Shown here one piece after another: positions 1-53,629 of a DNA stretch of 53,629 bases. The notes below the pieces were generated by a model. That model saw nothing but the letters and a program-made list of their open reading frames with translations. It was not told where the DNA came from and searched no databases. Source of the stretch: an uncultured archaeon (GTDB lineage Archaea; Thermoproteota; Nitrososphaeria_A; Caldarchaeales; Calditenuaceae); contig CALIKS010000020.1 of the NCBI GenBank assembly GCA_938017985.1, positions 1-53,629 on the forward strand, read 5' to 3'. The position numbers and the translations under genes are program-made. The number at the start of each line of letters is the position of its first letter. Within the stretch, counting starts at the first letter, position 1.

Positions 1-118
1 TTAAAACAACCTCCAATGTTGCGGTATCAAAATACCTATTCCAAGATATAAAAGCACATCATCAGATGAAATAATATTAATTATTCATTTTTAATATATT
101 TTGTATAGCGTTGTGGAT

Positions 119-193
119 GGGCCCGTAGCTCAGCATGGACAGAGCGCCGGCCTTCTAAGTCGGAGGTCGAGGGTTCGAGTCCCTCCGGGCCCG
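119..193 (+). tRNA. tRNA-Arg (anticodon TCT)
   Basis: GGGCCCG/CGGGCCC acceptor stem, GGTTCGAGTCC T-arm, anticodon loop CTTCTAA. Confidence 0.95.
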
Positions 194-402
194 ATATATT
201 TTTAGGATTTACATAGATGATTTACTATAAAGAGTGTCTTGTTTTAAAGCTAGGATGCATAATTTTCTGTAATATTTAAGATGATAAGATAAAGTGGATC
301 TTGTTAAATGGTTATAATTTGAGTTTTTTGAAGAGTAATTTCCATGGTTTGAGAGGTTTTTGAATAATGGTTTTTATGTGATGCTTAGTTTATTTTTAAT
401 GT

Positions 403-1161
403 ATGGGTAGGGTTGTTGTGGTTATTCCTACTTATAACGAAGCTGAAACAATTATTGACGTTGTTAAGAATGTTCTTGAATCTATGTCAATGAGTGGGAT
501 TGACTGTCATGTTTTAGTGATTGATGATAATAGTCCTGACGGCACTGCGAGAATAGTATCTAAGCTAGCTGAAGAAACTGGTAGGGTATCCCTCATAGTA
601 AGGCCGAGACGGATGGGTCTAGGCTCTGCATATATCGATGGCTTCAGATACGTCATAGAAAAAATGGACGCTGTCGATGTTGTGGTTGAAATGGATGCAG
701 ACGGTAGCCACGATCCTAAAGTTCTTCCACAATTAGTTCTCCCGGTTTTAAGAGGCGAGTTTGACGTTGTTGTCGGCTCTAGATATGTAGGATTTGGGAG
801 GTGGGGCAATAATGCTAGTGGAAGGGTAATAATAAGTAAAGGAGCTAATCTCTTGGCGAGGCTATGTACAGGGGTTAAGGCGAGAGATCTAACAAGTGGT
901 TATAGGGCCATCTCGACTAAGATATTGCGTCGTGTCATAGATGTTTTAAAGGAAGCTTCAAGAGGCTATACATTTCAAGTTGAGAGCATCACGGAATATT
1001 CATACAGTGGTGCAAGAATAAGAGAGATACCAATAATCTTCCTGCCTAGGAAAAAAGGAAGGAGTAAACTAGGAATAAGCGAGATTTTTTATTTCTTCTT
1101 ATGGAACATTAAACACTTCTTTACACGAAGAATTCTTATGATTTTGAAGCTTAATAAATAG
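403..1161 (+). CDS. Family 2 glycosyltransferase, dolichol-phosphate mannosyltransferase-like
   Basis: ORF with VVIPTYNEAETI, DDNSPDGT, MDADGSHDP and SGYRA motifs typical of DPM1-like GT2. Confidence 0.85.
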   Translation: MGRVVVVIPTYNEAETIIDVVKNVLESMSMSGIDCHVLVIDDNSPDGTARIVSKLAEETGRVSLIVRPRRMGLGSAYIDGFRYVIEKMDAVDVVVEMDADGSHDPKVLPQLVLPVLRGEFDVVVGSRYVGFGRWGNNASGRVIISKGANLLARLCTGVKARDLTSGYRAISTKILRRVIDVLKEASRGYTFQVESITEYSYSGARIREIPIIFLPRKKGRSKLGISEIFYFFLWNIKHFFTRRILMILKLNK

Positions 1162-1190
1162 TGGAGTGGCTATAATGTTTGTCGGAGAAT

Positions 1191-1201
1191 AAATTTAAAA
1201 G
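1191..1201 (+). promoter_or_regulatory. Putative archaeal TATA box upstream of PAC2 gene
   Basis: AAATTTAAAAG about 30-65 nt before the candidate starts at 1232/1265. Confidence 0.4.
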
Positions 1202-1264
1202 TAAGAGTAAGTTATCAGTCCAGATTAAATAATGAGTGTGTATTATATTGTGAAGGTGGTAAGG

Positions 1265-1978
1265 ATGCAGAACTATTCGGAGTCTCAAGTTTATTATGAG
1301 TCAGGGATGAGTGATTATAGGCTAGAGGGCGCCTCATTCATAGAGGGATTGCCAGGCATAGGGCTTGTAGGAAAGATCGCTGTAGCATACATTTTAGGCA
1401 AGGTTAAGGCAAAAAAGATATGCAGGATGTATTCACCATATTTTCCATCCATAGCTTACATATCTGATGGAAGAATAATTCCTAATTTTACAGATTTTTA
1501 CGCAGTAGAAGAGCCTGCCAAAACAATCATTATGTATGGAAGCGCCCAACCCTCAAGTAGTTATGGGCAGTATGAATTTTGCGAGAAAGTTATAGAGTTG
1601 GCTGAGCAACATGGCGCAACAAGGGTTTTCACAGTCGGTGGACTAGGAGGAAAGGAGAAAATCTCACCACGGAGAGAGATTTTTTGCTCTTCAACTGATA
1701 AGAAATGGTTAGAGAAATATCTAGAGCTAGTTGATGGTCAGATTTATAGCGGACAGATAGTCGGCGCTGTAGGCATCCTCATAAACCTTGCGGGGAATAA
1801 GGGACTAGAAAACTTATGCATGCTTGTAGAGATAGGCGAATCAACACCAGACTATTTTGCAGCAAGGAGAGCAGCTGAAGCCCTAATCAAACTATGCGGA
1901 CTCAATATTGAATTGGATAGCGTTGAAGAAATTATGAAGATATCTAATAGAGTCATATCCCAACTAGAATCTTCATGA
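1265..1978 (+). CDS. PAC2 family protein (proteasome assembly chaperone-like)
   Basis: GLPGIGLVGKIAVAYI motif typical of the archaeal PAC2 family; track ORF starts at 1232, ATG at 1265 also possible. Confidence 0.8.
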   Translation: MQNYSESQVYYESGMSDYRLEGASFIEGLPGIGLVGKIAVAYILGKVKAKKICRMYSPYFPSIAYISDGRIIPNFTDFYAVEEPAKTIIMYGSAQPSSSYGQYEFCEKVIELAEQHGATRVFTVGGLGGKEKISPRREIFCSSTDKKWLEKYLELVDGQIYSGQIVGAVGILINLAGNKGLENLCMLVEIGESTPDYFAARRAAEALIKLCGLNIELDSVEEIMKISNRVISQLESS

Positions 1979-2024
1979 TTTGTTATCAATAAAAAATTCT
2001 TTGAGTTGCTAAACCGACTTGTTT

Positions 2025-2456
2025 TTAAGTCGTTTGTTCTTGTTCTTTTTTCCACTCTTCCCATATTTTTTGGACGCGCTCAGCAGCAGGACCTGTACCC
2101 TCGACAACTCCATCTTTAGTTACGCGTATTCTATCCATCACGACTATAACTCCTGCCTCTTTGTAATAACGTGCCATATTGGGGAAGAGGCGATTTATTC
2201 GTTCATATAATGCTTGAAGGTCAGGACCAAGCTCGATTAGCTCTATCATTGAGACTTCGCGTCCAGCTATGAATAGCTTAATTATTGTTCTTCCATCACT
2301 TGTCTGTGCATCAGCAAGCCAAAGACTATAGTCGGTTGGATTATAAGCTATTAGACGTCCACTTATTTTTATACCGCTAGATGTCGAGACAACTACATTC
2401 TTATCTAAGAGTAGTGAGAGTTCATCGGTGAATCTCTTACTAGCAATTGCAGACAC
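2025..2456 (-). CDS. LSm-domain protein with C-terminal extension (SmAP3-like)
   Basis: Sm-like N-terminus (LLDKNVVVSTSSGIKISGRLIAYNPTDYSLWLADA) plus an additional C-terminal region, 143 aa. Confidence 0.7.
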   Translation of the reverse strand: MSAIASKRFTDELSLLLDKNVVVSTSSGIKISGRLIAYNPTDYSLWLADAQTSDGRTIIKLFIAGREVSMIELIELGPDLQALYERINRLFPNMARYYKEAGVIVVMDRIRVTKDGVVEGTGPAAERVQKIWEEWKKEQEQTT

Positions 2457-2508
2457 TCTCGGTCCCTATACCTAATCTAGACATTTGTTAATATTAAACA
2501 TGTTTGTC

Positions 2509-3195
2509 TTAAACTATGTTTAATGCCTGTTCTGCAATGCATAATAATCTAGAGACTGCTGTCCAAGCGTCAAGCCTCATTCTTGAGATGCTTAATGAAT
2601 CTTCTGCCAGATTCTTAGTTTCTTCAAGGAAATCTCCATGAGGATAGCAGCCAACCATGAAGAGTGGTCTATCATTGCTTTTGAATATCTCATCTAATTC
2701 ATGTCTGTTTATTTGTCTACCTTTCTCAGAAAGAAGATATACATGTTCAGGTCTTAGACCATTTACTGTCTCGGCGATGTTCTTGTTACTTAATCTTAGG
2801 AGAATTTCTCCCGCATTTGTTTTGATCTCTTTTTCTCTATATAGTTGAGATAAAAGCCCTTTGAATCTTTCATATACTCTTGGAAGTCTTACTTTAGGGT
2901 TGATCTCTATGAATGCTTGGTCCTGTGTGTGACAGTAGGTCTCTAGGAGGCCGGCTTGGTTAAGTGGTGAACCAAGTGCTTCTAACAATGTGAAATGCAG
3001 TATGTCTGGTCTGCCACGCTTCTCTGGACTGTTAAGATTCTTCATTGCTGAGTGATGATAAGAAGAGTCTAGAATTGTCCATTTAGGGTCAAGACCTCGC
3101 CGTTTACAATATGCCTGAATGGCTGGATGGTTTCTAATCTCCTGCGGAACGAGCTCGACAGCCGCCTCAACTAGTAATAGAACAATTCTGGGCAT
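2509..3195 (-). CDS. nep1: Nep1/Emg1-type 16S rRNA pseudouridine methyltransferase (ribosome biogenesis)
   Basis: HHSAMKNL, KRGRPDILHFTLLEALGSPLN and PRVYERFKGLLSQL motifs. Confidence 0.9.
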   Translation of the reverse strand: MPRIVLLLVEAAVELVPQEIRNHPAIQAYCKRRGLDPKWTILDSSYHHSAMKNLNSPEKRGRPDILHFTLLEALGSPLNQAGLLETYCHTQDQAFIEINPKVRLPRVYERFKGLLSQLYREKEIKTNAGEILLRLSNKNIAETVNGLRPEHVYLLSEKGRQINRHELDEIFKSNDRPLFMVGCYPHGDFLEETKNLAEDSLSISRMRLDAWTAVSRLLCIAEQALNIV

Positions 3196-3338
3196 TTAGA
3201 GGGCCATTTTATATAATTGCCTTAGCATCTAATTAGGGTTGGTTTTGCCCTATACTTTGGGTTAAGTATAATAATCGCGCCTGTTATAATGCCAGATAGA
3301 TAACGGAAGATCAGAAGCGAGATGCATAATATTGGTGA

Positions 3339-4601
3339 TGTGGTATACAGCTGACATTCCTAGGAGGAGCCAGAGAAGTAGGTAGGTCCGCAGTACTAGT
3401 AAAGACTGCTGGAGGAGCCAAGATACTGCTCGATTATGGCGTCTCCATGAATGATCGTGTCCATTTTCCAGGACATGTCGCACCAAAAGATATAGATGCA
3501 GTCTTCCTTACGCATGCACATTTAGACCACTCTGGCGCTATTCCTATGCTGTATATTTCTGGAAAGCCTAAGCTATACGCTACGAGGGCTACTTATCAAC
3601 AAGTCGAGATACTGTTGAAAGACATGCTAAAACTGAGTGGGTACTACTTACCATTCGGTGAGCCTGAGATAAGAAAAATGTTGATTAGTGGTAATTCAAT
3701 TAATTATGGCGAGCCGGTAAGGATAAAGGATGCTGAGATAGAGTTTATCAGTGCTGGACATATACCGGGTAGTTGCCAAGTAGTAATAAATGCAGACAAG
3801 ACATTACTATACACAGGCGACTTTACAACCATAAATACAAGATTAATCAATGGCTCAGACATACCTGGTGAGGATTTTGATATAATTGTTATTGAATCAA
3901 CATATGCGAGGGAGCCTCATCCACCTAGAGGAGAACTTGAGGAAAAGATCGCTAACCACGTTATAGAGACTGTAAACAATGGTGGACTAGTAGTCATACC
4001 CGCATTCTCAATAGCTAGGTCTCAAGAAGTGGCGTGCATATTATACTCAAAAGGTTACAGGGGATCTATGTATATGGATGGAATGGCGACTAAAGTGATT
4101 GAACTGTACTTGAACAGCGAGGACTTCATTGACGGTCTCGACCTGCTCACAAAAGTATACAAAAAACTAAGAATTGTCAGGGGGAGAAAACAGCGAGAAA
4201 GAGCACAGAGAGACTCTGGTGTAGTTATTACTCCTGCAGGAATGTTAAAGGGAGGACCAGCAATTTACTACACGTCTAGAGTTGCCGATGACCCAGCGTC
4301 AACAATAATACTGGTAAGCTTCCAGCTTCCAGGAACGCCAGGTGATATGCTACTAAGAGAACGAAAACTTAACATAGACGGTAAAATAGTTCCTGTCAGA
4401 GCACAGGTTTATCAGTACAAGCTATCAGCACACGCAGGAATGGAGCAACTCCATGAATATGTTTCAAGGATTGCTGGGAATAGTAAAATATTCACGATTC
4501 ACGGCGAACCTGAATCATGTGAAGACTTCGCCAACTGGATAAATAATAATACATCAAGCAGGGCTTACGCGCCGATAAGCGGCGAGACAGTCGAGGTTTA
4601 A
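3339..4601 (+). CDS. Beta-CASP metallo-beta-lactamase ribonuclease (archaeal CPSF/RNase J-like); start codon unresolved
   Basis: FLGGAREVGRSAVLV upstream of the first ATG, then HAHLDHSGA, YTGDF and SAHAG motifs; first ATG in frame is 3447 but homologous reading continues upstream to a TGA at 3336. Confidence 0.85.
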   Translation, partial: CGIQLTFLGGAREVGRSAVLVKTAGGAKILLDYGVSMNDRVHFPGHVAPKDIDAVFLTHAHLDHSGAIPMLYISGKPKLYATRATYQQVEILLKDMLKLSGYYLPFGEPEIRKMLISGNSINYGEPVRIKDAEIEFISAGHIPGSCQVVINADKTLLYTGDFTTINTRLINGSDIPGEDFDIIVIESTYAREPHPPRGELEEKIANHVIETVNNGGLVVIPAFSIARSQEVACILYSKGYRGSMYMDGMATKVIELYLNSEDFIDGLDLLTKVYKKLRIVRGRKQRERAQRDSGVVITPAGMLKGGPAIYYTSRVADDPASTIILVSFQLPGTPGDMLLRERKLNIDGKIVPVRAQVYQYKLSAHAGMEQLHEYVSRIAGNSKIFTIHGEPESCEDFANWINNNTSSRAYAPISGETVEV

Positions 4602-4641
4602 GCGCAGTCCTTATCTGAATGTTTTATTCTCATTTTATTAG

Positions 4642-5124
4642 ATGAAGAGGTATAGTACTGCGGAGCCTTTCGAGATAGCTCTTAGTCACGATCTATTAAT
4701 AAGAAAATTATACATGGAGCTATTCATTATATTCGGTGCAGCAGCAATAATACTTATTCTATTTTCAAGAATACTTCTACCTGCATTAATCCTGATATTC
4801 TCATCAGTACTGATTGCTTTACAATGGGCGTCATGGGAGTTTAAGAGGAAGAAAAGAAGGCTTAGACTATGTCGTGTTAGAAACGTTAAAATAATTACAT
4901 ATAACGGTTCACCTCAAAAAATAGATAATTCACTGTTATCAATCAACTATGCATATTATGTCGTAGAAATTAGCTATGATGGAATGAGTGCAAAATACAT
5001 TGATTTTGAGGAGAGAAATGTAGGCGAGAATTTAATTGTTCTATTTGATCATAAAGATAGAGTGATAGCAGTCGCACCGCTTAGTAATCCCCCAAAACTA
5101 GAAATACTTAAAAAATTAGGATAG
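4642..5124 (+). CDS. Membrane protein of unknown function (two N-terminal TM segments plus soluble domain)
   Basis: Open 160-codon ORF following the MBL gene, hydrophobic N-terminal half. Confidence 0.65.
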   Translation: MKRYSTAEPFEIALSHDLLIRKLYMELFIIFGAAAIILILFSRILLPALILIFSSVLIALQWASWEFKRKKRRLRLCRVRNVKIITYNGSPQKIDNSLLSINYAYYVVEISYDGMSAKYIDFEERNVGENLIVLFDHKDRVIAVAPLSNPPKLEILKKLG

Positions 5125-5186
5125 AAATAGTAAAGTTCTTTCCATTTAGTGATCTATGCGTTTTGGAGTAGATCTTTTTATAATAA

Positions 5187-6182
5187 TTAACTTTTGCGGA
5201 AGTATGGTATGACTTCTTGGGCAAATATCTTAATTGTCCTTAATGGATTGACGCTAAAGTCAGTAAATATTAAGTGGGTAGTGCCTATCTTTCTAAACTT
5301 ATCCATTATATCTATGAGCCCCTCAGCTTTCTTGAATAAGTAATAGTTTTGTAGAATTTCTTCATCGGTTACTCGTTGTCCCGTCTCCTCTATTTTTCTT
5401 GGGTCAGGCTCGTTGAAGTTTTCAGGTATCAGAGTGCCCGCATGATATCTACGTATCTTTTTTATTGCTCCCTCAATGTTTCCTAAGCCTCCCGCTATTA
5501 GGACTGCTTTCTCCATCTTTTTTACATCTTTGCCCGCTTCTGTTGCTCCTTTCTCAAATGCTGGAAAGATCTCGTCCCTACATTTCTCGACAGTACCATA
5601 AGTGATTAGGTGGTCTCCATACTTGCCTGCATAGACTGCGGCTTTTGGCCCACCTGCCGAGAAGTATATTGGGACTTTTTTCTTCGGCTTTACGTAGAGA
5701 AATACTTTCTCCATCGTGAAGTATCTTCCGTTAAAGTCAAAGAAGTCTTCGCTTATGAATAGTTGCTTAATGAGTTCGACAGCTTCGGCTAATCTCTCGA
5801 TTCTCTCTTTCCACGGGGGCCATCTACCCATGAATCTTTTTTCACTCATTGCCTCTCCTGAGCCAACGCCTAGGCAGAACCTTCCAGGATACATCGAGTC
5901 AAGCGTCCCCATTGCTTGTGCGATTATTGCCGGGTGATATCTTCCCCCTATCGGGACTGTGACGTCTACTCCTATGCATATTTTCTTGGTTCTCTCAGCC
6001 GCAGCCGCCATGACTGGCCAGACATAGAAACTATGCTTAAACGAGTGATGCCAAGGCAAGAAGTGGTCTCCGAACCATACCGAGTCGAAGCCAGCCTTCT
6101 CACATGGTTTTAGAAAATCCATTCTATACTTCTCATCCATCCAGAAAGACGTGTCTACACCTATCAAAAACTTACGAGCCAA
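5187..6182 (-). CDS. LLM-class (F420-dependent-type) oxidoreductase
   Basis: AGFDSVWFGDHFLPWHH, LGVGSGEAMSEKRF and PIYFSAGGPKAA motifs; likely TTG start at 6182 preceded by GAGGAG; the longer track ORF runs into the tRNA-Leu gene. Confidence 0.85.
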   Translation of the reverse strand: MARKFLIGVDTSFWMDEKYRMDFLKPCEKAGFDSVWFGDHFLPWHHSFKHSFYVWPVMAAAAERTKKICIGVDVTVPIGGRYHPAIIAQAMGTLDSMYPGRFCLGVGSGEAMSEKRFMGRWPPWKERIERLAEAVELIKQLFISEDFFDFNGRYFTMEKVFLYVKPKKKVPIYFSAGGPKAAVYAGKYGDHLITYGTVEKCRDEIFPAFEKGATEAGKDVKKMEKAVLIAGGLGNIEGAIKKIRRYHAGTLIPENFNEPDPRKIEETGQRVTDEEILQNYYLFKKAEGLIDIMDKFRKIGTTHLIFTDFSVNPLRTIKIFAQEVIPYFRKS

Positions 6183-6299
6183 ATCAACTCCTCGCAAAAT
6201 ATAAAACGCTAGAAAGATTAAAAATTTTCTCAGCCACCAGAACTCTCTCCATCGGGTTAGATCTATATATTTATCTCTAAAATATCTCATATAATGGTA

Positions 6300-6411
6300 G
6301 CGGGGGTAGCCAAGCCTGGTCAAAGGCGGCGGCCTCAAGATCATATTCAAGCTGGCGAGATGTGTGAGCCGCTCCCGTAGGGGTTCGTGGGTTCGAATCC
6401 CACCCCCCGCA
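6300..6411 (+). tRNA. tRNA-Leu (anticodon CAA) with 27-nt intron at 37/38 (intron about 6340-6366)
   Basis: GCGGGGG/CCCCCGC acceptor; GCGGC-CTCAAG [atcatattcaagctggcgagatgtgtg] A-GCCGC anticodon arm; long variable arm; GTGGGTTCGAATCCCAC T-arm. Confidence 0.93.
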
Positions 6412-6720
6412 TTAATTTGCTAATAAATTATAAATGCTTGGATGCTGTTTATGTTTATCTGCCCTTCTTTAGATATGGTTTAGGATAGGAAGTAGCTGAC
6501 TGAAAAGCTGTAGTTTCAATTTCAAAGTTTGTTATGGAACATGTTGAAGAGTCTATTAGAGGGGATGAGTCTGTGTAAACGCTTTATTTATTGTACTAAT
6601 TTACTTCTTCTTTGTACGATGCGTTACAGGATATCTTTTATTTCTAGGAGTCTTGTGAGAGTTTTTCTTTCCAGCTCTTTTGCCTTTACATCATCTACTT
6701 TCTCGTGTTAATTGTTTGAT

Positions 6721-7863
6721 TTATGGTGGGAGAAATATGAGTTTTTCTGGTGGTAGTATTTTGTTTATTTGGTTAGCTATAAGCATGAGTAGTCCTCCTT
6801 TAAGCATGTTTAGCGGTGACAGGCTTTTTTGGAGCTTATTATCTGATGAGAACCTCTTCATCTGCTTTTTCGTATTCACTTCTATTTTCTTTACAACTTT
6901 TTTCAGTAGTTTTTCGTATACTTTTGCAGCTTCTAATCCTTCTTCTTCAGCCTTTGTTATGGCCTTTACTGCCAAGCGTCCGCTGAGGGCGGCGTTATCC
7001 ATTCCCACGCCTCGATATAAATCAACTAAGCTTGCAGCGTCCCCAATCAGCAATATTCTTCCCTCTCCAGGGAATATTGTGCTTTTTAATGTAGAGGAGA
7101 ATCCTTCTTTTTTAACGACTTCGCCGTGAAGCCCATACTTTTCCTTAACATAATTGAAGAATTTATCTGCATATTCTAACGGGTTTTCGTTGGCGCCGGT
7201 GCCGATTACCCATCTGTCATCTTTTAGGTAAATCCATGCAAACATTAAAGGACAAAACTCGCGTTTATAGAACATGTAAAGCGTGTTTGGGTCAAGATTT
7301 GTCTCTCCGACAAAGTAATAGTTTATTGTTGCCCCTGGAACAAGCCGTGTTCTGGAATTCAGTTTCAATATTTTGAGAAGCTTATTGGAGAGAAAATACC
7401 TAGGGAGAAGCTTTGCAGAAACGAGCTCTTTAAAGTCGAGATAGTAACTCCAACGGATAAGGTTTTGAAGGGCAGAATGAAAATGCTGAACTTCTGGAGA
7501 TCAACCTTCGATGATTGGCTTAACTCACTTGCAGAGGATGCTGGCGCAGATTTTCGCGACAATACTTCATTAATCGATTTCGTTGAAGATAAAAGTGAGG
7601 GCAAAATAATCGTTAAAATATTAGCGGAGGGCAAGCCTAAGGAGGTTAAAGCCCGCTATCTTATTGGTGCTGACGGAATGCTTTCACGGGTTAGAAGAAG
7701 ACTGCGGCCACAAGACTTTAATGGAAAAGCCTTTAGGAGTCTTAAACTTCTCAAGCAACAACGTCTTAAAACCACTTTTTGCTGCAAACCTTGCAGCAAC
7801 AGAACCAGACACCCCACCACCCACAACCACTACATCATACTTATCCAACCACGCATCACCCAA
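6721..7863 (-). pseudogene. Geranylgeranyl reductase family flavoprotein gene, internally rearranged (central segment inverted)
   Basis: N-terminus on minus (YDVVVVGGGVSGSVAARFAAKSGFKTLLLEKFKTPK, 7863 to about 7732); middle on plus (KPCSGIQFQYFEKLIGEKIPREKLCRNEL...YLIGADGMLSRVRRRLRPQDFNGK, about 7343-7729); C-terminus on minus (LVPGATINYYFVGET...GRILLIGDAASLVDLYRGVGMDNAALSGRLA, about 7341-6721). Confidence 0.85.
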
Positions 7864-8011
7864 TCAGTAAGTTAAAAATAAGGCCCTAAAAAGGCTAATT
7901 TAACGTTTCAGTGCAGAAGGAGTTAGTTAGGCTATGCATAACTGATTTGTCGAAACATATTTACCAATAAATTTGCGCGTATCCTCCGTGCATATAATAT
8001 TTTAACTAGTT

Positions 8012-9358
8012 ATGAATGTTGGGCTTTTTGGTATGTGTTTCCTAAATAAATATGATGATGCTGCTTTGAGGCTTTCCGAGTTCTATGGCGGTAAAGTTGA
8101 AATGTGCATCAAGGTGCCTATTAGGAGTTTGGAGGACTTCTCAATCTGGTATACTCCTGGGGTTGCAGGAGTCTGCAGAGCAATATCAAAGGATAAGAAC
8201 GCGTCATTCAGGCTTACTAATAGATGGAACACGATAGTTGTGGCGACAGATGGCTCGAGAGTACTGGGTCTCGGCAATATTGGTCCAGAGGCATCGCTGC
8301 CGGTAATGGAGGGCAAGTCATTAATTTTCAAATACCTAGGCGGCGTAGATGCGTTTCCACTTCCAGTCAATGCTTCTTCACCAGACCATTTCATCTCTAT
8401 AATCAAGGCGATAGAACCAGCAATAGGAGGTGTAAATCTAGAGGACATAAGCTCGCCTGAGTGTTTCTACATACAGGAGAAGCTCTCAGAAATAATGGAG
8501 GTTCCAGTATGGCATGACGATCAGCTCGGCACTGCCTCCGTAGTACTGGCCGCGTTGATCAATGCATTAAAAATTTTGGATAAGCGCAGAGACGCGGTCA
8601 AGATTGTCCTACTTGGTGCCGGCGCATCAAACATAGCCACTGCTAATCTACTCATCAAGTATGGTTTTGAAGCTGGAAGAATGATACTTATTGATAGTAA
8701 GGGTGCTCTCTACTCGGAGAGACGCGACATAGAGATGCTGAGACAGAATCATCGCTGGAAGTATGAACTGGCCCTGAAGACCAATAAGGACAAAATTGAC
8801 GGTGGGCTAGAAGAGGCGCTCAAAGATGCAGATGTGTTAATAGCAGCATCTAGGCCAGGTCCAGGAGTACTTACCAAGGACCAGATAAAATTAATGGGGG
8901 ACGAGCCAATAGTGTTCTCGCTGGCTAATCCCATCCCTGAGATTTGGCCATGGGAGGCCAAGGAAGCAGGCGCGGCCATAGTCGCGACTGGCAGGTCAGA
9001 CTTTCCAAACCAAGTAAATAATAGTCTAGTATTCCCTGCAGTGTTTAGAGGGGCTCTTGATGTGAAGGCAGTCAAAATCACTCCTCAGTCAATGATAGCT
9101 GCGGCCGTAGAGCTTGCAAGGTTTGCCGAAGAGAAAGGCCTCAGCAGAGATTACATACTGCCAACAATGGAGGAATGGGAGGCATATCCACGCGTAGCCG
9201 CAGCCGTCTCAGAGACAATATCTAAGCAAGGATATGCACGAATATCATTAACATACTACGAAGAACTAGAGCAGGCAGCAAAGATAATCAAGCGGGCCAG
9301 AGACATCCACAAGATATTAGTGAGTCATAACATTATTTCACCTCTACCGGAAGACTAA
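8012..9358 (+). CDS. Malic enzyme (malate dehydrogenase, oxaloacetate-decarboxylating)
   Basis: YTPGVAGVC, GLGNIGPEASLPVMEGK, WHDDQLGTASV and VLLGAGASNIA motifs. Confidence 0.92.
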   Translation: MNVGLFGMCFLNKYDDAALRLSEFYGGKVEMCIKVPIRSLEDFSIWYTPGVAGVCRAISKDKNASFRLTNRWNTIVVATDGSRVLGLGNIGPEASLPVMEGKSLIFKYLGGVDAFPLPVNASSPDHFISIIKAIEPAIGGVNLEDISSPECFYIQEKLSEIMEVPVWHDDQLGTASVVLAALINALKILDKRRDAVKIVLLGAGASNIATANLLIKYGFEAGRMILIDSKGALYSERRDIEMLRQNHRWKYELALKTNKDKIDGGLEEALKDADVLIAASRPGPGVLTKDQIKLMGDEPIVFSLANPIPEIWPWEAKEAGAAIVATGRSDFPNQVNNSLVFPAVFRGALDVKAVKITPQSMIAAAVELARFAEEKGLSRDYILPTMEEWEAYPRVAAAVSETISKQGYARISLTYYEELEQAAKIIKRARDIHKILVSHNIISPLPED

Positions 9359-9387
9359 AGAAAAAATAACTGTGATGCAAACGAGAA

Positions 9388-9395
9388 ATATTTAA
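9388..9395 (+). promoter_or_regulatory. Putative TATA box upstream of tRNA-Glu
   Basis: ATATTTAA preceded by purine-rich BRE-like CGAGAA, about 35-42 nt before tRNA. Confidence 0.5.
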
Positions 9396-9429
9396 GAGGA
9401 TCCGTATGATTTAGGCTTTACAGGAAAAA

Positions 9430-9504
9430 GCTCCGGTAGTATAGCCCGGTCAAGTATGCGGGCCTCTCGAGCCCGAGACCCGGGTTCAAATCCCGGCCGG
9501 AGCA
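9430..9504 (+). tRNA. tRNA-Glu (anticodon CTC)
   Basis: GCTCCGG/CCGGAGC acceptor; anticodon arm CGGGC-CTCTCGA-GCCCG; GGGTTCAAATCCC T-arm. Confidence 0.94.
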
Positions 9505-9507
9505 ATT

Positions 9508-10518
9508 TTAATATAAATGACATGCGACTAGATGTTTAGGCCTAACTTCTACTAGCTTGGGCTCGACTTGCTTACATATCTCCATAGCGTAGAGGCATCT
9601 TGGATGGAATCTACATCCGATTGGGGGATTGACGGGGCTAGGCGGCTCGCCAGGTAGCAGTATTCTTTTTCTCTTACTTTCGGGGTCAGGTACAGGTATC
9701 GCTGAGAAAAGAGCTTGCGTGTAGGGATGTAGAGGATTGTTAAATATCTCTTTGGTCTCAGCTAACTCAACTACTTTTCCTAAATACATCACCGCGATTC
9801 TATCACTGATTGCCTCTATTATCGAGAGGTCGTGACTGATGAATAGATACGTAAGATTCATTTTCTTCTGCATTTCTTTGAATAACTCGAGCAGTGAGGC
9901 CCTGACCGAGACGTCTACAGATGAGGTGGGCTCATCTAGAATAACAAAGCTTGGATTAGTTATGAGTGCTCTAGCTATTGCTATTCTCTGCTTCTGCCCT
10001 CCACTAAACTCATGTGGATACCTATACAAATGCTCCCTGCCAAGTCCAACCTTCTCTAGAATCTCTAACACTCTCGCCTCGGCTTCTGCGCCTTTACATA
10101 TCCCTTGTACAATTAAGGGCTCGGCCACGATGTCCTTGACCAGCATTCTCGGATTCAGCGAAGTGGTGGGATTCTGATACACAATCTGCATGAATCTTCT
10201 CAGACTTCTAAGCTTAGCACCCTCGATCTTTGCAATTTCTAGTATGCCGTCATGGCTCTGAATTAGAGGGGTATCGGGGATTTTTCCCTCAGGGTCAAAG
10301 AATATCTGTCCGGCATCTGGTTTGTACAGCCTAATCAAGGTCTTGGCTAGAGTGGTCTTGCCGCAACCAGACTCGCCCACCAGGCCAAGCGTTTCCTCCT
10401 TCCTTACACTTATTGTGACTCTATCCACAGCCTTAACATCGCCGATCTTTCTGCCAAAGAGGCCACTCTTAACTGGAAAATACTTCACTAAGTCTTTCGT
10501 ATAAATTATGTTAGTCAT
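9508..10518 (-). CDS. Oligopeptide/dipeptide ABC transporter ATP-binding protein (DppF/OppF type)
   Basis: Walker A GESGCGKT, FSGGQKQRIAIARAL signature, C-terminal oligopeptide motif PPIGCRFHPRCLYAM; start likely ATG at 10518. Confidence 0.9.
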   Translation of the reverse strand: MTNIIYTKDLVKYFPVKSGLFGRKIGDVKAVDRVTISVRKEETLGLVGESGCGKTTLAKTLIRLYKPDAGQIFFDPEGKIPDTPLIQSHDGILEIAKIEGAKLRSLRRFMQIVYQNPTTSLNPRMLVKDIVAEPLIVQGICKGAEAEARVLEILEKVGLGREHLYRYPHEFSGGQKQRIAIARALITNPSFVILDEPTSSVDVSVRASLLELFKEMQKKMNLTYLFISHDLSIIEAISDRIAVMYLGKVVELAETKEIFNNPLHPYTQALFSAIPVPDPESKRKRILLPGEPPSPVNPPIGCRFHPRCLYAMEICKQVEPKLVEVRPKHLVACHLY

Positions 10519-11686
10519 CACTCTCACCTTCGTAAAGTAGACATGCAACATAGTGGTCTTCTGATACCTTGACCAGTCTAGGCATAATCTCCTTACATTT
10601 ATTCATCATGTAGGCGCATCTTGGATGAAACCTACAGCCACTCGGAGGATCAACCAGGTTAGGTACTGTTCCAGGAATTGATTTTAAGGGCGATCCAGGC
10701 CTAGGAATAGACTCGAGAAGACCCTTGGTGTAGGGATGAAGCGGGTTTCTAAACAATTCCTTTACAGGTGCGACTTCTACGACAGAACCAGCATACATTA
10801 CAGCTACTCTGTCACTTATCTCTGCGACTACGCCCATGTCATGCGTTATGTAAATAATTGAGGAGCCAAATTTTTCCTTTAGTCGATTTATTAGATCAAG
10901 TATTTGCGCCTGAACGGTTACGTCTAAGTTGGTGGTAGGCTCATCAGCGATTAATAAGAGGGGTGAGCACGCTAGAGCGATAGCTATTACTATTCGTTGC
11001 TGCATACCGCCACTTAATTCATGTGGATATGCATCAATGACTCTCCCGGGGTCAGGTATCTCCATTAATTTAAGCAGCTCAACTATTTCTTGTCTTATGA
11101 CTTGTCTCAATCTTCTTTTTGTGATGTCGCGGATAATTGGAATTTTCTGAATTATCTTTAATCTGACATCGGATGGATTGTTAAGCATTTCTTTATATGT
11201 CCACGTTTCAAGCCTTGTCCATAAGTCGTATTCGTTATCTTTCTCTTTCTTGATAACTTCGATTGACTTTTCAACCATTTCTCTAAGTCTATGGGCAAGA
11301 ATAGCCTCGGTAATTTGTTCTCCAACCTTACAAACAGGGTCTAGTGCAGCATTTGGTTCTTGAAATATCATAGAAATTTCTTTTCCTCTTATTTGAAGAA
11401 GCTGATGCTCATTCATTCTTAGTATATCGATAACGGAGCTGTCTCTTTTTCTGAATAAAATATTGCCATCTTCAACTCTTCCAGGAGAAGGAGTTAATGC
11501 TAGTATTGTGAGCGCAGTTACTGACTTTCCACTACCGGTCTCACCCACTATTCCAAGCGTCTCGCCCTTTCTAATTTTCAGGGACGCTTTTTCTACAGCC
11601 TTAACTATTCCTTCATAGGTGTAGAATCTAACAGTCAGGTCATTGACTTTAAGTTGTTCTTCCAGGCTGAGTGGTTTATTGCTCAT
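10511..11686 (-). CDS. Oligopeptide/dipeptide ABC transporter ATP-binding protein (DppD/OppD type)
   Basis: GETGSGKS, LSGGMQQRIVIAIAL and PPSGCRFHPRCAYM motifs. Confidence 0.9.
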   Translation of the reverse strand: MSNKPLSLEEQLKVNDLTVRFYTYEGIVKAVEKASLKIRKGETLGIVGETGSGKSVTALTILALTPSPGRVEDGNILFRKRDSSVIDILRMNEHQLLQIRGKEISMIFQEPNAALDPVCKVGEQITEAILAHRLREMVEKSIEVIKKEKDNEYDLWTRLETWTYKEMLNNPSDVRLKIIQKIPIIRDITKRRLRQVIRQEIVELLKLMEIPDPGRVIDAYPHELSGGMQQRIVIAIALACSPLLLIADEPTTNLDVTVQAQILDLINRLKEKFGSSIIYITHDMGVVAEISDRVAVMYAGSVVEVAPVKELFRNPLHPYTKGLLESIPRPGSPLKSIPGTVPNLVDPPSGCRFHPRCAYMMNKCKEIMPRLVKVSEDHYVACLLYEGESDD

Positions 11687-11693
11687 TTTTTTC

Positions 11694-12614
11694 TCACCTT
11701 CTTCTCAGCATAGGGTCTAGCACGTCTCTGAGCGCGTCTCCTAGGAGGTTCCATCCCATAACAAATAGGAATAGGAATACTCCTGGTATTGTGTAGACGT
11801 GCCAATAAGCGAATGGGTTTGCAGCTGTTCCAGTAATCCAGTTTCTAGAAAGTGATATGAGTTGTCCCCAGTCTGCGTATCCTTCGGGAGGACCTAGGCC
11901 TAAGAAGCTTAAAGCAGCCGCGACCAATATTATTGAGCCAATGTCGAGTGATGCATAGACTAATAGTGGAAATATCGCGTTTGGTAAGATATGCCTGATG
12001 ATTATTCTGAGATTTGAGCAGCCTATTGTTTTGGCTGCTTCAACGAAGTCTTCTGCAGATATTCTTAGGAACTCGCCTCTGACTAGTCGCGCGTATCCAG
12101 GCCAGCCAACGAGGATTAATGCAAGAGTTATGCTATCAAGACCGGGGCCAAAGGCTACGACCAAAGCCATTGCTAATATCAGGGATGGAAATGCAAGTAT
12201 TATGTCTGTCAGCCTCATTAGTACTTCGTCTATGACGCCCTTATAGTAGCCGGCTAGGCTCCCCACAGCTATTCCAATAAATGCGCTCATTGCAACTACT
12301 AATACGCCTATCCTGTAGGCAGCCCTAGTTCCCCAAATTATTCCATAGTACAAGTCATACTGTCCTTGGGTAGTGCCGAATGCATGTTCTGGGCTTGGTG
12401 GCTGGGGCTCAGGAAAATAGCCAGCTCTAGGAATGATGTAGGGGTCCCTTCCAGGAGGTGGTGGGGCTAAAATGTGGGCAAATATAGCGATAACAGCGAA
12501 AGAAATCACTATTGCTAAACCAACTAGGGATAATGGATTCTCTCTTATCCTATTAAGAATAAATTTGGTCTCTTTTAAGCGCGGACTTTCTTCAATCTTT
12601 ATCCATCGAATCAC
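11694..12614 (-). CDS. Oligopeptide/dipeptide ABC transporter permease (DppC type)
   Basis: Multiple TM; LVGWPGYARLVRGEFLRISAEDFVEAAKTIGCSNLRIIIRHILPN EAA-like loop. Confidence 0.9.
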   Translation of the reverse strand: MIRWIKIEESPRLKETKFILNRIRENPLSLVGLAIVISFAVIAIFAHILAPPPPGRDPYIIPRAGYFPEPQPPSPEHAFGTTQGQYDLYYGIIWGTRAAYRIGVLVVAMSAFIGIAVGSLAGYYKGVIDEVLMRLTDIILAFPSLILAMALVVAFGPGLDSITLALILVGWPGYARLVRGEFLRISAEDFVEAAKTIGCSNLRIIIRHILPNAIFPLLVYASLDIGSIILVAAALSFLGLGPPEGYADWGQLISLSRNWITGTAANPFAYWHVYTIPGVFLFLFVMGWNLLGDALRDVLDPMLRRR

Positions 12615-12620
12615 TTATAG

Positions 12621-13658
12621 TCACCCCAGTCTTATCCTTGGGTCTATGTAAGCGTAGAGTATATCCACGATTAGGTTGGCGAGTATGAATAATATGCCTG
12701 CAAAGAGAGCAAATCCTAGTACTGCTGGAATATCAAGTTGTGTCGCGGCATGTGCTGCAAAGTAACCTACACCTTTAAACTCAAACACGGTCTCTGTGAT
12801 AACTACGCCTGAAAGCATTCCAGCAGCTAAGAGTCCAGAGAGAGTTATTACTGGGATTAATGCATTTCTTGTGGCGTGTCTATCTATCACGGTTTTCTCG
12901 TCTAGTCCCCTTGCTCTCGCCGCCGTGATGTACATTTTATTGAGCTGTTCCAGCATGCTTGACCTCATAACCCTCATTATTAATGCTACATTAATCGTCG
13001 TGAGAGTAATGACAGGCAAGACTAGATGATATATCGCATCTAGGAAGACTGAAAAGTTAAGATTGATGAGTGCATCAATCGTGTATAGTCCAGTGTAGAG
13101 TTTGAACTCTCCAGACCTCACGAGCGCCTCAGCCCACTCGCTGAGCCTTCCAGGTGGAAAAACTCCCATGCCACCGTAAAAAATAGCTAATAGGACTATT
13201 CCAAGCCAGAAAGATGGAAGTGACCATCCAATGATTGCTACAACTCTGCTTGCATGATCTATTACTGTATTTCGTTTAATGGCTGAAAGCTTGCCAAGAT
13301 AGATTCCAAATAGTATTATGAGTGGTGTTGAGTAAATTGCAAGTTCAGCCGTAGCTGGGAAACGCGTTACTAAGGCATCTAATACCTTCATGTGTAGTGA
13401 TTGAGACCATCCAAGGTTTCCCTGAATTACTTGTGTTATCCAATTAAAGTACTGAATATAGACAGGCCTATCTAGACCATATTTAGCTATTATTTCTTTA
13501 ACGAATCGTGCCTGTCTTGGTTCCGTAATGTAGAGGGCGGCACGCTCTATAGGGTCAAACAACTGAGTTATAGCAAATACTAAAACGGTCATACCAATCA
13601 AAGTGGGAACTAAAAGAATTAGTCTCCGAGCAATGTATGTTCTTAGGTTAGAGCTCAT
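12621..13658 (-). CDS. Oligopeptide/dipeptide ABC transporter permease (DppB type)
   Basis: N-terminal ARRLILLVPTLIGMTVLVFAI; MRSSMLEQLNKMYITAARARGLDEKTVI loop. Confidence 0.9.
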   Translation of the reverse strand: MSSNLRTYIARRLILLVPTLIGMTVLVFAITQLFDPIERAALYITEPRQARFVKEIIAKYGLDRPVYIQYFNWITQVIQGNLGWSQSLHMKVLDALVTRFPATAELAIYSTPLIILFGIYLGKLSAIKRNTVIDHASRVVAIIGWSLPSFWLGIVLLAIFYGGMGVFPPGRLSEWAEALVRSGEFKLYTGLYTIDALINLNFSVFLDAIYHLVLPVITLTTINVALIMRVMRSSMLEQLNKMYITAARARGLDEKTVIDRHATRNALIPVITLSGLLAAGMLSGVVITETVFEFKGVGYFAAHAATQLDIPAVLGFALFAGILFILANLIVDILYAYIDPRIRLG

Positions 13659-13737
13659 TATTTTCTTAACAATTGGCTAAGGCATTATTTAAGTATAGGA
13701 ATAAAAAATAAAAAAGAGTTAAATATTGTGGATGGGT

Positions 13738-15627
13738 TTACGTGTATCCTTTAGATAGGTCGTAGAAATAGATTCCTGGATGAATCGGGTTATAGTACCA
13801 TCCTTGAACCCAGTCTCTCTCCCAGTGGCGTCCGAGGTTCTGAACAAGGGCAAAGCTAGGAACATCCTCGTAATAGAGACGCTGCAACTCATAGTATATC
13901 TCCTTTCTCTTTGCGGGGTCGGTTTCAGATATTCCTCTCTCTATTAGTTCATCGACATGTGGATTGCTGTATCCTTGCCAAGCTGAGAACGCGCCATGAG
14001 AATGCATAAACGGATGAACAAAGTTGTGCGGGTCAGGATAATCTGCTAACCAGCCTATAATGAATAATGGCAGCTGGCCTCGAACCATTGCCCTCAGATA
14101 AGTCGGCCACTCTACTCCTCTTATGTAGATCTTGAATTTCGGATTTAGTTTTTCAATGTTTTCCTTCAGAATCTCGGCAGCGGTCTTTCTCGGAACGTTC
14201 CCAACATTGTAAAGTATCTCTAAGTAAAATCCCTTCTCCCATACCTCACCGTTATATGCCTTTTTGAAGTACTCCTCGGCCTTGGCTAAGTCAAATTTAT
14301 ACATCGGTTGGTCGGGATTATAGAAAGGCAACCCCTCAGGTATTGGACCGGGGACCTGCTTTGCCTCACCCAACCAAGCCTGCTCAATGAAGGTATTCCA
14401 GTCAAAAGCATACGCAAATGCCTTCCTTACGTTAATGTCGGCGAAGAAGTCAGGCGGTATTCCCTTCCCATCTAGTTTCCCACTCCCTATGTACGGACTA
14501 TTAGGATCGATGCTCAGCGTGAAGAATACTGCGTCCAGCGCTAAAACTGGTAGGTCCTTAATGACTCTAATTCCCTCAGCTCCTTCAAGCTCCTTGATAT
14601 TAGCCCTAGGTACATAAACAATATCAGCATCGCCTTGGAGAAACATTAGTTTTCTTGTCGACCACTCATCAACCTTCTTAATTACAGCTCTCGCTATCTT
14701 CGCGGGCCCCCTCCAATAATCATCAAATCTGACTAATGAAACTTCCTTGCCGTGTTCCCACCTCTCTAATTTGAACGGCCCTGATCCACAGTCAACCTCC
14801 TGAAGTTCAGGAGTTTCAGGATTATTATAATCCTGCCAATCCTCTTCTGTTCCAGGCCATGCACCATTCTGAATGGCGCATTCCTTATCCACTATGCTTG
14901 CCCACGTCTGGCTAAGTATTTGGAAGAATGTCGTTATTGGGTAAGGTCTCGCTAAGTGGAATACAACGTTGTTTCCCTCAACCTCTACTGCTCTGTCTAT
15001 CTGCTCAAAAGTAACTATTATCTCGCCTGTCTCTGGGTCACGCGTACTCTCAACACCAAGCAGTGGTTCAAGAAGCATCCAGACAGGTCCACCGTCCCTA
15101 TCCTGCACCATTGCCCTCTCAAAAGAGTACTCAACGTCTTCAGGCGTTATCTCTCCACCCGCATGCGTCTTTATGCCCTTCCTAATCGGGAAAATAATGG
15201 TCATACCATCATCCTTAATTAATCCGTTCTCGACTGTAGGTACTTTCTCAGCTATCATCGGAATAAACTCATCAACCTTTTCTCTGTTAAAGAATATGAG
15301 CGTCTCATAGATGTTAAAGATCACCTCACCACTCGCGGTATCGTATGCCCACGCAGGATCTAACGTCTCAGGCTCACCAATAGTAGCCTCTATGATTGTG
15401 TCTGGATTTTTAATAGGTGGTCTCACAGGAGTAGTTATCGGCGTTGTAGGCGGGGCTGTTGTAGTAATTATAGTAGTTATCACAGTTGTCGTTGTTGGTT
15501 GCGCAGTAAGCGAGATATAGACTCCTACACTAATGCCGATGGCGGCAATCAAGATCGCAACAATTAGAATCGCTGCAACTTTACTTACAGCCTTTATTTT
15601 TTTCAAGTACATCTTACACAGAAACAA
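13738..15627 (-). CDS. Family 5 extracellular solute-binding protein (peptide ABC transporter)
   Basis: Signal/TM N-terminus followed by Thr-rich linker; PETLDPAWAYDTASGEVIFNIYETL and WLADYPDPHNFVHPFMHS motifs. Confidence 0.9.
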   Translation of the reverse strand: MFLCKMYLKKIKAVSKVAAILIVAILIAAIGISVGVYISLTAQPTTTTVITTIITTTAPPTTPITTPVRPPIKNPDTIIEATIGEPETLDPAWAYDTASGEVIFNIYETLIFFNREKVDEFIPMIAEKVPTVENGLIKDDGMTIIFPIRKGIKTHAGGEITPEDVEYSFERAMVQDRDGGPVWMLLEPLLGVESTRDPETGEIIVTFEQIDRAVEVEGNNVVFHLARPYPITTFFQILSQTWASIVDKECAIQNGAWPGTEEDWQDYNNPETPELQEVDCGSGPFKLERWEHGKEVSLVRFDDYWRGPAKIARAVIKKVDEWSTRKLMFLQGDADIVYVPRANIKELEGAEGIRVIKDLPVLALDAVFFTLSIDPNSPYIGSGKLDGKGIPPDFFADINVRKAFAYAFDWNTFIEQAWLGEAKQVPGPIPEGLPFYNPDQPMYKFDLAKAEEYFKKAYNGEVWEKGFYLEILYNVGNVPRKTAAEILKENIEKLNPKFKIYIRGVEWPTYLRAMVRGQLPLFIIGWLADYPDPHNFVHPFMHSHGAFSAWQGYSNPHVDELIERGISETDPAKRKEIYYELQRLYYEDVPSFALVQNLGRHWERDWVQGWYYNPIHPGIYFYDLSKGYT

Positions 15628-16094
15628 TTACACCCTAATAAATATTTTTACGACAAACTCATAACGCTCCCTCTCACAATAAAGAACAAGCTCATAAATA
15701 ATAAAAATTTTAATCAACTTTATTATTAATTATGGAGTTATTTACGATCTAGACTTTTTCTAACGTTGAGTTATTCGCAGAGATATAGATTGTATGTTCG
15801 CGGTGGCAACATATAATGTTTTAGACGGAGATTATGCCTAATGAAGCTCTGCTTCTCTTCTATCGGCCTACATAGTTAATGCTGAGGAAGACGTTAAGAT
15901 GGTTTGAGGAAATGGCTTATTTGTTCCACAACACTATTAAAGACTACAAATTTAAGAAACATTAATGCGTTTTGGAGCAAGAACACTACATTATTTATAG
16001 ATCTACTGTAGCGGCATTGGCCTATGAGTTTAAGTTAAATAGGCTCTGCTTTAATGCATTTTAGAGTCGAATAATGGCTTGACTCGAGCGTTTT

Positions 16095-17702
16095 TTGATT
16101 AGCTTTGCGTCTCCTAACTATGCATGGAAAAACCAATTAATTAGTACATTCATGTTATTAATAGTCCTTGGTGTGTCACAGGAATTATACATTCCGGACG
16201 AGTTAGCCCTAAACTCTCGACTAGTAGAGAGATTGATAGAGGAGGGCAGGATAAGGAATAAGGTAATCATTCATAAGTATCTTCTTAGAGATCTTGAGGA
16301 TAAGCTTGCGAATGGTGACGATGCTGGAATAAATGCGCTTATATCTCTGAGGACGATTTGTGAAAAGGTAGGCGTCAAGCTAGAGTTTACTGGTAGGGAT
16401 GACTACGAGGGAGATGTCAGGAGCGCGCTAAGGGAGCTTGCTTCGTCGTTGGGGGGAACGATTGTGACGTCTGACCCCATTATGGCGAAGGTATGCGAGG
16501 CGATGGGGATAAGCGTATTGTATGCTGCTCCTAGGGGATTGATAGAGATTGATAGGTTGTTTGTGGATGGTGTGATGTCGTTGCATTTGAAGGAGGGTGT
16601 TAATCCACGGGTTAAGAGGGGCGGGCCTGGGAACTGGTATTTTGAGGAGATATCTAGCATGCCGATGAGTCGGGAAAAACTAGAGTTGATAATAGCTCAG
16701 CTGATGGAGCAGGTGTATGCTGAGTATGGTAGAGAATCTTTTCTTGAAGTTAATAAGCGTGGTGCAACAATACTTCAGCTTCGTGATTATAGGGTTGTGA
16801 TTACTAGGCCGCCGTTCAGTGATGGTCTCGAGGTCACGATAGTTAAGCCAATAGTGCGTAAGAGTCTTGTAGATTATAAATTGCCTGAAGAATTGCTCAA
16901 TAGGCTCGTGGAGAGGGCTGAGGGAATTCTGATTGCTGGTCCGCCTGGAATGGGTAAGTCTACTTTTGCGCAGGCGCTTGCTGAGTATTATAGGGATCTT
17001 AGGAGGGTGGTTAAGACTATTGAGAGTCCGCGGGATTTGCAGCTTCCTTCGGATGTTACTCAGTATTCTAAGAGTGCGTCTAAGGAGGGTGAGCTTTATG
17101 ATGTATTGTTGTTGAGTAGGCCGGATTATACCGTGTTTGATGAGATGAGGGGTCCTGAGGACTTTGAGATCTTTATTGATCTTCGTCTCGCGGGGATAGG
17201 GATGGTTGGTGTGATTCATGCGACGACTCCGATAGATGCCATTCAGCGTGTTGCTAATAGGGTCGAGATTGGTGTTTTGCCGTCTATTATTGATACTGTG
17301 ATTTTTATGGATCGGGGTGAGGTCTCGAAGATTTATGTCTTGGAGATGGTTGTTAAGGTGCCTATGGGGCTCAAGAAGGCCGACCTGTCTAGGCCGACTG
17401 TTCTGGTTAGGAACTTTCTGAGCGGCGAGGTGGAGTATGAGTTGTATGTTTTTGGTGAGCGGACCTTTATTGTGCCTGTTGAGAGGAGTGAGCATCCCGA
17501 GGAGGGCAGAATTAGTAACTTGGTTTCGAGTATCTTGGGAAGGTATGTTCGTGGATATGAGCTCAGGCTGGAGGACGGTGTTCTGAGGCTTAGGATTCCT
17601 CAAGAATACATGAAGGTCTATGTCAAGAGGTGTCAGCGGAAGCTTTATCGTCTCTGCAGGGAGCTGAATATAGGTCTGCAAGTGACGAGTAAGGCGGATT
17701 AG
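16095..17702 (+). CDS. PIN-domain / PilT-type ATPase / KH-domain protein (archaeal COG1855-like)
   Basis: PIN-like N-terminus (IPDELAL..., TIVTSDPIMAKV), ATPase GPPGMGKSTFAQALAEYY, Walker B YTVFDEMR. Confidence 0.8.
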   Translation: MISFASPNYAWKNQLISTFMLLIVLGVSQELYIPDELALNSRLVERLIEEGRIRNKVIIHKYLLRDLEDKLANGDDAGINALISLRTICEKVGVKLEFTGRDDYEGDVRSALRELASSLGGTIVTSDPIMAKVCEAMGISVLYAAPRGLIEIDRLFVDGVMSLHLKEGVNPRVKRGGPGNWYFEEISSMPMSREKLELIIAQLMEQVYAEYGRESFLEVNKRGATILQLRDYRVVITRPPFSDGLEVTIVKPIVRKSLVDYKLPEELLNRLVERAEGILIAGPPGMGKSTFAQALAEYYRDLRRVVKTIESPRDLQLPSDVTQYSKSASKEGELYDVLLLSRPDYTVFDEMRGPEDFEIFIDLRLAGIGMVGVIHATTPIDAIQRVANRVEIGVLPSIIDTVIFMDRGEVSKIYVLEMVVKVPMGLKKADLSRPTVLVRNFLSGEVEYELYVFGERTFIVPVERSEHPEEGRISNLVSSILGRYVRGYELRLEDGVLRLRIPQEYMKVYVKRCQRKLYRLCRELNIGLQVTSKAD

Positions 17703-17710
17703 TTCTTCTA

Positions 17711-17785
17711 CGGGCCCGGTGGGACTTGAACCCACGATCTGCGGCTTAGGAGGCCGCCGCCTTATCCATACTAGGCCACGGGCCC
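17711..17785 (-). tRNA. tRNA-Arg (anticodon CCT)
   Basis: Reverse complement GGGCCCG...GCGGC-CTCCTAA-GCCGC...GTGGGTTCAAGTCCCAC...CGGGCCC. Confidence 0.94.
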
Positions 17786-17870
17786 GTGAGGTTTTTCTAG
17801 TATTTTTTATTACTGGTGGATATTTAAGTTGTTGTTTATTTATTTTTCTGGTGTTGTTCAGACTTAAATC

Positions 17871-18101
17871 ATGGTTTGTTGGTTTGGTTTTGGGTGGATT
17901 TGCTGTTTGGCTGCTCCTCGGGTTGGGGTTGTTTTGAGGATTGTGGTTAAGGCTCTCGGCGTCCTTGGACTTGTGCTGTCTTTGAGGCTCTTGTTTGATT
18001 TTGTTAGTGTTGAGTTTGGTTTTGCTTCTGTTTTTCCCGCTGTTGGTTTCTTTGTTTTGGTGTTGCTCTTGGTTGCGAGTGTTTTGGCGCTGTTGAGCTG
18101 A
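17871..18101 (+). CDS. Possible small two-TM membrane protein
   Basis: Open frame ending just before thrC, LRIVVKALGVLGLVLSLRLLFDFV...FFVLVLLLVASVLALL; could be an artefact of GT-rich composition. Confidence 0.35.
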   Translation: MVCWFGFGWICCLAAPRVGVVLRIVVKALGVLGLVLSLRLLFDFVSVEFGFASVFPAVGFFVLVLLLVASVLALLS

Positions 18102-18119
18102 TTGTTGGGTAGTTGTTTT

Positions 18120-19316
18120 ATGAAGCGTCTTTTTCTTCGATGTATTGGTTGTGGCGCTGAGTATAGTGGAGATGTTGTTATCTACAGGTGTCCGAGATGT
18201 GGTGACCTTCTGGACGTGGTAGTTGATGTTGATGAGGTTTTTTGTCGCGAGTCTTTGAAGGGTAGGGTTGAGAGTATCTGGAGGTATGCCGAGCTTCTTC
18301 CTGATTTTGGAGATGGTGTTGTGACGCTGGGTGAGGGCTTTACTCCTCTCGTAAAGTGTGAGAAGCTTGCGAGAATTGTCGGGGTTAGAGAGTTGTTCCT
18401 CAAGTTGGAGGGCCTCAACCCGACTGGAAGCTTTAAGGACAGGGGGATGAGTGTCGGCGTCTCGATGGCTTTGAGGATTGGTGCTCGTAGTGTTATTTGC
18501 GCGTCTACTGGTAATACTTCTGCGTCTCTCGCTGCGTATTCTGCTAGGGCTGGCCTTGAGTGTATTGTGTTGATTCCAGAGGGGAAGGTTGCGGTTGGTA
18601 AGCTTTTCCAGGCAAGGATTCATGGCGCGAAGGTTTATCAAGTTAGGGGGAACTTCGATGAGGCGTTGAGCATCGCTATTGAGAGGTCGTCTGAGACTGG
18701 TGCATATCTCTTGAACTCTGTCAATCCTTGGAGAATTGAGGGTCAGAAGACTGTTTCCTTCGAGGTCTGGGAGCAGCTCGGCAGGACCGATATCAACGTC
18801 GTCGTGCCTGTCGGTAACTCTGGTAATATCTCCGCGATCTGTAAGGGCTTTAAGGAGCTCGAGATGTATGGCGTGATTGATGACGTGCCTAGGCTTATTG
18901 GTGTTCAGGCTAGTGGTGCCGCGCCTATTGCCGAGATGGTTAGGAGCGGCGCGTCTAGTATTAGGTTTTGGGATAGCCCTGAGACGATTGCTACTGCGAT
19001 TAGGATTGGAAAGCCTGTCAATTGGAAGAAGGGAATTAGAGCTATTAGGGAGTCCGGTGGAACGGCTGTCAGCGTATCCGATGAGGAGATTCTTGAGGCT
19101 CTTAGACTCTTGGCTACTGTTGAGGGCGTTGCGTGCGAGCTGGCTGGCGCCTCGACGATTGCCGGTCTTAGGAGGCTTGTCGATGAGGGCGTGATTGGTG
19201 GAGACGAGACTGCTGTATGCATTCTTACCGGGAATGTGTTGAAGGACCCGTCTGAACAGCTCGTGGCCTGGAATGTACCAACCGTGATTGAAGCGGAGGG
19301 CGTTAAATCTATTTAG
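18120..19316 (+). CDS. thrC: Threonine synthase
   Basis: N-terminal zinc-ribbon-like CIGCGAEY...CPRCG, PLP site NPTGSFKDRGMSVG, STGNTSASLAAYSARAG. Confidence 0.92.
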   Translation: MKRLFLRCIGCGAEYSGDVVIYRCPRCGDLLDVVVDVDEVFCRESLKGRVESIWRYAELLPDFGDGVVTLGEGFTPLVKCEKLARIVGVRELFLKLEGLNPTGSFKDRGMSVGVSMALRIGARSVICASTGNTSASLAAYSARAGLECIVLIPEGKVAVGKLFQARIHGAKVYQVRGNFDEALSIAIERSSETGAYLLNSVNPWRIEGQKTVSFEVWEQLGRTDINVVVPVGNSGNISAICKGFKELEMYGVIDDVPRLIGVQASGAAPIAEMVRSGASSIRFWDSPETIATAIRIGKPVNWKKGIRAIRESGGTAVSVSDEEILEALRLLATVEGVACELAGASTIAGLRRLVDEGVIGGDETAVCILTGNVLKDPSEQLVAWNVPTVIEAEGVKSI

Positions 19317-19343
19317 GATGGGTCGCGGCTTTATCTGATTAGT

Positions 19344-19415
19344 GGGCCGGTAGATCAGTGGTAGATCGCCCGCCTTGCACGCGGGAGGCCGCGGGTTCGA
19401 ATCCCGCCCGGTCCA
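19344..19415 (+). tRNA. tRNA-Ala (anticodon TGC)
   Basis: GGGCCGG/CCGGTCC acceptor; CCCGC-CTTGCAC-GCGGG anticodon arm; CGGGTTCGAATCCCG T-arm. Confidence 0.95.
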
Positions 19416-19672
19416 TGTATGGTTTTAATTGTGTTAAGTGCTGTGATTTTTTTTTGAAAATTGCTTAACATTTTTTGGTGTTTTTGACATGTCTCTGAGT
19501 AGTGTGTATCGTTGCTTTCTATTGTTGTCTAGTGGTTTATGTATTCTATGCATTCATCTCTATTGTATAATAGGGTTTAGGATGTTTAAATAGTGTGTGA
19601 GATAATTAATTATATAATTGATAAGTTAGTATTTTTTTAAGATTATGAGTTTCGTGGTCAATGAGTTTTTGT

Positions 19673-21553
19673 TTATGTGTGAGCCGTGTCTTCTATTCTT
19701 CTTGCTTTTTCTTCTATGACTTCGCGGTATGTGTTGTATATTCTACTGGTTATTCTATACACCATGTAAATAATTATGATGGAGATTAGTGGTACTGTTA
19801 GTTTGATGATGTATGGACCAATTACTGGGAGGTCTAAAAAATACCAGGAATAGCACCAGAAGACTGCGGCGAATATTAGGTATGAGAGGTCTTTTATGAT
19901 GCTTCTTATCAAATAGGTAGTGATTCTGAGCTTCTCGACTAGTCTAAACGAGATAAACTCTACTATTACGCCAGTAGCAATAAGTATCTTTGAGCCGAAA
20001 TATACAATAGAGACCGCCTCGATTATAGGTATGAGAAGAGCCACGCTTAGCTCTATCGGTCTCTGAATAATTATTATGTCTGAGAACGGTGGAAGTAACA
20101 GCCGCGTGACTAGGAAAGTAAATAATAGTCTTAATCCATTCTGGAATATATTATTAGTTGCGATTCTTATGCCTGCGCCTGGCGGAATATAGGGCCAGAT
20201 CTTCCAAGTTCTCTTAATATGAAATAAAGCGCGTCTTTCTTTAGATGTGAGCAATAATAGGCCGCATCCTGCAATGATGTATATCAAAGGTGCGAAGGCT
20301 ATGTAGTATATTGAGAAGAATGGATATCCCGCTATTGAACATATAGCGATAATGAAGAGTCTAACGTCTCTAGTTGCTGGAATTCTTCTTAGAGCATTGA
20401 TGTCGATTTTGCTTGTCTTCAAGATTTGGGTTGCGTAATTGACTAGTATGACGTTGGCAGCTGCTAGGATTGATAGTACCATCTCTGTTATTCCTAGGGG
20501 CCAGACTGATATGGCGATTCCCATCACTATGAAGACGTCGGCAACTCTATCTAGCAGTAAGTCAAAGACTTCTCCCCTTATGCTTTGTTTATCAAATAGT
20601 CTCGCTACCTCTCCGTCTATTCCATCTACTATGGAGGAGAGCTGTATTACTAATCCTCCAATTACTAGGTGCCCTAGCATTATGAACAACGAACCGAGAA
20701 TGGCGATTAAGAATCCAAAAATGGATATTAGGTCTGGATTGATGAATATCCCCGCTCGATACAGAGCAATCGATAATCGAGTTGATATCTGTCTATTGAT
20801 GTATCTGCTGACGATGCCGTCATTGGCCTTTGTGATGTCTCTTCTAATTATTTCCCAGTAAATTTCCCTTGCCTTCTCAAGGTCCTCAAGAGTATCAATG
20901 TCCTGCCAGAGTAGGCCAGTTACGTCGACAAACTCCACGTCATTATTCTCGACCGCTAGGTTCAATGCGTCCTTAATCGAGCAGTTTTTCCCAAACTTTT
21001 TAACTGCATTCTCAAAGTAAGAAATGGCTCTTTCTCCGCAGTATATGAGCCCAGTATCTATTCCATATACAGGTAATAGGTCCTTATCAGTCTTTACAAT
21101 TCTCTCACCATCCAAGAATATCTTAAGGCCCTCCTCAGCTGCTTTCCTCGATGGCTCCCTGTCTAAGCAGAGAACAAACGCCTTATCAGTCTTCTCCGCC
21201 TTCTCAACGACTCGCCTAAGCATCTCAAGCTCAAATATATGGTCAGACATCACTAGTAGGAAGCTGCCATTCACTGTTTTTCCACCCATAAAGGCACTGT
21301 AAAGATTTCCGAACTCTTCCTCAGAGTCAAGCTTTACTAGTTTGACTTCGCCATCAAGATTATCGAAGAATCGACTCGCATCCATCCTAATCACTATCGT
21401 TATGTCCCCGAGACCGATTTTCCTGAGCTGCCTTATCACAAACTTTATGACTGGTAAACCAGACTCCAATTCCATGAGTGATTTAGGAGTAATGAATGAA
21501 TGAGGAGCCATACGGGTAGCTTTCCCAGCAGCGATGACAATAACATGAACCAT
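19673..21553 (-). CDS. Bifunctional CTP:inositol-1-phosphate cytidylyltransferase / CDP-alcohol phosphatidyltransferase (IPCT/DIPPS-like) with additional C-terminal membrane domain
   Basis: N-terminal nucleotidyltransferase (VIVIAAGKATRMAPH); CDP-OH-P transferase motif IVDGIDGEVARLFDKQSIRGEVFDLLLDRVAD; about 190 aa hydrophobic C-terminal extension. Confidence 0.8.
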   Translation of the reverse strand: MVHVIVIAAGKATRMAPHSFITPKSLMELESGLPVIKFVIRQLRKIGLGDITIVIRMDASRFFDNLDGEVKLVKLDSEEEFGNLYSAFMGGKTVNGSFLLVMSDHIFELEMLRRVVEKAEKTDKAFVLCLDREPSRKAAEEGLKIFLDGERIVKTDKDLLPVYGIDTGLIYCGERAISYFENAVKKFGKNCSIKDALNLAVENNDVEFVDVTGLLWQDIDTLEDLEKAREIYWEIIRRDITKANDGIVSRYINRQISTRLSIALYRAGIFINPDLISIFGFLIAILGSLFIMLGHLVIGGLVIQLSSIVDGIDGEVARLFDKQSIRGEVFDLLLDRVADVFIVMGIAISVWPLGITEMVLSILAAANVILVNYATQILKTSKIDINALRRIPATRDVRLFIIAICSIAGYPFFSIYYIAFAPLIYIIAGCGLLLLTSKERRALFHIKRTWKIWPYIPPGAGIRIATNNIFQNGLRLLFTFLVTRLLLPPFSDIIIIQRPIELSVALLIPIIEAVSIVYFGSKILIATGVIVEFISFRLVEKLRITTYLIRSIIKDLSYLIFAAVFWCYSWYFLDLPVIGPYIIKLTVPLISIIIIYMVYRITSRIYNTYREVIEEKARRIEDTAHT

Positions 21554-21678
21554 CTAATATTCAAAAATTACTAGACTTGCCGTTTTATAATTGTTTTTAG
21601 CTTAAAATCCAGCTCTACTCTTTTCCCGAAGATTTCTATAAATATTAGAGCTGACATTTTACGAATGAGTGGTTTGTC

Positions 21679-22647
21679 TTGACTGTTCTTATTACGGGTG
21701 CGGCTGGATTCTTCGGTTCATGGATTATTCGTGAATTGCTAGACATGGGTGAACGAGTAGTCCTGCTCGACATTAAGAAGGATTATTCCAGGATAGACGA
21801 GGTCGTCCCCGAGGCTAGGTCCCTCCCATTCATCGAGGGCGATATTACTGCCGAGGGAGTGGTCGAGAACGCGATAGAGAAGCACGGCGTCGATAGGATA
21901 ATCCACCTAGCTGCTCTCCAGATACCTGCATGTCGAAAAGACCCCATAACCGGAGCAATGATAAACGTCATAGGCACACTCAGAGTCTTCGAGGCCGCCA
22001 AGAAGCATAAAGACAAGATACGAATCGTTGTCTACGCGAGCTCAATCGCCGCACTCAGCCCTCCTGAACACTACAAGGTCAAGCCAATACCCGAAGACGT
22101 TCCACTAAGACCAGTAACACACTACGGCGCCTTCAAGGTATGCAACGAGCTGTGCGCAAACGTATACTGGCACGAGGAAGGCATACCAAGCGCCACGTTC
22201 AGGCCATACGTAGTCTACGGCTTCGGAAGAGACGTTGGAGCGACCGCGGACATCACACGCGCAGTAAAGGCAGCGGTAGCTGACGTTCCATTCAGGATAA
22301 AGTTCGGAGGCGTGGTAGACATACAGTACATCAGGGACATCGCTTACCTCTTCATAACGGCGGCCATGAGGGAGCTAAAGGGCGCAAGGGTCTACAACGT
22401 CAGGGGAGCAATCATGCACGTGGCAGACATCATCAGGCTAATAGAGGAGCTCTTCCCAAACATTAGGGGAAAACTGTCATATGACCCGACGCCGCTCGCG
22501 CTTGCGACGGACCTAGATGACTCGGCAGCTGAGAGAGACCTCGGGCCTCTGAGAAAGACTGACCCAAGAGACGGGTTCCTCGAGACTGCTAGCTTCTTTG
22601 AAAAACTAAAGAGAGAGGGTAGGCTCGACGTCTCAGACCTGAAGTGA
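21679..22647 (+). CDS. NAD-dependent epimerase/dehydratase (extended SDR)
   Basis: LITGAAGFFGSWI Rossmann motif; HLAALQIPACRKDP; YGAFK catalytic YxxxK; TTG start. Confidence 0.88.
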   Translation: MTVLITGAAGFFGSWIIRELLDMGERVVLLDIKKDYSRIDEVVPEARSLPFIEGDITAEGVVENAIEKHGVDRIIHLAALQIPACRKDPITGAMINVIGTLRVFEAAKKHKDKIRIVVYASSIAALSPPEHYKVKPIPEDVPLRPVTHYGAFKVCNELCANVYWHEEGIPSATFRPYVVYGFGRDVGATADITRAVKAAVADVPFRIKFGGVVDIQYIRDIAYLFITAAMRELKGARVYNVRGAIMHVADIIRLIEELFPNIRGKLSYDPTPLALATDLDDSAAERDLGPLRKTDPRDGFLETASFFEKLKREGRLDVSDLK

Positions 22648-22690
22648 ATAACCATGCATGGTTTATTACTTGGAAGGTGATTTATGATTC

Positions 22691-23893
22691 ATGAGCAGTG
22701 ATTATCTTCTCTGGGGCGATGACCCGTTACTGATGATTCCCGGACCCAGCGAGCTACATCCAAGAATAAGACAGGTGCTTGGCGGAAGATTCTACCCGCA
22801 CTATGGAGCGGAGTGGGGAAAAATATACAACGAGACGACAGAGCTGGCTAAGAAGATATTCAGGACTAGCTCAGAGGTAATCATACTTGCAACGCCAGGC
22901 AGTGTCGCGGTCGAGATGGGTATAGTCAACTTGGCAAATCCCGGAGAAAAGGTAGTTACGATTGATAATGGATTCTTCGGCAACAGGCTGACTGAGCTCG
23001 CGGAGCACTGCGGAAGGAAGCCGATACCGGTAAAGGCAGAGATGGGTGATGTAGTCTCGCCGGAACAGCTAAAGACAGTCCTCGACAACAATAAGGACGT
23101 CAGGGCGCTCCTAGTCGTTCAGAACGAGTCGTCGACCGGTATCTTCAACCCCATACCCGAATACATGAAGATTGCTAAGAAGTATGGACTCTTAACGCTG
23201 GTAGATGCGATATCATCATTTGGAGGTGCAGAGATGGACGTAGACGGCTGGGGAATAGACTTCTGCATAGGATACGCCAATAAGTGTCTGAACAGCATCA
23301 TGAGTGCAGTGCCAGTCGCGGTGAGCAGCGAGGCATGGAGCAGAGTCGAGAAGGGCATAGTCAATCCAGGCACATGGTTCACGAACCTGAAGGTCTGGCG
23401 CCACTATATAGAGCACTGGAGCGAGATGGGGCATCCATTCCCAACGACGATAAACACATACTCAATAGTCGCGCTCAGAGAGGCCATCAAGGTAGCACTT
23501 GAAGAAGGGCTCGAGAAGAGATACGAGAGGCATAGAAGGGCAGCAGCAGCGACGAGGGCGGCACTAAGGCAGCTCGGACTACCGCCCCTCGCAAGAGATG
23601 AGAAGTATGCCTCACCAACACTTACAGCCGCCAGAATGCCTCCACAACTAGACGGACGAGCAAAAGAACTGATGAGCCGCCTATTGTCGAATCATCGAAT
23701 AATGATAGGCGGAGGGCTCGGGCCACTTAGTGGAAGAATGATTAGGGTTGCACATATGGGTACGACCGCATCCGCGAAGTACCTACTACCAACAATAATG
23801 GCGATAGGCGCAGTGTTACGCGAGCTTGGATACGTCGCGGAGGGGGCAGAGGTCGCCGCACAGGTCTTCACCAATCTGCTCCAGAAGGAATAG
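22691..23893 (+). CDS. Class V aminotransferase (alanine/serine-glyoxylate aminotransferase-like)
   Basis: MIPGPSELHPRI, NESSTGI, LVDAISSFGGAEMDVDGWGIDFCIGYANKCL motifs. Confidence 0.88.
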   Translation: MSSDYLLWGDDPLLMIPGPSELHPRIRQVLGGRFYPHYGAEWGKIYNETTELAKKIFRTSSEVIILATPGSVAVEMGIVNLANPGEKVVTIDNGFFGNRLTELAEHCGRKPIPVKAEMGDVVSPEQLKTVLDNNKDVRALLVVQNESSTGIFNPIPEYMKIAKKYGLLTLVDAISSFGGAEMDVDGWGIDFCIGYANKCLNSIMSAVPVAVSSEAWSRVEKGIVNPGTWFTNLKVWRHYIEHWSEMGHPFPTTINTYSIVALREAIKVALEEGLEKRYERHRRAAAATRAALRQLGLPPLARDEKYASPTLTAARMPPQLDGRAKELMSRLLSNHRIMIGGGLGPLSGRMIRVAHMGTTASAKYLLPTIMAIGAVLRELGYVAEGAEVAAQVFTNLLQKE

Positions 23894-23924
23894 ATAAATA
23901 AATCAAAAATCTTAATTTATTTGA

Positions 23925-24983
23925 TTGATTATGAGTTTAAGTCCACCAATTATTGATCTTCATGAGGATATCTCGTTGTACTACTTTCTCGGAGGATATG
24001 GACTGAAGTTTAAGGCCGAGGACTTCGGAGTAGACTTGCCGGGCAGGCATGGAGACATTCCGAAGTTTAGGAGAGCAAACGCCAAGATAATCTTCTCATC
24101 GATTGCGCATATTATTCCATCCCTGAATGCCTACAGGCTTGGGCAGCAGACTTCTGGCTACGGCGTAAAGGTAGGAGCGATGAGGATTCGCTCGCCAACA
24201 CTAATAACGCTTGAACACATAAAGACGTATTACAACCTACTCGCCTCGTACAGAGACGCGTTGGCCCTCATGTCTAGGAGGAGCGACGTCGAGAATGTTT
24301 TCAAGGACGATAGGACATTCTTCCTCATAGCTATTGAGGGCTCAGAGCCGCTAGAGGACATCGAGGACATGGACCTCTTCTACATGCTCGGTGTCAGGTC
24401 GCTCCAAATTACTTGGAACTTCGACAACAAGTTTGCCGCCTCCTGCATGTCTAAGCGTGACTATGGATTGACAGGCGACGGCGAGGAACTAGTAAAGCGA
24501 TGTAACGAGCTTGGAGTAATAATTGATCTTGCTCATGCGAGTAGAAGGACGACTCTCGATGCGCTAAGCGCCTCTAAGCTTCCAGCAATCGTTAGCCACG
24601 CAAACATTGCTTCTGTGCATAAGCATGTAAGAAATCTGGATGATGAGGAGCTGGAGGCTCTTAGTAGAAATGGCGGCGTAGTTGGAATAACTCTTATCGA
24701 GCCCACGATTGGAAAGGTGGCGGATGTCAAGAGCCTTGCCGACCATGTCCAGTATGTCTATCAGAGGTTTGGCAGCGAGAACTTGGCGATAGGCACAGAC
24801 TTCTTCGGAATAATGCATGTAGAGGAGCCGAGAGGCCTAGAAGACATAACCAAGTTTGGTAATCTATGGGCGGAGCTAATCAATAGGGGGTTATCTGAAG
24901 GCGACGTGGAAAAAATCGCCTTTAGAAACGCACTTAGGGTCATCGAGGCAAATGCCTCAAGATGGGTTGAGAAGCCATTCTGA
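23925..24983 (+). CDS. M19 family (membrane/renal-type) dipeptidase
   Basis: DLHEDI, IEGSEPLEDIEDMDLFYMLGVRSLQITWNFDNKFAASC, GVIIDLAHAS, IVSHANIASV, AIGTDFFG motifs. Confidence 0.88.
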   Translation: MIMSLSPPIIDLHEDISLYYFLGGYGLKFKAEDFGVDLPGRHGDIPKFRRANAKIIFSSIAHIIPSLNAYRLGQQTSGYGVKVGAMRIRSPTLITLEHIKTYYNLLASYRDALALMSRRSDVENVFKDDRTFFLIAIEGSEPLEDIEDMDLFYMLGVRSLQITWNFDNKFAASCMSKRDYGLTGDGEELVKRCNELGVIIDLAHASRRTTLDALSASKLPAIVSHANIASVHKHVRNLDDEELEALSRNGGVVGITLIEPTIGKVADVKSLADHVQYVYQRFGSENLAIGTDFFGIMHVEEPRGLEDITKFGNLWAELINRGLSEGDVEKIAFRNALRVIEANASRWVEKPF

Positions 24984-25029
24984 CTATTACTCAGCAAATG
25001 TTAAAATCATGGGTCTAAGTGTATGAGTC

Positions 25030-25713
25030 ATGTCCTCGATTAGTATAGATGAGGCATTAAGCCTCTCAGAGAGGCTTAAGAGGCTCTATACTCCTGCAGT
25101 ATCAGACATTCTTGACGAGATGGGATACAGCGACCAAGTAATGGACCCATCGATTAGGCCAATATATCCAGACATAAAGATGGCCGGGCCAGCTTTTACA
25201 CTCACGATTTCAACATTCGCCTCGTTTAAAAGAGTGGAACACGACGTTGAGAAGATGGCCAGGTTCTTCAAGGCGATGTATAATGGATGCATAGTAGTGG
25301 TGGCAACGCACGGAACCACGCATGCCGCGTCCTGGGGCGAACTCATGTCGAATGCGGCGAGGCATAGAGGGGCTGTCGGATGCGTAAGTGATGGCGCCGT
25401 AAGAGATGTGCCTAAGATATGGGATATAAAGCCTCCATTTCAAGTATTTGCAAAGGGATTCACTCCTGCTGACTCTAAGGGCAGGGTATACTTTGATGAG
25501 TATGAGGTTCCTACGGTATGTGGAGGTGTAAAAGTCTCGCCAGGCGACTTCATCTTCGGAGACTTTGATGGAGTAGTCGTTATTCCTAAAACGATTGTGC
25601 ATGAAGTAGTGAAGCGTGCTGAGGATAAAGTGGAGCGCGAGTCTGGCTTTAGAGCGGCGATAAGAAGAGGAGTGGAATTCTTAACGGCATATCAGACATA
25701 CAAAGTTCTATAA
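25030..25713 (+). CDS. RraA family protein (HMG/CHA aldolase-like)
   Basis: VSDILDEMGY, WGELMSNAARHRGAVGCVSDGAVRDV, GDFDGVVVIP motifs. Confidence 0.88.
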   Translation: MSSISIDEALSLSERLKRLYTPAVSDILDEMGYSDQVMDPSIRPIYPDIKMAGPAFTLTISTFASFKRVEHDVEKMARFFKAMYNGCIVVVATHGTTHAASWGELMSNAARHRGAVGCVSDGAVRDVPKIWDIKPPFQVFAKGFTPADSKGRVYFDEYEVPTVCGGVKVSPGDFIFGDFDGVVVIPKTIVHEVVKRAEDKVERESGFRAAIRRGVEFLTAYQTYKVL

Positions 25714-25722
25714 TCTTATCTT

Positions 25723-26037
25723 TTATCTAATTAGTTGGACGTGTCTTACTCCTCCAATCGTTGTGCTTGCTTCCTCTGGGATGAGGCCTGCCGTGATTGC
25801 TGCCTGTACGACCTCGTCGCCTAAGAGGTTTATTATTGTTGCTGACTCTATTAGTTTTTCTATCTGTTCCCAGCTAGCCATCCTGCCCATGTAGAAGTCC
25901 TCTGACACTCTGGCCTCGAACTTCTCGCTTATCCTTAATTTTTTTCCCAGCAGTCCCCTGTCACAGGCTGCGACGATTACCTCTCCTGTTACTGAGTGAT
26001 GCACCTTTACCCAGAATGGACTGTCTTCATTAGTCAT
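25723..26037 (-). CDS. DUF424 family protein
   Basis: WVKVHHSVTGEVIVAACDRGLLGKKL...SATIINLLGDEVVQAAITAGLI. Confidence 0.75.
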   Translation of the reverse strand: MTNEDSPFWVKVHHSVTGEVIVAACDRGLLGKKLRISEKFEARVSEDFYMGRMASWEQIEKLIESATIINLLGDEVVQAAITAGLIPEEASTTIGGVRHVQLIR

Positions 26038-26097
26038 TTAGGTAATATAATGTTTAGGTATGATTTAACAATTATGCATCGTTTGGCCGTCTAAGCC

Positions 26098-26478
26098 ATG
26101 ACTTTAGAAAGGCATAAAAGAACCTTCTGCGTAGTATTACTCGTGGGTAAAAGAAAGATTATTGCTGAGCCAAAGGAGCTTGAAGAGATGCCCGAGCCTG
26201 GGCCGGGCGATGTCTACGGCATAGTGTCAAAAATGGTCGGGTACGACAAGTTAATCGTTGATTGTGCAGATGGTAAGCAGAGGCTATGCAGGATTAGAGG
26301 ACAGCTAAAGCGGAGAATATGGATAAAGGAGGGAGACCTCGTACTAGTGAGTCCGTGGGACTTCCAGAGCGATAGCAGGGGAGACGTCTGGTGGCGCTTC
26401 ACGAAGAATCAAGCAATCGAGCTAATCCAGCGCGGCGTAATCCCCGACTTCCTGCGCGCAAGGATCGAGAAGGCCTGA
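26098..26478 (+). CDS. Translation initiation factor aIF-1A
   Basis: GDVYGIVSKMVGYDKLIVDCADGKQRLCRIRGQLKRRIWIKEGDLVLVSPWDFQ, S1-like OB fold of eIF1A. Confidence 0.93.
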   Translation: MTLERHKRTFCVVLLVGKRKIIAEPKELEEMPEPGPGDVYGIVSKMVGYDKLIVDCADGKQRLCRIRGQLKRRIWIKEGDLVLVSPWDFQSDSRGDVWWRFTKNQAIELIQRGVIPDFLRARIEKA

Positions 26479-26550
26479 ATTAATGTTTTTGTGTTTAATA
26501 ATTATCCATAAATAAGCGGCAGACATATTCCTGAAGTAGTAGATGAATTT

Positions 26551-27924
26551 ATGAAAAATGAGCCTGAATGGCTGATTAATCTTCGCGACCTTGGAATGAA
26601 GGCTTCAAGAGAACTGCCATACGAGAAGAATCCATTATACATCAAGCATTTTGAGAAGCTTGGCGTAGATCCTGAATGGATATTTGAGAATTCAGAGCCA
26701 CGTCTCGACGCATCTATTCCTAAAGAATACGCAGACCTCTTATCAATCATGGATGAACCAGTAGTTATCCACGTCGACGCCGCACCAGTCTGGATATATG
26801 TCCCGCATAGACTCTCCGAGAAGGGCCTAACAATAATGAAGCTAGAAGAAGCGCTGAGTAGGAATTCACAGCTCGTTAAGAAAGCACTAACGGAGGGACC
26901 ATTAAGACCAAGCGAGGAAAAACTCCTCGGACTAATAACCGCATCCCTGAACAGTGGCGTATTGATACATGCACCGAGAACTCTCGACGAGCAGGTAAAC
27001 CTGAGAAGCATATGGCTAATCAGTGGGGGAGGACCAATAACCTCTGCGGCGACGATTATCCATGCAGACCAGGCAGCGAGGATATCCATAATCGAGGAAT
27101 ATCACTCCTACAGAGAGGATGGCCCAGGATTTCTAGGCCACCAAATACATGTATATGCAGGTGCAGAGTCACAGATTAAGCATGTCTCAATTAACGATGC
27201 ATCGACGAATCATGAATTAATAATCTATAAGCGCGCAATCATGGATGATTATGCCTCACATAGATGGGTAGGAGCAACAATCGGCGGAGCAATAACGCAT
27301 GTAAAGATTGACAACTACCTACAAGGCAGGGATGTAAGGACCGACACATTGGAGGCATCAATCATGTCAAAGGGACAGAGACTCGACATGACGATTAATC
27401 TTCATCATAGGTCAGAATCAACGAACGGGAGAGCCATAGCGAAGAGCATCGGGATGCATGACTCAAGGACCATACTCAAAGGAATCATCAGTATTGAGAG
27501 AGAAGCGAAAAACTCCAATGCATACCTAGCTGAGCATGCATTACTCCTCAGCAATGAAGCAAGGGCAGAAGCAATACCGGCACTCGAGATTAAGTGCAGC
27601 GAGGTTAGAGCAACCCACTCCGCAAGTGTTTCTCAGATAGACCAGGAACAGGTCTGGTACCTCATGACTAGGGGCATACCTAGAGAAGACGCGGTAAAGA
27701 TAATAGCCCTCGGATTCTTCGAGCCGCTTGTCAGGGAGATTGATATCAGCGAGGTGAGATGGAACGTGAGGTATCTTTTGGAGAAGAAGTGGCAGGAAGT
27801 CTCTATGGGACAGCTTGTGCCAGAGTCAATAATAGACCTCTACGTTGAGCCTGAAGATGTTGGTAAGACTCCAGAGGACATATTCGGCAAACACTACAAA
27901 TACCTGAGGCGGAGAAGGGAATAG
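26551..27924 (+). CDS. SufB/SufD family Fe-S assembly protein; N-terminal boundary uncertain
   Basis: KNEPEWLINLR N-terminus, C-terminal ATHSASVSQIDQEQVWYLMTRGIPREDAVKIIALGFFEPLV typical of SufB/D; frame stays open upstream to TAA at 26509. Confidence 0.9.
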   Translation: MKNEPEWLINLRDLGMKASRELPYEKNPLYIKHFEKLGVDPEWIFENSEPRLDASIPKEYADLLSIMDEPVVIHVDAAPVWIYVPHRLSEKGLTIMKLEEALSRNSQLVKKALTEGPLRPSEEKLLGLITASLNSGVLIHAPRTLDEQVNLRSIWLISGGGPITSAATIIHADQAARISIIEEYHSYREDGPGFLGHQIHVYAGAESQIKHVSINDASTNHELIIYKRAIMDDYASHRWVGATIGGAITHVKIDNYLQGRDVRTDTLEASIMSKGQRLDMTINLHHRSESTNGRAIAKSIGMHDSRTILKGIISIEREAKNSNAYLAEHALLLSNEARAEAIPALEIKCSEVRATHSASVSQIDQEQVWYLMTRGIPREDAVKIIALGFFEPLVREIDISEVRWNVRYLLEKKWQEVSMGQLVPESIIDLYVEPEDVGKTPEDIFGKHYKYLRRRRE

Positions 27925-27926
27925 GA

Positions 27927-29834
27927 CTATAGGAAGCCGAAGATTTTGCCGACGAGAATTATGAGGAGGACAACAACCCCGATGGCTACTCCGCTTATGT
28001 TGATGTTGCTGCTACCGCTCTGAATGCTCCTGAAGACCTCGACGAACTTGACAAACGCAGTCGCAGTCGCGTAGTTAAGCCCATCAATAACCTTCTCCTC
28101 AACGTATCTTCTAACCTTTCTGCCGAGCGCCTGAAGCCCATCAACGAAGACGAGGACGAAGAAATTATCAATGTAGTACCTATTGACGAGTACTCTATGA
28201 ATGGTTGAGAGTACTGGCCCGGTCCTCATGGACTCGGTCGGAATTCTCCTCGAGATGAAGAAGAGGTATGAGACCACGAGACCAACGCTCAATATGATGC
28301 CCGACAATAGGTAGGTCAGCGGAGAGACTGATAGATGTTCATGAATACCCATATACTCTAGTAGTCCCTCCTCGACCGGCGGTAGACCAATAATCACTGA
28401 GAGCCCAGCGAGAACCATGAGTGGAAGCGTCATAACCAGCGGCGACTCATGGAGATGTTTATGCGATTCTGAACTTCTCGGCTCGCCGAGAAATACCATC
28501 GAGAGCCACCTAAAACTGTAGATCACTGTTAGGACAGAGGCTAGCGCGACAAGCGTGAGGGCAGTGATGTTTCCAGACTCGAGCAGCGAGTTGAGGATGA
28601 AGTCCTTGCTGAAGAACCCGCTGAATGGCGGTATTCCTGAGAGGCTCAGGACGCCTACGAGCGATGTATAGAACGTGACAGGCATGTAACGCTTAAGCCC
28701 ACCCATCTCATCCATATTGTTGGTCGCAACTACATGTATGACTGAGCCTGCCGCGAGGAAGAGCAGCGCCTTAAAGGCAGAGTGGCTAAGCACGTGGAAG
28801 ACTCCGCCGAACCATCCAGCGGCAGTGCCGATGCCGAGAGAAGCGAACATGAGGGCGAGCTGACTAATAGTGGAGTACGCAATTACTCTCTTGATGTCAT
28901 TCATAACTAGGCCCATCGTCGCTGAGAATATTGCGGTGAATGCTCCAATCATGATGATTGTGCCGTACCAGTCTGATAATTGCTGGGCCGTGAAGTGCTC
29001 GAAAGGTACCAGACTCATGCTGAACCTAGCGACTAGGTACACACCTGCCTTAACCATTGTCGCGGCGTGTATCAAGGCGCTGACAGGCGTCGGGCCCTCC
29101 ATCGCGTCTGGAAGCCAGACATGGAGCGGGAACTGGGCAGATTTTCCCATCGCTCCGCCGAAGGCTAACAGGAGGGCGAGCAGTAGGACTTGATAGAACT
29201 CCCCGCCAGACGTGGCTGTCTCCATGATTGCGTGCCGCAGCCCAAGAATATTCAGCGTGCCGAAGCTAGAGTAGAGTAATAGTATTGCGGTGAGGAGCAT
29301 TACGTCGCCAATCCTAGTAGTGATGAATGCCTTTATCCCCGCTAGTCTCGCCTCGTGTCTGTTGTAGTAGAAGCCTATCAGGGCGTAGCTGCAGACCCCG
29401 ACTATCTCCCAGCCGATGTATAGTCCGAGCAGGTTGTCTGAGAGAACTAGCAACGTCATTCCGCCTATGAAGAGCGTCATGAAGAAGTAGTAGCGTGGAA
29501 GGCCGTCCTCATGCGCCATGTAGCCCACTGAGTAGAGAAGTATCAATGAGCCGATTCCAGTCGCTATGCAGGCCATCATGACTGAGAGCGGGTCGATAAG
29601 TACTCCGAACTCTACTGCTCCACCACCCGGCAGGGGAATCCAGCTTACACTATTATCGATAACTGCACCGCCCCACGCGTCTGGAATCATTGATATGGCG
29701 AAGACAGCGGACAGGAAGCCCAGCGTTACCGCGTAGATCTCGCCTATCCTTTTGCCGGCCCTAAAGAAGAAAGGCACAAAGACCGAGCCAATTATTGGTA
29801 GGAGCCAAGAAGCCCAATCAGCATAAGGTAACAT
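27927..29834 (-). CDS. NADH dehydrogenase-like complex subunit L (NuoL/ND5-type antiporter subunit)
   Basis: FVLIDPLSVMM-like, WEIVGVCSYALIGFYYNR, LPDAMEGPTPVSALIHAATMVKAGVYLVAR motifs, many TM. Confidence 0.93.
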   Translation of the reverse strand: MLPYADWASWLLPIIGSVFVPFFFRAGKRIGEIYAVTLGFLSAVFAISMIPDAWGGAVIDNSVSWIPLPGGGAVEFGVLIDPLSVMMACIATGIGSLILLYSVGYMAHEDGLPRYYFFMTLFIGGMTLLVLSDNLLGLYIGWEIVGVCSYALIGFYYNRHEARLAGIKAFITTRIGDVMLLTAILLLYSSFGTLNILGLRHAIMETATSGGEFYQVLLLALLLAFGGAMGKSAQFPLHVWLPDAMEGPTPVSALIHAATMVKAGVYLVARFSMSLVPFEHFTAQQLSDWYGTIIMIGAFTAIFSATMGLVMNDIKRVIAYSTISQLALMFASLGIGTAAGWFGGVFHVLSHSAFKALLFLAAGSVIHVVATNNMDEMGGLKRYMPVTFYTSLVGVLSLSGIPPFSGFFSKDFILNSLLESGNITALTLVALASVLTVIYSFRWLSMVFLGEPRSSESHKHLHESPLVMTLPLMVLAGLSVIIGLPPVEEGLLEYMGIHEHLSVSPLTYLLSGIILSVGLVVSYLFFISRRIPTESMRTGPVLSTIHRVLVNRYYIDNFFVLVFVDGLQALGRKVRRYVEEKVIDGLNYATATAFVKFVEVFRSIQSGSSNINISGVAIGVVVLLIILVGKIFGFL

Positions 29835-29944
29835 CTACGCCACCGCGCTTCAGCATTTCAATAAAGCTAATCAATATATAAAATGTTGCTCCGAGTATTA
29901 ATGGAATATTTTTTATTTAGCGAGTAGATAAATGATTCATTGAA

Positions 29945-30607
29945 TTGAGGATTCTGCAAGTAAGCGACATTCATGGAAGTAGGATGGTGGAGAAGATTCC
30001 CAGGGCCGTCGAGGAGAAGACCTGCGACGCTGTCTTCGTCGCTGGAGACATTACTAATTTTGGGACCGTAGAGGAGGCGGAGAGAATATTGGGAATAATA
30101 GCTGAGTCGGATAGACCAGTATTCTTCGTGGCAGGTAACTGCGACCCGCCCGCACTACTCAATCATAGACCGATGAATGAGAGGATAATCAATCTACACA
30201 CGGTGAAGTATTCATATTCGGGACTGTGGATAGCTGGTCTCGGCGGAAGCTTAGTAACTTCTCACGGCACGACTCTCATCGAGCTCAGCGAAGAAGAGCT
30301 GGCCAGCATGCTGAGTAACATGTCAGGGCTCGAGAGATCATCAATATTATTGTCCCATAATCCTCCCTATGGATGTGATGCTGACTTATCTATGAGTGGC
30401 GAGCATATTGGCAGCCATGCAGTGAGGAAATTTGTCGAGAAGGAGAGGCCAGTCCTTGTGAGCTGTGGACACGTACACGAGGCGAGGAGCATCTCTAGGC
30501 TTGGAGAAACGCTCATAGTCAATGCTGGGCCGGCAAAGAATGGTTACTGCGCTGTCATTGACGTTGACTCTGGAGGCGTCAAGGCGAGGCTTGAAAAGCT
30601 AGTATGA
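29945..30607 (+). CDS. Calcineurin-like metallophosphoesterase
   Basis: QVSDIHGS, FVAGDITNFG, AGNCD, SHNPPYG and CGHVHEARS metal-binding motifs. Confidence 0.88.
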   Translation: MRILQVSDIHGSRMVEKIPRAVEEKTCDAVFVAGDITNFGTVEEAERILGIIAESDRPVFFVAGNCDPPALLNHRPMNERIINLHTVKYSYSGLWIAGLGGSLVTSHGTTLIELSEEELASMLSNMSGLERSSILLSHNPPYGCDADLSMSGEHIGSHAVRKFVEKERPVLVSCGHVHEARSISRLGETLIVNAGPAKNGYCAVIDVDSGGVKARLEKLV

Positions 30608-30608
30608 A

Positions 30609-31235
30609 ATGAACGGCATAGTAGAAGAACTATTAAGGCTGGCTGAGGTCTATTTTCTTCCATGGGGACCGGCTGGCCTATTCGTCGTTTCATTCATCGA
30701 GGCAATATTCTTCCCAGTCCCTCCAGACGTACTCTTGATACCCCTAGTCATCCTCGACCCGAAGAATGGACTGCTCTACGGAGTGATAGCGACGGTATCG
30801 TCCGTGGCAGGCGCAGTAGTTGGATACTACGTCGGGCTTAAAGGAGGCAGACCGGCCCTCAGAAGACTAATAGGCGAATCAAGCCTAAACAGAGTTGACT
30901 CATTTTATCAACGATACGGAGTGATGGCTGTCGGGCTCGCCGCGCTTACGCCAATTCCATTCAAAGTCTTCACAGTTACTGCCGGTATCTTTAGGCTGAG
31001 AGACCTGCGCGGATTCATCGTTGCGTCGCTGATCGGCAGGGCGGCCAGATTCATTCCCGAAGCAGCACTATTAATGATTTATGGAAGAGCAATCCTAGAT
31101 TATTTGGTCTCTCAATTCGAGCTCTTTACAATCCTTCTCGGTGCAATATTCATTGCGGTATATGGCCTGTATAGGTATTTTAGCCGCCGTAGAGTTCGCG
31201 CGCCTCGGCCTCCTCCTCAGCAGCTACTTCCTTAA
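30609..31235 (+). CDS. DedA/VTT-domain membrane protein
   Basis: FPVPPDVLLIPLVI, AGAVVGYYVGLKGGRPAL, Y...YGVMAVGLAALTPIPFKVFTVTAGIFRL motifs. Confidence 0.85.
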   Translation: MNGIVEELLRLAEVYFLPWGPAGLFVVSFIEAIFFPVPPDVLLIPLVILDPKNGLLYGVIATVSSVAGAVVGYYVGLKGGRPALRRLIGESSLNRVDSFYQRYGVMAVGLAALTPIPFKVFTVTAGIFRLRDLRGFIVASLIGRAARFIPEAALLMIYGRAILDYLVSQFELFTILLGAIFIAVYGLYRYFSRRRVRAPRPPPQQLLP

Positions 31236-32838
31236 TCACTTTCTCGGTTAGTCCAAGCTTGTTAAATATTGGTTTTAGGTCTGGTAGCGGCTTCTCGGCG
31301 AGCTCTGCTGAGAACTTCGCTATCTTTGGCAGGTACTTCGCATATACGTTTAGCCTCTTCTTCACTGCCTCGCCCTTCTCTATTCTGCTCAGATAGAGCC
31401 TCAGCTCTCTTGCGCATTCCCTAATAGCGATGGTTAGTTCCCTCTCGATCTCAGGCCTATCCGAGATTGCTTCTTTTCCCACCGTCTTGTACGGAACCTT
31501 CGGTGAGCATATACTTGTCAGTACTGCGAGTCTCTTAACCTTAGGCACCTTGTAGCTGTTCCAGTCAATCTTCTCCGATATGACTTTCCAAGAGACGTCT
31601 GCCCTCTCATCGTAGAGCAGTGGAATCTTATTCGCGAACCTCAAGAGATGAATATCCTCCCCCTCAGGAATGTTTCCGCCATACGCTACAGCCGCCTCGA
31701 TTATGAAGGGTATGCCTGAATAGCTTGCAGGAGGTCTCTGAACAACGTGTAGAAACTCGGGGTCATACACAGCCCTTATTCCCGCCTCGATGAACTCTAC
31801 TCCGACCGGGCTGAGTGAAGACGTGTCAGGCGCCCTGAACCTTCCATAAGCCTTAATCGCATCGACCAGGGCCGTCACCTGCTCAAAAGTCAGCTCCTTA
31901 ACCTTGGTACGCGGATCAATGTTTGCTAGCTTCAAGACGTCGAGAGCGGTCTTTCTGCCTACCTTCTGAAATTCATTCATGAGGAAGCTGACACAGTCCC
32001 TCGACCTCGTGTTGGCGATGAGTCTATTGACCGTCTCTACATCGACTCCGAGGGGATGCGGCTTAGCCTCCTTCGGCGGCTCAGGCGTAGTCTCTTTAAC
32101 TCGAGCAAAGACGTAGAGTCTTCCCCGAGGGTCAATGAAGACGATGTTTGAGTGGGGATTTATGACGGCGGTCTTCGAGAGATACTCGATTATCTTGGAT
32201 TTACTGTTAGTGTAGTCTGCCTCTAAGGTGTAGTCCACTACTGTTCCATGCCAGCCATTCTCGTTCGGATAAGTCTTATGCTCAAGAATCTTGGGCTTAT
32301 TCTCTACAATATCTATCATTAAGCGATACTCATGTATCTCTTTCTTTCCAGTGCTTGAGATGATTTTGAAAGCGTTGTTCGTGGTTATCTGGCCGTAGAG
32401 AAGCGCCATTGTTCCTCCTACGCCGAATGTTCCTCGAGACTGCTTGAATCCATACTTACTACCATAAAGAATTGTGCCGAAGGCTTTAGGTATATGCTCA
32501 GCCTCGACTCCCACTCCATTATCCTTAACCACGAGCCTATATGTACGCACATCTTTCTCAGAATCCTCCTCGACCTGGGTAAGCTCAATCCATATGTTTG
32601 GAAGAATCCTCCCAATCTCGCATGCATCCAAAGAGTTCTCAACAAGCTCCCTAATACTCATGTAGAGAGACCTAGACGGATTGCTAAATCCAGCTATGTC
32701 TCTATTCCTATAGAAGAAGTCAGCCGGCGAGATCTGCTCGAACCGCTGCTCAACCATTCTTTCTAGAACAATGCGAGACTTCTTAATAGAGCCATCCGCG
32801 ACTCCAAGTCTATGTAATCTGCCGGGAACCCTACGCAA
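31180..32838 (-). CDS. top6B: DNA topoisomerase VI subunit B
   Basis: GHKL ATPase motifs RELVENSLDACE, VKDNGVGVEAEHIPKAFGTILYGSKYG, QSRGTFGVGGTMALLYGQ. Confidence 0.95.
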   Translation of the reverse strand: MRRVPGRLHRLGVADGSIKKSRIVLERMVEQRFEQISPADFFYRNRDIAGFSNPSRSLYMSIRELVENSLDACEIGRILPNIWIELTQVEEDSEKDVRTYRLVVKDNGVGVEAEHIPKAFGTILYGSKYGFKQSRGTFGVGGTMALLYGQITTNNAFKIISSTGKKEIHEYRLMIDIVENKPKILEHKTYPNENGWHGTVVDYTLEADYTNSKSKIIEYLSKTAVINPHSNIVFIDPRGRLYVFARVKETTPEPPKEAKPHPLGVDVETVNRLIANTRSRDCVSFLMNEFQKVGRKTALDVLKLANIDPRTKVKELTFEQVTALVDAIKAYGRFRAPDTSSLSPVGVEFIEAGIRAVYDPEFLHVVQRPPASYSGIPFIIEAAVAYGGNIPEGEDIHLLRFANKIPLLYDERADVSWKVISEKIDWNSYKVPKVKRLAVLTSICSPKVPYKTVGKEAISDRPEIERELTIAIRECARELRLYLSRIEKGEAVKKRLNVYAKYLPKIAKFSAELAEKPLPDLKPIFNKLGLTEKVIKEVAAEEEAEARELYGG

Positions 32839-32846
32839 TCATTAAT

Positions 32847-33869
32847 CTATCTTTTTCTACGCATCAATAGGACAGCCGCGGCCCCTACAATCACTATAAC
32901 TGCAGCGATACCGATGAGCAACGTGTAGTCAAAGGGCGCCTGAGGCTGGGGCTGAGTCGTAGTAGTCAATACTTGCGTCTGCGTAGCAGTTGTTGGAGTT
33001 GTCGTTACGGCTGGAGGCGTAGTCGTCTCAGTCCGCGTAGGAGTCGTCGTCTCGGCAACAGTAACCGTAGAATAGATGTAGCTGACTGTCGTTCCGCCGG
33101 GCTTAATAATTGTCGAGACGTACCTAGTGCTTGGAAGGACAACGGTGCTTATCATCGTGACTCCGGGGGTCGTCATTGTCGTTGTATAGGTCGTACCCTT
33201 CATGGTGCTTGTATAGGTAGTCGTAAACGGCTCAGCCTCGAGCGTCATGCCTGGAATAGTGTAGACATATTCAGGAATACTTATCGTCGTGCCCTCATAC
33301 GCATAGATAAACGTGGCTGGAACCTTGTCGAGAATGAATGAAACAATATTCCTAATCTTGGCGCTGCCGCATGCCTCCCTGAACTCTCCATACGCAGGCA
33401 TAGTCACCGTCATCGTCATCTCGCCTATGACAATCTTTACAGGTATCTCTCCACCGTAGCCAGTATAAGTCGTCGTCCATCCAGGCCTGAGATACTCGGT
33501 AGAAATGGTCCAGACGCTCTCAGACATGACGGTGGAAATCGTGGTTCCAGGAATAGATATGGCCGTGCCGCCAACGGTGACTGTCTGGGGAGGCACTCTC
33601 TCAATCATCCTAAAGGTAACTATGCAGATTACATCTGGCTCCTCGTAGTACTGTATGATTTTGTAGCCAGGCACTACTAATGTTAATGTCTGAGTTCCTC
33701 CAGCGAGTTCTACGGTAGTCGTCAAAGTTGTCGGCGGCAAGGTAACCATAGTGGTCTGCGTCAGCGTGATTACGCTCTCAGAGCTGGCAAGAGACAACAA
33801 TCCAAGAATTATCAGGGCAAATACTAATACGGATAATAGAGTGCTGCTCCATAAATGATTACTACTCAA
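32847..33869 (-). CDS. Secreted/surface-anchored Thr-rich protein with C-terminal TM anchor
   Basis: N-terminal signal-like hydrophobic stretch, repeated PG-x-T / TTT-rich segments, C-terminal LLIGIAAVIVIVGAAAVLLMRRKR. Confidence 0.75.
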   Translation of the reverse strand: MSSNHLWSSTLLSVLVFALIILGLLSLASSESVITLTQTTMVTLPPTTLTTTVELAGGTQTLTLVVPGYKIIQYYEEPDVICIVTFRMIERVPPQTVTVGGTAISIPGTTISTVMSESVWTISTEYLRPGWTTTYTGYGGEIPVKIVIGEMTMTVTMPAYGEFREACGSAKIRNIVSFILDKVPATFIYAYEGTTISIPEYVYTIPGMTLEAEPFTTTYTSTMKGTTYTTTMTTPGVTMISTVVLPSTRYVSTIIKPGGTTVSYIYSTVTVAETTTPTRTETTTPPAVTTTPTTATQTQVLTTTTQPQPQAPFDYTLLIGIAAVIVIVGAAAVLLMRRKR

Positions 33870-33922
33870 TATTCCACCTAAGGCTCCAATAATATCGTTA
33901 TCCCTTATTTTTAAGCATTATC

Positions 33923-34489
33923 TCAGTAAGACATCCTGGCCAGCTTTCTTCTCTGGGCATAGCTGTCGAGAAACTTGTACACAGCGCTGTGAGGCGCACC
34001 GTTAATAAGCATCATGACTGCCTGCTGCGCGGCCGAAGCGTCGTCCGGCCGGCCAATAATCGCGACCGTGTCCCCATAAATAGAGACATCGACATGCGCA
34101 TTCTCCTCGATTATCCTCCTCGTCTTTCCACCGGAACCAATGATCCGTGCCTTCACCCTGCTGCAGTTCTCAGGATTCTTACCAACATGCTCAGGAAGAT
34201 CAATAATGATTAGTGAGACATCGTCTTCAAGCAGCTTTAATGCCTTCTCAGGCCTAAACCCGCAGCCTACTGCCAGAACAACGTCCCTCGCCTTCAGGAG
34301 AGAGACTGGGTCTCCGCCCTCAGACATGGGCTTAGCGAGCAATAACTCAACTACTCCTGTGGAATCTACTCGAAGCAAGACGCCGAGCTCCTCCTCAATT
34401 CTCTTCTTGAATGAGCCCGAAGGGCCCAGCAGGACGGGTACCCTCTCCTTCGGAATATTCACGAAGTATGACCCATGAATGGCCGCCAT
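33923..34489 (-). CDS. KH-domain ribosome biogenesis protein aDim2/Pno1-like
   Basis: Two KH domains: LLGPSGSFKKRIEEELGV and RIIGSGGKTRRIIEENAHVDVSIYGDTVAIIG. Confidence 0.88.
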   Translation of the reverse strand: MAAIHGSYFVNIPKERVPVLLGPSGSFKKRIEEELGVLLRVDSTGVVELLLAKPMSEGGDPVSLLKARDVVLAVGCGFRPEKALKLLEDDVSLIIIDLPEHVGKNPENCSRVKARIIGSGGKTRRIIEENAHVDVSIYGDTVAIIGRPDDASAAQQAVMMLINGAPHSAVYKFLDSYAQRRKLARMSY

Positions 34490-34529
34490 CTATGTCTAAT
34501 GGAAATAGACGATGCTCGATGCTTTATAC

Positions 34530-35111
34530 CTAGCCCGACTTCTCTGAGTTATTTTCTGTCTTCGGCGTCGAGGCTTCAAGTGCTTCCTGTATCTTCTTCC
34601 TGACCTGGACTATCGAGTCTTCTACTCCTAGGAAGTCGGCAAAGAGCTTCGTCGTTCTGAGAATGTATGTCCTTCCTTTCTTCTCTGCTTCTACGAGTCC
34701 TCTCTCGACTAGTTCTGCTATCTGTCTGTACGCCCTATTGCCCCTGACCGCTGCTACGGTGGACCTAGCGACGGGCTGATGATAAGCGATGAATGATAGT
34801 GTACGGAGCAGCCCAGAGCTCAGCAATGGTTTACCAATGTATCTCCTAACAGCATTGACATATTCCGGCCTTAGATGCATCATGTATTTTCCACCAGGAA
34901 ACCTAGAAATAATGAATGGTCTATTAGTAGCGGTGTACTCGTCGTTGAGTATCTTGACGATGTCTATGAGGCCAGACTCGTCATTAAAGCCAGTCGCCGA
35001 TAGGAGAACCCTTGACTCTACAGGTTTATCGGAGGAGAAGAGAATAGCCTCAACGAGCGTCTTCGCCCTCGGTATATCTACTGGGCGAGTAGTTTTTTTA
35101 CGCCTAGGCAC
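34530..35111 (-). CDS. scpB: Segregation and condensation protein ScpB
   Basis: LVEAILFSSDKPVE..., LRTLSFIAYHQPVARSTVAAVRG winged-helix motifs; follows scpA and smc. Confidence 0.88.
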   Translation of the reverse strand: MPRRKKTTRPVDIPRAKTLVEAILFSSDKPVESRVLLSATGFNDESGLIDIVKILNDEYTATNRPFIISRFPGGKYMMHLRPEYVNAVRRYIGKPLLSSGLLRTLSFIAYHQPVARSTVAAVRGNRAYRQIAELVERGLVEAEKKGRTYILRTTKLFADFLGVEDSIVQVRKKIQEALEASTPKTENNSEKSG

Positions 35112-35742
35112 CCTGCCTCGCCCTCGTGATGATTATGTCCAGAGAGGCTTCGTCTTGATAAAGCTCAACAAATCCTCGACTCGCTGCGAACAGGACAAGT
35201 ATGAATATTCTCGCAGCCTCGGCCCTGCTTAATCCATTGATTAGGCTGCTAAACATGAGTGAGCCGTCTCCCAACATTGCGTCTAGCTGGGAGATGAAGC
35301 TTTCAAGCTCCTCCTCTATCTTTAAGAGATACTCATCAAGCTTGATGTCGATATTTATTTGCTCGAACTTCGATTCTTTTTTAGCCTCTTCAAGTCCAAG
35401 AATTACGGTGCGCAGTGCATTGACAACATCTATGAGCGTAGTGGCGAGAAAGCTGGACTTTACAGGAACATCTATTGGAGGAGGAACGACTAGGTTGGGC
35501 TTCTCCTGCTGAGGAGTAGTATCGATAGGCTCAGACAGCCTCTTAGATTTTGCGAGATGAATCTGAGCAGCATTCTGCACCGCAACTCCAGCTAGCCTCA
35601 CATTAATCTCCAGCCTGCGTAATGCTTCTTCAAGCATTCTGAGAAGTTTAACTAAATCGACTTTCCATGGGTCAACCTTATTGATCATCACTACGTCAAG
35701 CAGCAATCTCCAATCATCAAGCGTTAATGATTTAGTTTTCAT
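35104..35742 (-). CDS. scpA: Segregation and condensation protein ScpA
   Basis: DPWKVDLVKLLRMLEEALRR; position between smc and scpB; C-terminal ARIFILVLFAASRGFVELYQDE winged-helix. Confidence 0.82.
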   Translation of the reverse strand: MKTKSLTLDDWRLLLDVVMINKVDPWKVDLVKLLRMLEEALRRLEINVRLAGVAVQNAAQIHLAKSKRLSEPIDTTPQQEKPNLVVPPPIDVPVKSSFLATTLIDVVNALRTVILGLEEAKKESKFEQINIDIKLDEYLLKIEEELESFISQLDAMLGDGSLMFSSLINGLSRAEAARIFILVLFAASRGFVELYQDEASLDIIITRARQGA

Positions 35743-38700
35743 TGATCTTCTCACCCATTTTCGTGACTACTATTCTTGACTCGCCTGCCTTGTTGTAGAC
35801 GCCTACGAGTAGCTCTGAACGTTCGGCCATGATGTCTTTAAGCGAGATAGCGATTATCTGGGTCTTCCTAGACATCTCGCTGAATAGTTCTGAGAGATTC
35901 TTAGTGTAGGAGGCATCCATATGTGCGTCCACCTCGTCAAATATTAAGAAGTCGGCAGGCGTCAGTCCTTGGAAAGACATGAGGAGAGAGACCGCGGCAA
36001 CTGATTTTTCACCACCACTCACGCTTCTAGAGGAGCGAGGAGATTTCCCCACAAACTTAACAATCATCTCGACTCCGGACTCGTTTGGCTTGTCCGGCTC
36101 TGATAGCTCCAGCCATGCCTCTCCGCCTGTTAGTCTGTTGAAGAAGTATCCGAAGCCTTCAGAGACTCTCCTCAGCGTTGACATGAATATCTCCTGTTTT
36201 TCGGCATCTATCAACTCGATGACTCTTAATATCTCTCTCCTCTCCTTTTCGAGCTCTGCTATCCTGAACGACCTATGCTTATAGTTCTCCACCAATTCTA
36301 GGTACTGACTCGCAGCGAGCTGATTGACTGGCCCCATACTGTTTAGCTCAGACTCCAGCTCAGCATAGATCTCTTCCTTAACCCCGGGGTCAAGATGAAT
36401 CATGTCACCCTCGATTCCTGCTGGTAATTCTCTCAGCTTCTCTTCAAGTGCACTTCTACGCATTGTGAGCTCTATCTTTGACATTCTGATGGCTTGGTAT
36501 CGACTCTCTAGCTCTGATAATTGAGTCCGAAGCTTCTCGAGATTTTGGCTGTCCTCGTCGATGAGGCTTCTGAGAGAAGCCACCTCTGTCCTCAAGCCTG
36601 ATATTAACTCCAAGTACTTCTTACCCTCGCTGAGTAGGCATCGCTGTTTTTCAAGTACCTCCAAATACTTGAGGGCATAAGTCCTCACGCTCCTCTTATA
36701 CTCCTCACTCGCATTCTCCAATATTGCTCTGCGTTCAAAGATCTCCTTAATTAAATCTTCTAATCTCTTGGCCTCTCTGCTTATCTCGTCTATTCTTTGC
36801 CTAATTGCCTTCTTATCTGAGAGTAACTCACTCCTAATGCTTGCATATCTCGCTATAGACCTGTTTATTTCATCAAGCTTCTCGACGAGTTGAGTCCTAG
36901 TCGTGGCGTCTATCTTTTCATTGCTTGGCCACTTTTCGGAGAGCTTCTCTAGCTCACTTCTGATGAGTGCAGCCTCTTCGCTTAGGTTCTCGATCTCTTT
37001 CTCAATATGTGAAATTGAGTTTTCCAGCCTTGACTTCTCGTATCTAAGCATTGTTAAGGATTTTTCATCGACTTTAATCTTCTCCTTAACAGCGTTTATG
37101 CTCGTCTCTATCTCTATTTTTTTGGCCCTAAGGCTTTCTACCTCTTCATCGAGCATTCTGGCTGATTTTTCCAACTCGTCTATCTTCTTCTTGAGTAATT
37201 CTTCATGTCTTGCCAGGTCGTTGACTATGTCGATTATTTTCTGGACTTGTTTAGTCTTGCCGAGAGATGCTAAGTATCCATACCCATCCCAATAAGCACC
37301 ATCTATGTTTATTGCAGGCTTACCAGCCCTGAGCTCCCGAGATTCTCTTAAGAGCCTTGCACCTCTCAGAGCAATGTGTAGCGCCCTTGCTCCCTCGATA
37401 GAGGATGTCTCAGCCATGCATGCAAGACACTCCTCGCCTAGACATTGATATGGCTCCTCCAAGCTTATGACTGATAGTTCGACTCCACTCTCGGCGGCCG
37501 CCATTATGAGTGCAGCGGCAACCGAGCTTCGCCTCACGACTAAAGAATTAAGCCTGTCGCCAAGTGCCCTGATGTATAATGCCTCTAGTCCTCGGGGAGG
37601 TCTGAATAGTTCTGATAACACTCCAACCACCTCGCTATTCATGCTCGACGAGACAATATCAGAGATCTCTCTCCTAATTCTGGACTCAGGACTTATCTTT
37701 GCTCTTCCCTCAATTATTAGTCGCTCAACCTCTGCCAAGAAGCTAGACAGCTTCTCAATCCTCGACCTGAGAAATGTAGCAGTGTTGGAGAGATTTTTTA
37801 GCTGATGCTCCAATCTATCTTTATCCTCAATGAGAATTTTCAAGGACTCCTGATTCTTGCTTAAAACGTTCTGGAGACGATCAATCTCCTCAGAGATCTC
37901 CGCGAGCTTATTCTTCTTCTCCTGCAGACTCTCCCTCAGCGAGGCTATCCTCCCAGTCTTTGCCTCTAATAGTCTTTCTTTTTCAAGGATGACTCTTCTG
38001 AAACTCTCCTCTTCTCTCTTATGTTTAGCAATCTCCTCCTCAAGCTCTCTGAGTTGTCCTGATATCTCATTTCTACTCTTCTCTAATTTTTCTATCTCGT
38101 CCTCCACCGAGGCCAGCCTTGCCGCTGCTTCTTCATCCTTGACGAGTAGCTGGCTTAATAACTCGTTAAGCATGTTTAGACGAGCCTTAGCCGACTCTTC
38201 ACTAAGCATAATCTCGAGGAGTTGTCTTCGAATGCTTGATAGACGTGTACCGTCCGACCTAATTGATGTCTTTAGCCTCTCTAACTCTGCCCTAGAAGTC
38301 TCTATAGTGGAGGATAATTCCTCCTCAATCTTCGTCTTTTTACTCAGCTCTGCCTCAAGAATGGCCACTTTTTCTGTAAGTGATGCTCTGTGACTGTTGA
38401 GCCTTGCTAGTTCCTCCTCAATCATTGTTTTTTCTTGGAGTATTTTTTCCTCGTCTTCCAGTAGTCTCGCCAACTCGGAGTCCATCTCGACTATGCTGCT
38501 CCTCAGCTTCTCCGCCTTGAGGCTAGTTAGCTCCCTCTCGAGTATGCTTCTACGAATTAGCTGGGTCTTCTCAAGCTCGAGCTGCCTGACACGTTGCTTG
38601 ACCTCTAGTGTTCCAGCCCTCGCAACTGCGATGTTTCTCTCGGCTTGGTCCAGTTGCTCAAGCGCCTCTGCCTTTCTCCTATCATACTCAGCAGTGCCGG

Positions 38701-39193
38701 CTATCTCGTCTATTAATTTTCTAAGCTCTTCGGGACTTGTCTCGGCTATTCCAAGCACTGCTCCCTGAGAAATAATGTTGTAGCCAGAAGGCTTAATATT
38801 GGCAGCAGAGAGAAGAGTCAGTAGCTCCATCCTAGAGACAGACTTGCCGTTAACCTGATACACACTCTCGCCGCTCTGCATGAGTCTCCTAGTAACCGTG
38901 ACCTCGTCTGCATCCATCGGAATTCCTCTGTCAGAATTGTCAAAAACGACAGAGACCCTGGCATATCCAGACTTTGAGCCATTTGACTCATAGATAAGCT
39001 CGGAGAGCCTAGAGACTCTGAGGGCGTGTGGGCTCAGCTCGCCTAGCGCAAACTTCACGGCGTCAATGACGTTGCTCTTCCCACCGCCATTCGGGCCGGT
39101 AATGACGGTAAATCCCCTCGGAATATCTATCGTGTTTCTCCTGGGCCCGAAAGACTTGAAGCCATAAATAGTAATCTTCTTAATTGTGACCAT
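35732..39193 (-). CDS. smc: Chromosome segregation protein SMC
   Basis: 1153 aa; GPNGGGKSNVIDAVKFALGE Walker A, coiled coils, hinge, VSGGEKSVAAVSLLMSF signature, FLIFDEVDAHMD Walker B. Confidence 0.96.
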   Translation of the reverse strand: MVTIKKITIYGFKSFGPRRNTIDIPRGFTVITGPNGGGKSNVIDAVKFALGELSPHALRVSRLSELIYESNGSKSGYARVSVVFDNSDRGIPMDADEVTVTRRLMQSGESVYQVNGKSVSRMELLTLLSAANIKPSGYNIISQGAVLGIAETSPEELRKLIDEIAGTAEYDRRKAEALEQLDQAERNIAVARAGTLEVKQRVRQLELEKTQLIRRSILERELTSLKAEKLRSSIVEMDSELARLLEDEEKILQEKTMIEEELARLNSHRASLTEKVAILEAELSKKTKIEEELSSTIETSRAELERLKTSIRSDGTRLSSIRRQLLEIMLSEESAKARLNMLNELLSQLLVKDEEAAARLASVEDEIEKLEKSRNEISGQLRELEEEIAKHKREEESFRRVILEKERLLEAKTGRIASLRESLQEKKNKLAEISEEIDRLQNVLSKNQESLKILIEDKDRLEHQLKNLSNTATFLRSRIEKLSSFLAEVERLIIEGRAKISPESRIRREISDIVSSSMNSEVVGVLSELFRPPRGLEALYIRALGDRLNSLVVRRSSVAAALIMAAAESGVELSVISLEEPYQCLGEECLACMAETSSIEGARALHIALRGARLLRESRELRAGKPAINIDGAYWDGYGYLASLGKTKQVQKIIDIVNDLARHEELLKKKIDELEKSARMLDEEVESLRAKKIEIETSINAVKEKIKVDEKSLTMLRYEKSRLENSISHIEKEIENLSEEAALIRSELEKLSEKWPSNEKIDATTRTQLVEKLDEINRSIARYASIRSELLSDKKAIRQRIDEISREAKRLEDLIKEIFERRAILENASEEYKRSVRTYALKYLEVLEKQRCLLSEGKKYLELISGLRTEVASLRSLIDEDSQNLEKLRTQLSELESRYQAIRMSKIELTMRRSALEEKLRELPAGIEGDMIHLDPGVKEEIYAELESELNSMGPVNQLAASQYLELVENYKHRSFRIAELEKERREILRVIELIDAEKQEIFMSTLRRVSEGFGYFFNRLTGGEAWLELSEPDKPNESGVEMIVKFVGKSPRSSRSVSGGEKSVAAVSLLMSFQGLTPADFLIFDEVDAHMDASYTKNLSELFSEMSRKTQIIAISLKDIMAERSELLVGVYNKAGESRIVVTKMGEKINEN

Positions 39194-39338
39194 TCCGAGA
39201 CTTTCCTCATTCTACTCTTGCTAGTGAATATTTATCTTAAACCCTGGGTCGGAGGGCTGTATTTCACGACTAGTACGGCCATCATCCCTAAAAGCCTAGT
39301 AGGAATATATATGAGGATAGAATTGATAATTCATAGAT

Positions 39339-39509
39339 ATGGGCTTAAAGGAATTCGCCAAGTCGGTGGTGATGCTCTTCAAGGTATCAAGCAAGCCTAG
39401 TCGAGAAGAATTCCTACTCCTATTCAGGGTCGTGCTGATAGGCATAGCACTAATAGGAGTAATCGCCTTCATCGTCAGATTCTTGATGCTTGCCATTCAG
39501 GGTGCCTAA
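39339..39509 (+). CDS. secE: Preprotein translocase SecE/Sec61-gamma subunit (56 aa)
   Basis: Hand-translated MGLKEFAKSVVMLFKVSSKPSREEFLLLFRVVLIGIALIGVIAFIVRFLMLAIQGA*, immediately upstream of NusG; too short for the supplied ORF track. Confidence 0.9.
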   Translation: MGLKEFAKSVVMLFKVSSKPSREEFLLLFRVVLIGIALIGVIAFIVRFLMLAIQGA

Positions 39510-39511
39510 TA

Positions 39512-39967
39512 TTGAGCGTAGAGACGAAGTACAAGATATTTGCCATAAGGACGACAGTTGGGCAGGAGAGAAACGTCGCTAGAATGATTCTTAATAGGCT
39601 TGACGAGAACGTCGAGGACATAGCCTCTGTCTTCATCTTGCCATCAATAAGGGGATACGTCTTCGTAGAAGCACTAGACAGGGATAAAGTCGTAATGCAT
39701 ATTCAGGGAATCATGCACATAAAGTCTAAGCCAATAGCTGCCATGCGGCTCGAAGAACTTGAGCGACACATAATCGAGAAGCCGATAATAGAGACGATTG
39801 ATATAGGCCTAATTGTCGAGGTGATTGCAGGCCCACTCAAAGGAGTGACTGGAAAAATCATCAGGATAGACAAGCTAAAGAAAGAAGTAACAATAGAACT
39901 AATTGAGAGTAGGTATCCATTACCAATATCAGTACCGGTAAACTACGTGAGGCCAGTCTCAAAATAA
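39512..39967 (+). CDS. Transcription elongation factor NusG/Spt5
   Basis: YKIFAIRTTVGQERNVARMI NGN domain and VEVIAGPLKGVTGKIIRID KOW motif. Confidence 0.93.
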   Translation: MSVETKYKIFAIRTTVGQERNVARMILNRLDENVEDIASVFILPSIRGYVFVEALDRDKVVMHIQGIMHIKSKPIAAMRLEELERHIIEKPIIETIDIGLIVEVIAGPLKGVTGKIIRIDKLKKEVTIELIESRYPLPISVPVNYVRPVSK

Positions 39968-39990
39968 TTTAACATGCATCCGAGATAGGG

Positions 39991-39998
39991 TTTTTAAT
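39991..39998 (+). promoter_or_regulatory. Putative TATA box upstream of rpl11
   Basis: TTTTTAAT about 37 nt before ATG at 40035. Confidence 0.35.
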
Positions 39999-40034
39999 AC
40001 GCTTACTGCTCCTCTCCGTAGGATGAGTGAATAA

Positions 40035-40523
40035 ATGCCTGAGAAACAGTTTAAGTTTCTAATAGAAGGTGGAAAAGCAACAGCTGCCCCGCCAATAGGT
40101 CCCGCACTCACACCACTAGGAGTAAACGTGCTTCAGATAATCGAGAAGATCAACTCCGAGACGGCAGAGTTTAGGGGAATGAAGGTACCGATCATCGTCA
40201 CGGTAGACACAGATACGAAGGATTTTAGAATCGAGGTAGGTACGCCCTCAGTAGCAGCATTAATCGCGAAAGAGACTGGAATCGAGAAGGGCTCCAAGAT
40301 GCCCGGCAAGGAACCTGCAGGAGATATTAGTTTTGAGTCGCTCGTAAAGATAGCTAGGCTAAAGATGTCTTCTCTAAGGGTAAAGTCGCTGAAGGCGGCG
40401 GTAAAGACAGTCGTTGGGACATGCATTAGCATGGGCATCACTATTGATAGCAAGAATCCAAAAGAGGTCCTCGCAGAGATAGACTCGGGAAGATATGACG
40501 ATCTCTTGGAAAAAGCTACTTGA
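40035..40523 (+). CDS. rpl11: Ribosomal protein L11 (uL11)
   Basis: IEGGKATAAPPIGPALTPLGVNVLQIIEKIN. Confidence 0.96.
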   Translation: MPEKQFKFLIEGGKATAAPPIGPALTPLGVNVLQIIEKINSETAEFRGMKVPIIVTVDTDTKDFRIEVGTPSVAALIAKETGIEKGSKMPGKEPAGDISFESLVKIARLKMSSLRVKSLKAAVKTVVGTCISMGITIDSKNPKEVLAEIDSGRYDDLLEKAT

Positions 40524-41181
40524 CTCTCGAGATGTCTAGTTTTATCGGCTGACCCATCGTTGTCTTAATGTATATGGACTTAATGTTAGCCCATTTTTTC
40601 TCAAGCTTTTCGACCACACGATTAATTACTTCATTTGCATTCTCCATAAGTTCTGAGACATGCATATCTTCAGTACCTATCATGCAGGAAACTTGGGGAA
40701 TCTTCCTAAGCCTAACAGTAATGCTCCTTTTGTACCTCGAAGCAAGACTATCTATATTTATGTTTGGTGGAATTGGGACCGGAGATTTGCCGAGAGACCC
40801 TAGGGCCGCGCCGAGTGCACGGGCAGCAATAGGCATCAATGATGGCTCAACCAAAAAGTAATCATACTCCCTTGCTATTTTTTTCGCGGCCTTCTTGTTC
40901 CCAATGAGTGCTTCCACTTCGGGCTTCTCGAATACTTTGTCCACGTTAGTGCTGCGACTGGCCTCGAGTGCTATTGCTCCAGACGCGATGACGGCTATCT
41001 TTCTTGGTTTTCCGTCTAGGCCGCGGGGCAGCTCTATGGTCTCGGTAAATCTCTTCTCCGGCTTACTGACATCCACATCCTTCAAATTTATTATTAGTTC
41101 TACTGACTGGATGAAGTTTTTCTTTTCTCTCTTGGATAGTGCCTCGCCGAGCTTTTCATCCAGCTTGATGAGTGATGACAA
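40516..41181 (-). CDS. rpl1: Ribosomal protein L1 (uL1)
   Basis: KNFIQSVELIINLKDVDVSKPEKRFTETIELPRG, ...SITVRLRKIPQVSCMIGTEDM. Confidence 0.95.
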   Translation of the reverse strand: MSSLIKLDEKLGEALSKREKKNFIQSVELIINLKDVDVSKPEKRFTETIELPRGLDGKPRKIAVIASGAIALEASRSTNVDKVFEKPEVEALIGNKKAAKKIAREYDYFLVEPSLMPIAARALGAALGSLGKSPVPIPPNINIDSLASRYKRSITVRLRKIPQVSCMIGTEDMHVSELMENANEVINRVVEKLEKKWANIKSIYIKTTMGQPIKLDISRVK

Positions 41182-41290
41182 TTTTTCACGAACCTATTTT
41201 TATGCTGCTCTGGGTATATTTAGGTTTAAGCCTCACTATCCAGACACGTCGAGGACGGTTAAATAGTGGCTACGGTCAGAATATTCAGAA

Positions 41291-42151
41291 ATGAGCTATA
41301 CACCGAGCGTCCTTAAGATGCGAGATATTAAGAAAAGAAAGGTCGAGGAGCTTCAAGGCCTCTTCAGGAAATATCGAGTAGTAGGAGTGCTGGACCTAAC
41401 TAGGACGAAGGCCGACCTCCTACATGAGTTTAGAAAAAGAATGGAGGGCAAGGCAGTCATTAAAGTCTCAAAGAAGACATTAGCAGTCATAGCGGCTGAG
41501 ATGGCCGGCAGAACCGCGGCAAGGCAGTTCCTCGAGTCTTTAAAGAGACCAGTCGGGCTCATCTTTACAGATGTAAACCCATTCTTATTATCCATAGAGC
41601 TTGAGAGGAATAAGGTATTGACCTATGCCAAGCCAAACGAGAAGACTGACATAGACGTTGTCATTCCTGAAATGAATACTGGACTGAGCCCTGGACCAAT
41701 ACTATCAGAATTCGGCAAGATGAGGATACCTACAAAAATAGTGGACGGAATGATATGGATAGCGAAGGAGACAGTCGCGGCAAAGAAGGGCGACACGCTC
41801 TCGCCTCAACTTGCCGGACTACTGGTAAAGCTCGATATAAAATCTGTGTATCGGAGCCTTACACTTATAGCGGCGATCGATGAGGAATTACTAATTCCTC
41901 CAGAGTCCTTAAAGCTAGACCTAGACAAGACTATGAAGGAAGTATCAATGGCGCATGGGATGGCAATAAGCCTAGCAGTTGCAACATCATATCCAGCATT
42001 AGAAGTAATACAGACAATTATCGCTAAGGCGGTAAGGGAGGCTTTGGCACTATCAGTAGAGGCGTCATACCCAGCCTCAGAAGCATTACCAAACATACTT
42101 GCAAGAGCTGAACAGCATGCAAAAATCCTGGAGAAGCTCGCTGCAGCCTAG
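41291..42151 (+). CDS. rpl10: Ribosomal protein L10/P0 (uL10)
   Basis: KKRKVEELQGLFRKYRVVGVLDLTRTKADLLHEFRKRM; GLSPGPILSEFGKMRIPTKIVDGMIWI. Confidence 0.95.
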   Translation: MSYTPSVLKMRDIKKRKVEELQGLFRKYRVVGVLDLTRTKADLLHEFRKRMEGKAVIKVSKKTLAVIAAEMAGRTAARQFLESLKRPVGLIFTDVNPFLLSIELERNKVLTYAKPNEKTDIDVVIPEMNTGLSPGPILSEFGKMRIPTKIVDGMIWIAKETVAAKKGDTLSPQLAGLLVKLDIKSVYRSLTLIAAIDEELLIPPESLKLDLDKTMKEVSMAHGMAISLAVATSYPALEVIQTIIAKAVREALALSVEASYPASEALPNILARAEQHAKILEKLAAA

Positions 42152-44967
42152 CTATGTGCCAATTCTTCAATAATTGACTTTACAATACTAAACATTCTTC
42201 CAAAATCTTTTGACACAGTGTACCCGAAATATACATTCTTTCTCTCGAGCCAGAAAATTCCTGACTTGCTTTCTAGCTCATTTGCTATTTTTTCGATAGT
42301 TATACCTCTCTTCTCACATGCAACATTTACGAATAGAGATACGAGGCTTCTTTCTTTATTACGTCCAATAAGAAGTGCAACCGCGGGATCGTTTAGCGTT
42401 GAGATAGACTTTGCAAGAGCCCTTAAGTACATCTCATCACTTGTAGAGGAGACATCAAAAATGAGTCTAACGTTTTTTATTACTTCTTCCTTCTGATAAT
42501 TTTTAAGTCCAAGCCAGAGTCTAGTGATCGGTCTATAAAATACTTCTGAACTGCTCTCAATTAATTCTGTATCACTACTCTTAGACATGATTGAAGCAAT
42601 GGATTTCTGAATATCTTTAGGTACGTCCTCAATGATTTTTCCCGCAAGTAGCTTGATCCTCGAGTAGTCCTCCTCGGTCTTACTGCATCTCTCGCTCAAT
42701 TCCTCAATTAATGACTGTATATGTCTTAGGGCTGCTGGGCCTGCGGCAAATGTGAGTCTGATGACTCCGTCCTGTATCTTGTCGACGCTCAGTATTTTAA
42801 TTAGTCCAACCTCAGCAGTGTTCTGGCAGTGTAGCCCTCCACATGCCTCGGCGTCCCAGCCAGGAATAATTACCAATCTTAGCTGGCCTAGCGGCGCCTC
42901 GCCTCCCTGATAGATAGTGAAGCCATAAGTTTTCTCCGCCTCGCTCTTACTGGTTAGTTTGACCTCGACGGGCAGTCTACGAGCCACTATCGAGTTTGCC
43001 ACCTGCTCTATCCTCTTAATCTCTTCCATTGTTAAGGACTTATGATGACTAAAGTCAAGCCTAGCGTAGTCAGCATCTTTCTTCGCACCCATCTGCCAGG
43101 CATGTTTTCCCAGAACTCTCCTTAAGGTTCCTATAAGAATATGCGTTGCTGTATGGTGTCTCATTATGCTTAGCCTCCTCTCGATGTCGACTTCCCCCCT
43201 CACTACTTCTCCTGGGCGCGGCAAGGGGCCGTCTACAAAATGTACTATCACACCATTGATTGGCTGAGTATCCAGTACTCTGCATACGCCGCCTGAATGA
43301 TGGATAAAGCCCATATCTCCGACTTGGCCGCCGCCCTCAGCGTAGAATAAGGTTTCCTCAAGCACCACATAGCTTTTGCCCACAAGCAATACGCGTGACT
43401 CAAACTTATCTTCATATGGATATTCGTAGTACTTCCTTCTCGTTGTAGGCAGGTTCCTTACTTGACGTTCAATCTCCAATAAGTATTCATCGATTTTTTC
43501 CTCCATCTGACTCTTTGATGCGTGAATCTCTGCTACTAGCTCATGAATATTGTCAGGAATCGAGACTGGCAGATCTATTCTTGACGCTACCTCGGCGATG
43601 ATGTCAGGCGTCAGTCCCCTCTCGTCATACATCTTGATTAGGAAGTCAGTTGAGACGGCTCTGCCTGAAGATTTAAGGGCTCTTAGCTCTCTCTCTAACT
43701 GTGCCGTACCCCTGCTTATGGACTCGGCGAACCTCGATACTTCATGCTCAATGAGCTCTAAGACCTCGTTTTCCATCTCTAGTAGCTTCGGGAACCATCT
43801 CCCCCAATATTTTATCTGCATATCACTTAGCTCGACTAGGTCGTTCTCTCTTCCTAGTTGTTTAAGGAGTCTATGGGATCTTCGTATCAATAGTCTCGCT
43901 AAGTATCCCACCTTAGAGTTTGAAGGAACAATCCCCTCAGAGAGGATAAAGACGATTGACTTTGTATGGTCAAGCAATGCGTATAGCTTCTCTAATCTCT
44001 CCAACTCTGGAAGCACATCATCAATCTTTATTCCGGCAAGTCTTGCAGCATTCTCCCTGACCTCCCTTAGGGATAATCCTGAGCTGGGGGTTATCCATGC
44101 AGAGAATCGTGAATACTTCTCGACTACCTCCCTATCTATTCTTGGAATCTCGACGTAGCTGGAAAATTTAGGAATAAGGTCTTGATAGATGGCCTCGAAT
44201 GAGCTTGGGGTGCCGACGCTAAGCCAAGTGAATCTCTCCATTCCATACCCAGTGTCGACCGTTCGGACAGGCAGCTCGAGAAGCTCATCATTAAGCGTCT
44301 TATAACTCATGAATACGAGAGTCGCTACCTCGAGTCCTCCAACGATTACTTCGAAGCATGGACCTGCGTTTCCGCCACCACTCCAGACATTCTCCTTATA
44401 AGTTACTTGCTCTTCACTCAGTCCAAGCTCGGAGAGAAATTCTTGGCATAGAGCAACAGTCATATCCTTCCAGTAAACCTCTTTATGATTTGTGTTGAAT
44501 GCATGTGCCCCACCCATCTCGAAGATAGTCAGGTGGCGTCCAAATGTCAGGCCAACTTTGTCAATATCGACAAGCCTTATGCATGGCTGGCTAATCACAA
44601 GCGGGTTTGCCGGAGGCTCAACAGCGCCTGAAGTCACATGTGGCTGAAAATCAACAATGCTGGCAGAGACTAAGTAGAGGTCACGGCGCCACCTCGGGAC
44701 TACTGGGTAAGGCTCAATTACAGCATGACCATTCCGCTCAAAAAATCCTAGAAATGCGTTTCTCATCTCTTCTAGGGAATATCTATGCTTGGTGGGTGGA
44801 TTGCCTATGAAGCTATACGGCTCGCATGGAGCCTCTCCACATACTTCACGAGTAGGGTCAATTCTCCAAAAATATTCCCCGCAGACTCTGCACCTAGTCC
44901 TAGTAAATCCCCTATCCTTTAGGAAATCTAATGAATAGTGCTCCTCGCCGAACTTCAACATAGGCAC
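42148..44967 (-). CDS. alaS: Alanyl-tRNA synthetase
   Basis: CRVCGEYFWRIDPTREVCGEAPCEPYSFIGNP archaeal N-terminus; HHTATHILIGTLRRVLGKHAWQMGA; CGGLHC. Confidence 0.96.
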   Translation of the reverse strand: MPMLKFGEEHYSLDFLKDRGFTRTRCRVCGEYFWRIDPTREVCGEAPCEPYSFIGNPPTKHRYSLEEMRNAFLGFFERNGHAVIEPYPVVPRWRRDLYLVSASIVDFQPHVTSGAVEPPANPLVISQPCIRLVDIDKVGLTFGRHLTIFEMGGAHAFNTNHKEVYWKDMTVALCQEFLSELGLSEEQVTYKENVWSGGGNAGPCFEVIVGGLEVATLVFMSYKTLNDELLELPVRTVDTGYGMERFTWLSVGTPSSFEAIYQDLIPKFSSYVEIPRIDREVVEKYSRFSAWITPSSGLSLREVRENAARLAGIKIDDVLPELERLEKLYALLDHTKSIVFILSEGIVPSNSKVGYLARLLIRRSHRLLKQLGRENDLVELSDMQIKYWGRWFPKLLEMENEVLELIEHEVSRFAESISRGTAQLERELRALKSSGRAVSTDFLIKMYDERGLTPDIIAEVASRIDLPVSIPDNIHELVAEIHASKSQMEEKIDEYLLEIERQVRNLPTTRRKYYEYPYEDKFESRVLLVGKSYVVLEETLFYAEGGGQVGDMGFIHHSGGVCRVLDTQPINGVIVHFVDGPLPRPGEVVRGEVDIERRLSIMRHHTATHILIGTLRRVLGKHAWQMGAKKDADYARLDFSHHKSLTMEEIKRIEQVANSIVARRLPVEVKLTSKSEAEKTYGFTIYQGGEAPLGQLRLVIIPGWDAEACGGLHCQNTAEVGLIKILSVDKIQDGVIRLTFAAGPAALRHIQSLIEELSERCSKTEEDYSRIKLLAGKIIEDVPKDIQKSIASIMSKSSDTELIESSSEVFYRPITRLWLGLKNYQKEEVIKNVRLIFDVSSTSDEMYLRALAKSISTLNDPAVALLIGRNKERSLVSLFVNVACEKRGITIEKIANELESKSGIFWLERKNVYFGYTVSKDFGRMFSIVKSIIEELAHS

Positions 44968-45018
44968 CTAAAAATAGAAAATATGGTAAATGATATGTCT
45001 AGTTCTCTAAGACTGATG

Positions 45019-45333
45019 TTAGCCGAACAGTGCGCTAAGCCCAGCCAGAGCCTCCTCCTCTTTCTTCTCTTCTTCCTTTGGCTTCTCGGGCTTTGCCTCA
45101 GCTTCTGGAGCCTGAGCAGGTGCTGCTGGTTGAGCTGCTACAGGTGTGACAGCGACAGTGGTTGCTGACTTAATGGCCTCATCAATGTTTATTCCCTGCA
45201 GAGATGCAACGAGTGCCTTGACCTTTATTTCATCAACCGTCCCACCAGCTGCTTCAATTATCTTCTTTATGCCCGCCTCGTCTATTGGTTTTCCCAGCTT
45301 GTGGAGCAGGAGTGCTGCGTATACGTACTCCAC
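45019..45333 (-). CDS. Ribosomal protein L12/P1
   Basis: [31 protein letters not shown] and acidic C-terminus [18 protein letters not shown]. Confidence 0.95.
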
Positions 45334-45445
45334 GACTCTTTACACCCTATCCATTTCTTACATCATAGCCCGATATTAAAGATTCCGCAAGTCTCGTCTC
45401 TGCTTCTTTAATCCTTAAAAGGCAGAGTGGATGACAGCGCCTTAG

Positions 45446-45766
45446 ATGTCTCATAACTCAAGTGTTCTAGATAAGATCCAAAAGGTTGAGCAAAGGCTTG
45501 ACGAGCTGGAAATAGTCGTAACAAACTATAGACGAGAAATATTAGGGTTAGTCGAAGAACTAATAAAAAATGCTGAGCTGGCAATCAATGAGAAGCTGGA
45601 AGAAGAGAGAAAAAGACTGATGGTCGAGGCAAGGAGGAAAGCAGAGGCAGAATCAGAAAAGATTAAGCTTGAATATAGTTCAAGAATTGAACAGCTTAAA
45701 AAGAAGCTAGAAGAAAAAAGAGACAAGATTGTAGAAGACGTAGTAACAATCTTGCTCGGATTTTAG
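45446..45766 (+). CDS. V/A-type ATP synthase peripheral stalk (H/G-like) coiled-coil subunit
   Basis: Charged coiled coil, directly upstream of the V-ATPase C subunit. Confidence 0.55.
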   Translation: MSHNSSVLDKIQKVEQRLDELEIVVTNYRREILGLVEELIKNAELAINEKLEEERKRLMVEARRKAEAESEKIKLEYSSRIEQLKKKLEEKRDKIVEDVVTILLGF

Positions 45767-45775
45767 GTGTGTTTA

Positions 45776-46816
45776 ATGGATCCCGCCTACCTATTGGCCA
45801 AAAGCTTCGCAGAGAAAGGAGCGCTGTTTGAGAAGCGATTCTATGAGGAGCTTATAGAGTCTCCGCACCTTGCAGAACTAGTAAACGCACTCAGGGCAAC
45901 AAAATACTCCAATGAACTCTCCAAGATCTCTCCTCCATACAGTAGTCTAAAAATTGAGCAAGCCCTAAGAAGGTCGCTGATCGAGACACACTTCAAGTTT
46001 CATCGATTAATGAGGAAACACAGAGTTTTGAACGTACTTTACGATAGATACATGGTGAGAAACTTGAAGAGTATCTATAGAGGCATAGCCGCTGGAAAGA
46101 CATATGAAGAATTGATGAAGCTCATAGACCTGAGAGCTGAAGAATTAATGGGGATTCGAGACATCGTGATTAAGGCCATGACGACAGGCTCGCTTAAAGA
46201 GTCAGTAGAAGTATTGCAACAGACAGCCTTCGGGGAAGCACTACGGGAGGCATATCAATTATTTGAGAAGACAAGTGACCCAACTGTCTTCGAGCTTAGA
46301 CTTGAAAAAGCAATGATGAAAAAATTGTTCGAAGCAATTAAGAAGTCAGGGTTAATGGATAGAAAGCATTACTACGAAATTTTTTACCCCATGATTGACT
46401 CCTTTATCATTACTGGCATTTTAAGAATGAAGTTGTGGGGACTATCATCATCAGAATGTAGAAAATTGATGGAGGGAGTGAAGAGTAGGCTGCCTAAACC
46501 CTTAATAGAACTACTGTACGAATCTAACAAGGTTGGAGACATCTTAAAGGGCCTCGAGTTAAATAAAAAATTTTTGCCAAAATTTACTTCTCATCCTGAA
46601 TTGACTCCACTCATAAAAGAACTTGAAGATGGGTTCTACAGAATTATGATAACGAATGCCAAGAGAGTATTCATGAAGACTAGGTCGAGCAAGGTACTGG
46701 TAGTTGCTTCTCTAATTTTGAAGGAGAATGAAGTGTCGAACCTCGTAGCAATAGCTACTGGAATAGAGAGCAGAATGCCTGCCGAGCGAATAATAGATAA
46801 GCTATTTATACCGTGA
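45776..46816 (+). CDS. V/A-type ATP synthase subunit C
   Basis: All-alpha sequence with FEKRFYEELIESPHLAELVNALRATKY and YEIFYPMIDSFIITGILRMKLWGLSSSE. Confidence 0.75.
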   Translation: MDPAYLLAKSFAEKGALFEKRFYEELIESPHLAELVNALRATKYSNELSKISPPYSSLKIEQALRRSLIETHFKFHRLMRKHRVLNVLYDRYMVRNLKSIYRGIAAGKTYEELMKLIDLRAEELMGIRDIVIKAMTTGSLKESVEVLQQTAFGEALREAYQLFEKTSDPTVFELRLEKAMMKKLFEAIKKSGLMDRKHYYEIFYPMIDSFIITGILRMKLWGLSSSECRKLMEGVKSRLPKPLIELLYESNKVGDILKGLELNKKFLPKFTSHPELTPLIKELEDGFYRIMITNAKRVFMKTRSSKVLVVASLILKENEVSNLVAIATGIESRMPAERIIDKLFIP

Positions 46817-46820
46817 TTTT

Positions 46821-47120
46821 CTAATAAATTATCCTGAAGTTCTTAAACTCTCCTTTATAGTCTAGCCACTCAATCTCTATGGACTTGACGATGGCTCCGC
46901 TCGGACCTTTTTTACACCAATCAATCATCTTCTCGACATCTCTTTTACGGCCCTCAAAGACCGCCTCAACTCTCCCGTCGGGTAGGTTTCTGACCCATCC
47001 GGTAACACCCACACTGTCAGCCATCCTCTTAGTATGCATCCTGAAGAAGACTCCCTGAACTACCCCAGACACGTATACATGAGCCCTACTCATTCTTGAC
47101 TCGTCGGACATCCTTATCAT
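46821..47120 (-). CDS. acyP: Acylphosphatase
   Basis: RAHVYVSGVVQGVFFRMHTKRMADSVGVTGWVRNLPDGRVEAVFEG. Confidence 0.95.
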   Translation of the reverse strand: MIRMSDESRMSRAHVYVSGVVQGVFFRMHTKRMADSVGVTGWVRNLPDGRVEAVFEGRKRDVEKMIDWCKKGPSGAIVKSIEIEWLDYKGEFKNFRIIY

Positions 47121-48916
47121 TTTATTTTGAAGGTTTTTTTATTAATTTTCCCATTGTTAGATTTATCTGAGTATTGTTGGTCATGCTTTCCTGCAGCTTC
47201 GGACAACTTTCTTGATACTTCCATGATATTATCTAGACACTTGAGAAATAGGGGCTCATACATCTGTGCAGCCTTATCGAGGGCGTCTGAGTATTTCATC
47301 TCGCCTCTCTCAATCGCGTCCATCATTTCCTCAATGGCTCGTCTTGTTGCTGGTGTGACTAGTCTTGAGTCCGTGTCTTCAAGCGTGTCAATCAATACAC
47401 GTCCTAGACTTGTAGGGATGTATATTCCAGACCTATTCTTAACGTATCCCCGTTTTGCTATAAGTGTGGGGAACGAGGCTCGGGTAGCATCGGTGCCTAT
47501 ATGGTGTTCTTCCATTCTTTTCAGTAGTTCTGCCTCTGATAGCCTAGGAGGAGGCTTAGTCTCATCCTCAACTAACTCGATGCTAACAATCCTGAGTGTT
47601 TGGCCAGGAATGAGTCTTGGTAGCTTGTTTTCCTTAGGCCTAAAGTATCCAAAGACGTCGTAAAATCCGACTGATGAGACATAACTACCATTGGCAACTA
47701 CTTCCACGTCACCAATACGCATCTCTGCTTTTTGCGTAGTCAGCTCTGCATCATCACAATAAGCATTTGCATAGAATCTCCTAGCAATGTATTCCCAGAT
47801 CATTCTGAGAATTCCTGAGCCGTTGAAGGGCGCTATTGGGAATATCGGTGGATGAGCACCATCATCAAGCCTTCCCTGCCTAGGCCTCGCCACCTTAGGG
47901 ACTGGCTCCCTAACAATACCACCATAAATAACTGCTTTGAGACTACTATCATACCTAAAGTTTTGGGGATACTTATTCGTGTCCGTTCTAGGGTAGCTTA
48001 TGTATCCCTCAGCGTAGAGAGTCTCCATCATCGATAGTAGCCTCGAGGCGGGAAGCCGCGTCAGCCTAGCAAGGTCTCTTAAGACATCATCAGTCCTCGA
48101 AGGCAATGGCCTAAGCGCGACTTTAGTCTCACTCCTAAACGACTTCACAACAGCTAAATTACTACTCGAAGCACTTCTATACGCATACTCGGCATTATCT
48201 CGCTCATGTACGTGTTGAGAATAAGCCGTCAGTCTCTCACCATCAAGTGTCTCTAGCACTGCCTTAAGGTACCAGTACTTAGTCGGCTTGAATGTCTCGA
48301 TCTCTCTTTCACGTTTAACGACGAAGTAGAGGGTTGGCATCTGACAACTTCCCCAACTAATCAGGCCGACATTCCTATTGTGCCTCCTAGCAGAGAGTGT
48401 GAGAAGCCTCGTAAAGGCGGCTCCAGTTATCAGGTCGAATGAATGCCTAAGAATGGCTTTCTCCACCCATCTCCAGTTAAGGTCGTCCTCCAGTCTATTC
48501 CAGCTTTCCAATAGCTCGCTCCTAGCAGTAGAGTTAAAACGCATCCTCTTGAATGGAGCATCTTCACCCCTTATGGATCGATAAAGCGAGAGAATCTCCA
48601 TTCCAATTAGTTCGCCTTCATGATCATTGTCAGTAGCAATTACTAGTAATCCATCATTCTCCTTAAAGGCACTTGAAAGTCTGATGTAAGCCTTCTCGTC
48701 CCTAATTACTCGGATGAGTCTTCTGAGCTTAATAATTGACTCCGGCTTAACGGCCCACCAGTTTCTATACTCTTCTGGCAAGTCAAGTTCCAAGAGATGA
48801 CCGCTCACGCTTAGAACGTAGAGACTCTCATTGATGTTTGAGAGAGCTTCTTTAATCGCCCTAGCCACGCTTGCCTTTTCAGCAACCACGATGTACTTCG
48901 CAAGAGATGTATCCAT
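47117..48916 (-). CDS. topA: DNA topoisomerase type IA (Topo I/III)
   Basis: VVAEKASVARAI Toprim start, ATDNDHEGELIGMEIL, ISYPRTDTNKYP catalytic Tyr, HHIGTDATRASFP. Confidence 0.95.
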   Translation of the reverse strand: MDTSLAKYIVVAEKASVARAIKEALSNINESLYVLSVSGHLLELDLPEEYRNWWAVKPESIIKLRRLIRVIRDEKAYIRLSSAFKENDGLLVIATDNDHEGELIGMEILSLYRSIRGEDAPFKRMRFNSTARSELLESWNRLEDDLNWRWVEKAILRHSFDLITGAAFTRLLTLSARRHNRNVGLISWGSCQMPTLYFVVKREREIETFKPTKYWYLKAVLETLDGERLTAYSQHVHERDNAEYAYRSASSSNLAVVKSFRSETKVALRPLPSRTDDVLRDLARLTRLPASRLLSMMETLYAEGYISYPRTDTNKYPQNFRYDSSLKAVIYGGIVREPVPKVARPRQGRLDDGAHPPIFPIAPFNGSGILRMIWEYIARRFYANAYCDDAELTTQKAEMRIGDVEVVANGSYVSSVGFYDVFGYFRPKENKLPRLIPGQTLRIVSIELVEDETKPPPRLSEAELLKRMEEHHIGTDATRASFPTLIAKRGYVKNRSGIYIPTSLGRVLIDTLEDTDSRLVTPATRRAIEEMMDAIERGEMKYSDALDKAAQMYEPLFLKCLDNIMEVSRKLSEAAGKHDQQYSDKSNNGKINKKTFKIK

Positions 48917-48992
48917 TATGTCCTATCATACTTCTAATGAACTAAAACATATATTATGCAGTAGGACCAAACATATATCAGAATAGACATTC

Positions 48993-49697
48993 ATGGATAC
49001 CTCACATCTAGGCGGGCAATTCTACAGACACGTGATATACGACAAAAAACAATGGCAGATATTCAGCAGTAAAAGAGAAATCGCTAAGAGAATTATGGCA
49101 CCCCTATACATGGAGGGGTATAATCCAATAATTTATGGAAGCATAGCGAGAGGAGACGTAGATGAAGACAGCGACGTCGATATATTCATAGAACAAGTAG
49201 TTAACCCAGCAATAATAGAGACAATCATAGAAAAAAATCTTGGAGGGTGGCTCAGGAGAACAGTTGTGCAGGCCACTCCTGGCTATGTGGTTAAGGGCTA
49301 CATATTCATCGACGAGCTAGTTTCTATTTCCTTTCCATTGATAGAAATGCTTCCAAACGAGGCTGAATTCTACTCCATAGCTGGTAAGCTGGGCTACAAT
49401 GACGTCTTGGAGAATAAAAGAACCAGTGGCATGAATAAATCTATGATAGTCATAATTCCCGTAGAGGATGGACATATGGAGTTTCCGGCGAGACAGGACC
49501 CTGACCTAGCCGCGAAGCTAATAAACGTGGACCCCAAGGCTCTTCGGGAAAGAATACACATACTTGAGAAGAGAAAAGAACATGGGAGGACAGGTACATA
49601 CATTGAGCTTGAGCTTGACGGAGGAGAAACATTCTCGCAGGCATTAAAAACAATAATTAATCAAAATCCTATCTTGAGGAGAAGAATGAAAAAATGA
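48993..49697 (+). CDS. Nucleotidyltransferase-domain protein
   Basis: IIYGSIARGDVDEDSDVDIFI (GS-x9-DxD) motif; adjacent to pelota. Confidence 0.8.
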   Translation: MDTSHLGGQFYRHVIYDKKQWQIFSSKREIAKRIMAPLYMEGYNPIIYGSIARGDVDEDSDVDIFIEQVVNPAIIETIIEKNLGGWLRRTVVQATPGYVVKGYIFIDELVSISFPLIEMLPNEAEFYSIAGKLGYNDVLENKRTSGMNKSMIVIIPVEDGHMEFPARQDPDLAAKLINVDPKALRERIHILEKRKEHGRTGTYIELELDGGETFSQALKTIINQNPILRRRMKK

Positions 49698-50749
49698 AAG
49701 TGCTAAGCATCGATAAGATAAAGCGGAGAATAAAACTCATACCTGAGACAAGCATAGACCTACTGAACATATATAGATTAATCGAGCCTGGAGACGTAGT
49801 ATACTCAGAGACTACTAGGGAAGTGAAGAAGCACCGAGCATCAGGCGAAGTTGATAGCGAGAGAATCAAGATAAAGATAGGCATAGAAGTAGTTAAAAAA
49901 ATAGCAGATCCTTTCATGAGACGAATATCATTACTCGGCATAATCAAGCACACCGATAAAGAAATAGACGTCATAAAGAAGCATCATACGATTCATCTTG
50001 AATTAGAAAAACCAATAGAGATTGAGAGTAGAATGAGATTTCCACTCCTCTTGTCACTTGCAAAGTCCACATATAGAAAAGTCATACATGACGTCCTCTG
50101 CATATCTATAGACGATGAAAAATTCGCAGTAATTCATATCTCAAACTCGGGTGTAAAGATACTTAGGACAAGGGAACTATCTCCGCCCGTGAAGGGCATA
50201 TTACAATATCAAGAAGAAGATACACTAAGCAAAAACGTCGATGAAGTCATCAAAGTAATCGAGGAAGAGATAGAGTCAAGACGTAAACTCGAGCTTATTC
50301 TCCTCGGACCATCAGTCATAATAGAGAGGTTCTCAAAGGAAATTAAGGCCAAGAGGCCGGAAATCGGAAGACTGATTAAACGTCAAATAAGAGCGTCGAG
50401 TGGAGGAATAGACGGACTATTAGAGGCGATGAGAATGGGCTCGATAGGCAGGCATCTCAAACCACTAGAGGACGCATTCATAGTCGAAGAAACAATAAGA
50501 CAGGTCTCAAAGATTCCAGAGAAAGCAAAAATGGGTCTCGAGGAAGTCACTAAAGCACTAAGTAGCGGAAAAAGAGGCTTAGTACTAATAACTGAAGATT
50601 ATTTATGGAAATTACTCGGGGACGAGAGAATTAACTCAATCCTTTCTGAGGCAGAAAAGGGGAGACTCGAGTTAAGAATAATACTCTCAGAGACTGAGGC
50701 AGCTGAAAAATTAGATGCATTTGGAGGAATTGTGTTAATAAACAGATAA
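49694..50749 (+). CDS. pelA: mRNA surveillance protein Pelota
   Basis: LSIDKIKRRIKLIPETSIDLLNIYRLIEPGDVVYSETTREVK; C-terminal eRF1-like domain. Confidence 0.93.
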   Translation: MKVLSIDKIKRRIKLIPETSIDLLNIYRLIEPGDVVYSETTREVKKHRASGEVDSERIKIKIGIEVVKKIADPFMRRISLLGIIKHTDKEIDVIKKHHTIHLELEKPIEIESRMRFPLLLSLAKSTYRKVIHDVLCISIDDEKFAVIHISNSGVKILRTRELSPPVKGILQYQEEDTLSKNVDEVIKVIEEEIESRRKLELILLGPSVIIERFSKEIKAKRPEIGRLIKRQIRASSGGIDGLLEAMRMGSIGRHLKPLEDAFIVEETIRQVSKIPEKAKMGLEEVTKALSSGKRGLVLITEDYLWKLLGDERINSILSEAEKGRLELRIILSETEAAEKLDAFGGIVLINR

Positions 50750-50754
50750 TAAAA

Positions 50755-51945
50755 TTAGGTCTCTGAGCTATGTCTTAATTTATCCATTGTTAATACATGC
50801 GTATTGGCTTTTAATGATAAGTTCTCTCCAAGCCGTGCACCTATGAGAAATACATCTTCATCCTTGTTACCAGCAATGTCTATGAGTCTCTGAGTGATGA
50901 CACCATCAAATACGACATATTTAAATTGATTTGTCTCAGACAGTTTTTGCGCAAGTTCGCTTACAGGGGCTCTGAAGATCTCGTTGAATTCCTTATCAAG
51001 AACGACTCCAATTAGGTTGCCTTCTATCTGTTCTATTAAAGGACTTATTTTTTCCAATGCCTCTCCTAGGAGCTGTTTACTCTCCACGGCAGGTGTGACA
51101 GGTATCTTTACTTTTTTGATAGCCTCTTCGAGTGGTATTGCAGACTCAAGGGCCTCACTAATCTCTCTTGCCGTAAGCTCCTCAACTTCTTTTCCATAAG
51201 GCGCTCTTGCTACTAGGTCAACCTTGAAGTTTTGGCTGAGCTCTCTTAGAATCATATCGCCTCCTCTATCACCGTCAAGAAAAGCAATGACTTTACTCTT
51301 CTTACTAAGAATCCTTTGCAGCGATGCTGGGACTTTAACACCGCCCACTGCTATGACGTTTCTGTAACCATACCTTAACAGATTGATTACGTCAGCTCTA
51401 CCCTCTGTAAGTATTACTTCATCAGCAGTCTCAGCATCCGGACCCGCGGGTAATTTATCAGGACCGAGCTCTATGAGCTTGGCCTTTAGCACTGACTCCT
51501 CGAGCTCTTTGATAACTTCTGTCTCCATGGGTACTTTCTGTTTTTCCCACTCGTATAAGATGGTGCGAGCCCGCTCAACTATTTTCTTCCTCTTCTCTAT
51601 CCTCACGTCCTCTATCTTCTCTATGGTGACTTTTGCTGAGTATGGACCTACTTTGTCCAGACTCTCCACCATCGCGGCTATGAGTGCTGTATAGAACCTG
51701 TCCATGCTGCTCGGAATTATTATTTTACCAATGGTTTTTCCTCCCTGAGTATGAACCTGCACTTCAATCCTGCCTATTCTACCAGTCTTCTGGAGCTCCC
51801 TGAGATCTAGGTCAGAACTGAATATTCCTTCTGTTTGTCCGAAGGTTGCACCAATGACGTCGTTTTTATCGACTACGCCGTCAATTTCTATTTTTGCCTC
51901 TATGATATATTTGGTTGATAATGACTGTGTGCTCAAATCTTTCAC
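50755..51945 (-). CDS. dnaG: Archaeal DnaG-type primase
   Basis: STKYIIEAKIEIDGVVDKNDVIGATFGQTEGIF; Toprim EVILTEGRADVINLLRYGYRNVIAVGG, FLDGDRGGDMILREL. Confidence 0.95.
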   Translation of the reverse strand: MKDLSTQSLSTKYIIEAKIEIDGVVDKNDVIGATFGQTEGIFSSDLDLRELQKTGRIGRIEVQVHTQGGKTIGKIIIPSSMDRFYTALIAAMVESLDKVGPYSAKVTIEKIEDVRIEKRKKIVERARTILYEWEKQKVPMETEVIKELEESVLKAKLIELGPDKLPAGPDAETADEVILTEGRADVINLLRYGYRNVIAVGGVKVPASLQRILSKKSKVIAFLDGDRGGDMILRELSQNFKVDLVARAPYGKEVEELTAREISEALESAIPLEEAIKKVKIPVTPAVESKQLLGEALEKISPLIEQIEGNLIGVVLDKEFNEIFRAPVSELAQKLSETNQFKYVVFDGVITQRLIDIAGNKDEDVFLIGARLGENLSLKANTHVLTMDKLRHSSET

Positions 51946-52298
51946 CTATAAGTATGATTCTCACTCAAATCTATTTTCTTGGAGCAGTTTAAATACTTAT
52001 TTCATAGTTAATGCTTAGACACTAATAACTACAAAAGAATGTAACAAAATCAAATTAATCGTTTTGATAGACTTATGATTTTAGCTCGTGGTCTACTCAT
52101 CATTCTCCTAACGGTTAGAACTAACTCAGCCTCCTCATAACTGATTACCCTAAGAATTAAGCGGAGAAGCATTTGTTTCAGAGCAATTTTTAAACTTCAT
52201 GCGAATCGTACTTCATCATATAGTTAATAATGACTTGTAAATTGAAGGAAAGTTTTTATCATGCTGGAGTTGAAATAGTGATTGCAGGTGAAATATGA

Positions 52299-52577
52299 AT
52301 GGCTGATGATGCAATAGTCCTTGTTGGTAAGAAACCGACGATGAATTACGTCCTAGCTACAACGATGCCTCTTATGGAGGGAAGAAGAGTAGTAATCAAA
52401 GCGAGAGGAAGAGCGATAAGCAAAGCTGTCGACATAGTAGAAGTCGTAAGACGCAGATTTTACCAGAATGCTAATATTGAAAAAATATCCATAGGCACAG
52501 AGGAGGGGCGTGTAGGGACAGACGGCAGACCAAGAAGTGTCAGCACAATAGACATCGTCATCGCACCGAAGAAATAA
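52299..52577 (+). CDS. albA: Alba family DNA/RNA-binding protein
   Basis: VGKKPTMNYVLATTMPLMEGRRVVIKARGRAISKAVDIVEVVRRRF. Confidence 0.95.
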   Translation: MADDAIVLVGKKPTMNYVLATTMPLMEGRRVVIKARGRAISKAVDIVEVVRRRFYQNANIEKISIGTEEGRVGTDGRPRSVSTIDIVIAPKK

Positions 52578-52677
52578 ACACATGGTCTCCGAATAATTAA
52601 GACATTCGCGGCGTCTCTTTTTTATTTTTTCTTCTGAGTAAAACATTATTAACATGAATATCAGGCATTGAATCGGT

Positions 52678-53547
52678 TTGAGGAGCTATAAACTATTAGA
52701 TGAAGAGACTGTGAGGTCGATTATTCCTCCTAGGCGGAAAAATTCTAGAAAGGGCGAGAATGGAGTCGTACTTGCAGTCGGCGGTAGCTGGATGTATCAT
52801 GGAGCTCCCTTCCTCGTAGCCATGGCGGCCTACCGATCTGGCGTAGACCTAGTTTATTTAGCAGTGCCTGAACCACTCGTAGACTCCATAAGAGCAATGA
52901 GCCCAGCACTCATAGTCATACCGCTACCAGACTACAAATTAACAAAAAGATCAGTAAACAAGTTATTGAAGAAGTTGCCACAAGTACATGCAGCAGCTAT
53001 TGGTCCAGGGCTCGCGATAGCGAGGGAGGAAGCCCTACATGAATTAATAAAAGAATTGTTGAGCCTCAACGTCGGATTAGTGCTTGACGCCTCCGCCTTA
53101 ATTCCATCAGTCCTTCAGGTTATAAGGGAGAAAAGAGTTATTCTGACACCACACGCCGGCGAGTTCAAACGGCTCTTCGGCCAGCAACCATCCACCAACC
53201 TAGACGAGAGAGTAGAACTATCCGCGAAAAAAGCAGAAGAATATGGCATAACAATTCTGCTTAAAGGGCCAGTAGACATAATCACTGACGGACATGAATC
53301 ATACATCAACACTACTGGAAACGCAGCAATGACGGTAGGAGGCACTGGAGATGTACTAACAGGCATCACAGCCGGGCTACTCACACGCATAGAAAGCCCA
53401 GTAAAATGCGCAGCCGCATCAGCATACATAAACGGAAAATGCGGAGATGTCGCATATCAAGAGCTTGGACTACACATACTACCCACAGACATAATTAACC
53501 TCATACCAAAAGTCATGAAGCCAATGGACAAAATAATCGAAGAATAG
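52678..53547 (+). CDS. ADP/ATP-dependent NAD(P)H-hydrate dehydratase (NnrD/CARKD)
   Basis: GENGVVLAVGGSWMYHGAPFLVAMAAYRSGVDLV, LTPHAGEFKRLFG, GNAAMTVGGTGDVLTGITAGLL. Confidence 0.93.
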   Translation: MRSYKLLDEETVRSIIPPRRKNSRKGENGVVLAVGGSWMYHGAPFLVAMAAYRSGVDLVYLAVPEPLVDSIRAMSPALIVIPLPDYKLTKRSVNKLLKKLPQVHAAAIGPGLAIAREEALHELIKELLSLNVGLVLDASALIPSVLQVIREKRVILTPHAGEFKRLFGQQPSTNLDERVELSAKKAEEYGITILLKGPVDIITDGHESYINTTGNAAMTVGGTGDVLTGITAGLLTRIESPVKCAAASAYINGKCGDVAYQELGLHILPTDIINLIPKVMKPMDKIIEE

Positions 53548-53629
53548 GACAAAGCAATGCCGCTGCAAAGATTAAATATATATAATTTACAGTTATGACT
53601 TTTAAATTTATGAAGTTCGGTATTGTTCC

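Follow-up and report, generated by a model that had tools for sequence, protein, structure and literature searches.

An in-place inversion within a geranylgeranyl reductase-like gene of an uncultured archaeon: most likely a recent, one-off loss of the gene

Introduction

Invertons, among them intragenic phase-variable inversions, are flanked by inverted repeats of 10-40 nt (PMC11892184). Inverted junctions also arise during multiple displacement amplification (MDA); these chimeras mostly carry an intervening deletion and short complementarity (PMC1855051). The locus described here is like an inverton in that a piece of DNA inside a gene has been flipped in place, but it differs in having neither flanking inverted repeats nor a partner recombinase, and a single orientation is known here, from an assembled contig.

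The gene, as judged from its sequence, can be assigned to the geranylgeranyl reductase (GGR) superfamily (TIGR02032; structures 3oz2 and the archaeal GGR 3atq/4opt). It shares with this superfamily a full-length profile match and, once re-inverted, the FAD, KPCSG and GDAA..D.YRG motifs; it is unlike it in belonging to a divergent subfamily, which falls just below the curated cut-off even when intact, and in being broken in three here. The locus may also be set beside ordinary pseudogenes of laterally acquired genes, with which it has in common a sporadic distribution and independently broken copies (G013, L069, L071, L087 and G222), although the break here is a clean small inversion rather than stops or deletions.

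Results

The middle third of the gene lies on the opposite strand

The gene occupies positions 6721-7863 (minus strand) of the window, the whole 53,629-nt stretch that was analysed (contig C20 of a draft genome). It was confirmed that, in the sequence as assembled, its middle third is flipped in place. The parts of the broken gene are:

7734..7863, minus strand: N-terminal piece, codons 1-43 and part of 44, with the FAD-binding GGGVSGS motif (blastn/tblastn to L045-L051; Pfam FAD-binding families)
7716..7751, no strand: right joint, GCCTT joined to TAGGAGTC; the ancestral Y site in most relatives is CC[T/C/A]AGGAACAAG (14-orthologue alignment)
7337..7733, plus strand: inverted middle piece, about codons 44-175, NKPCSG...DFNGKA, 397 bp (alternatively 7338-7732; orthologues, ab initio strand switches and restored joints)
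7319..7354, no strand: left joint, GCCCCT joined to GGAACAAG; the ancestral X site in relatives is AAAGCCT[C/T]AGGGGC (14-orthologue alignment)
6721..7336, minus strand: C-terminal piece, about codon 175 to the stop, GATINYYF...GDAASLVDLYRG...FLPP (DNA identity 86.7% to G347 and 85.8% to G049)

With intact orthologues, blastn splits the locus in three, the middle piece matching on the strand opposite to that of its two neighbours. For the copy of G347 (L045), the matches on one strand are 6721-7337 (86.7%) and 7734-7872 (89.3%), and the match on the opposite strand is 7332-7732 (89.1%). A 7-state coding model, trained on the genome itself and given no homology input, switches strand at 7337 and 7729. 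Relative to every full-length relative found in searches of the order, the phylum, the class and genome contigs, window 7337-7733 (397 bp) is inverted, and the flipped form was seen in no relative in these searches.

The ancestral X and Y sites were fixed by alignment with 14 orthologues, which places the breakpoints at 7336/7337 and 7733/7734 (397 bp) or, equally, at 7337/7338 and 7732/7733 (395 bp). Re-inversion of 7337-7733 gives a collinear open frame of 380 codons with zero bases gained or lost. These limits restore GACTCCTA joined to GGAACAAG at one joint and AAAGCCTT joined to AGGGGCAAC, the form of L067 and L227, at the other, so that every base at the restored junctions also occurs in relatives: most of them read TPRNKPCSG, and L067/L227 read GCCTTAGGGGC. 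The limits 7338-7732 restore the commoner form GCCTCAGGGGC, but with a lysine in place of the relatives' arginine. Under either pair of limits both joints are reciprocal and blunt, with 0 bp of breakpoint homology. Arbitrary inversions in the same stretch keep the frame open in 19% of cases, and the open frame by itself is therefore weak evidence; the inversion is proven by the collinearity with orthologues.

An earlier note, made from the letters of this DNA, had described an in-place inversion of the centre of the gene, and the blastn strands, the ab initio switches and the collinearity all bear this out. It was also right that re-inversion restores an open frame, although its limits of 7344-7729 were a few bases off and dropped the 'RN' of TPRNKPCSG. 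The AAGC/GCTT inverted microhomology that it placed at the joints did not survive: the AAGCC strings near the ends are direct repeats.

Identity of the re-inverted protein

The re-inverted protein shares 83-88% identity with the intact proteins of other archaea, and its sequence supports its identification, as the earlier note had it, as a GGR-superfamily flavoprotein, of membrane-lipid type by family. It matches TIGR02032 over positions 1-297 of 297 with 145.9 bits (E 2.1e-42), below the curated cut-off of 158.8; an intact orthologue, at 148.9 bits, likewise falls below it. Among solved structures the closest in sequence is 3oz2, the digeranylgeranylglycerophospholipid reductase of Thermoplasma acidophilum.

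The nearest relatives (G347, L084 and L067, at 85-91%) are common to all the pieces. The pieces therefore come from one GGR-family gene, as the earlier note had assumed, and not from two species, and a cross-species chimera within the gene was rejected. As assembled, the minus frame across the middle contains stops, so that the gene has no uninterrupted frame in the genome. The search for an intact paralogue that the note had proposed gave no second close or uninverted copy in the assembled genome; there is a distant GGR-like frame of 343 codons on contig C35.

It has to be considered that the locus works in its rearranged form, for instance with a new protein made from the plus-strand frame across the middle (208 codons) or from the C-terminal piece. 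Both frames are indeed open, but the FAD-binding N-terminus is missing from both, the plus frame terminates in arbitrary antisense sequence and no relative has such a form; this reading is hardly credible.

Age of the inversion and selection on the pieces

For the inverted piece, pairwise dN/dS is 0.106 in pairs that include the window and 0.114 in intact pairs; for the C-terminal piece the corresponding values are 0.119 and 0.085. No stop has accumulated in any of the three pieces. Since all pieces show codon evolution like that of intact copies and lack stops, the flip is, on this sequence evidence, young relative to the divergence from G347, in agreement with one of the options of the earlier note, a very recent event. 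At otherwise invariant sites the window copy has 7 private changes and its closest relatives 0-2, a hint of relaxed constraint either preceding or following the flip, but more distant orthologues reach the same number. At 7840-7863 the ATG that close orthologues use in frame is either lacking or shifted out of frame in the window copy, which is left with TTG starts only, possibly a further sign of decay.

The joints carry neither inverted repeats nor the typical marks of an amplification chimera

No inverted repeat was found at the breakpoints: the best within 12 nt scores 3 against a random mean of 4.5, and within 25 nt P = 0.65. This bears on the possibility, left by the earlier note, of a phase-variable intragenic inversion that reversibly toggles the reductase. 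The stop-free pieces and the intact restored frame would suit such a switch, as would the tyrosine recombinases present elsewhere in the genome, but the flanking repeats of 10-40 nt that invertons carry (PMC11892184) are absent and the flipped form occurs in no relative. Of recombinases, the tyrosine type (PF00589) is present on other contigs only, no serine recombinase was found, PF00239 being unmatched in the assembled genome, and no recombinase was found on the locus's own contig. The lack of repeats and of a serine recombinase, together with the location of the tyrosine recombinases elsewhere, argues against a phase switch, which we regard as improbable. Still less probable is an archaeal switch that lacks inverted repeats, in which some unknown recombination activity would flip a lipid-type reductase gene at blunt sites that share no homology. 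A switch, if true, would matter more; the evidence points away from it.

The most serious competitor is that the real chromosome is uninverted and that the contig was misjoined or the template DNA chimeric. Intact pieces that evolve under purifying selection, as seen here, are what a whole real gene would show; the inverted form is known from one contig only, and the genome is a draft (72 contigs, 1.63 Mb, 83% complete). Against this, there is no inverted repeat that could let an assembler flip the piece, and the contigs contain no N gaps apart from six that are wholly masked. The joints lost 0 bases and share 0 homology, and such reciprocal joints are unlike typical MDA chimeras; two independent chimera events would be required (PMC1855051). 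Further in-place inversions, which would be a sign of a systematic assembly fault, were sought by an ab initio scan that covered ~94% of the genome (~6% missing) and that recovered both joints of 56%, and at least one joint of 89%, of simulated 395-bp flips. After examination of 65 strand switches, no second in-place inversion was found in that ~94%; the candidates at C20:17616-18151 and C7:91193-91475 could be traced to a tRNA spacer and a threonine-rich repeat. An artefact is less likely than a real inversion, though likelier than a switch.

The gene is sporadic and repeatedly broken

In the related genomes searched, every full-length copy found is uninverted. The gene is carried by 4 of 44 genomes in the order: inverted in the window, decayed in G013, intact in G020 and split between two contig ends in G038. 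With Terraquivivens (L070) and Wolframiiraptor (L089) among its relatives within the order, the draft genome would itself belong to the Caldarchaeales (Aigarchaeota). Orthologues whose proteins are 83-88% identical are present in Bathyarchaeota, Brockarchaeota, Hadesarchaea/Hadarchaeota, Methanomethylicales and Caldarchaeales. The gene tree is star-shaped and at odds with taxonomy, and no neighbour genes are common to the orthologues. Because of this high cross-phylum identity, non-taxonomic tree and lack of common flanking genes, the gene, which is sporadic, has apparently spread horizontally. No viral relatives of it were found.

Several other copies are damaged. L069 has an in-frame TGA at codon 249, G222 has ten stops, and L087 (Bathyarchaeota) has a single in-frame TAG at codon 137 with the rest intact, which could be pyrrolysine or mark a pseudogene. 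L071 (Nitrososphaeria) lacks its first 44 codons, and its cut at codon 45 corresponds to junction Y of the window (L071:1500-1530). In G038 (Wolframiiraptor), an assembly of ~3.8x coverage, a contig ends at C23:99802, ~8 nt or less from junction X. A recombination hotspot at the junctions was considered on account of these two copies and set aside; the breaks are too few and possibly due to chance.

Discussion

The explanation that we favour, with reasonable though not full confidence, is that a GGR-superfamily gene, dispensable and gained by lateral transfer, lost its function through one recent inversion of ~397 bp in the chromosome. Two double-strand breaks within the gene would have freed the piece, which would then have been rejoined turned round, by blunt end-joining as the two joints suggest. 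What would have been left is 43 codons of the N-terminus, a C-terminal half without its head and a middle in antisense, from which it is likely that no enzyme is made. Most likely, then, the flip switched the reductase gene off for good, and quite recently. The gene is seemingly dispensable, since its occurrence is scattered and other archaea carry several copies that broke independently, and this suggests a lineage that has no need of it. The reality and the fixation of the inversion are to be read on the basis of a single assembled contig from the one genome of its species and genus.

If confirmed by reads, the locus would be a base-exact case of gene loss by non-homologous micro-inversion in an uncultured archaeon, and a direct footprint of end-joining repair whose ancestral joints are known from relatives. 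Gene callers would give two or three hypothetical proteins here, overlooking the pseudogene.

The surroundings of the gene also deserve comment. Intact orthologues (L067:2874-4123, L083:2921-4168 and L070:2878-4123) form a lone unit of ~1.25 kb between two related palindromes with differing 7-nt loops, TTCTGTTA-GTGTCTC-TTAACGGAAA and TTCCATTA-ATCATCG-TTAACGGAA. The 3'-type palindrome is also scattered between genes, at up to 6 sites in a genome, against 0 in a reversed control of those genomes. These palindromes may serve the movement of the gene or act as a terminator; neither is left in the window copy. About 310 bp downstream of the broken gene, at window 6300-6411, lies a tRNA-Leu(CAA) with a 27-nt intron, missed by default ARAGORN and found by a run that permits introns.
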